Of a DNA stretch of 64,000 bases, positions 1-64,000 are shown piece after piece. The stretch comes from Phoenix dactylifera (Eukaryota; Streptophyta; Magnoliopsida; Arecales; Arecaceae). The position numbers and the translations under genes are program-made. Location: the NCBI RefSeq assembly GCF_009389715.1, contig NW_024067778.1, positions 434,001 to 498,000 on the forward strand, in the 5' to 3' direction. Numbering within the stretch: position 1 is the stretch's first letter; the number at the start of each line of letters is the position of its first letter. The notes under the pieces were generated by a model. The model was not told where the DNA came from and searched no databases. It was given only the letters and a program-made list of their open reading frames with translations.

Positions 1-678
1 TTTGTTGAAGGAGCTTCATATGTTACAAGAAGAACCAACGTTTTTTGTGGACAACAAATCAGCAATAGCATTAGCCAAGAATCCGGTGTTTCATGAGCGT
101 AGCAAGCATATCGATACAAAGTATCATTTTATTAGAGAATGTATGGCTAAGAAGTAAGTAAAGCTCAAGTACATGAAGTCTCAAGATCAAATTGCCGATA
201 TTTTCACTAAGCCCCTCAAAAGTGAAACTTTTTGCAAGTTAAAAAGTTTGCTTGGAGTTGCAAAACCAAGTTTAGGGGGGGGGGGTGTTGGTTATTAAAC
301 TTGTTTTTTAATATTAGTAACTTATGGCTTGATTTTCTATAATTGCATATTAGTATGGTGAGGAGTTACATGTCTTTTGAATTTTTAGGTATGTCAGAGT
401 TACATGTCTTTTGGGTTTTTAGTCATATGAAAGTTACATGGAGTTATAAGGAATTTATTTAGAGGAAGTTATTTAAGATTTATTTGGGGTTATGAATGGT
501 GTAATGACCAATTCAATTAGGAAGGTTAAAAGACCATATAATGATGCCTATAAATATCCATGTATTCTAGTTGTTTTTTGAATTAAGTGGAATATAAGTT
601 ATTTATGTGTGCCTAAAATCCTCTCCACTTTTCTTTCATAGAATAATTTGTGAGTGTGAATCCTATTGATTTCCAACA
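1..678 (+). mobile_element. Ty1/copia LTR retrotransposon, 3' end only
   Basis: The first ~270 bases read as the end of a copia polyprotein: the RNase H tail with the motif [21 protein letters not shown] followed by a 'QIADIFTKPL' type ending, both typical of plant Ty1/copia. A G-rich polypurine tract (about 274-285) follows. The 3' LTR then starts at 286 with TGTTGG and ends at 678 with CCAACA (393 bp); a TATA-like CTATAAATA lies at about 549. The rest of the element is outside the window to the left. It is treated as a fossil; from this tail alone the state of the whole copy cannot be judged. Confidence 0.85.
286..678 (+). repeat. 3' LTR of the copia element
   Basis: Bounded by TGTTGG and CCAACA, directly after the polypurine tract. 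The 5' LTR is not in the window, so age and target duplication cannot be estimated. Confidence 0.75.
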
Positions 679-1320
679 CAATTGACATCGCCAACTACCT
701 CACACTGCCACGCACAGCTGGCCAGTTGCTAGTTACCAAATTGGATGGGAACTATGGACCTAGGAACCTCCAAAGAATCTCACGACCGTCGCCAGTTGTA
801 ATCGCCGGGCTTTGGTTCTTTGGAAACTGAGACCCCAACTTCTCAAAAACCATGTGGGACTAGTTCCAAAGTAGTAGAGGCATGCAACGATTTCTATGGC
901 ACCTCCAAGGAATTTCATGGCCATCACCAGTTGCAATCGTCGGGCTTCAGTCCGAAACCCTAGCTACTTGAAGACGATGAAGTCACGAAGAGCGGGAGAG
1001 TCGAAGAGAAAAGAGGGGTACTCGGGTGGAGATGGCTGAGTCGAGGGAAAAGTGGAAGGAAGGAAAGATTATTAAAATTTGGGTGACGGATTTGGGTTAG
1101 CATCTGCCATCCAAGTTCGATAAAATTGTTAATACGGATATCCAAATCCGAATTCAGGAGAAGTAGGTTAATCCGACTCAGTATCCGCATCCGGGATATT
1201 TTATAGTTGACTATCCGATTCAATTGGATAAAAAAAAATAGTAGATCTAAAACATAAACAGAGACGAATGTGATGGAATAAAATTCAACCCACTTTCACC
1301 CCTAATTCAGCAAGCTGAAC
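679..1320. other. Non-coding stretch with a diverged direct repeat and a TAGGG-ended repeat
   Basis: No convincing gene. Two diverged copies of a ~55-base block (about 766-820 and 898-952, sharing 'CCAGTTG.AATCG.CGGGCTT') lie 132 bases apart. From about 1105 to 1305 there is a stretch rich in GGATAT/ATCCG motifs that ends in ACCCACTTTCACCCCTA. The same ending recurs near 4212 and 54117. Confidence 0.5.
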
Positions 1321-1522
1321 TACAGGCTGAAGAGCCGATCTTTACAGCTCTCAGCACAAATAGCTCACCCGGGTGCCTTTCAAAATTAAAAAAAAAAGGG
1401 TTTCAAAATAAAGAAGACCAAAATGCATTATAATATTTTTTTAAAAAAAAATTAAAAACAAGAGGATTAAACAAACAAAAATGAAATATTATTTGCATGT
1501 AAGACTGTAAATAAAAGGAGCA

Positions 1523-1593
1523 GCTCCCGGCGAGGATCGAACTCGCGACCTTTCGCTTACGAAGCGAACGCACTACCACTATGCTACGGAAGC
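1523..1593 (-). tRNA. tRNA-Thr (anticodon CGT)
   Basis: The minus strand folds into a full cloverleaf of 71 nt without CCA. The acceptor stem pairs GCTTCCG with CGGGAGC (one G-T pair). The D arm holds GCATAGTGGTAGTGC. The anticodon stem pairs TTCGC with GCGAA around the loop TTCGTAA, giving anticodon CGT (reads ACG, threonine). The T arm pairs GCGAG with CTCGC around TTCGATC. The internal Pol III A and B boxes are therefore intact. A run of four T on the minus strand about 6 bases past the 3' end (plus 1513-1516) can serve as Pol III terminator. No intron is seen. Confidence 0.93.
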
Positions 1594-1683
1594 ACACGCG
1601 GCGTTTTTGTCAAAAACCCATTCCAATTGTTGGTATCACCGGCGTCCGAGCGGAGAACGGGAACCCGCGCCTCCCCTTCCACA

Positions 1684-2035
1684 ATGGAGTCCCCGCCGGA
1701 GCCTCCTCCATGGCTTACGACCTCATTCAACTTATTCTCGCTATCTCCACCTGGTAATTTTCTCTCTCCTATTTTCTTCATCTACAGCTTTTTTTTGGAA
1801 AAAATAGAAATAATCTCTTTAATGCATTTAGTTTGATGTTAGTTGTGGTTCAGTGATTTCAAAAGGTTTTTCTAAGCGGTGAACTTCATGAGAAAACTGG
1901 CTTTTAGCTTGTTCTATAATATGTGGTTTATGGTGTCAGAGATGGACAGATGAAGTTACTCGGGAAGGACAAACACCCAAGCACAGCTTCAGTCGCAGGA
2001 GGCTGTCCCCAGCAAGCTCTTGCAGGTCCTTCCAC
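1684..2035 (+). other. Possible short exon pair of an unrecognised gene
   Basis: A plus-strand ATG at 1684 opens 'MESPPEPPPWLTTSFNLF' and runs to a good GT donor at about 1754. A second open block lies at about 1945-2025 before another GT. GC content is higher than in the flanks. I do not recognise the product and cannot fix the acceptor site. It could equally be the decayed start of a host gene or chance. No further exons are convincing downstream; a 70-residue lysine/arginine-rich frame at 2510-2719 is unassigned. Confidence 0.2.
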
Positions 2036-2039
2036 CTCC

Positions 2040-3889
2040 ATCTCGTTTCCTTGCTTTCTGTTAATTTCTTCAATGATTTTTAGTAATTTGCTGCTACTTT
2101 TGAGTTTTTTGTTGCCGATGAGTTCAAAATATAATTGAATTGGTCTAAGAAAAGTCAGCAAATTAAGAATTAAGCTTCAGTCTGCAGTCAAAGTCTAGGT
2201 ACTCGAATTAAAGCAGATCTGAATATTTTGAAATTTTAAGTAGCGTAACTCATTTTTGAAGAACAGAAAGATTTTATATATTCTTCTGGAGATGTACATG
2301 GATCGCCAAAGAAGTAGCGGTTCTGTTGTTGTGCAAATAATTATTTATTAATGCAAGCGTTTTATGCCCCATGGAAAGCTTCTCTCAATAGTTTCGTGCT
2401 TCTTTCTGTATCACCTTTCACTTATAACCACTGTCGCTAGATTCTGAGCTGTGGTTCGTCTTCGCTCGGTGTGCACTGACCAGTGAGAATCGAGGAGAGC
2501 TAAGGTCAGGTGAGACCTAGGAGATCACAAAAATTGGTTGCAGCTGAGGCCAACCTACAAAAAGCCTACTTGCTTGAAGGTTTTCGACGGAAGAGTAGAA
2601 TATTAGAGCAACAACGACAATCAGTGAAACCAATAAGAAGACAACTAGTGGAATGGAAACTGGAAATAATAATTAAAAAAACACACCAATTGAGATTTGA
2701 TAAAGTTAACGATAACATGTAAGCCTTCATTATAGATGGATCTATGCTAGTTGGAAGGCAAAAAGATTATCACTTGTCTGTTTAGGGTGTAAACCTAGCT
2801 TATCATCAACAACACTATTTGAAATGCTGTTACCAAGAATCTTTATCTGAGGACTGCTTGTTCCATTCCAATGTTTGGTTTAACTGCATATATAATGGAA
2901 AGAAATGAACTTTTTATTAGTTGTCCTGTAATTCCTTTCACTAGATAACGTATACTAAATATGGATTACATTAGTATACATATATAATGTTATTTAATAT
3001 TTATTACAACGCAATTACATTATTGTTAACAACTTCATCATTCCTAATAAAAATTCAGAATAAACAATTGCCAAATTCTCAATTTCTATCCAAATATTTT
3101 ATATATATAGGTCCAAAAAATAACATATATTCTAAAACTCATCAATTCAAGCATATTGAACATATTTATTTATATTAAAAAAAGATTCATCATCAGACTA
3201 ATGTATAAATATCTCGAACAGCACGTATCACAAACTAATCAAAATAATGACAATGTCCATGCAACATTCCAACAAAACAAGTTAAAGATCCCTACATTAG
3301 AATTACTGCATCTCAAATACAAGCATCTAGTAGCGCCCACATACAAGCTTCTGCTTCTCATCATCATGAATAGGAAAAAGGATACCAATTATTTCATGAT
3401 CAAAACTGAACACCCCGTACTGCTTGCTGTCTTTCAGACAGTTCCAACAACTCTTTGTTTATTTCCCATCTTTTCTTGGAAACTGCAGCATTTATCCCAA
3501 TTGCAATACTAAGTCCAGCAGTCACATATTTAATGTTGGACCCAATATTTAGCACAGGCTCTATAATATATATTCTCCCAGGGCATTGGTGCTTTTTCTT
3601 TTCTTCATTTTACCAGACCCTCCCTCGGCTTGGCATAGCAGTTGATGTTTAAGTGGCAGGAAAGATAACTTCAACATCATAGTCCAAAAAATTCATCTAA
3701 AATCTCGTTTAAGTTGTCATTACTCCCTTCCACATTCTTCATCATCTTTTCTGAAAATTATATTAATCTCTTCATTGCAAGGATGGCTTGTTCCTAAATT
3801 GAGCTACATCCTTATGACACTGCAAAACATAAAGAAGAAAATAATATTAAAATAGCTAGACAACCAGTTTTTTGCTTGTAACTGGTGCA
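2040..3889. other. AT-rich unassigned intergenic DNA
   Basis: Contains only short frames without family signatures. 2900-3200 is very AT-rich. I see no gene, RNA or clear element boundary here, though part of it may be the tail of the decayed Harbinger copy that follows. Confidence 0.4.
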
Positions 3890-5400
3890 TCCTAGACAAA
3901 CTTGTCAATGGTCACATATTTCTTGATGTTGTCCCAACCAAACTTACTTATACTTCCATGTTACATATCATGCACAATGATGAGGTCCTTTTTAAGTCTT
4001 GATTCAATATGTAGCCTTCCTAGATCCGAATCCAGAAAATTTGGTGTATCCGCATCCGTATCCATATCCGGAAGATTTTTGAATTAACTATCTATATCCG
4101 TATCTATATCCGTATCTAGATCCAACCAGACTAAAAAAATAGTAACCAAATTTGACCCAAATCGAATGTAAAAATAGTTACGGTCAGATATAATCAGACC
4201 CACTTTCAGCCCTATTTAGCTTAGATTTATTTTGTTAAAGAAGACATTCCTAACAATCAAAAAATATTTTAAATAATAACAAAAATTAAGAAATAACAAT
4301 ATCAGATCATCATCATCATCATCATCATCTTTGCCATGATAACACAAGGCACATCCAATACTAGGTAGACATCAGTAAAACCGCAATTACCATACATGCA
4401 TGAAATGCAATTATTAATGAACCAAGTTGAGAACTATAATAAAAATATAAAAGGAAATGCCATGAAAGGAAATTGTACATGTGATTCCATAAAAAAATTT
4501 ATTAGCACAGACAATTGTTCTTAGTTGTTATACGAATATTTTCAGAGATCTCAAATTAAAATAAATGCAAATAGCTTATCTTAAAAGCCATACAACTTTA
4601 TCTAGATTGTCTGCTTTCTTTCCAATTATCAAACATTATAAGTGCCAAATCATCTATCTATGCACTCCATTGATCCGATGGCTTGACAACTGTAATTGGA
4701 TCGATCACCATCAATTTTGTTGGATATTTGATTTTGCACCTTCACCTCTTCCTCCAATGGATCTTTGTTCATCTCCATTCTTGCAAAGTTATGGAGAAGA
4801 CATCATGCCATGCTGATTCGATTTTGTATCTGGATTGGGTAGAAACAAGGACTCGTTAGAATTGCCCAGCATGGCTTAAGCAGGCCAAACATCTCTCTTT
4901 CACGTTTCTAGCTACCGAATGCTTCAGTATGAAAAATCCAGCGCATTTGGTTGGTATCCTTCCCTCAATAAACTTAAATGATACTGTTGCCCTCTAAATG
5001 GTACAAGGAATCCCTCTCCATCCATGTATGTAGCATAAGATAGCAGTAAACTAAGATCAAAAATAATTTTGAGTCAGATAAAATTAAATAGTAGAACAGA
5101 AGATCCAACTCAAATTTCATGCATTAAAGACATTGTTCGCAGTCAGATCTTATCTTATGACCCTTAACTCATTTCTCCTACTTATAGTTTGCCAAAGCGC
5201 TCTGCTATCAGTAGCTGACCCCTCCCAACCTAGTAGAACATAGATGAATTGCATATCTTGCAAGAAAACTCCTAAGATGTTGGTAGCAATTTCAGTTTTC
5301 AATGTTTTTACTTAGGCTTGTCTTCTTTCGGCACCTTTAGCTTGATGTATTCTAACATAAATAAGAATTTGGCCACCTTTTTCATGTATTTAATTAATAC
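3890..5400 (-). mobile_element. Decayed PIF/Harbinger-like transposon (minus strand)
   Basis: Two blocks in the same order as in the intact element at 26.4-31.7 kb. Minus-strand 4020-3890 reads 'HIESRLKK' then 'FGWDNIKKYVTIDKF', the signature of the Myb/SANT-like partner protein (compare 'YIESRVKLLKKQYN...FGWDDINKCV' at 28.3-28.5 kb). Minus-strand 5360-4850 keeps traces of the DDE nuclease: '[21 protein letters not shown]' and, nearer 4900, the region matching 29.2-29.4 kb. Frames are broken by stops and shifts throughout and the ends are not identifiable. A run of ATC trinucleotides (about 4307-4328) lies inside. Confidence 0.65.
4000..4220. repeat. TAGGG-ended repeat with degenerate GGATATGGATA motif
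   Basis: Carries 'ATCCGTATC' type repeats at about 4020-4130 and ends in ACCCACTTTCAGCCCTA near 4215. It shares this layout with 1105-1305 and 53980-54117. The termini resemble hAT-type ends (TAGGG on the complementary strand), but the other end and a target duplication were not found. Confidence 0.4.
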
Positions 5401-5699
5401 AAAGTAGTATTGTACCTCAAATCATTTCCACCTTTCATCCATGGAGTGTGCAACAATTGGCTGAGGTAACTTGAGTAACTATCCTTGTATTCTTATGATG
5501 GCATGCTAATTAAACATTATTAAAATACATACTTACTAACTTCTCTGATCTTTGAAATTGAAATTTGGTAATCATGTTCTTAACATGATGGGCAAGGATA
5601 TGCAAAAACATAACAACTTGTTTTTCTATGCTTATATTTACTATTAATTACCTAATGGTTCTAATCATGAAACATATTTGTTGTGGTAATAAATAATCG

Positions 5700-6271
5700 G
5701 AGTGATATGGCGCAAAAGGATTCATCCAAGTCCAAGTGCACAACCTATGTTGCTGTTTCAGTGCAATCTCAGCCTAGTCTCCTTGGTCGAGGTGGGGGTT
5801 AAGTCGAGCAGATCATAAGGGTTCATCTCCTGAGACGGCCTTTTTCCCAGCTCAGCTCGGCAATGTTGACCGTTGACCCACATGGAGAAAAATTCCCCCA
5901 CAGAAGAAGCAGCTTGGCTTCTAAGGATGTGCCTAGTCCCGTCACATGCCAGATTGATGCAGCATGACCCCAAGATTTTTATGGCACGTCAGTAGGCTGT
6001 TACGCTACAACTCCGAGTTTGTTGAGATGAAATTTCGAAAGATTTAAGATCTCAACTATAAATAGGTCCAAATGGCTCTCTGAAAAAGGTAACAAGAAAT
6101 TCACTTGGCTGGGAGAGATTTTGTCTCTCTATTTTTCCTATTCCTTCTTCTTCCTTCTTCATTCCCACCAAACCTTGACTAACTTAAGCATCGGAGGACC
6201 GGAACGAAGCTAATCTCGCGAGCTTTTCATCCTCTTTCTATTATTGTAGGTCCATGGAGGCAACCTACATC
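5700..6271 (+). mobile_element. LTR-like remnant (solo or truncated Ty3/gypsy LTR)
   Basis: Has a TATA box CTATAAATAGG at 6056-6066 and, about 125 bases on, 'CTTAAGCATCGGAGGACCGG', closely matching 'CTTAAGCTTCGGAGGGCCGG' in the LTR of the neighbouring Tat element (about 7210). No internal coding region follows, because the Tat element at 6277 begins right after it. The limits are uncertain. It is a fossil, older than the Tat element beside it. Confidence 0.45.
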
Positions 6272-6276
6272 AATGT

Positions 6277-7369
6277 TGTTGGGGAAAAAACCCAAATTCA
6301 GTCAGTTTAGAGGCGCTCGGCTGGAGAGCGCCGACCAGGAAGGTGCTCGACTGGAGAGCGCCGACCAGAAAGGCGCTCGACTGGAGAGCGCCGACCAGGA
6401 AGGCGCTCGACCAGAGAGCGCCAACCAGAGAGGCGCTCGACCAGGAAGGCGCTCGACCAGAGAGCGCCGACCAGGAAGGCGCTCGACCAGAGAGCGCCGA
6501 CCAGAGAGGCGCTCGGCTGGAGAGCGCCGATCCAGAAGGCGCCGACCAGAAAGGCGCTCGACTGGAAAGCGCCGACCAGAAGCAACCCCGCCACAGTACA
6601 CTCCGCTAGGTGACCTGCTCGGCACGGCACCTGTACCAGGCCCGTGCCTTAGCCGAATACCCAATCTCCGCCTAATCCTCCAAAAGATCTGACAACTAAG
6701 TACATGACTCCACTACAATCTGTCACCATCCCTAAGTCATCAAGGCACAAGATCTCCGCAGGAACTCAGCACGACCTGTCATTAATGCATAAGACCCCCT
6801 CAGGCCTCCGATGCACTGAGTCATTAAATGAACACGGCTCAAGACGATCTCCGGATCACTGAACCATCAAAGCATATGGCTCACCCTGACCACCGGTTCA
6901 CTCAGCAATTAATGCACTTACCGTCTACGAACCCAAAGCCCACCACGGCCGGCCGGTTCAACCACCCCAGCAGGTCCGATCAATCGTGACGGCTCCCTGA
7001 CTCCGGTCTGATCCGGCCTCATTCTCCACAACGCCATTAATGAGCGTGATCGTGCCCAATTATTACAAAAGAAGACAAATTCCTCTGCCACCTTCCAGGT
7101 AACACAATATCTCTCTATAAGAGGGAACTTGGGGGAGACCACCACGACAGGACCAAAAACAAGGGGATTCTCCTCCTGGACTCCCCCCACATATTAGCCC
7201 CCTCTGACTTAAGCTTCGGAGGGCCGGCGCAGGAAAATCCGGCCACCGGCTTTCTTGCAGGACTTTCCAGGAGGACGCCACCAGTCGACGTACTGCCATC
7301 CACCGCCCCGGCAGCGGAGCTCCTCCCCTCTTGGTTCGCGGCAGCCCCCGGGTCCAATTTCCAGCAACA
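6277..7369 (+). repeat. 5' LTR of the Tat element (1093 bp)
   Basis: Begins TGTTGG and ends CAACA. The first ~300 bases hold about ten units (two of them short) of a ~30-bp palindromic repeat, GGCGCTC-N7-GAGCGCC. A TATA-like CTATAAGAG lies near 7115. It is 78 bp longer than the 3' LTR because of extra repeat units. Confidence 0.92.
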
Positions 7370-7400
7370 GTTGGCGCTAGAGGAAGGGCCCGAGTTGCTG
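7370..7400 (+). other. Candidate primer binding site of the Tat element
   Basis: The sequence TTGGCGCTAGAGG starts one base after the 5' LTR. TGGCGC just inside the LTR is usual for Tat-lineage primer sites. The tRNA used was not determined. Confidence 0.5.
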
Positions 7401-9000
7401 CCATGAAACTAAGAAGTAAAGGGGCTTCCAATGCCTCTCGACGTCCTCCACCTAGTCCTGGACACTCTGTCCAGAACTCGCCACCTCCGGCCGAGTCAAC
7501 TCCTCAAGTTCGGCCGGAGCAGTTTGATGCCCTGGTGCAACAGGTGCAGGCCTTGGCTACTGCTGTCCAAAGCTTGCAACCTAGGGGCGTCCCGACGGTA
7601 CTACTCCCTCCGGCCCCAGTTCAACCGGAGCCTCCTACAAGTGGACTTTCTCTTCGAGGTCAGGACTCTCAAGTCCATGCCTCCCTCTGGAGAGAACACC
7701 TAGCTAGAGGCCCTGGTGGCTGGCCACAACCCTCAGAGGCCGAGTCAGTTCCAGGACAACTTGCACCAGAATGGGCCGCTGCAACGATCCCCCAGAATGA
7801 TGAACTCGACAAGAAGGTCGAGGAGTTGGAGCGCCAGATCCAGGCACTCCACGGAAGGAAACTGGGACGTAATGGTGACTTTGAGTTCACCATGAAGTCC
7901 CCCTTCTCCCAGCAGATTGATGACGAACCAGTCCCGCTGCGGTTCAGGATGCCCCAGGTGGAGCCCTACAACGGCAGGGTCGACCCCCTTGACCACCTGA
8001 AAAGTTATCGGGTTTTAATGGCCTTACAAGGAGCCTCAGAGGCCATGATGTGCAAAGCTTTCCTGCAACGCTCCGAGGACCGGCCCGGCTTTGGTTCACC
8101 GGGCTGAAGCCGAGTACTGTTTCCTCCTTTGAGCAGCTCGGCAGGCAGTTTGCCAGTAATTTTGCCGTTAGCCAGCCCCAGCGGCGGGCGTCGGACTCCC
8201 TCCTTGATATCAAACAAAAGGAGGGAGAGTCCTTCAGGGAGTACTTGGATCGGTTTACCGCCGCAACGTGGGAAGTCCGGGAGCTCGACCAGTCGATCGC
8301 CATGTCAGCGCTAAAGACTGGAGCCCGGTCTTACAGGTTCCTCTTCTCTATCGAGAAGAATTTTCCTGCGGATCTCACTGAAATGCTCGTCCGGGCGCGG
8401 AAGTATGCCAAGGCTGAGGAAGCCGTGGCTACTAGGCGGAGCGGGGCCGAGCAGACCCCCAAGAGAACAAAAAAGACGCCGCGAGGAGCGTGGCCAGCCC
8501 AGAAGCCCGTCCCCGCGCCGAGCCAAAAATCCGCCCCGCCAAAAGAGTCCACCCCGACTACGGGGACCGCCTCAGCCGAGGCCATCATTCCGCCCGAGGT
8601 TTCCACCCCGGGCCCATGCACCCGAAGGGAGGTACGAAAACTATACTCCCCTCACCGCTTCCTCGGGCCGAAATCCTTATGGAGATTGAGGGTCAAGATT
8701 ACATTCGACTCCCACCTCCGAAATGAGATTTCGGAGCTCGGCGCGATCCTCGGAAGTACTGCCGTTCCATCGGGAACACGGCCATGATACTGAGGACTGT
8801 TACCAGCTCCGGAACGAGATCGAAGCGCTCATCCGCCGAGGGATGCTCGATCGATTCGTGCGAAGCCGGCGTGAAGAAAAGAAGCCGGCCGAGGAAGCCG
8901 TGCAGCTTGAAGGTTCAAATGCAAACAGGCCCATCGCCGGCATCATCAACACCATCCGGGGCAAGGCCTCGGTTGGAGAAACCTCAGGGGAAGGAACCTT
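7400..9000 (+). mobile_element. gag region of the Tat element
   Basis: Contains the capsid-type block 'MPQVEPYNGRVDPLDHLKSY' with 'MALQGASEAMMCKAF' (about 7950-8070) and a following 'PARLWFTGLKPSTVSSFEQL' block, characteristic of plant Tat/Retand gag. Near 8770-8860 a Cys/His motif, HREHGHDTEDCYQLRNEIE, stands where these elements have their nucleocapsid-like signature. The region between is rich in Pro, Arg and Lys. It forms the virus-like particle and binds RNA in the family. In this copy it is broken. Confidence 0.85.
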
Positions 9001-11510
9001 CTCGAAGCGCCTACGCGCCTTGGAAGCCATCTCCTTCTTAGATGATGATCTGGAGGGAGTCGAAACTCCCCACGATGATGCCGTTGTCATCTCTATGATT
9101 ATAAATAGATTTAATGTAAAACGCATCTTAATCGATAATGGAAGCTCGGCGAATGTTTTGTATTTCAATGGCCTACTGTAAAATGGGGATGACAGAGGAG
9201 CAACTACGGAGGATGAATGCTCCATTGGTCGGATTTACTGGGGATTCAGTCCCAGTAGAGGGCGAGGTCGACCTCCTGGTCACGGTCGGGCTCGCCCCCT
9301 GCGAAAGTACCGTGAGGATGGACTTCCTTGTGATACGCCTGCCCTCGGCCTACAATGTCATCCTCGGAAGACCAGGTCTCAACGCCCTCCGAGCAGTGGT
9401 TTCGACTCGCCACTTGCTCGTGCGATTCCCCACCAGCCAAGGAGTTGGCGAAGTTCGTGGGGATCAGACGGTAACCAGACGATGCTACATGGCGACTCAT
9501 GAGGCGAAGCAACCAGCTAAGGTGCCTATCCCAACAACCGACCAGCCTTCAGCTAAAGCTCTGGAAGCACGAGTCAGCCCTCAGAAGGAGCGGGTAGAGC
9601 CTGGTGAGCTACTAATCCAAGTTCCTTTGCGTGAAATTTTTTCCGAGCTAACCGTGCAGGTCGGCTCTGGCCTCAATGAGTACGAAAGAGATCGCCTCGT
9701 CAACTTCTTGCGAGACAACATGGACGTCTTCGCGTGGTCGCCCGCGGATATGCCGGGGATAGATCCAGAGATCATGGTCCACTGGCTCCAAGTAAAGCCA
9801 ACCTGCAAGCCCGTGCGACAAAAGAAGCGAGGCGCCGCCCCCGAACGACAACGAGCAGCAGCCGAGAGGTTAATAAGCTCCTTGAGGCTGGCTTCATCCG
9901 GGAAATATCCTACCCGGAGTGGCTCGCCAATGTGGTCCTCGTTAAAAAAGCCAGCGGAAAATGGCGCATGTGCGTGGACTACACCGACTTGAATAAAGTC
10001 TGCCCAAAGGACAGCTTCCCACTCCCCAGCATCGACCAGCTCGTGGACTCCACCTTGGGGCACGAGCTATTGGCGTTCATGGACGCCTTTTCGAATACAA
10101 CCAGATCCGCATGGCGCCAGAGGACGAAGAAAAGATGGCCTTTATCACCGACGGGGGCACTTACTGCTACAAAGTAATGCCATTCGACTTAAAAAATGCC
10201 GGGGCAACTTATCAAAGACTGGTCAGCCGGATCTTCAAAGACCAAATAGGCCGAAACATGGAGGTCTATGTTGATGATATGCTGGTAAAAAGCAAGGCGG
10301 CGCAAGATTATGTGACCGACCTCGATGAAGCATTCTCCACACTCCGAAGGTACCAAATGAAGCTCAACCCAGCCAAATGTGCATTCGGAGTCACCTCCGG
10401 CAAATTCCTTGGTTTTATTATTACACAACGGGGAATCGAGGCCAATCCTGAGAAAATCCGAGCACTCCAAGAGATGATGCCTCCGAGGACAGTCAAGGAG
10501 GTACAACGGCTCACAGGCCGAGTTGCAGCTCTCGGGAGATTCATCTCCCGCTCGGCCGAGCACTGCTTCCATTCTTTGCGGCACTAAAAAAGCCAAAAAA
10601 TTTTCTATGGTCGGACGAGTGCCAACAATCTTTTGAAGAGCTCAAGCATCTTCTGGCCTCCCCTCCCCTGCTCACAAAGCCTCAACAAGGTGAACTTCTC
10701 TACCTGTATCTAGCTGTTTCCCCTGTAGCAGTAAGCTCGGTCCTGGTCCGAGAGGAGGGCAAGCTCCAAAAACCAGTGTATTACACCAGCCGGGTCTTGA
10801 GGAATGCTGAGACCCGATACAATAAGCTGGAGAAAACTGTTTATGCCTTGGTTATCTCAGCACAAAAACTCCGGCCTTATTTCCAAGCCCACACAATGGC
10901 CGTGCTGACCGACCAGCCAGTAAAGCAGATCCTGCAGAGATCGGACCGCGCAGGCCGGATTACTAAATGGGCCATCGAGCTCGGGAAATTTGACCTCGAG
11001 TACCGACCCAGACCGGCGATCAAAGCGCAAGCACTCGCCGACTTCATAGTCGAGTGCACTATACCGGACGAGGTCGAGCCCGAACCCGAGCCTACGCCAA
11101 CAAAACAGACCCGAGTTTGGCATGGACCTTACATGTCGATGGCTCTTCAAACTCGGAGGGTAGCGGAGCGGATCTCATCCTCACCAACCCGGAGGGGGTG
11201 GTCGCTGAGCAAGCCCTACGCCTCGAGTTTTCTGCTTCCAACAACATGGCGGAATACGAAGCACTCGTCGCCGGGCTCAAGCTAGCCAAAGAGCTAGGAG
11301 TAAAAGACCTGGAGGCCCTCAGTGATTCTCAGCTCGTCGTCAACCAAATCCTGGGTGACTTCGAAGCAAGAGACCCCACAATACAAAAGTATCTTCAGAA
11401 GGTACGAGATCTCGCCTCGTCCTTGGATTCTTTCCGCATTCAACATGTTGCCAGGTCAGAGAATCTCAGGGCCGACCAGCTGTCAAAGCTGGCGTCCTCT
11501 CGCATAAGCG
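9000..11510 (+). mobile_element. Protease, reverse transcriptase and two RNase H domains of the Tat element
   Basis: The aspartic protease is marked by 'LIDNGSSANVLYF' (about 9130-9170) and 'VILGRPGLNALRAV'. The reverse transcriptase shows 'KVCPKDSFPLPSIDQLVD' and the catalytic 'YVDDML' (about 10268-10285). A gypsy RNase H follows with 'YYTSRVLRNAETRYNKLEK'. Then comes a second, archaeal-type RNase H with 'LHVDGSSNSEGSGA', 'NNMAEYEALVAGL' and 'SDSQLVVNQI' (about 11120-11500). The double RNase H places the element in the Tat lineage. The region is broken in several places. Confidence 0.9.
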
Positions 11511-11689
11511 AGCTCCCTAAAACGACGGCACTGGAGTATCTTCAAAAACCCAGTACGGAGGAGCCCGAGCAGGCCCTCTGTGTCGAGCTCGAGCCAAGCT
11601 GGATGGACGAGATCATCAACTACCTGCAAGACGAAGTCCTCCCCAATGATGAACGAGAGGCTCGCAAATAAAGCGCTCCCGCCACCCGG

Positions 11690-12830
11690 TACATATTGTA
11701 TGAGGGAAAGCTTTATCGGAGATCTTTCACCTCTCCCTCCTCAGATGTCTTCGACCAACAGAGGCCGATTATGCGATGCGCGAAGTCCATGAAGAATTTG
11801 GCGGAAATCATCTGGGAGGACGGGCATTGGCCCATAAAATTTTGCGCCAAGGATACTATTGGCCGACACTCCAGAAGGATGCTGTGGACTTCGTCCGAAG
11901 ATGCGACCGATGCCAGAGAAATGCCAATATCCAACGCCGACTCGGCTCCCTTACTTCTATCAGCTCTCCTTGGCCCTTCGCCCAGTGGGGAATTGACATT
12001 CTAGGCCCTTCCCTCTGGCTACCGGGCAAAGGAAATTCCTGGTCATCTCCATCGACTATTTTACAAAAGTGGGTGGAAGCCGAGCCACTTGCCCGGATCA
12101 CCGAGCAGAAGATGCGGAACTTCGTCTGGAAGTCAATAATTTGCAGGTTCGGGCTCCCTCGCATCCTCATATCCGACAACGGCCGCCAGTTCGACAACCT
12201 CCATTTAGAGAATTCTGCTCCGAGCTTGGCATCGACCACCGCTTCACCTCGATCGCCGCACCCTCAAACAAATGGAAAAAACCGAGGTAACAAATCGTAC
12301 TAATCTTGCAGGGGCTCAAAGCCAGGCTCGACAAATCCAAAGGACAATGGGTCGAAGACCTATACAATGTTTCTGTGGGCTTACCGGACTACATTCCGTG
12401 TTCCCACGGCGAGACCCCCTTCAACCTAACGTACGGAACAGAAGCAGTCATCCCATTGGAGATCGGACTCCCTTCCCCAAGGGTAGAGCATCATGATGCC
12501 AGCTCCAACTCCTCACGGCTCAGGAACAACCTCGACCTGATCGAGGAACAAGGGAGGCCGCCCGAGTTCGCATGGCAAGGTACAGCAAAAGACAGCTCGT
12601 ACTACAACGCCAGGGTCAAAATCAAATCCTTCAAAGCAGGGGACCTTGTCCTCAGAAGAGCCGAGGCCTCCGACCAACCGAGCAAGGAAAACTGGCTCCA
12701 AACTGGGAAGGGCCTTACCGAGTCACACGCATTCGGCGACCCGGAACTTACAAGCTGGAGTCTCTCGACGGGACTCCCATTCCACAAAGCTGGAGTTCTG
12801 AAAATCTCCGCGTGTACCACCAATAGAACC
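11690..12830 (+). mobile_element. Integrase region of the Tat element
   Basis: Shows an integrase zinc-finger part ('HLGGRALAHKILRQGYYWP', then 'CDRCQRNA'), a core with 'WGIDILGP' and 'ISDNGRQFDN', and a C-terminal part near 12400-12800 with 'FNLTYGTEAVIPLEIG' and 'NWEGPYRVTRI.RPGTYKLESLDG'. The C-terminal 'GPYRV' block is usual for plant gypsy integrases. No chromodomain is seen, as expected for Tat. Broken copy. Confidence 0.85.
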
Positions 12831-12929
12831 CCGAGGGGTCCCCCACTATTTAACCATAAATCTCATTTTATGAACAGCTTGTGCACTTGTTCGAACTCAC
12901 CAAATCTCCTAAATTGTCTCAAGGTGCCA

Positions 12930-13565
12930 GGCTCGTTCTTCCTACCCCAACCACGGTCGGGATGCCCCGATTCAGGCGGGATGCGATCTTTACCGGCCAA
13001 CGAGCTCGGCTCGTTCTCCATCGGCCAACGAGCTCGGCTCGTTCTCCATCGGCCAACGAGCTCGGCTCGTTCTCCTACCCGACCACGGTCGGGATGCCCC
13101 GAAACAACGGGATGTGGTCTCCACCTACCAACGAGCTCGGCTCGTTCTCCATCGGCCAACGAGCTCGCTCGTTCTCCATCGGCCAACGAGCTCGGCTCGT
13201 TCTCCTACCCGACCATGGTCGGGATGCCCCAAAACAACGGGATGCGATCTCCACCGACCAACGAGCTCGGCTCGTTCTCCATCGGCCAACGAGCTCGGCT
13301 CGTTCTCCTACCCCGACCACGGTCGGGATGCCCCGAAACAACGGGATGCGATCTCCACCGACCAACGGAGCTCGCTCGTTCTCCATCGACCAACGAACTC
13401 GGCTCGTTCTCCTACCCGACCACGGTTGGGATGCCCCGACTCAGCGGGATGCGTTCTCCATCGGCCAACGAGCTCGGCTCGTTCTCCATCGGCCAACGAG
13501 CTCGGCTCGTTCTCCATCAGCCAACGAGCTCGGCTCGTTCTCCATCAACCGACAAGCTCGCCTCA
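12930..13565 (+). repeat. Palindrome-rich tandem array in the 3' part of the Tat element
   Basis: About a dozen copies of a 28-bp unit containing the palindrome AACGAGCTCGGCTCGTT alternate with a second palindromic block, CCGACCACGGTCGG plus 'GGATGCCCCGAAACAACGGGATG'. Together they make a higher-order unit of roughly 120 bp. The array lies between integrase and the antisense frames, a place where Tat elements often carry tandem repeats. Confidence 0.9.
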
Positions 13566-13599
13566 ACTTAATCTCCTGTTCGCGATCAACGAAAAGCCC

Positions 13600-14095
13600 A
13601 GTGATTGGCCAGCAAATTGGACTTCTATCTTATCGGCATCCCCAAGAACGGACCCCGAGCAGAAGAGCGTCTTCAGTAGCCAGGCGAAGTTCTTAGCCTC
13701 GGCATAATACGCTCACGGTAACCAGGTACCCATTCAATTAATGTCTACATTATTTATTTTCATTCTCGGATTTTTCTATCTTATCGCGTCCCCAAGAACG
13801 GACCCCGAGCAGAAGAGCGTCTTCAATAGCCAGGCGAAGTTTTAGCCTCGGCATAAGAACGCTCACTGGTACCAGGTACCCATTCAATTAATGTCTTTAC
13901 ATTAATTTATTTTCATTCTCGGATTTTTCTATCTTATCGCGTCCCCAAAGAACGGACCCCGAGCAGAAGAGCGTCTTCAATAGCCAGGCGAAGTTCTTAG
14001 CCTCGGCATAGGAAGCGCTCACCGGTACCAGTACCCATTCAATTATGTCTTACATTATCCATTTATTTTCATTCTTGTTGATTAATCCGATCATC
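13600..14095 (+). repeat. Three tandem copies of a ~170-bp repeat
   Basis: Three diverged copies start near 13628, 13784 and 13940. Each has CGGACCCCGAGCAGAAGAGC, then AGCCTCGGCATA, then the palindromic GGTACCAGGTACC or a variant, and an AT-rich tail ending in ATTTTCATTCT. They are part of the Tat element's 3' non-coding region. Confidence 0.85.
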
Positions 14096-14499
14096 CGCCT
14101 CGGCAACCCGAGGTCCGGGCTCAAAGTTCGCTGAAGAATTTTAAGTCCAATGTCCTAAGGGCTCGGTCGAATTCTGAGCTAAGCTCGAAAATCCCCCCCG
14201 AGCCCGAGCACGTCCTAGACATAAGCATCGCTACATTACTGATCTTAGGACCTAGGCTCGGCTGTGCCGAGCCAAAGCGCAAGTCCAGCTATGTGGCGGA
14301 CGAAGTTGGAGCCATAGAGCCCAATTCCTAGGAGCCTAAAAGCGGATCCAAACGAAGTTCACCGAAAATCAAATCAATTTAGCACAAGCCAAGTCGCAAG
14401 TTATAGCGAAATATGTATATCCATTTCAAAAAGGCCCGTTAGGCTAAGTACAGAGCTCGGACTTAACCTTAACAAGTATAGAGGCCACTCCGGCTTACA

Positions 14500-16710
14500 A
14501 AAAACAACTAAAAAATTACCACTCAAGGCTCGGGCTCGGCGACTTCAGGAGCAGTTGGCTCCTCTGCGGTCGAGGCCTCTTCCCGGTAGCCCCAGCAGCG
14601 TCGGGAGCCGCCTCGGTGACCTCGAGAGCAGCCTCGCCCGCTTTAGCTGGACCCTCCTGGTCGGCCCTGGCAGAGGTCGGAGCTTCTGCCTCCGCCTCCG
14701 AATCTTCAACCCCTGCTCCTGCTTTGAGCAAGTTCAGATCAAAATCCGGGAAGAAGTCGCCGCAGCTGGGTTACGGAAGTCCTTGAAGCTCTGGGAAGAA
14801 GCCCGTTGACGCCCTCCTCTTCCATTAAGTCGCGAAACTCTTCCGATTCACGGAAGAGCTTGACAGCCGTCTTGGACCTGCTCCCGAGCCTCCCTCTCCC
14901 GAGCCTCATGATACGCGGCTTTCCGCTCAAGGTTTCTTATTTCCCGCTCAAGCTCTAAGGTTCTGAGGCGGGCATTCCCCAACCTCTTGCTCGCGGGCGG
15001 CCAGCACCAGCTCGGCCTCGGCTAAACGAGCCTGCCGCGGCGCGCACTTCGGATCTCGCCAACGTGTGCGCGCCCTTCTCCTCTTCGAGCTCGCCGGTCA
15101 GAGCTCGAACCTCGTCCTCGGCCGCTCCGATCCTTGCCTGGAGCACCTGGCGCTCGGCCTCGGACGCCAGGCACCTTGCCTCGGCCTCCTCGTGCCCCCG
15201 CTGATGCCTCCGAGCTCGCTCCCGGTAGTCTTGCACAATGTGCATCATCGTCTCCGTCTCATGCAGATGCTGTAAAAAAGAGGCGTGAGAAACGTGAGAA
15301 ATTAAAAATAAAACTTTTACGTAACTATACATGTAGGAAGATTAACTTACCCGGACGGCAGAACAAAGAGTGGAGTCCATGAAGGCATTGTAGTTCATGG
15401 ACCGAATTTTGGCCTGGTCGGCTGGAAGCAGCGCGACCCGGAATATTTCGCGCGCCCACTTGAGGATTGGTCAAGGGCCCGAATCGCCCTCGAAGACCGA
15501 CCAAACGGGAGCGAAAGGCACCCCGCTCCCCGTGGGCCCGACGAGCCCGGAAGGCCACCCTCGGCTGACCTAGATGGGAGCCGGCCCCGTAACCCCTTGG
15601 CTTGCTCCCCGGCTTCGGAATTGGAAGGGCTGGGGCTGGACAGGCGGCCGATCTGATTGCTGTGAAACTGGAGCAGGGCGCCGCGAGCGCCAAACTTGCT
15701 GAACTTCCTCCCTGGTCGGCGATGGGGGCCTCCTGCCGGCCAGGGATCTGCGAAATTGGCGCCGAGCACGGGAGCGCTATCGTGGCTCCACCAGAGGCCG
15801 CGCCCTCCCTCCGACCAGCTTCGGAGCGTGCGGGGTGAGGAGCGCCCGTCTCGGCCGCCGCGGTCGCCGAGACCTTCGCCTTCTTTCTCGGCTCGGTCGA
15901 CTCTTCCGAGAGCTCGGCCGCCCTCTTTTGGAACCGGGCGTACAAAACCTCGCTCTTGGTCACCATCTTTGCGATATCTACAAGGACGAGCAGGATTAGA
16001 ATTCGAAACTATAACAAAATGGAAAAGACACCCTACTGTTACCCTTACCATGGGGACGCGCCGAGCTCAGGCCAACGTTCACTAGAGCGTCCTCACTTAT
16101 GAGGCCGTTCAGTAAGATACCGTCCCGAGGCTGCGGATGGTGTCGATGATCCCCTGCTCACGCGGAAAAAGCTTGGAAACTTTGTTGACGGACCTGAGCT
16201 GGGTCGGCCCCCACCTAGGGTCAAATCTCCATGTCCGTTCAGAACCTAGGAAGAAGAACTTCTTCTTCCAGTCAATGAATGGACGAAGGAGCACCCTGAA
16301 AGAGTAGCCGACCCGCCCGAAGGGCGATATAAAGCCACTCTCCGTCTTCCGGATTCGACTTCAACACAAAAAGTCGCCGAAAAACGTTAACAGAGGTCGG
16401 AATCCCATGCAGTAGACACAGCGACAGGAAACCGACCACTGTCCTCCAGGCGTTCGGAGCAAGTTGCGCTGGAACCAACTGGTATTCCATTAGCAACTCA
16501 TTCACGAATCCGTGAAGAGAAAATCGTAGGCCGGCCCAGAGTTCCTCCAAGTACACTCCGATCCGGCCTACCGGGGGATTAGTTACCCGATCCCCCCGCC
16601 TGGCGGGCTCCAACCGGAACCCTTGTAGAGCAAAAAACCATTCCTCGGTCATTTCCACCTCCAGGACACTCATGGTGGACTCGACTTCATTCGGACCGGA
16701 ACCCATTAAG
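14500..16710 (-). mobile_element. Antisense reading-frame region of the Tat element
   Basis: On the minus strand the block at 16706-16272 reads 'MTEEWFFALQGFRLEPA', 'RIGVYLEELWAGLRFSLH' and 'LAPNAWRTVVGFLSLCLLHG'. This resembles the antisense extra frame found in Tat-lineage elements and plant-mobile-domain-like proteins. Further along (about 15966-14955) come a basic, low-complexity part and a strong coiled coil ('ERARRHQRGHEEAEARCLAS'). Intron-like gaps separate the blocks. The family's antisense product has no settled function, and this copy should be considered a fossil. Confidence 0.65.
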
Positions 16711-17221
16711 AAGAAGGAAAACGGATTCTGGAAGAAAAAAAAAAAAAGAGAGAGGGGAAAGGGACCTGCGAGGTGCCGGGGACAAGAAACTTCGGACTGA
16801 GAAAAGCTGAGGGAAGAAGACAGTAAAGAGCAGGAGGAAGCCAGGTGAGGATTTATATAAATCCCTCCAAACGGCCCAGATCAACGAGGAAAAACGCTGT
16901 TCCCCGTTCGGATTACGACACGCATCAACCTAAAAGACGGAACGCCACATTTATTTCGGGTTGGCGCTTCGAACACAGAAGCGCCTCATCGAATCATACG
17001 GCCCCATCATGAGCCCACGACGCGAGGACGCTTCGGAGAAGGCGTCCCAATAATGAGGCATTTTTGGGAAAGAAGAGACGCCGCCTATTAAAGGCATCTC
17101 GAAGCGCCCAATAATTTAAAACGCGCGACAATTTAAAAATTTCCATAATTCATAATGACCCAACTGAAACTACTTCCCGCGTTCAAGCTGGTAGCCAGCT
17201 GGAACTCAGAAGTCGGGGTAG

Positions 17222-18236
17222 TGTTGGAGGAAAAACCCAAATTCAGTCAGTTTAGAGGCGCTCGGCTGGAGAGCGCCGACCAGGAAGGCGCTCGACCAGA
17301 GAGCGCCGACCAGAAAGGCGCTCGACTGGAGAGCGCCGACCAGGAAGGCGCTCGACCAGAGAGCGCCGACCAGAGAGGCGCTCGGCTGGAGAGCGCCGAC
17401 CCAGAAGGCGCCGACCAGAAAGGCGCTCGACTGGAAAGCGCCGACCAGAAGCAACCCCGCCACAGTACACTCCGCTAGACGACCTGCTCGGCACGGCACC
17501 TGTACCAGGCCCGTGCCTTAGCCGAATACCCAATCTCCGCCTAATCCTCCAAAAGATCTGACAACTAAGTACATGACTCCACTACAATCTGTCACCATCC
17601 CTAAGTCATCAAGGCACAAGATCTCCGCAGGAACTCAGCACGACCTGACATTAATGCATAAGACCCCCTCAGGCCTCCGATGCACTGAGTCATTAAATGA
17701 ACACGGCTCAAGACGATCTCCGGATCACTGAACCATCAAAGCATATGGCTCACCCTGACCACCGGTCCACTCAGCAATTAATGCACTTACCGTCTATGAA
17801 CCCAAAGCCACCACGGCCGGCGGTTCAACCACCCCAACAGGTCCGATCAATCGTGACGGCTCCCTGACTCCGGTCTGATTCGGCCTCATTCTCCACAACG
17901 CCATTAATGAGCGTGATCGTGCCCAATTATTACAAAAGGAGACAAATTCCTCTGCCACCTCCCAGGTAACACAATATCTCTCTATAAGAGGGAACCTGGG
18001 GGAGACCACCACGACAGGACCAAAAACAAGGGGATTCTCCTCCTGGACTCTCCCCACATATTAGCCCCCTCTGACTTAAGCTTCGGAGGGCCGGCGCCGG
18101 AAAACCCGGCCACCGGCTTTCTTGCAGGACTTTTCAGGAGGACGCCACCAGTCGACGTACCGCCATCCACCGCCCCGGCAGCGGAGCTCCTCCCCTCTTG
18201 GTTCGCGGCAGCCCCCGGGTCCAATTTCCAGTAACA
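17222..18236 (+). repeat. 3' LTR of the Tat element (1015 bp)
   Basis: Starts TGTTGG after a purine-rich 'AGAAGTCGGGGTAG' and ends GTAACA, followed by the target duplication AATGT. It has about seven units of the palindromic ~30-bp repeat, against about ten in the 5' LTR. Confidence 0.92.
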
Positions 18237-18241
18237 AATGT

Positions 18242-18463
18242 CTTAATATCAAAAGCAACAATATTTATCAAATCTGCATCCTCCCATCCTATATTGTTCA
18301 ATACTAGTGAATCATAGTTGGTTAAGAGTTTCAACCTTTGAAAAAACTCAGTGGCATATCTTGTCTTAAGGGCATGTTGTGATTGCATCAAAAATTGAGT
18401 AGGAGACAAAACCATTTCACTACATGCAATATATCCAACACATAGCATTAGCATGGCAAACAA
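18242..18463 (-). other. Open frame fragment of unknown kind beside the Tat insertion
   Basis: An open minus-strand stretch reads 'TRYATEFFQRLKLLTNYDS' and 'LNNIGWEDADLINIV' and runs right up to the target duplication. It looks like real coding sequence, but I do not recognise the family. No counterpart is visible on the other side of the insertion, where the LTR-like remnant lies. It may be a fragment of a host gene or of another transposon. Confidence 0.3.
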
Positions 18464-18469
18464 TTATCA

Positions 18470-19268
18470 CTCCCTTTTAACTTTGCATTTGGCTAAATTT
18501 AGGCAGGCTATAACTGAATAATAAAATTTCTTTTACACAATTACAATAAGGAAGCCATAAATATAAAAAAAATAATACGAGAATGTTCCAAATACTATCA
18601 TAGTAAACAACAAAATCAAAAGAAGGAAAAAGGTGGCTAACACCTTGTCTAGACCAGCCCTTTAGTCCATCCAATGCCCATATCTCAAAGAAATCCGATG
18701 GATCTAGATGATGGTAGACCAAACCTGGGCACACAATAATATTACTCTTTATGTATATATCAACTAATATTTATGATGGATCTAGTGTGACAAAGAGGTC
18801 AATCCATTGAAACATTTATTTATTATTCAACTATTTGACTAAGATCCAATGGTTGATCTTTCAAGTGATATTTATTTGGGAATTAGAGAAACCATAATCC
18901 CTAAGACTCCCACTCTTATTGCATCCACCTTAATAATCCCCCTTCTCTTTTCCAACCATTCCAATCCCCTTCTCTTCTCCATTTGTCCACCACCTCCATG
19001 TTTGCCTCCCTCTCCTATCTCTAGTTTTCCCCTTTTCATCCTCTCTTCAGGTCTTCTCCATGTCTGGTTCCATCTTTGATCTCTCGTCGAACTTGACCTC
19101 ACCTATAAACATTTTGAGCTAAGCTTTAATAGAGCCTACCTCGCTCAAGTTTGGCTCCTGTCGACCCCTACACCCGCCACCTCACAAAAATCAAGTTATT
19201 TACTCTTTTGTCAATCATGGAGAAAAGAAAGCATCGGAACTTTAACATCACCATAATGGAGGATCTAA
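18470..19268. other. Intergenic DNA, no gene seen
   Basis: AT-rich with pyrimidine-rich patches (18930-19080). Only short frames without family signatures. Confidence 0.4.
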
Positions 19269-19569
19269 GGGCACGTTTGGTTGGAGGGAGTTGGGCTTTG
19301 AAATGAAAATGGGAACAAGTGACTTCTATTCTAGTCGTTTGGTTGGGGTCTTCCCATTCCCATTCCAATTCCAATGGGGAATGAGAATGCCCTAATCCTC
19401 CAAAATCTAATTCTGACTCTCCTCCAGATTCAAATCTCATTATGATTCTGATTTCGATTTCAATCACGAATCAAATACGTTGGAGAATATGACAATTTTG
19501 ATTCCCATTCCAATCTATTTTGATTTCAATTCCATTTCTAATTCCGATCACGAACAAAACATACCTACA
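19269..19569. mobile_element. Tourist-like (Harbinger-type) MITE, diverged
   Basis: Begins GGGCACGTTTGGTTGGAG after TAA and ends near 'ATCACGAACAAAACATACC', an imperfect inverted copy of the start. The interior is rich in ATTCC/GGAAT blocks, as common in Tourist-like elements. The right end is approximate. Confidence 0.55.
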
Positions 19570-20079
19570 AGTTTATACTTTATTAGCAAGTATTGAAATT
19601 GATGATTCTCAATAAGTTTTTTGGTAAATTTAAAATAATGAAATTATGAAATGGCTTTCTAAAGCTGAATGGTAGAATTAATATTATTGAGAATGTGACC
19701 TTGAAAGTCATAATCTACACTCATTTTTAATAAAGGATTTTGGTTATGACAAAATAGATAACCATCCTATTTTATCTCAAATTTGGAAATTCTAGGATTT
19801 AAAGGAGTAGATCCCTGCAGATTACACATGCAGTATGTATTGCCACCTTCACATACTATTGTAATGAGAGATAATGATGCATCTAACAAGGAGGAAATGG
19901 ATTTTGATAAATGAAAGAAATATCATCTTATGTTAGCTAATAATTGCGGTAACATTACATCCATCAAGTTGTTCCACCATTTAGGTGTTTTCAAATCCAA
20001 AACTATAATAAGAAATCCGTTAACATCTTAATAATATTAAAGATACTTGACCTATCTCGTCCATGCTAGACCATAATTA

Positions 20080-20240
20080 CCATATGGACCTGATCCACCA
20101 TAGATCTAAAATGAAATCACTCCATTTTCTTTACTCTTTTTTTTTTATGTATTATAGCAACACGACCTAGGATGATTTCATCCTACATCCATGGTGGATC
20201 TGACCCACCTAATAATTTCTCCATGCTAGAAATCAACTAC
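20080..20240. repeat. Short inverted-repeat block
   Basis: TGATCCACCAT (about 20091) and ATGGTGGATCT (about 20190) form an inverted pair around a T-rich core, as in a small MITE remnant. Similar wording occurs near 24935-25050. The ends are not defined. Confidence 0.3.
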
Positions 20241-20299
20241 GAGCCACAACCTTTTAAGAGGAGCACTATAGATTTTTTTTTCTCTAGTTGTTGTGATGC

Positions 20300-20730
20300 A
20301 GCACTGTCACGGGAGAAGTGGCTGCAATGGTAATGAGTCACCCGGAATGGTTGTGACTGTTGTAAAATAGAGTGACAGAGGAAGAGGAAAAAAGAAGAGG
20401 AGGAAAGTGAGAGAGGAAAATAGGTAGAGAGGAAGAGAGAATAGGGAGAAGAGGAAAGGAGGAAGAGAGCAGGAGAAACGTGGGGGGAAAATTATTAAAC
20501 CTTCATTAACCCTAATCATGAAAAAAGTTTCCTATATATAGGGCCCAAATACACAATTTGCATAAACCCCCTTACACAGAAATAAATCTTAATAAGCCCA
20601 CAAATAACACAAATAAACCACAAATAAGTCCTAAAATGCAAATAAGCCCAAAAATAAATAAACCACAAATAAGCCCTAAAATGCAAATGAACCCAGAAAT
20701 AAAATAATAAAATAAACATGCAAATAAAAT
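20300..20730. repeat. Purine-rich tract and short tandem repeat
   Basis: 20360-20490 is strongly GA-rich on the plus strand. 20575-20725 holds about five imperfect copies of an 'ACAAATAAGCCC.AAAATGCAAAT' motif. No gene is supported in either strand. Confidence 0.5.
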
Positions 20731-21105
20731 GGTGGCCTAGCTGATGTCCCCATCATGTTGTTTAAGTACTAGGTTTTAATCAAAGCCACTACAATGTTGG
20801 TTTGTGGAAATTCGCAGCCTCATCCAGTTCACCAATATCTCACAAATGGAGTTGATCCAAAATGAAAAAAGAGTGCCGGCATTTTTTTTTCCTAGATTAT
20901 AATTTTCTCTAAAAAGAGAAAATTGAGTCCAACCCCTGGATTAACCACCATTTTATGTTTAATCTGCATTGACCTAAACTTTATTTCCCATCCAGTTATT
21001 TTGGTAATTTTATTAAGAGGTATGCGAAGTGTGAAAGGCGTGTGAAAACAAGTCTACTTATATATAAGAGGTTAATATAAAATGCTAATCACGCGGGATC
21101 AATAG

Positions 21106-21282
21106 TTGACCTGGATATGCCATGTCGTCAGATTGCAGAAAATCCTAAAAAGTTGGGCTGCTCTCTCTCTCCCTCCCTCTTACTGAAAGGACTTGTCACC
21201 AAACCCTCAAATTTTACCAAAAAAAAAAATACACCTAACAATTCCCTACCAACTAACCACTGACAATATCTTCAACTATAAG
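21106..21282 (+). promoter_or_regulatory. Likely promoter of the dirigent gene
   Basis: A TATA-like CTATAAGTG (about 21276-21284) lies some 50 bases before the ATG, which would leave a short leader. A W-box-type TTGACC sits at 21106-21111. W-boxes bind WRKY factors and fit a defence-linked gene, but a single short motif is weak evidence. Confidence 0.35.
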
Positions 21283-21329
21283 TGTCATTATTCCTTCTCT
21301 AACTGTAGGTTGCATCCTCTAACTCCTCC

Positions 21330-21884
21330 ATGGCCTCCTTCCAATCTAATCCTCTCCTCCTTTTCCTTCTCTCTTTGATGGCCGTGGTGGCCTCAGCCTC
21401 TGGTAGTGAGTTCAAACTGGGAGAAGAGAAGGCGACCCGCCTCCACTTCTACATGCATGACATCCTTAGTGGTCCTAACCCCACTGCCATCCGGGTCGTG
21501 CAAGGGCCGCTGAATTTGACGGGGTTCAACTTCAACTTTGGAGATGTTTTTGTGATGGACGACCCACTGACAAAGGGGCCAAACTCGACGTCGGAGCTCA
21601 TCGGACGGGCCCAAGGCTTCTATGTGTTTGCATCCCAGGATTCAGCTGACATAGCTTTGCTATTAACAACCAACCTTGTGTTCAAGGAAGGGAAGTACAA
21701 TGGAAGCACGCTTTCCATACTGTCGAGGGATGCTATCTTTGCACCGGTGAGGGAGTTGCCGGTGGTCGGAGGGACCGGCGTGTTCCGTCTGGCTCGAGGC
21801 TATGCTCTGTTGAAGACCTTCTCATTCAACACCACCTCGGGTGATGCTGTTTTGGAGTTGGATGTTTATGTCATGCACTATTGA
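21330..21884 (+). CDS. Dirigent protein (complete, single exon, 184 aa)
   Basis: Dirigent proteins are secreted apoplastic beta-barrels that steer the stereochemistry of radical coupling of monolignols to lignans, or of related terpenoid and lignin steps. The frame starts at the first ATG after a TATA-like box. It has an N-terminal signal peptide (about residues 1-25, 'LLLFLLSLMAVVASASG') and then the dirigent domain (about 35-184). Family blocks in order are 'LHFYMHDILSGPNPTAI', 'FGDVFVMDDPLT.GPN', 'ELIGRAQGFYVFASQD', 'NLVFKEGKYNGSTLSI', 'PVVGGTGVFRLARGYAL' and the end 'DAVLELDVYVMHY'. N-glycosylation sequons occur at NLT, NST, NGS and NTT. Length and lack of introns are normal for the family. 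It resembles the large DIR-b/d type (DIR21/22-like), but the substrate cannot be told. It stands alone, and a polyadenylation signal lies about 105 bases downstream. Confidence 0.95.
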   Translation: MASFQSNPLLLFLLSLMAVVASASGSEFKLGEEKATRLHFYMHDILSGPNPTAIRVVQGPLNLTGFNFNFGDVFVMDDPLTKGPNSTSELIGRAQGFYVFASQDSADIALLLTTNLVFKEGKYNGSTLSILSRDAIFAPVRELPVVGGTGVFRLARGYALLKTFSFNTTSGDAVLELDVYVMHY

Positions 21885-21989
21885 TATGTCATTGCTTGTT
21901 GCATGTTCTCTCTCGCTAGTTTACTTTGTTCTTGGATCGAATCCTTGATGTCTGATGGTTCTTTCTGATAATCGTTAAGTGGCTTTGAA

Positions 21990-21995
21990 TAAAAT
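21990..21995 (+). terminator. Polyadenylation signal of the dirigent gene
   Basis: AATAAA in 'TTTGAATAAAATTC', about 105 bases after the stop codon. Confidence 0.55.
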
Positions 21996-21999
21996 TCTC

Positions 22000-24900
22000 A
22001 CTTGTGATGTTTATAATACTTTTGTTATTCATCTCTCTCCAGCATTTGTGTTCATATTTGATGTTTTTGTGCAAGATACTTCTAGCTTGCAAAGAAAATG
22101 CACCCACATTTTGCCTGGTGCACATCGAAGAAAACAAAAGACGTGCAGGGCCATACAGAACTGATTTTTATCTAATGCAGGCTAAATTTTATATTGTTTC
22201 TTCCTGTAGAAGAAATTTTATATTATTACAAGATTAGTCCTTTTTTATTTTTTTTTTAAAAGATGAGTCCTTGACTTGGGCTTGTAATTTGATATTGTTC
22301 CAGGCCAGCTCATTAGCTCCGGTCTGCAGTTTAATATAGTTTGAAGGCAGACCCTTGAGTGATTCGGCATATTTAACAGATGTACTGTATACTATTTTAC
22401 TTTTTATAGATTACTACCCATTGGTTACCATTGAAATTGTAAAAGATTTTTGAAAGAATTGTCATAGTTCTTTTAAAATTTTATTTTCTATCAAAGGACA
22501 CTGCCTATTAGACTTCTAGGTGACCACTTTTACTATGGTAGATTGATTTACTAGAGCTTCTTGACAAACTCAAGGAAGTTCAATCATTAATGCTAGTTGG
22601 GAGAGGTTTAGTTAGAGCTTTTTTTTAGATAGAGTTTCTAGATTGTTTCATGGATTTTGTTAATGATTTTATTTTTATTCATGTTAGAAGAAAATAGTTC
22701 TAGTTAAAGCTGTATTCATTCTTGTTGAGAAAATATTATGGGATTGATGTATATTGGTTAATTTGAGATTTCATACACTATTAATTTTATGGAGTATAAC
22801 AGTTGGAAGATTTTATCTAGCATATGATTGTAGGAAACTATTTGGTTTTAGTAATTATGCATAATAATTTTACTCATGCTTTGAGAAATTTATAGGTAGT
22901 CATGTACCTAAACATATATAGTAACTGGGTTTGGTCATGAATGCATCTAAGTTCGTTGATGTATTCAAGAGGCATCGACATTGAGGGTGCATTTGCATGG
23001 TTGCTCGTATTTACACACTTGAAGTCACTTTACGTAGGCAGGAACTCACCTCAGGTATTTGGTTGCCCTAGAATGGTCAAAGAGGCCTAAGCAAGTCTCC
23101 ACTGTATGAAGAAATGGACTAAAAGATAATTAAGGTGACTTCTTTTAGTGAAGAGCCAAAGTGATCACTTCGATGAAGTGACTCTTCCTGCTTTTCCAGT
23201 AAGCCCTCTATCTCAAAGCTCGATTAGAGTTGGTGGTGAATAGATTTCCTTCTCCCAACTTTATAAGGAAGGAGGGAATGGGGAGTACTTCGATTTTTGA
23301 GAAGAAAAGCATGGGATCTTCTTCGCTCGTTTCCTCCCATGCACTTGTGCTTCGCTTGACTACTTATTCCACTGAATTTCCAAGTACAAATGGGAAGATA
23401 TATATGAAGGCTAATCTAGCCATAACTCAATATGGTGTAAACAAGACGAACACAAGCGAGCTAGGCCTGGCTGAAGCTTGGCGTTTTCGTAATTGAGTCA
23501 AGCTCGAGCTAGCTCATTTAATCTCAAGACGAACTGGAGGCAATAGACAGCTTTTTTAGAAAAAATAATAAGAGCTTGTCAGTAATCACTGCATTCAGGA
23601 GGAGGAAGGAAAAGATGGCAGTGAAGCAAGCTGTAAAAGAAGATGAATGGAAAAAGAAATGGGAGAGAGAAGTGCACAATTTTGTGGTTGGGGAGCTTTG
23701 GGTCTTTCAACCAAAGTAGGATTTTTGAGTGTGGAGTCATTGATTTACATAGAGATTCGGATTGGTATTTATAGACTACCCAGTATACCAACATTGCACC
23801 AAGTTAAAAGTTTGACATTCAAATTTAGTTTAGAACGTTGCTCTTCTTTATTCCTGAAATATCTCCCACAAAGCCTCTGTCACATGTACCATCCCATATT
23901 ATGTGCAGCCACTTAGCAGATTGTTTGACCATATCAAACACCCCAAAGCCAATATAACCAAACAAGCACTCTAATTTTAGTTAATGCATTAATTATCAAT
24001 TAGTAATAAAATAACAAATGTAAATATAATAAGGTAGAAAATATAAATAAGCACTCCATTGATCAGCAGCAAGGATAAATTAATAGAGATGGCTGATGAG
24101 GAGGCAATGAGGGAACCTAGGAAATAGCAATTAGCACTTGCTACTTAGCTTGGTGATGAATGAGAATGGTAATGGGCTGCTGCTAATTATATGGTTCTTT
24201 GAAATGCTGTCTGACTGCCACCAGGTATAGTATGCCTAGGAAATAATGCTATTTTTATCGCCTGAAGTTGAAGCTGTGGGTGCAGATGAGCCAACCCAAG
24301 TATATATCATGCTACTCAGACTTGCTCCGCATCGGGTTGTCTTTCGTATCCGCCATTGGATCACCTACTATATAGATCTTAAAGCACTTCAAACTCCATC
24401 ATTCATCCACCTGCACACCTCTCAAAGTGAGCAGTGGATGATCCCATGACAGATTCGTGCATAGGAAGGTGAGTCTTTAGTTCGCATGAATCATTCAACC
24501 TCAGTCCTCGGATTAAAAGGGTACTATAGATAAAGGCATGCTTGATAATAGATAAATGCTCAACTTTGGCTCGTATTTTAACTGCATGAGCTTGACATCG
24601 GAGTTTGTTACTAGGCTTAGCTAGCCAAGCTTCACAAAATTTTAGGACTTCTGACTTTGTTGTTTATTATATGAGCCTTAAATAAACTTTGAGCTTGGCA
24701 TGTTCAATTAACTTGATTAATTTGCAAGCCTTACTCAAGGAAACCATGCTGCGCCAACCTTCTCATGAGGGATATCTTTTATTTATCAAGGTAAAATGCT
24801 TTGGGATGCCCATTAGCTGGGAGATTAAAAGTTTAGCTGCTAATGCTGGCTGCTTAATTATTACATTAAGTTCTATAAATTACACCAATCTGCTTTCCAC

Positions 24901-26378
24901 ATATGTAGGAATTATTAGTTGCATCAGATTTACTATGGACCAGTCTAACCTATATAATAGTAATTTTTTTTCTTTCTCTTTATTCTTTTATGTGTAATAG
25001 TCATATAACCTAAGATTAATTTATTAGTAGTTTAGGATGGATCTGATCCAATTATTTTTTTTTTTTTTGAAAGACTTCTCTGCATTCCCTGGCATTAGTT
25101 GTGTTGTAAACCGTTGACTACGGAGAAGAGCAGTTGTAGCTGGGCAAGAGTTGACTTGGTTATAGGTGGGGCAATTATTAATAGATTTTGGAGGACCGCA
25201 GGAAGCCTGACATGTTACCATTTATAGTTGCTAGAAGGAATGCGCGGAATTTTTAGCAAAAAAAAAAAAAGAAAAAGGAATGCGTGGGATCATGGATCTC
25301 CCCTTTGACTCTGGAAGGAGAGAGGCAGGTGATGGCCTGGCAGTTGACTTACCTTATAACGTTACGCGCTTTAGACTTCTAGGGATAACGTTAATTAAAT
25401 CTATTAAACAAAAAGCCGCATGTGCATTAAAAGGAAAAAAGCCGACCAACCACGTATCTGTCCAGATCCATTCAGTTTATATATTTTTTTTAATAAATTT
25501 GATTTGGTATTAATTGAATATTAAAAATTTGATTCGATTAGAAAATAAATTCAAGCTGATCCGATCCAATCCAACCGATACATCAGCTTATATTTTATTT
25601 TTTCTTCTAATCGAAGTTTTATGTTTAAATTTAGTCCAACCTATTAGCCCAATTCATTGGACATCAATTCTATATAATATAAATTTTTTATATTTAAATT
25701 TAACCTAGTCTATTTAGTCTAGTGCATTGATTTTCAATTCAACAAATCGAATCAAACTAAATTTCTCGGATCAGTTCTAAGTAGTTTTTATTGATAGTCG
25801 GTTCGATTTTAGTTTCAGATTTTATCGATTTAAAACATTCAATTTTTGGAGATTCCTTGGATGACTATGTCCTGAAAGAATGGGCATTAGTCAGTCACCC
25901 TCCAAGAATTGATTCCTTGGTGTAGTGCTTCTTCCCCTATGCTGCCTATTGGTACTAGTGGAATACCATGGAACTGGCTATGACTCATCTGCAGCTGTTT
26001 TTCTCAAATGTAGGTTATATGGGGACTAGCTGCAATCCAAACTTAACCCTAACCCTACGAAAGGAGAACCCTAGATGCTACAAAAATAAAAGAGGTAAGG
26101 GTGGTCGTAGATCAGGCTACGAACTCATAAGTTGATATAGGCTCCTCCTTCTCTAGCCCCGTCTTGGGCAAAGCAGTATACTGGTCCCATAAGCACGTCA
26201 GATGCTGGAGTCAGTCGATGGTGTCAACCAGCCTTCCACAGTTCAGTATAGAATAGTCATATACTGTCCAACTAGAATAGCACATCAATTCGGTTATGAT
26301 ATGTATCATCCTATAAGAAACAAGTTGTCCCTTTTTAATGTATTTACCCCGCCGAACCTGAAGTTTTTGATGCAAAAA
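22000..26378. other. Intergenic DNA with scattered decayed repeats, no gene seen
   Basis: AT-rich with T and A runs (for example 22235-22260, 25049-25068, 25258-25272). Short frames carry no family signature. 22990-23210 begins 'GGGTGCATTTGCATGG', reminiscent of Tourist-like ends, but no matching right end was found. 25450-25860 repeats GATCCGATCCAATCC-like words. Confidence 0.4.
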
Positions 26379-26727
26379 GGGCTCGTTTGGTTCGCGGGAA
26401 GCATTTTTTTTCCTAGGAATATGATTCCTGGGAAATAGATTCCTGGGAAGAGAATGCCTGGGAAAGTACTTTTGGCATGTTTGGTTGACCATGGGAAAGT
26501 GACAGATTTCCAGAGCACTTATGTTTGGTTGACCATCCATTTTCCTAGGAAAGTTATGTGTAATTCCTATTATACCCTTAATAAAAATTAGGTTTTTAAT
26601 GCCTCTTTAATGCTGAAGGGTTTTTTTAGGGAAAAATAAAAATGCGATACTCTAGCCCCTTGACAGGTAGCTTTGCCACCATCAAATTTGGATCTAGCAC
26701 GAGTTATGATTGGTAATTACAACAAAA

Positions 26728-27331
26728 TTGCCTACATGAATACTCATATGCTGGATGAAGCATCTTCACACTTCACACTTCATCCAGCACAATGATGAGG
26801 GGAAGCGTGTGGCAGAGACTTTGATGTTCGATTATCACAGGCAGCATGGCATAGGTGAAATACTGTTTTTTACTAACTGGAACTTAATTTTCTAAGCTTT
26901 TGTGTCTGAGTTAATGGCTTCTGCTCAGTGTTATGTTTATTGTGAGTCCTAATGCTTCTCGAAAATTTCTATCTTTTGATGGATCTTCTGTAACAGAAAT
27001 TCGAATTGCTAGAATTTTTAATACATATGGACCACGGATGAACATTGATGATGGTCGTGTAGTGAGTAACTTCATAGCCCAAGCACTCCGGTAATACTTC
27101 CAAGGGCCCTTATTTTATTTTATTTTTCTATGAGAATTATAAGGACTTTTGTCTGCATTCCAACTTTCTAATTGACTCCCATCTCATCACTTTTTGTTTA
27201 TCTCGTTGTAATCTTTCTTACTTTCTTAGATTGCATGCAGAGGTGAACACTTAACAGTTCAAGCACCAGGAAGACAAACTCGAAGTGATATTAATAACTC
27301 GTTGCCTACATGAATACTCATATGCTGGATG
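26728..27331. repeat. Perfect 30-bp direct repeats bracketing the captured gene fragment
   Basis: The same 30 bases (starting TTGCCTACATGAATACTC) occur at 26728-26757 and 27302-27331, immediately left and right of the UXS-derived segment. Next to the left copy, CTGGATGAAG (26751-26760) and CTTCATCCAG (26779-26788) form an inverted pair. Confidence 0.95.
26791..27290 (+). pseudogene. UXS: UDP-glucuronate decarboxylase (UXS) gene fragment captured by the Harbinger element
   Basis: Three exon pieces with their introns are kept. 26791-26854 reads 'DEGKRVAETLMFDYHRQHG'. A GT..AG intron follows, then 26997-27090 reads 'EIRIARIF' and '[18 protein letters not shown]'. After a second GT..AG intron, 27241-27283 reads 'GEHLTVQAPGRQTRS'. 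These are consecutive stretches of UXS, the NAD-dependent SDR enzyme that makes UDP-xylose from UDP-glucuronate. Exon phases join correctly (G|AA and CG|A). The segment starts just after the position of the catalytic tyrosine of the YDEGK motif, where the codon is AAT. It has no start codon or N-terminal Rossmann half, and the match stops after 'QTRS'. Retained introns show a DNA-level copy, not a retrocopy. It lies opposite in strand to the transposon genes. It is not functional as an enzyme. Confidence 0.9.
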
Positions 27332-27604
27332 GCCTACCTAAATCATGATGATAGTGACCAATAATAATTCATGAAAAGAAGGATATTAATAACCATTGTT
27401 ATCTATTAAAGTAACCATCCAAATTCATACAAGTAAGCATCTAGCAACATACGAAACAAGAAACAACATAAAGAAAGTGCAAAACATGAACTTGTAGTTG
27501 ATCCAAAAGTAGTGTTTACATCCATTGTTATCAATAAGGCCTACACCAAAAAGCTACCCAATACATAATATCCCAAAAAGATACACAAACCCTACCCAAC
27601 TTAG

Positions 27605-28679
27605 CTACATCCCATTTTGAAACTCTGAGCAAAGAGTTAAAACATATGCCCTTCTATAGTCATCTGGAAGACTGAAAAAGTAATCAGTCTCCAGTGGGTC
27701 CATTGCAATTTTTTTGCCCACCTTAAGAATCTCAGATTGAGAAAGACCCTGCACCTTCATCACCTCAGAGACCACTGTCATTCTTCTATCTGCAGTCTCA
27801 GACTCGTGCTTAAAACATTGAGCCAATTTCTCAATATGATCTCCAGCAGCTGCCATCATGCCTACTACCTTAGTCATCTCAGATGTAAGATCTCTCACAA
27901 CCTCAAGGGCCTCATGCCTAGCTTTCTTAGTTCTGGTTGGCCTACTTGGACCTGCAACTTCAGTATGAGTAGCTGTCTGGGGAGTATTCATATTGACATT
28001 CTGACCAACAAAATTGCTATCTGCTTCTTGGCTCTCATTGATAGCTGGTGATGTGTACGGATACTGTTGCTCCTCCATCTCTATTTTTTCAACAGCATCT
28101 GCAGGTGCTTCAGCTCCCATTCCGGTAGCACGATCCCTTCCAAAGATATTAGTCAAGTCCTCAAAGTGAGGAAAAGGCTTGTTCCTCATACCTTGAGCAT
28201 TTGGGTGACTCTGCATTAAAAAAAATAAAAAAAAAGTAACACAACATGTATGAAAGGTATTCATAGAAAAAATAAACAAATTTATAATGCCAATTTACCT
28301 TAACCCATTCCTTGAAGGTATCCTCCTCACAGGTCACACACTTGTTGATGTCATCCCATCCAAATCCACTGCAGTTAGGTCCCAACATCTCTGTAATAGC
28401 ATTGTATTGTTTCTTCAAGAGCTTGACCCGAGACTCGATATATGGTGTTGCTTTCAGTCCACACCCAGGAAGCTTCTCTTCTATTAGTCTCTCCAATTGC
28501 TGCAAATATCCACTCCTAAAAGTCCCATTATCGCCCCTCCAACCTCCTCGGGTTACCAACTCAACCAATGCCTCAACAAGCTTTGCATCCTCCACATAAC
28601 CCCATTTTCTGTTGCACTTTGTTCTTTTGTTTCCTGTTGATGCTTCTCCAGCTATTGAGGTGCTCATATCTACATTCAC
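27605..28679 (-). CDS. Myb/SANT-like DNA-binding protein of the Harbinger element (328 aa, two exons)
   Basis: Exons 28679-28299 and 28210-27605 join in frame across a GT..AG intron (127 codons, then 201 codons and stop). The first exon holds the Myb/SANT-like domain found in plant PIF/Harbinger partner proteins: 'NRKWGYVEDAKLVEALVEL', 'YIESRVKLLKKQYNAITEML' and 'SGFGWDDINKCVTCEEDTF' followed by 'EWVK'. The second exon begins 'SHPNAQGMRNKPFPHFEDL', has a Ser/Thr/Glu-rich middle and a basic 'RPTRTKKARHEAL', and ends in a helical C-terminus. In the family this protein binds the subterminal DNA and is needed, with the nuclease, for transposition. The start chosen is the first ATG of the frame, with an in-frame alternative four residues on. 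No break is seen. Confidence 0.87.
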
Positions 28680-28935
28680 AATCTCATATATTATAAATAT
28701 ACATTCACAATCTACAATGTATAATAGTTATACATTCACAACCTCACGACATGATCTTACATTTGCATTATCTAAATGAATGGATACAAGGGAACTATTA
28801 AGTAAGAATTTGACATAACACAAGATTATAATATAGCAAGGAAAATATTAAACAAGGATTACAGCATAACACATAATGTTCATACAAATATTAAGAGCCC
28901 CAAATATTAAACACAACAAACATCACAATTTTTTC

Positions 28936-30371
28936 TCAAATTCTATTATGCTGCCACTCTTCAAACATTTGGGCAGCAAGATTAGCTCTGAATGCATTCC
29001 AAGATGCAGATAACTCAATATACTCAATATATGCACCCTGCTCCTGTGAAAAATTGCCATGAGAGCACTCCTCTTCATTGTACAAAGCCTCAATAGGATC
29101 TACAGACATCTCTTTTCTAATGTAGTTGTGCAGCAAACAACATACAGAAATGATCCTACACATTGTCTTAATAGGGTACCAAGTATTGCTCCTAAGGATT
29201 GCCCATCGCATCTTTAATAGGCCAAAACATCTCTCAATTACATTCCTAGCTTTTGAGTGCCTCATGTTATAGAGCTCCTCTGGTGTAGTGGGTTGATGAC
29301 CATGTCTCCACTCATTGAGGTGATATCTTTGACCTCTAAATGGAGTTAAGAAACCTTCAGAATTTGTGTACCCAGCATCGCACAGGTAGTAATAGCCTAC
29401 TCATTCAAAAACATACAAAAAAAGTGAAATCAGAAAAAATTAGGTATCCTACTCATGTAAGTAAAAAATAGCTGCAATATTAGACTTAAAATTACCTTGC
29501 GGAACTTTTAATCCATTTCTACGAGAAATGGCATCCCTAAGGACTCTATTATCATGTGCTGACCCCTCCCATCCTGGTAGCACGTAAATAAACTGCATAT
29601 CTTGTGAGTAAACGCCAAGTACATTTGTAGATATCTCATTCTTTCTCGATCGATATCTAGGTTTGTCCTTCTCCGAGACCCGCACTCTAATATGGGTACC
29701 ATCCAATGCACCTAGACAATTCTACAATGCAAGTATGAATATAATAATCAGTACTTTTAACAATTTAATAGGCCAAAATATTGCCTTTAAAAATGTGAAA
29801 TGTAATATTAACTTACCGGAAACCACATCCATTTCTCATCTGTTGATCTTTCTGTGACAGGCTCAGGATTCTTTAGCAAGTGTCTATGTAGCCTCAAGAT
29901 AGCATTCAAGACAACATTAAAATGCCTACTTACTGTCTCACCCGATCTACGAAAGTACAATTGCATAACTCTATTTTTTGAGTGATGGCCTAGGGTGTGA
30001 AGGAATATTGCAACCATCTCTTCCACTTGAACATTTCTATTCCCTTCCAATTTGCTAATCGATTTAAGCATTTCACAAAGCTTCCAAAATGCCCTCCTAT
30101 CCATTCTAAGTTGATCAATACAAATTTGATCACTCTCCATTATCATAAGCCTAAGATTAGCTATTCTATTCATCACCCTCTTATCAAGTGTTCTATCAAA
30201 AACATACACCATTTCTCTAGGAATTCTAACATTTACTTGTGCTAACGTTTCAAGAATCTTGGCCATCATTGACATTATCATCAACATCATCTCTGTGTAT
30301 ATTACCAAAATGGTACTTGCCATCTTCTTCTTTTTAGAAACAAATAAACGAGCCATAACTGCATTAAGCAA
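28936..30371 (-). CDS. PIF/Harbinger DDE transposase (about 413 aa, three exons)
   Basis: Exons 30371-29817, 29721-29496 and 29396-28936 join in frame through GT..AG introns (185, 75.3 and 153.7 codons). The first exon carries the N-terminal helix-turn-helix region ('[20 protein letters not shown]', '[19 protein letters not shown]', '[20 protein letters not shown]'). Across the first junction it reads '[17 protein letters not shown]', with the first catalytic Asp. Exon two has '[18 protein letters not shown]', with the second Asp. Exon three has '[10 protein letters not shown]' and '[18 protein letters not shown]', with the Glu. This is the DDE superfamily-4 (plant PIF) arrangement and a normal length. 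It cuts the element at its inverted repeats, usually at TWA-like targets. All key residues are present and no stop or shift was seen, so it is a candidate for an active transposase. The start is the first ATG of the open frame. Confidence 0.9.
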
Positions 30372-30379
30372 GCAAAAAG

Positions 30380-31727
30380 TATTACAACAAATAATTAAAT
30401 TATCTATAAATATGTTGGTTCTGATCGATCAAAATAAAGGAATGCATAGACCAAAAAAGTTTCCTTTACGCTAAAGGAAGGGCCCATGATACTGATTAAA
30501 TAACTGAGATTGTTTACAATGTCAAGCAAGAGCAGAATAGGAAAAGGTAATCCCATGGCACTTTATGGTCCCATCCCACCATCCCCTTCAAGTGAATACC
30601 CAAGCGGCAACTGCAACATCACAGCACAGCAGCCATTCAATCTCCAAACTCTCTCCTTTTCTCTCTCTACCAGCCAAGAGGGGAGAAGAGACCGAGAAGA
30701 GAAAATTAAAAGAATCTCCACCCTCCAAGAAGTCCATCTCCAATCCCCCTATCTTTCTTCCTGATGGCCCAGCTGGATCAGGAGTAAGGTGAGGGAAGGA
30801 AAACCAAGACCAGAACCAAAAAAGAGAAGGGATGAAAGATAAGAGTGGCTTCAGACGTGTATCAAGCCAACCAAAGAACTCCTCTCTCTTTCTCTCCACC
30901 CAAAACAGAACTACTGTCTCCAACTTCCCAAGGACTCTATTAAGGCCAGGAAACTCTCCACGTCCCTTCCCTCAAGAGGGAAGACTCGTAGCCAGTTCCT
31001 GTTCCCTTTTTATATGGGGCATGGCAAGAAACCCTCTCGGCCTTTGCTTCGTTTTGGTCATGGTTAGACAAAAAACAGGGCAAGAAACCCTCCCAGAACC
31101 CCCCAAAACGAGAAAGAAAATCCCTACGACCATAAACCAGGAATTCCACAAAACAAAAGGAGAGGAAATCTTTATCAACCTACGACCATAAATCTGCAGA
31201 ATACTCCGAAATCGGGAGGAAAACATCGAATTGGAGAGATGAAACCCGACTATCATGAAAAACAGATTGCAGGAAAAAAAAAGTTGAAAGGAAATTATGC
31301 TTACCTCTTTGGATTCGAGAGGAGAATGGTAGAACTCGAATTCTTCCCAAGATTTTCGTCGGAGCTAACACCCACGAGATCGAGAGAGTGAAGTGAGAAA
31401 GAGGAAGATGAGCGGGCTTTTACGATGGAGGAGGGTTTGAGGAGAGAGATCGCGATGGTCGGTCGTAGCTTTCCCACGGAAGGGGCTTTTACGATGAGAG
31501 GCTTTTTGGAGAACAAAAAAATATTTTGATTCCTGCCACACGGGAAAGTTGCTTTCCCATGTTCCCCATGGGAAAGCCTTTCCCATAAAACATGGGAATT
31601 ACATTCCCCCGGGAAAAGAACTTTCCCATCTCTCTCCTTTGAAAACTCCAACCAAACAAGAGCCATTTTATTACTTTCCCATTGACCATACTTTTCCCCC
31701 TTCTTTTCCCGCGAACCAAACGAGCCC
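30380..31727 (-). promoter_or_regulatory. 5' non-coding part of the Harbinger element
   Basis: From the transposase start to the right end the minus strand has no convincing coding block. 30600-30780 is rich in CT/TCC on the plus strand. The last ~230 bases (31500-31727) share GGGAAAG/CTTTCCC-rich sequence with the MITEs at 57.5-58.4 kb. Promoter and transposase binding sites should lie here, but none was pinned down. Confidence 0.4.
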
Positions 31728-31998
31728 AAAAGGATTTTGAGTCGCTTTCGCAGCCATCCATTTGATCAGAAAAGAAAGAACCCGAGCCCGAGCAGTTGGC
31801 AGTGATTTGAGAAGAAACTTTCAGACAACAGGAAGTAGGAAGCCAAGCATGCATGTGTCCCGTGGACATCATGGCTGAGTTCAAGCTACCCCGTGTACAC
31901 CATAGACACATCTTACTTCAACCACTTTTTTACGCATTTCTCACACCTGATATTCATCTCCAAACTGGCTGATCCTACCTATACACCCTTAGTTGCTA
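31728..31998. other. Short intergenic gap, nothing recognised
   Basis: Ordinary mixed sequence between the Harbinger right end and the LINE poly-A tract. Confidence 0.4.
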
Positions 31999-32600
31999 GT
32001 TTTTTTTTTTTTTTGGTACAATAGCTGCTCACACTGCTCTAAGGTGAGTGCAACCAATAGAGTCGTTGGAGAGGAAATGGCGTAATGGTGAGGGGGCGGC
32101 TACAAAACACGTCCAAAGGATCTCTCCAGAGTAGTGAGCAACGAAGAAGGCGACTTAGTCTGCAGTCCTATTCGCACCCCGATACACATGAACAGCCTGA
32201 AATGAGTTACAATCTCTCACTATCATGCAGATATCCCTAAGTAGTAGATGGCCTCACCCCTCCACTTCTCTCCTCAAGGCCTCCTTCAGGTGGTGTAGAA
32301 GCTCCTCGGACGACCCCATGGACCATGGCCTGGGAAATAAGGCCCTCCGCCAAAACTGCACTGCCGAGGGCAACCAAGATGCACATGGCTGATAGACTCC
32401 TCCATGTTGGAGCACTCCTCATACATCAGGGTAATCCTTACGCCCCTCCTGACCACCATGCTCCGGGTTGGTAGATAGCCTCACGCCACCTTCCAGATGA
32501 ACAAGGCTACATGGGGTGGATAAATCCTCCAAATTCTCCCACCATCAATATGTCGAGTTGTTTCCCCTCCCAGCATTAAAAGATCTCCGACAAAATTGGT
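31999..32600 (-). mobile_element. LINE 3' end (L1-type, 5'-truncated)
   Basis: On the minus strand, 32560-32330 shows a zf-RVT-like block ('PTRSMVVRRGVRITL', then 'CSNMEESISHVHLGCPRQC'). 32220-32100 shows an RNase H-type tail 'SFQAVHVYRGANRTAD' with an in-frame stop and then 'VAFFVAHYSGEI'. The element ends in a run of T on the plus strand (about 31999-32014), which is a poly-A tail on the coding strand. It has lost the endonuclease and RT core, carries at least one internal stop, and needs at least one frame change to follow. The 5' limit is approximate. Confidence 0.75.
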
Positions 32601-32641
32601 AAACAAGGTGAGGTTGCCAAACTCATGGAGCTATACACATG

Positions 32642-32676
<35 letters not shown>

Positions 32677-32692
32677 GCGCGCGCGCGCGCGC
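32642..32692. repeat. (CT)n followed by (GC)n microsatellite
   Basis: About fifteen CT units run directly into about nine GC units. The GC part is an alternating purine-pyrimidine tract of the kind that can adopt Z-DNA. Confidence 0.95.
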
Positions 32693-33395
32693 CAATCCTT
32701 AGGACACTTGGTCTGTGGCAATTTGACCGTAGGCGTGAATGGGATTAGGTTCAATGCACAACTATCCGCTAAAGCGTTGTTGGATACTGGATGGTCGTTG
32801 CAACGGGTGAATGGGCACAAGGTTGAATTCGCACTAAATTTTAGCACGCACTTTCATGAACGTACCATGAACTTGTGCTGTACATGGTTAGCCTAAGAAT
32901 TTGTTGCCATCATGGCATTGCAAACTAATACTAATTCATCATATTTTTGTCAAAAGTGACAAGGGATCTTTCATGAAATTAAATGGTATAGCAGTAAAGG
33001 ACTTTTCGTTTTGGAAGCAGACTTGGAGGTTTAGCTGTACCAAATGGAGGCCAATGTGGCATTATAACTAATATTAATTTCATTCACGTCGTCAAAACAA
33101 GATAAGCTGAATGCAATAAGTAAAACGTTACGGATGGAATGGACATTTGAAAGGATGCAACTCAGATAGGTTGGGTGGGGTTTAGGACAAATCTTAACCA
33201 ACCGCATCTCTGTATCTCCAAATCTTAATCCAACCCCGTCTCTAAATCTCTTAACGCTGATCCAGGATTTCTATAAACCAACCAAACCGTCTCAAGCTAA
33301 CTTTGGCTTGGGTTGGATTACATGGGTCTGGTCCGCTTGTGCCGCATTAGTCGAATTAGATCGGGTTGAGTAGAGATTTAATAGGACAAAATTGA
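32693..33395. other. Intergenic DNA, nothing recognised
   Basis: No gene or element boundary seen before the CACTA left end. Confidence 0.4.
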
Positions 33396-33960
33396 CACTA
33401 CCAGAAAATACGCGTATAGTGACGGAGATTCCCGTCACTATACCGTGTTTCCGGTTACTAATATGGAATTTGTGACCGGAGCTCCCGTCACTGACTTCGT
33501 TACAAAAACACGCGTCGCTAAATTCTCCGTGACGGCGGCGATTCCCGTCACTAACCTCCGTGACAGAACCGCCGTCACTAAGCCGTTACAAATTCAAGAA
33601 TTAAATATTTAAGAAATTATGTATTTCCCGTCACTATCCAGTTGCGGAGTTAGTGACGAAGGCAACTTGGTCACTGATTTTGTCACAGAATGCGGTCACA
33701 AGTTTGGTCACTAATCTGTCACGACCTTTAGTGACAGATTTAGTCGTCACAGACATGGTCACACATTTTGTCACTACATTTGTCATTAATCCCGTCACTG
33801 ACCTAGTGATAAGTTTACGGTCACTAATTGGTTACAAACGCGCTGAGCAAAATCAATTTTTATTGACCAAAATCCTGTCACTAAGTTTATGACTGCTCGT
33901 CACGATAGTTGGTAAATAATTTAGTAACCAAAATTTGGTCATCGATCACAATCTAATAAC
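33396..33960. repeat. Left terminal and subterminal repeats of the CACTA element
   Basis: The terminal inverted repeat is followed by some two dozen GTCACTA-type words in both orientations, spaced about 15-30 bases. The matching right-hand cluster is at 45540-45785. Confidence 0.88.
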
Positions 33961-34165
33961 CTGGTACATTTGGTACATTGATTGGCACATAATAATAATA
34001 ACAATAATATCATTAATAGCAAAGGCATTCAACATTACGCAAAAGTCATTTTAAATGTCATTCAAAATTGGCATCAACATGTCCTGAATCTATCAAAATC
34101 AAAGTCTAAAAATATGTCATAAAGATCAACAGAGATTTCATTCCTCCTAGGAATGCAAAGACCTA

Positions 34166-37100
34166 TCATCTAAGGCAAAAACAATTATAATGAAGCATGA
34201 TCAGCAGAACCAGAATCACCATTACTCCCCGATCTGCATACTTTGGTCCAAAGCCAATCTCTTCTCTCATCTTTTGAAGAACCTCCTCTTGCCATTTTTT
34301 CTTTTCCTGCTCAAGAATACGTAGAAGGTCTTCATGAGTGTACAGCTCTGGAGCTTGACTTGTAGAGGTGGAAGCAGATGATGATTGCCCAATAATTCCA
34401 GTGAGATCCTCTAGGGGACTAAAGCCATAGACATGGCCATGAGTTGGGACACCAGTTGTGTCACGCCCCGAGCCCGAGGCGCGGCAGACGCCGCACGCCC
34501 GCACGGCGGGCCGCGCAGGCGTGCAAGGCAACGGATTACATCAAAGCAGATACAGATGTTCAAAATTGACATAATTATTTAAATTGTTCAAAAGCAGTCT
34601 TACAAAATTTCAGAATAACATATGCCAATATAATTCAAATGTCCAAACTAAACTAACTAAAATGCCAATAACTGAAGAATCATCGGAAACTCTAACGCAC
34701 TCCCCAATCCCGTGCGATCAAGCCTCTGGATCTGAAAAATGGAGAAAAACAGAATAATGAGCTACACTAGCCCAGTAAGCAACAAAATATCCCAGAGTGG
34801 GGTCAGAGCATATCAGATCAAAATACAGGATAATAAGATAAATCATAAATAACATTGTTTTACTATTTTCAAAACTTATTATCATTTTTCCAAAAACTCT
34901 GATACCAGAATCTCAACATAATAGGCTACGGCCACGTAACCCAGTGGCATGGGTTGCACAAGGTGCCAAACACCACTATTATTAAGCACCGGTGGTACGG
35001 TGTCCAAATACCACTATTCTAATCACCGGTGGTACGGTGTCGAAATCGGTTCCTCACAGATTACAAGTCGACAGGTCCAACGTATAATCCCCATTGGCGG
35101 GGCCAGAACTGAACAGAACAGATCATAGCCATGCTGAGAATGCATATATATATATATAAAAATATATTTCAGAAATTGTCCAATTATATTTCATGGATTT
35201 CAGAGCATATAACATGATTTTCAAATAAAATTTAACATGTCTGACCCATTTTACTGAATGCAAAACATATATCAAAACATAATCAGTTTATTAAATAATT
35301 TAGAAATCACACTTGAAGTATTAAGTTACTTACATCTTCTCGCTTGATTCCTACTTCAGGTAGACGGATCAGGTTCACCTGTTTAAAGTTTAATTAATTT
35401 CTTGTTAATTTCAGACTAAGCAAAATTCAAAAATAATACTATTGGACATGGCCCAACAGAGCCCAAAGTTGGCCCATAATGGGCACGGCCTGATAGGGCC
35501 CATATCGGACTCGGCCCAATGGGCCCGCATAGACTCGGCTAAATAGGGCCCCCAAGGTTGGCTTCTAATTTGTTCATTTATACAATAAGATTTATTGCAG
35601 GGACTAATACTTAATTACAGGGTACCATTCTATAATAAAACTTGAGTGAGGGGACTAAATAAATATAGTTGGGGGCCTTTATGTAATAAATCTTTCCTAT
35701 AGGGATCAAATACAAATTACAGGAGTCCCTATTTCTGAAATAGCATACTGCCAAGGGCTTAACTGCAAAAAAATCTGTTTATTGGTCAAATGGGTTTGGG
35801 TTTCGGATCTCGGGTTTCGGGTTCGGGTTCCAGTTCAGGTTCAGGTTCAGGTTTGGGTTCGGGTTCGGATTCTCGGGTTTGATCTGGATCCAAGTTGGGC
35901 CCATGGGGGTATTGCCCAACTGGGCCCAACCGGACTGGACTGGGCCCAACCGGACTGCAGTGGACTGGGCCCAACGGCCCAGTTTGGCCCGTGATGGGCC
36001 TCCTCCTTCCCCAAACTCCCCCCCACGAACAGGGGGAGAAGAAGAGACGGAGGAGAGAGGGAGGTGGCCGGCGGGGGTGACCAGCTTGGGTGGCCGGGGG
36101 CCACCCCTCGATCGACTGCTAGCCAGCCGCCATGGCGGCCGGCGGCGTTGCAGGGACCGACGGGGAGGAGAAGCAACCGAGATGATGATCTCGGCTGCTT
36201 GGGCTGAAACAGAGGAGAGGAGGATCTCGACGGAGGAGGGCTTACCGGCGGTCGACGGAGGTGGCAAATCCCGGCCGAGGGAGGCTCGGTCCGGCGTCAA
36301 GCGACGGCGGCGATGTTTGAAGCCGAGGGGTTGGATCTCGGAGCAGGGGAAGCTCGCGGAGGGGATCCGGGCGGCGCTCGGTCGGGAAGACACATCGATC
36401 GGAGAGGAGGAGGAGGGAAGGAGGAAAGAGAAGGAGGAAGAGGGCTCGGTTTGCCCTAGGGAGGAGGATTTGGGGGGTTTTATCACCCCCTCGTGATGGC
36501 TCTCCGCCGCGAAGATTGCGGCGGCCGAGCGAGATCCGCGGCCGCGGTTCGGCCGCGGATGAGCTGGAGGGGGGGTGCCGCGGGACTAGCGACATCCCCG
36601 CCCTGATCATCCCCGGAAGAGCCGGAGAGGATCGCAAATCGCGATCCTCTGTTCCGGCCTTCCAAAAAGAGAACGGGACTGAAGTCGGCAAGGCCTGCCG
36701 ACTTCAGCCCGTGTCTCACATTCTCTCCCCCTTAGAAAAATTTCGTCCTCGAAATTTAACATACCTTAGCTTGCAAAAAGGTCCGGATATTTTTCCTTCA
36801 TCTTGTCCTCCAGCTCCCACGTGGCTTCACGTTCTGAGTGATTGCTCCACTGGATCTTAACATAAGGAATCGTGTGCCTCCTCAACACTTGCTCTTTTCT
36901 ATCAACCACACGTACAGGCTGCTCAGGATATGTCAAATCTTCTCTAAGCTGCAAAGGAGCCACTTCTACCACATGGCTCATATCTGGAATATACTTTCTT
37001 AACATAGAAACATGAAAAACGTTGTGGACTCCAGACAGTGAAGGTGGGAGTGTCAATTTGTATGCCACAGCTCCTACTCTTTCCAGAATCTCAAAGGGGC

Positions 37101-40100
37101 CCACATAGCGTGGACTGAGTTTTCCACGTATTCCAAATCGCATCACTCCTTTAACTGATCAAATAAGTCATCAATTCTTGGTAGAGGATACTTGTTCTTT
37201 ATTGTTACTTTATTTATCTCTCGATAATCAATACATAATCTCATACTACCATCCTTCTTCTTTACAAATAAGACTGGGGCTCCCCAAGGTGAAACACTAG
37301 GTCTGATGAAACCCTTATCAAGAAGATCCTGCAACTGCTCCTTTAATTCTTTCATTTCAACTGGAGCCATTCTATAGGGGGTCTTAGAGATTGGTGTGGT
37401 ACCAGGAATCAAATCAATTGCAAAATCAATTTCTCTATCTGGTGGCAAGCTAGGGAGGTCTTCCGGAAAGACATCGGGGTATTCATTTACTACTGGGATA
37501 TCTTCAAATCTTTGATCTGACTGTCTAGTGTCAACCACTGTGGCAATATATGCCATACTCCCCTTTCTAAGTAGTCGCTTAATTTGCATAGCAGAAATAA
37601 TTCGAGGGGAGGTATATGCACCACTGCCGATGAAGCTGAATTCAGTATCTCGAGGGATCTAAAATTTTATCCGCTTTTCATGACAGTTAATGGTAGCAAA
37701 GTGTGATGCTAAGTAGCCCATACCGAGAATTATGCCAAAGTCATGCGTATCTATAACTATCAAATCAGCAGGCAAGTCTTTACCTACTATCTGAACCGGA
37801 CAAGTCTTGCAGACCTGATTACCCATCATCCCACTTCCAGCAGGGGTGTTAACATGCAAATCATACTCTAACAGCATGCAAGGTAGATCATGTTTTCGCA
37901 CAAATATCGATGACATAATGAATGTGCAGCACCAGTATCAAATAGTATATAAGCATAAACAGAAGCAACCGGTAGTGTGCTGATCCCTCAAAGGATAATG
38001 ACTAACCTTAGAGTCAAATTATTATGTTGCTAAGAATATGATTCACAAAATAAACATGTACTGATAATCATTAGATAGCAACGATTTATCTCAAAAATGA
38101 TTTGTATCAAACCGCAAAAGTAGGTCTAAGAAGGCAAAGTATTGATACCATGATTCAATATGCCAGCCTTTAACTTAAACTTATAAATCATAAGATGAGA
38201 GCAAATAATGCATGGTTTATTCAAATATTTAACAAATTAGACCATATTTGGTCATCAATCAACTAACCCGAGTCATGATACGTTCAAATTATCATTATTA
38301 TTATTATTTTCTTAGCATACCCAAAAATAGCAAAGTCTATCCAAGAAATAACATAATCATATCAGGATTGACCTGAGAATCAATAGTGTTCACCTTCCCT
38401 TATTAACAAAATCTTTCATTATTGAATAAAATAGTCTTTCATCATAACATGTTACCAAAACACAGTCAATATTTTTGACCAGTTTAAATTTACTCAGTTC
38501 ATCAAATTTCTGCTGCACAACTCAGATCAATATTTTCCTTCTATATACGAGCTCCATGCATGATCCACATACAGATTTCAATGAATATTTTCTAGTCCAA
38601 GCTTTAAACATCTTTTTATAGATGAATCTTAAATTGCTACCAAAATAATTAACTTCAACTAGAAGCAATATTCACAGTGCCTGATATCAAGTTAAACTTT
38701 CCAAATAATTACATTGCACGATAATAACTCATGATTAATATTCCTTCACTTAATTTAGTCAAAATCTAATTAATCATAACTTGAAATACAAGTTGCTCTA
38801 CCAAGAAAACTCTTAGAGTAGCTCATTCACACTTTGGTTACGACCATAATTAGGTTGCAGTCTAATTTTAGCATTTCAAAATTATGATAAAATAACTCAA
38901 ATTTATCAATAACAAAAGCAAATAAATGCCTTCATCAAATGGCCTAATGTCTACCCATCTCTCAAACTTTCTGACGAATCCTAAAGATCCTAAAACTTAA
39001 GCTCCATCTGACTATTTCAAATACAATCCCTAGGAATCTGAAACCTAAGCTCTGATACCACCAAATCTGTCACGCCCCGAGCCCGAGGCGCGGCAGATGC
39101 CGCACGCCCGCACGGCGGGCCGCGCAGGCGTGCAAGGCAACGGATTACATCAAAGCAGATACAGATGTTCAAAATTGACATAATTATTTAAATTGTTCAA
39201 AAGCAGTCTTACAAAATTTCAGAATAACATATGCCAATATAATTCAAATATCCAAACTAAACTAACTAAAATGCCAATAACTGAAGAATCATCGGAAACT
39301 CTAACGCACTCCCCAATCCCGTCCCCGAGCCCGAGGCGCGGCAGACGCCGCACGCCCGCACGGCGGGCCGCGCAGGCGTGCAAGGCAACGGATTACATCA
39401 AAGCAGATACAGATGTTCAAAATTGACATAATTATTTAAATTGTTCAAAAGCAGTCTTACAAAATTTCAGAATAACATATGCCAATATAATTCAAATATC
39501 CAAACTAAACTAACTAAAATGCCAATAACTGAAGAATCATCGGAAACTCTAACGCACTCCCCAATCCCGTGCGATCAAGCCTCTGGATCTGAAAAATGGA
39601 GAAAAACATAATAATGAGCTACACTAGCCCAGTAAGCAACAAAATATCCCAGAGTGGGGTCAGAGCATATCAGATCAAAATACAGGATAATAAGATAAAT
39701 CATAAATAACATTGTTTTACTATTTTCAAAACTTATTATCATTTTTCCAAAAACTCTGATACCAGAATCTCAACATAATAGGCTACGGCCACGTAACCCA
39801 GTGGCATGGGTTGCACAAGGTGCCAAACACCACTATTATTAAGCACCGGTGGTACGGTATCCAAATACCACTATTCTAATCACCGGTGGTACGGTGTCGA
39901 AACCGGTTCCTCACAGATTACAAGTCGACAGGTCCAACGTATAATCCCCATTGGCGGGGCCAGAACTGAACAGAACAGATCATAGCCATGCTGAGAATGC
40001 ATATATATATATATAAAAATATATTTCAGAAATTGTCCAATTATATTTCATGGATTTCAGAGCATATAACATGATTTTCAAATAAAATTTAACATGTCTG

Positions 40101-42939
40101 ACCCATTTTACTGAATGCAAAACATATATCAAAACATAATCAGTTTATTAAATAATTTAGAAATCACACTTGAAGTATTAAGTTACTTACATCTTCTCGC
40201 TTGATTCCTACTTCAGGTAGACGGATCAGGTTCACCTGTTTAAAGTTTAATTAATTTCTTGTTAATTTCAGACTAAGCAAAATTCAAAAATAATACTATT
40301 GGACATGGCCCAACAGAGCCCAAAGTTGGCCCATAATGGGCACGGCCTGATAGGGCCCATATCGGACTCGGCCCAATGGGCCCGCATAGACTCGGCTAAA
40401 TAGGGCCCCCAAGGTTGGCTTCTAATTTGTTCATTTATACAATAAGATTTATTGCAGGGACTAATACTTAATTACAGGGTACTATTCTATAATAAAACTT
40501 GAGTGAGGGGACTAAATAAATATAGTTGGGGGCCTTTATGTAATAAATCTTTCCTATAGGGATCAAATACAAATTACAGGAGTCCCTATTTCTGAAATAG
40601 CATACTGCCAAGGGCTTAACTGCAAAAAAATCTGTTTATTGGTCAAATGGGTTTGGGTTTCGGATCCTGGGTTTCGGGTTCGGGTTCCAGTTCAGGTTCA
40701 GGTTCAGGTTTGGGTTCGGGTTCGGATTCTCGGGTTTGATCTGGATCCAAGTTGGGCCCATGGGGGTATTGCCCAACTGGGCCCAACCGGACTGGACTGG
40801 GCCCAAGTTGGGCCTGCAGTGGACTGGGCCCAACGGCCCAGTTTGGCCCGTGATGGGCCTCCTCCTTCCCCAAACTCCCCCCCACGAACAGGGGGAGAAG
40901 AAGAGACGGAGGAGAGAGGGAGGTGGCCGGCGGGGGTGACCAGCTTGGGTGGCCGGGGGCCACCCCTCGATCGACTGCTAGCCAGCCGCCATGGCGGCCG
41001 GCGGCGTTGCAGGGACCGACGGGGAGGAGAAGCAACCGAGATGATGATCTCGGCTGCTTGGGCTGAAACAGAGGAGAGGAGGATCTCGACGGAGGAGGGC
41101 TTACCGGCGGTCGACGGAGGTGGCAAATCCCGGCCGAGGGAGGCTCGGTCCGGCGTCAAGCGACGGCGGCGATGTTTGAAGCCGAGGGGTTGGATCTCGG
41201 AGCAGGGGAAGCTCGCGGAGGGGATCCGGGCGGCGCTCGGTCGGGAAGACACATCGATCGGAGAGGAGGAGGAGGGAAGGAGGAAAGAGAAGGAGGAAGA
41301 GGGCTCGGTTTGCCCTAGGGAGGAGGATTTGGGGGGTTTTATCACCCCCTCGTGATGGCTCTCCGCCGCGAAGATTGCGGCGGCCGAGCGAGATCCGCGG
41401 CCGCGGTTCGGCCGCGGATGAGCTGGAGGGGGGGTGCCGCGGGACTAGCGACATCCCCGCCCTGATCATCCCCGGAAGAGCCGGAGAGGATCGCAAATCG
41501 CGATCCTCTGTTCCGGCCTTCCAAAAAGAGAACGGGACTGAAGTCGGCAAGGCCTGCCGACTTCAGCCCGTGTCTCACAAGTTGCCTCAAACCACAAGTC
41601 ATAATCACGTGGAGGAGCATCTGAGGTGGAGGCATCACCATATTTTTTGGAGTATTCAGCTGAATACTTTGCCTGCCAGTTGATTTAAAAGAAGAGAAAA
41701 ACATTATGGTGGATCAAACAAGAGATAAACATGAGCAAGCTCAATAATATTTATGAATCATAAAAAAATTATACTTTCCATGACAGCTTCACTTCTCTTA
41801 TCTACATATCCTCCCATGCCTTGCTTTGTCTTATGCGTCCGATTAAAAGATTCAACTATTGTTGGCTCCCTGCCTAACTTTAATTTCTACAAAAGAGAAA
41901 AGAAAAAATTCATTAACATATAATGGGCTAATTTAAGATGACTGAACAATAATATAAAAATTATTATAGAAATCTAATTGAATAAAGATATGTACCAATC
42001 GTTCGTCATGATTGACAAATGTGATTGATCCTCCACAGTGTTTAGAGATGCTACCGTTCTTCATGGTGTTTCTATTATTTTTGTTGGCTTCTGATTTCTT
42101 CTTCCATTTTGGGGAGATCCAAATATCAATTAACTTATTCCAATTTTCTCTAGAGATCCAATTAGGGGGTTTATCACGGGCTTTGTTTAAATCTCCTTTT
42201 GCTTCCAGAAGCTTTTGGCTTCTGACCTTCCCTAATGAGGTTGTCAATCGTCGCTGACAATGCTTGTTCCAAACTTCATGTACATGATGCAATTGTCCTG
42301 GAAGAATTGTGTGTATCTCCTAACAATATATAGATCGCAAGTAATCAGACTTACTATTTGTTAAGGGCAAAAGTTAATGATAAGAAATATAAATTAATTA
42401 CATCACCTCAAATTTGTTCCACATTCCAACTTTAGCATGTGTAGGGACCTCCCTCCATGACAACCACGGACCATTAAAAAATTGGCGCATGATAGCAACA
42501 GCTTTGTGACTGACCTCATAATCAAAAAACCTGCAATTTAAAAAATATTCATTAGAAAATAAATTAAATACTTTAAATGCAACAAACACATAAATTCAAA
42601 TTAGTGATATAAGAAAGTGATATTTTCATACATTCCTCTTTTGCACCTAACAATCACTTTTCCATTTGCATCAACAGGGGCTTTAAGGGTTGGTTCTGGG
42701 CCATTGCTCTGTCTTGGATCAATTCCAAGTTCATCATTCATCTGATCCTCATTCATTGTATCCTCATGATTTTGCACTGCACCATTCATTTCTTCATCAT
42801 TTATTTCTTCATTTGCATCCAACTCTTCAATCATGTCCCCATCAGGAATGTAATCATCATCATCATGACATTCCTCGACACGCTCAGGCAACCTAGGAGG
42901 TTGAGGAGGAACTTGAGTAGCAGTCAGGTACTTCTGCAT
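34166..42939 (-). CDS. TnpA-like CACTA gene (Transposase_24 type), split by an LTR element
   Basis: A multi-exon minus-strand gene. It has an acidic N-terminal stretch (42939-42630, '[19 protein letters not shown]' to 'VIVRCKRG'), then about 42532-42408 ('[14 protein letters not shown]' and '[18 protein letters not shown]'), about 42320-42000 ('[19 protein letters not shown]', '[17 protein letters not shown]'), about 41890-41780 ('[20 protein letters not shown]', '[10 protein letters not shown]') and about 41690-41580 ('[15 protein letters not shown]' to 'YDLWFEAT'). After the LTR insertion it resumes at 34453 with '[17 protein letters not shown]' and ends in a Glu/Lys-rich helix '[16 protein letters not shown]'. 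This is the plant Transposase_24 family, CACTA accessory proteins thought to bind subterminal repeats. The frame is continuous across the insertion point if one target-site copy is discounted. Confidence 0.75.
34459..36720 (-). repeat. 3' LTR of the Tekay-type element (2262 bp)
   Basis: Begins TGTCACGCCCCGAGCCCGAG on the plus strand and ends GTGTCTCACA. It contains a GGTTCGGGTTCAGGTT simple repeat (about 35800-35880) and a very GC-rich half. Long frames here arise from GC bias and simple repeats. The long LTR fits the Tekay/Del lineage. Confidence 0.93.
36721..39067 (-). mobile_element. Interior of the Tekay-type element (pol parts)
   Basis: Recognisable minus-strand parts within about 37920-36760 are a retropepsin-like block ('[19 protein letters not shown]'), the start of reverse transcriptase ('[16 protein letters not shown]', '[19 protein letters not shown]', '[18 protein letters not shown]') and an integrase C-terminus with chromodomain-like end ('[16 protein letters not shown]', '[14 protein letters not shown]'-type). 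The rest (37920-39048) is AT-rich without coding signal. The purine tract at 36721-36735 and the tRNA-Met primer site at 39049-39060 bound it. Confidence 0.85.
39068..41579 (-). repeat. 5' LTR of the Tekay-type element (2512 bp, with a terminal tandem duplication)
   Basis: Same sequence as the other LTR, plus a second copy of its first ~250 bases (39068-39322 repeated from about 39323), which accounts for the 250-bp length difference. The repeat begins inside the GC-rich 'CCCCGAGCCCGAGGCGCGGC' block. Confidence 0.92.
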
Positions 42940-43417
42940 CTTTCAACAAAGAATAAAAATCTGCAGCATCCTTGTTTGGCTCTTCCTCATGATTAACTTC
43001 AAATGCACTTCTCAAATGAAGTTTCTCTTCTGGACCCATAGCTTCCATCACCATGGTTCTATATTGCTGACCATGTTCACAACCAACATCCATTGATGTG
43101 GATGCTTCTACTGCACTTGTACTTATAGGAGCAACTGCACCAAGTAACTCCCCATGTGCAAACCATGTTGAATATCTCGGTGTAAACCCCTTTCTCAACA
43201 GATGAACATTGACCGTATCACGGTTAAGAAATTTCTGGTTGTCACATCTTATACAAGGGCATCTAATCTTATCACCACTACAATACTCTAACTGAGTAAA
43301 TGCAAACTCAAGGAACCCTTTAACTCCATCACAGAACTCAGCTCTTATATAACCATTTTCACTAAGTCGGTGGTACATCCAATTACGATCAACTGACATA
43401 GTTCCTCTAAAAATCAA
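42893..43417 (-). pseudogene. TnpD N-terminal piece (Transpos_assoc domain) of the CACTA element
   Basis: Starts at an ATG at 43417 and reads 'SVDRNWMYHRLSENGYIR', 'EFCDGVKGFLEFAFTQLEY', 'KIRCPCIRCDNQKFLNRDTV' and 'HLLRKGFTPRYSTWFAHGE'. This is the transposase-associated zinc-binding domain that opens plant CACTA TnpD proteins. It continues to '[10 protein letters not shown]', where TnpD would normally proceed to the DDE core. Here the reading moves straight into the acidic start of the TnpA-like gene. The catalytic core is therefore absent, and the two genes appear fused by an internal deletion. The domain itself looks intact. Confidence 0.8.
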
Positions 43418-43439
43418 AAAAATAAAACAACATAAGAAA

Positions 43440-44260
43440 GCCTAGAAAATATTAGAGAGATGATAAAAAAAGAAAACAACATAAGAAAAACCGAACCATT
43501 AAAAACACGAAAGGCAAGATCGTAAAAAATGTAAAAGAAACAAAAACTGGTATGATATTTATGAAGATGAGAAGTTATCATAAGCATGACAAAAATAAGT
43601 CATTCAATCTTGTCCCAGCATCATTGACATTAAGAAGGCATTCAATCTTTACAAAAAGCTGAACATAAGGAATTAACCTTTACAAGTTATCTGTTCATTC
43701 ATCTAATACCAGCAATATTCAAAAAGCATTTAATCTTTACAAAGACAAGGAATACAAGTCAAATCATCCAAATTTACATATGGAATACTATCTGCTTCAC
43801 ATAGAACAAATGTGAATATACATGATCGCCTCTGATGCTAGGAAAGCATGGTACTTCTTAGCAAGCTTTTTGACCAGCTTCTTGATTGCACACTGGAAAT
43901 AACTCACAACCATGAAGCAACACCACTTTCCACCACTTTCCATTATTCCTTGCAGATGAACAATGATTGTAAAAATGAATAACATGACGAAAAAATTAAA
44001 ATCCATGAACTTTACATAATCCCAACCCATCAACCCTCAAAATTACAACAATAATCAGTGAAGCAGTCTAAATATATGCAAACCATTGGTAGGACTAACA
44101 AATGTGTCAGAATAAAAATGCATAATATTAAGGAGCTCCTCAAGTACAACATTATTTTTGTCTATTTTAGCAACAGTAAATTCGACACAGTGCTACCCAA
44201 CCAAGTGATGTGTCCAAGTATCATAATAAAAGCAGCTACTCAGATATATCAAAGTTTCTT
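43440..44260. other. CACTA 5' non-coding region, AT-rich
   Basis: Upstream of the TnpD ATG. It contains several short direct repeats of 'CATTCAATCTTTACAAA' type (about 43630-43745). No other gene seen. Confidence 0.45.
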
Positions 44261-44599
44261 TCGTCTATTTTAGCAAAAAAAAAAAAAATCCCTCCTCTCT
44301 TTCTCTGTCTCCCGTCTCCACCCAAAACAAAACCACTGTCCCCACTCCCCACTCTCCCACTGTTCCGAGCTGTCTCGCTGCCCCACCACCTCTCTCTCTC
44401 TCTCTTTCTCTCTCCGGGCTTGGGCAAAATCTACCGGGATCGAGCTTGAAGAGGAGGAGGAGGAGGAGAAAACTCTTACCGGTGACTGTGAGTCGGTGAC
44501 CGGAGCCGCGGAGGTTGCCGTCCGGGGGAGAAGGACGCGAAGAGCCGCCGGCCGGTCGTTGAAGAGGCGACGACACCGAGAGGAGGCGGCTATCAGGCT

Positions 44600-45010
44600 C
44601 TCAGCGAGGGAAAAGGGGGGGCGGCGGCGGCGGCTCTCAGCGAGGGAGGGGGGCCGGCGGCGGCGGCTCTCAGCGAGGGAGGGGAGGCAGCGGCGGCTCT
44701 CAGCGAGGGAGGGGGGGTGCGGCGGCGGCTCTCAGCGAGGGGGTGCGGCGACGGCTCTCAGCGAGGGAGGGCGGCGACGGCTCTCAGCGAGGGAGGGGGG
44801 CCGGCGGCGGCGGCTCTCAGCGAGGGAGGGGAGGCAGCGGCGGCTCTCAGCGAGGGAGGGGGGGTGCGGCGGCGGCTCTCAGCGAGGGGGTGCGGCGACG
44901 GCTCTCAGCGAGGGAGGGCGGCGACGGCTCTCAGCGAGGGAGGGGGGCGAGGGAGTGGGGGGGGGGCGGCGGCTGCTCTCAGCGAGGGACGGGAAGGGAA
45001 GGGAAGGGAA
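44600..45010. repeat. GC-rich minisatellite with 147-bp higher-order repeat
   Basis: About thirteen copies of CTCTCAGCGAGGG are separated by G-rich GGCGGCGGCGG spacers. A block of five to six units (44641-44787) is followed by an almost or fully identical copy (44788-44934), so the array has a 147-bp period on top of the ~25-30-bp one. It lies between the CACTA right end and the first gene, probably in the promoter or leader. The G-runs could form quadruplexes. Confidence 0.9.
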
Positions 45011-45539
45011 AGGTTAGGGTTTTGGTATTTAAGTCGGTTTGCAAGCCAAATTGTATATAGGCTGATTTGGGCTAAATCGTGATTTGGGCTAAATCGGTTT
45101 GCAAGCCAAATTTCATATCAAATTTTTTTTTATTTATAAGGCTGATTGGATGGGACTTGCAAGGCAAAAATATTTTTAAACTATAAAGTATGGTAAAAAA
45201 ATTCTATAAAGCAGGAAACTTGCAATAGGGGTGCAAATGGGTCATGGCCGACACCATGAGATTTTAAAATGAGAAGAAGAAATTTGAGTTTTATAGAGAG
45301 CGATTGGAATTTGGATTATCGAAGAAATTTGGGCGGAACGGCGGGCACACTTAGTTTCATTTTGGATATTCCTCCTTTTATTTTTTCTTTTAATTTAGGT
45401 TTACTCAAAAATAATATTTTTAATATTTTTGGAATTAAAAATTAAATTTGGTGACAGAAATTTTTGTCAATAATCTGTTACTGCCAAAAATAATCTTTTA
45501 AAAATTTATAAATACTAGGATTACTATATTTGTGACGGC

Positions 45540-45785
45540 TGCATTTGTCACTGTCTGGTTGCAATTTTGGTTATCATATTGCTGACAGATACCCCGTCAC
45601 TATGATGGTCACTAAGGTTTGGCGCCCATCCTACCCGCGCATTCTGTGACCGGTCTGTCACTAAACGGTCACTAAGTTTACACCACGGTGACCAAATTTC
45701 TGTCGGTCACTAATCCGTCACAAATAGTAACTGATAACGGTCCGTCACTAATTTCCCGTCACTATACGCGTGTTTTCTGGTAGTG
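45540..45785. repeat. Right subterminal and terminal repeats of the CACTA element
   Basis: Cluster of GTCACTA/TAGTGAC words ending in the terminal inverted repeat TTTTCTGGTAGTG. Confidence 0.88.
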
Positions 45786-46460
45786 TGAGATGGTATTTTT
45801 TTTAATTAATTTGTTGGAGTTATCAACTATTTATCAATCAAGCATTCATCAATCAATTTTAGAAATACAGTTTCATATAATTTAGTAAGTCTAAATACAT
45901 AACTACATAATCATATATGTCTGTATGAAAATATAAATACAAACTATTTGTACATTTATATATTGATTTGGCTTAGGTTAGGTTAGATTGGTTCAAGTTG
46001 GGTTTGATTCAGGTTAGGCTAGAACATAACCACATAACCCTAACAATCCAGTTTCGCCAACAACCATCAAAGAATGAAACAACGATTTACTCAAGTCTCT
46101 TATTATGTTGTTGTACCACCAAAAACTACTGAACACCATGCAACTATTTCAGCTAAACTTTTATTAAGTTACATCCTGATTCAACAAATTTCCCTATAAA
46201 ACTACTTGAGGTAGCAGAAACCACTAAAACAACTTTGTTACAATAACATACAGTTTCCTGGCTCCACCTAATTACAAAGCCCAAGGTAAATCCCTGGTAA
46301 CCACTCCAGTGCAGCAGAATTCATTGAACCATCGCTAGATAAGCTAGATGTACATCCAGATATTGAACAAATTTGACATCTCTGTAGAAAACTCGCCTGG
46401 AAGTCATTCTTGGCATCACAGCTGATTTCATGTCAAAACGTGTCGATGCAGCTGAATTAA
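45786..46460 (-). other. 3' flank and 3' UTR of SRP54
   Basis: No gene. On the minus strand, AATAAA at 46165-46160 lies about 300 bases after the SRP54 stop and is a plausible polyadenylation signal. Beyond about 46000 the sequence is AT-rich flank next to the CACTA target site. Confidence 0.45.
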
Positions 46461-59991
<13,531 letters not shown>

Positions 59992-60890
59992 CTGAGAAGA
60001 AACGACTCTGAAATTTACTACAATATAGCAGGTGAAATGAACATAAAACAAATCATATTCGGAAGCAACAAAGATAAACGGGGATAGCACAATACAAGAT
60101 ACGTAAAATGCCATATTAGCAACAAATCTTCACAGAAAAATAGGTTCACAGAAAGGGTTACTAATGATTTGCTTATTTGTGGAATTGTGAGCTCTTAAAC
60201 AATATTATAACCTTTAATGGTTCAGGGGAGTATGACAGGAGGAGACATGGTAAAAATAATTATTAGAAGCATGAAGAAGAATAGTCCTATCCGAAAAGGA
60301 GAAGAAGTTAACAGAAATCATTCCCAGTCACAAGTAAAAAATATATCACAGATAAATAAAATGAATCAAAAGAAGAACCAGCTAGCGATGACAGCAGCCA
60401 ATCAAGATCCACAAAAGCAAGTCCGATCACTACTAAACATAAGTTCCAACTAGACACATCTTAGTGTCTTCAAGAATTCCTTAGTTTTTTCTCCTCCAAC
60501 CCCAAATCATATAACAAGTGGGCCAAACAAACAAAAAACTTCTCACAAACTAGTGTAATATTATTGAAGCAATCAACCATTTCTCCACATACGCATTCAA
60601 CAGAAACAAGGTGCTGGATCCTGGAAAAAAAATCAATAATTCATCCTCATAGTAAAATCATAATGAAAGAGCAGATAAAAAATGTTTCTTTCTCCTTGCA
60701 TAATCAACAAATACCGCATTAACTTTGTTGCTTAGGTTCCATAGTTATCCACAAAACTCACCAATCAAGTGGTAAATTAAATTCTTGGAGGCTGTTTGGT
60801 TGTCTGTGAGGTTTCTTAAGACAAATAATAATAAACATGATTTTCTCTAGAATAGGTTATATAAAAAACAAGGAGGCCCTTTTCTCAAAG

Positions 60891-61432
60891 AAATACTCAT
60901 TTTCGAGTCTTATGACTTGCCAATTTGTACAAAACTAGCTTTGCAGGAAGTAAACAAGCATGTTTATAAAACTCATTCATTTTATGTTTTATATAAACAT
61001 GTTTTAGTAAAACCTGACAACTAGTGTTACCTGGAAACTTGGAACAGGTCTCAAGTGTCTAACTATCCCATAGTGTCAGACATTGCAGCCTAGTGTGTGT
61101 GTGTGTGTGTGTCTTGGATTAAGAAGGAGAAACGGGAAAGGAGAGATAGAGAGAGAGAAAGAGAAATACTCATTTTCGAGTCTTATGACTTGCCAATTTG
61201 TACAAAACTAGCTTTGCAGGAAGTAAACAAGCATGTTTGTAAAACTCATTCATTTTATGTTTTATATAAACATGTTTTAGTAAAATCTGCAACTAGTATT
61301 ACCTGGAAACTTGGAACAGGTCTCAAGTGTCTAACTATCCCATAGTGTCAGGCATCGCAGCCTAGTGTGTGTGTGTGTCTTGGATTAAGAAAGAGAAACG
61401 GGAAAGGAGAGACAGAGAGAGAGAAAGAGAAA
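60891..61432. repeat. Tandem duplication, 273-bp period
   Basis: Unit one is about 60891-61163 and unit two about 61164-61432. They match closely (AAATACTCATTTTCGAGTC start, GT microsatellite, GGGAAAGGAGAGA end) and differ mainly in the number of GT and GA units. Confidence 0.93.
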
Positions 61433-62909
61433 TGCCATCTGACAAACAAAATAATGAAATAGCCATGACTTTACAAGTTCTTTCAATAGATTTAAGGTTA
61501 CTTAAGCTATGTTCAGATACTTAAACTGATAATAACCCAATAACTTTACACAATATATATATATATATATATAATGATACTAACTACAGTGTCCAGATAA
61601 CTATGATTTTACTCTATATAAAAGACATGATAACAGCACTTCACTTAAAGTATCCAGCACTTGAGACTAAAAGTCACTCTAGACATACGAAATGTTGGTA
61701 GTTTTTTCCAATTACTTCAAAGTGGATTGTCCTGTTGTGTCCAGGTGTCCAGAAGTGCAGATGCTTCCAAAACCCTAAAAAATGAAGTGCTGAAGTAACA
61801 TAGGCTACAACCAAACAAACCCTAAGACTCCAAGTGAATCATGGAACCAGGCCCTCCTCTCCCTAGCAGACTCAATCTCCATTGGGTCCATAAAAAGGAT
61901 ATCGATGACATCTGTCCTATCCATCTGTATCATTTCATCTACTTCATCATTGTTCAAAGACTCATCATAAACTAGACCTAAGAAAATTAGGCCCAGCCCA
62001 CCCAGCCCATTTTTCAATAACCTTGGGAAGGAGTTTGTAGCCCATAAGACCTATCCAAATCCAGATTTAGCAGCCAACTAATTCTCAAGTCAAGCCTGGT
62101 AGCTGGCCAGAAACTAAATTAGCATGGCTCAGCCCAAACCGAAGTGAGATAATTATTTTGTGTTCAATATTTGACTAAATTATGGTTAGGATTGTTTATT
62201 AGAATGTAAAGAATTTAGTTGGTTGCTAAATGCTTTAGCGAAAAGCTTGTAGATATATTAATTTAGAGAAAAGAAAAAACAGGGTTACTTTGTTCCCTTT
62301 TTTCTAGTTATCTTGGGTGATCAACCTGCATCACAGTAATTGCAATTACAACCTTCTTTTCAGAAAACTTAGATATGCTAGAACCCTTATTCAACATTCC
62401 AGAAAAATATAAATCATATTGGTTGGCCATGATGTTTATGAAAGACCATTATCTCTCATATATTTTCTATCTGAAATTTTGAATATATGTTCTAGTTTTC
62501 TCTGGCAATACATAGTAGGACCCATGTAATTATCTTCCTAGCCTTTATTATGGCCTTGACCAATAATCCTATCCTCACTTTTTCCCTTGTTTCTCAAGAA
62601 ATAATTTAGTCAAGTATAATCTTCAAGTGAATTAGATTAACATATCCATTTAACAATAACAGACATCAAAGCATGTCAAATAAATATCATGGTTTTGTTT
62701 TGAAGCTATTAAGAAGTTGCAAGAACAATATGCCATGTTTCATTATCATTAGAAGAAAGATGGTGCCTTTTTAGAACTCATCCATGTTAGTGGTCCTGAA
62801 AAGGCAAGTATCTGATTTTGTGAGGAAAAACATTGATGAAGCCAACTTGGAGGATGAAGAAAGATCCATTTGTTCATGAACCTAAAAATCCTAAAAAGAT
62901 GAAGATTAA

Positions 62910-63537
62910 GGCCATGTTTGGCACTTTTTTTCCCTATTTTTTTAGCAGAAACATGGAATCTAACGCAGAAAACATGTTTGGCTATCATGTTTCTGATTTT
63001 TATAAACAACTTCCATTATTTTTGGAAAAAGTGGAAGCAAAAAATTTTCACTTTCTCTTTTTTCTAAAAGTGGGTTTCAACCCTCTCCTCTCAACCCCTC
63101 TTCTTCTGCCCGACCTCATGCTCTACCCCATCACTCTTACCCAATAGTGTCGGCTCCTTAAGTTTCGCTTGCCACCTCTCCGCTCAACGCTGAGCTATCC
63201 CTCATTCCTAGCCGTGTTGCCAACCCCATCCCCCCTCCCTCTCCCTTTGCTGCTTCCTTGGCCGCCTCTCCGCCCAACACCAAGCTCTCCCTTGTCTCTG
63301 GCCATGTCGTCAGCCTATCTCCCCCGCCCTTCATTGTCCCTTACTGGCGAACCCATTCACCTTCATGGTTGCCTCTCCTCCTCTTCCCCTCCAAAAAAAT
63401 CCCATTGTTTAAGGGGGAAAAAAAGGAGTGAACCACACATGGTTTTTGTTGTAAAAAATCTGAAAAAAATAAAAAGAGAATTCCTGTTTCAGTTTTTTTT
63501 TTTGAAAAGAAAAGTACGATGCCAAACACAACATGAG
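62910..63537. mobile_element. Candidate MITE with GGCCATGTTTGGCA ends
   Basis: The left end GGCCATGTTTGGCA is mirrored at the right by GATGCCAAACACAACATGAGG. Subterminal AAAAAGTGGAAGC/GTTTCAG-like words are partly mirrored. The core (63100-63380) is C-rich and may be a captured or unrelated segment. Right end and target duplication uncertain. Confidence 0.45.
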
Positions 63538-64000
63538 GCTCTTGCTTATTTCGCAGAAAGAATGAGAAACAAGATTCACCATACCAGTGTATACTGCTCC
63601 GTACCAGGCATACCGTACCAAATTGGTAATAAACGAAGACTCAATATGGGGCATACAAAGTCTCGGTACGCCGAACTGACAAGAGAATACTTATACTAGA
63701 GGGAGAGAAAGAGAGAACAAACCAAGAGAGTGCATCTCTTAAAATCAAAGTAGTACTATTTGTTTTCATAGCACTTAAGAGAAAGAATCGGTGGAGAACC
63801 AACTAAAGAAATAAGACGAGGTATGAATCTGAATTGATCATGATGTCAAGAAAACAAGGCATGAGTTTGGACTAAATATTGTATGATGTTAGCAATTGGC
63901 CTGTTCTAACTATATGACATAATAGCAATATGAAAACCACAAGGAGGAATAACATCTAACACGACATCCAAGAAGGCATCATGTAAGGATAAAGAAGCTG

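Follow-up and report, generated by a model that had tools for sequence, protein, structure and literature searches.

A fragment of a UXS gene, with both of its introns, lies inside a PIF/Harbinger transposon and is framed by two identical copies of a 30-bp sequence. The best explanation is a staggered break within the element, whose ends were filled and then joined through template-switched copies, the UXS stretch being one of them. We give this reading a probability of about 0.65. Capture at the DNA level is favored because the repeat is exact and maximal, the introns are retained, the edges of the fragment fall in mid-exon, the terminal motif of the family occurs only at the ends of the element, and filler is present at the junctions. 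The analysis covers one stretch of 64,000 nucleotides, called here the window.

The carrier presents the features of the PIF/Harbinger superfamily: a transposase with a DDE_Tnp_4 domain, a second gene of the Myb/SANT-like type, and short terminal inverted repeats. It consists of the following parts:

26379-31727, no strand assigned, PIF/Harbinger element, 5,349 bp end to end, with 22/22 inverted termini and A-run flanks
26379-26400, forward strand, left terminal inverted repeat
31706-31727, reverse strand, right terminal inverted repeat
27605-28667, reverse strand, Myb/SANT-like gene model with 2 exons (28667-28299, 28210-27605), 324 aa, open
28936-30356, reverse strand, transposase gene model with 3 exons (30356-29817, 29721-29496, 29396-28936), 408 aa, open

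The termini, GGGCTCGTTTGGTTCGCGGGAA, are identical at 22 of 22 bases in inverted orientation. The family was labelled by GGGCTCGTTTGGTTCGCG. The flanks are AAAAA on one side and AAAA on the other. An AAA target duplication fits them, and it is indistinguishable from the A run. In grapevine, the PIF target site duplication consists of 3 bp, mostly TAA or TTA (PMC2528002). The spliced transposase model spans DDE_Tnp_4 in full (profile positions 1-158 of 158, E 1.1e-32). Likewise, the Myb/SANT-like model is above the cut-off of Myb_DNA-bind_3 (E 1e-7). The three introns of the two models have GT-AG ends. Both models were predicted from sequence, and we chose their start codons. Since both are open, the element looks able to code. 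The open models and the identical termini suggest, as far as sequence can tell, that this copy was able to move. The initial annotation had described the element as otherwise intact.

The insert is delimited by the two copies of the repeat:

26728-26757, forward strand, left copy of the 30-bp direct repeat
27302-27331, forward strand, right copy of the 30-bp direct repeat

The copies agree at 30 of 30 bases, and the identity extends by not even one base on either side. The perfect repeat reported initially is thus confirmed as a maximal one. Between the copies stands an insert of 544 bp (26758-27301). Insert and repeats lie between the left end of the element and the stop of the Myb-like gene, that is, beyond the 3' end of this gene. 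A search of the window on either strand, allowing up to 10 mismatches, gave no other site for the 30-mer. Compared with the window, the insert matched only itself. The 30 identical bases bound the divergence loosely, with a 95% upper limit of about 9.5%.

The 30-mer starts with TTGCCTAC, and GCCTAC follows the right copy at 27332-27337. A 6-base direct repeat therefore stands at both ends of the putative single 30-mer. This short repeat may have directed the break, or the way in which the ends were re-joined.

A Helitron or a nested element with terminal inverted repeats was also considered as carrier, and rejected on the repeats listed, the terminal motif and the length of the direct repeat. 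Among the repeats of at least 16 bp listed (20 of 29 direct families and 25 of 48 inverted pairs), only the 30-mer lies at the edges of the insert. The terminal motif of the family also speaks against a nested carrier of this type. With up to 3 mismatches, the 18-base terminus has 7 sites in the window, where 0.03 are expected by chance. Two of them are the ends of the element, and within 26379-31727 the motif is confined to these ends. To our knowledge, no DNA transposon of plants makes a target duplication as long as 30 bp.

The captured fragment is composed of these pieces:

26791-26854, forward strand, first UXS exon piece, interrupted at the codon for Tyr in YDEGK, with clear homology from 26792
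26855-26996, forward strand, UXS intron 1, GT...AG, 142 bp
26997-27090, forward strand, UXS exon piece 2, a whole exon provided that the splice model is correct
27091-27240, forward strand, UXS intron 2, GT...AG, 150 bp
27241-27286, forward strand, UXS exon piece 3, cut after ...QTRS

The three exon pieces and two introns claimed at first are all found at 26791-27286, with GT-AG introns and an open frame of 68 aa. The fragment is on the forward strand, opposite to the genes of the transposon. Once spliced, its frame shows neither stop nor shift. Among solved structures, the peptide is closest to UDP-glucuronate decarboxylase 1 (2b69, E 1.4e-25, with residues 2-67 in the alignment), which we take to be the human protein. 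The peptide is above the Pfam Epimerase cut-off. NCBIfam gave four weak matches to related nucleotide-sugar enzymes, far under the curated cut-offs. This is expected for such a short piece.

Conservation was studied in the best 80 of 118 relatives found in the viral_contigs collection. Two gapped rows were dropped, and 78 ungapped relatives were left. At position 1 all of them (78/78) have tyrosine, and the window has the codon AAT (Asn). The preceding residue is cysteine in 77 of the 78 and histidine in the window. After the R-S pair, phenylalanine is present in 74 relatives out of 78, and the window has aspartate. With the conserved Tyr, Cys and Phe all missing at the edges, the UXS homology stops inside exons on both sides. 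Within the piece, only two residues depart from the 80% consensus: Q60 (Tyr in 66/78) and A61 (Gly in 78/78). Plant UXS proteins presumably have Q-A-P or similar at positions 60-61. If so, these two residues may be normal for plants, and the relatives used in the comparison come from viral-class contigs. UXS-like genes are common on contigs of this class, which are viral by the classification of the IMG/VR database. The 118 relatives belong to this set, and the best 80 of 118 (loci L001-L080) are up to 73% identical to the piece.

The retention of both introns means that the copy was made from DNA, with no RNA intermediate. A processed retrocopy was discarded for this reason, and no poly(A) is present at 27287-27301. 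A working gene or enzyme was also discarded. The piece is truncated on both sides, has 68 residues and presents an Asn codon in place of the conserved tyrosine, to which we assign a catalytic role by assumption. Within the best explanation, these 68 codons without the tyrosine are dead cargo. The intact frame fits a young capture or a conserved source gene, and gives no date.

The absence of decay bears on another question, namely when the fragment entered the family. The UXS piece could be old cargo, captured by an ancestor copy and brought here by transposition. Such a history is a matter of timing and can go together with the repair mechanism. Some captures of the Pifvine-3 family of grapevine are common to several copies (PMC2528002), and the open models and identical termini of the present element suggest a mobile copy. 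Against this, the window holds no second carrier. Moreover, neither the repeats nor the UXS frame show decay, although 30 bp bound the divergence only loosely (about 9.5%). We regard an old cargo as unlikely.

Between the repeats and the UXS piece there are short stretches of filler:

26758-26790, forward strand, left filler: AAG-CAT, a 7-bp stutter, then CTTCATCCAGCA
27287-27301, forward strand, right filler GATATTAATAACTCG, with two overlapping local matches
27382-27393, forward strand, likely 12-bp template of the right filler, identical to 27287-27298
26699-26707, reverse strand, possible second template of the right filler, 9 bp, identical to 27294-27302

At the left junction, the stutter reads CTTCACA CTTCACA CTTCA (26764-26782), and its third CTTCA is the start of CTTCATCCAGCA. 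This last sequence (26778-26789) is the reverse complement of 26749-26760 at 12 of 12 bases, which are the end of the left repeat and the three bases that follow it. The initial annotation had noticed a small inverted repeat at this boundary. It is present, but its arms are 12 bp long at 26749-26760 and 26778-26789, and not those given before (26751-26760 with 26779-26788). The resulting hairpin has an energy of -13.3 kcal/mol as DNA (z -6.85) and beats 200 of 200 shuffles.

The left filler has 9 bases complementary to the end of the repeat. This is equalled by 26 of 20,000 random 32-mers, an uncorrected value for a match that was found by looking. Against all DNA within about 500 bp, the longest match of the left filler is also 9 bp, and 305 of 2000 shuffles do as well or better. 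A 9-base match is therefore ordinary at that scale, and it is the position of the hairpin that argues for the left filler. For the bases AAG-CAT and for the switch points into UXS, the search identified no template.

The right filler shows a clearer origin. Its 12-bp template lies 50 bp past the right repeat, on the same strand. The match is equalled by 3 of 2000 dinucleotide shuffles of the flanks, and by 72 of 18,739 random 15-mers from the window (uncorrected). The last bases of the filler, with the first T of the repeat, form ATAACTCGT. It recurs on the opposite strand at 26699-26707, a site 20 bp ahead of the left repeat. For the 100 bp left of the repeat, a match of at least 9 bp occurs in 139 of 20,000 random 16-mers (uncorrected). 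The two matches overlap by ATAAC (5 bp), so all 15 bases of the right filler can be read as two short local copies.

The chance tests were picked after the matches were noticed, and the individual odds, about 0.1-0.7%, are uncorrected. The individual matches are modest. Taken together, they are consistent with template switching during the repair of a staggered break. The right filler is good evidence of templated synthesis, and the left filler is suggestive of it. The insert is then composed of the local 12-bp and 9-bp copies, the hairpin copy and the UXS piece, with the left filler only partly explained.

The junctions also bear on two other accounts of the repeat. The first invokes ectopic homologous recombination: the element would have received UXS from a DNA circle, or from a donor with the same 30-mer on its flanks. 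A recombination model was proposed for transposed genes of Arabidopsis, where the flanking repeats exceed 30 bp in 9 of 25 cases with a known parent (PMC2869330). For the present insert this origin is very improbable. It needs a 30-mer already placed beside the donor UXS fragment, it leaves the hairpin and the local filler unexplained, and the 30-mer has no other occurrence in the window. In the second account, the assembly made a false join through the shared 30-mer. The length of the repeat is suggestive, as 30 equals k-1 for k = 31. But a false join would create neither the hairpin nor filler that matches DNA near the break. Such an artefact seems extremely improbable to us.

The preferred course of events, a staggered break repaired with template switching, would have begun in untranslated DNA, at a point flanked by the left end of the element and the Myb-like gene. 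There, two nicks on opposite strands, probably some 30 bp apart, would have produced a double-strand break. The stagger of 30 nt is deduced from the length of the repeat alone. Fill-in of both single-stranded tails would have given the 30-bp direct repeat. Before joining, one end may have been extended in a fold-back on itself, which would leave the hairpin and the 7-bp stutter. Next, about 495 bp of a genomic UXS gene would have been copied, introns included. Copying would then have returned to the element, taking short stretches located no more than about 60 bp from the repeats, before the other end was finally joined. We infer the staggered break, a theta-like polymerase, the order of the steps and the cause of the break. 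The initial annotation had proposed filler DNA at a staggered break, or template switching. This proposal is supported in part: it stands as the best reading, and the local filler at the junctions adds to its support. The single-copy empty state that goes with it, one 30-mer followed directly by GCCTACCTAAATC, is something that we only infer.

Previous works describe similar products. In rice, insertions of 10-1000 bp present duplications, ectopic donors and copies drawn from several places within 200 bp, and they were ascribed to asymmetric nicks (review PMC7407515). The same review reports that end joining primed by a hairpin leaves inverted or direct repeat motifs. Templated fillers mark polymerase theta in Arabidopsis (PMC10923293). 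In human and mouse cells, filling at breaks with complementary 3' tails leads to tandem duplications (PMC8355091).

The same scar can be approached from the excision of the element. In a gap repair of this kind, copying from the sister chromatid would be interrupted, both nascent strands would have copied the same 30 bp, and one of them would have strayed to UXS and returned. This course would leave the same repeat, the same fillers and the internal position, and the element has an open transposase model. In rice, the excision of DNA transposons often adds fillers (58 of 94 putative excisions, 1-123 bp), although these sit at excision sites and not within elements (PMC4423477). Gap filling with template switching is the favored origin of the single-copy Pack-TIRs of animals, though it is independent of transposition there (PMC8277862). 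However, strands that share 30 complementary bases are expected to anneal, not to be joined through 544 bp of filler. In addition, the window holds nothing that links the break to an excision. We consider gap repair improbable, and retain the staggered break.

Compared with known systems, the closest is Pifvine-3, a PIF family of grapevine reported in 2008, which has exon and intron captures and copies that code for transposase (PMC2528002). The present element resembles it as a PIF with coding copies and with host exons and introns between its ends. In some cases, the captures of Pifvine-3 are shared by several copies, apparently without stopping transposition, and its target duplications are of 3 bp (PMC2528002). 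The differences are in the extra DNA. In Pifvine-3 the extra stretch reaches up to 3.5 kb and lies in the 5' region, and the excerpts of PMC2528002 describe no repair scar. By contrast, the present insert, of 544 bp, is placed past the 3' end of the Myb-like gene and shows a readable scar.

Pack-PIF elements were reported in maize in 2022 (PMC8903248). Like them, and like the Pack-TYPE elements of maize and rice, the present case has PIF termini that enclose host exons. Pack-TYPE elements are non-autonomous, and their proposed origin is the fusion of neighbouring insertions (PMC8903248). Unlike them, the present element keeps both genes and has the terminal motif only at its two ends. As the transposase is kept (an open model), it is not a strict Pack-TYPE element, though host coding DNA is present between its termini. 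The initial annotation suggested that capture in a coding PIF/Harbinger element is seldom documented. This suggestion is weak, given Pifvine-3 (PMC2528002) and the Pack-PIF elements of maize (PMC8903248).

Outside this superfamily, the rice break-repair insertions (Vaughn and Bennetzen 2014, via review PMC7407515) share with our case the size of 10-1000 bp, the ectopic donor and the copies from several places within 200 bp, and presumably also the duplication. Unlike those insertions as reviewed, the present one lies inside a DNA transposon, and its donor is a recognisable gene with introns. The single-copy Pack-TIRs of animals are also similar, with template-switched host sequence in an element with terminal inverted repeats and breakpoints skewed to the interior (PMC8277862). 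In the excerpts of PMC8277862, their junctions are classified by microhomology, in place of the 30-bp repeat and hairpin filler seen here. Finally, transposed genes of Arabidopsis present flanking direct repeats, which in at least one figure example are single in the orthologous site of a relative (PMC2869330).

The process is known, and the present case adds a well-preserved example of it. Its scar is unusually readable, and the type of event was already known. The capture of genes by transposons with terminal inverted repeats is still debated between the fusion of insertions (PMC8903248) and gap filling with template switches (PMC8277862). For one event, a scar with a putative duplication, a hairpin, local filler and a gene fragment that bears introns could discriminate between these models, given its genome. 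A further reading is tentative, and we hold it as a doubtful possibility. The insert would be a base-by-base record of capture by a transposon that codes for its transposase, is still mobile and has spread the UXS fragment, perhaps with RNA antisense to the genes of the transposon. One staggered break would then have recorded fold-back synthesis, the jump to a distant gene and the return through two overlapping local templates.

The window presents other members of the superfamily. The Harbinger family of the element also has two miniature relatives here, one nested in the other, an outer one at 57467-58432 and an inner one at 57767-58248, with TAT on both sides of the inner one. Between their arms and the ends of the element at 26379-31727, identity is 80-89%, so that they appear to derive from such an element by internal deletion. 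The alignment of the miniatures at 57467-58432 to the element covers the right end of the latter and, of the left arm, no more than the initial 236-266 bp. As this alignment stops short of the 30-mer, it says nothing on the empty state.

A decayed and more distant Harbinger lies at about 3901-5680 in the same orientation. It shows transposase pieces with 40-56% identity, stops and a Myb-like piece, and its divergence is too high for it to inform on the empty state. The joined flanks of the insert scored 65 against 1500-4100, and the maximum in 100 mononucleotide shuffles was 51. This match was rejected as an empty relative, because one other of 21 real stretches of 2.6 kb scored 63 and the strand is opposite to the one expected from gene order. 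At 3972-3985, inside the Myb-like remnant of the decayed element, 14 bp match the left edge of the UXS fragment (GCACAATGATGAGG). This match is probably due to chance.

Searches in wider collections gave 0 matches in viral_contigs for the 20-mer of the terminal inverted repeat, for a 24-base stretch of the 30-bp direct repeat and for the transposase. The 22-mer of the terminal inverted repeat gave 0 in genome_contigs, and the whole element had no match among plasmids. These zeros mean little, since what was searched is viral, prokaryotic or plasmid DNA. They are expected for DNA of a plant, the origin suggested by the types of element and by a UXS gene that has introns.

At 33396-45785, the termini CACTACCAGAAAA and TTTTCTGGTAGTG, with TGA on both sides, delimit an element of the CACTA type, about 12.4 kb long. 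Inside it, four short rows of tandem repeats occur twice (34962-35872 and 39823-40729), at a spacing of about 4.86 kb. This doubling points to the duplication of a large internal segment, or else to another element with paired repeats. Near them, at 39075-39570, a 248-bp unit is repeated twice with 99% identity.
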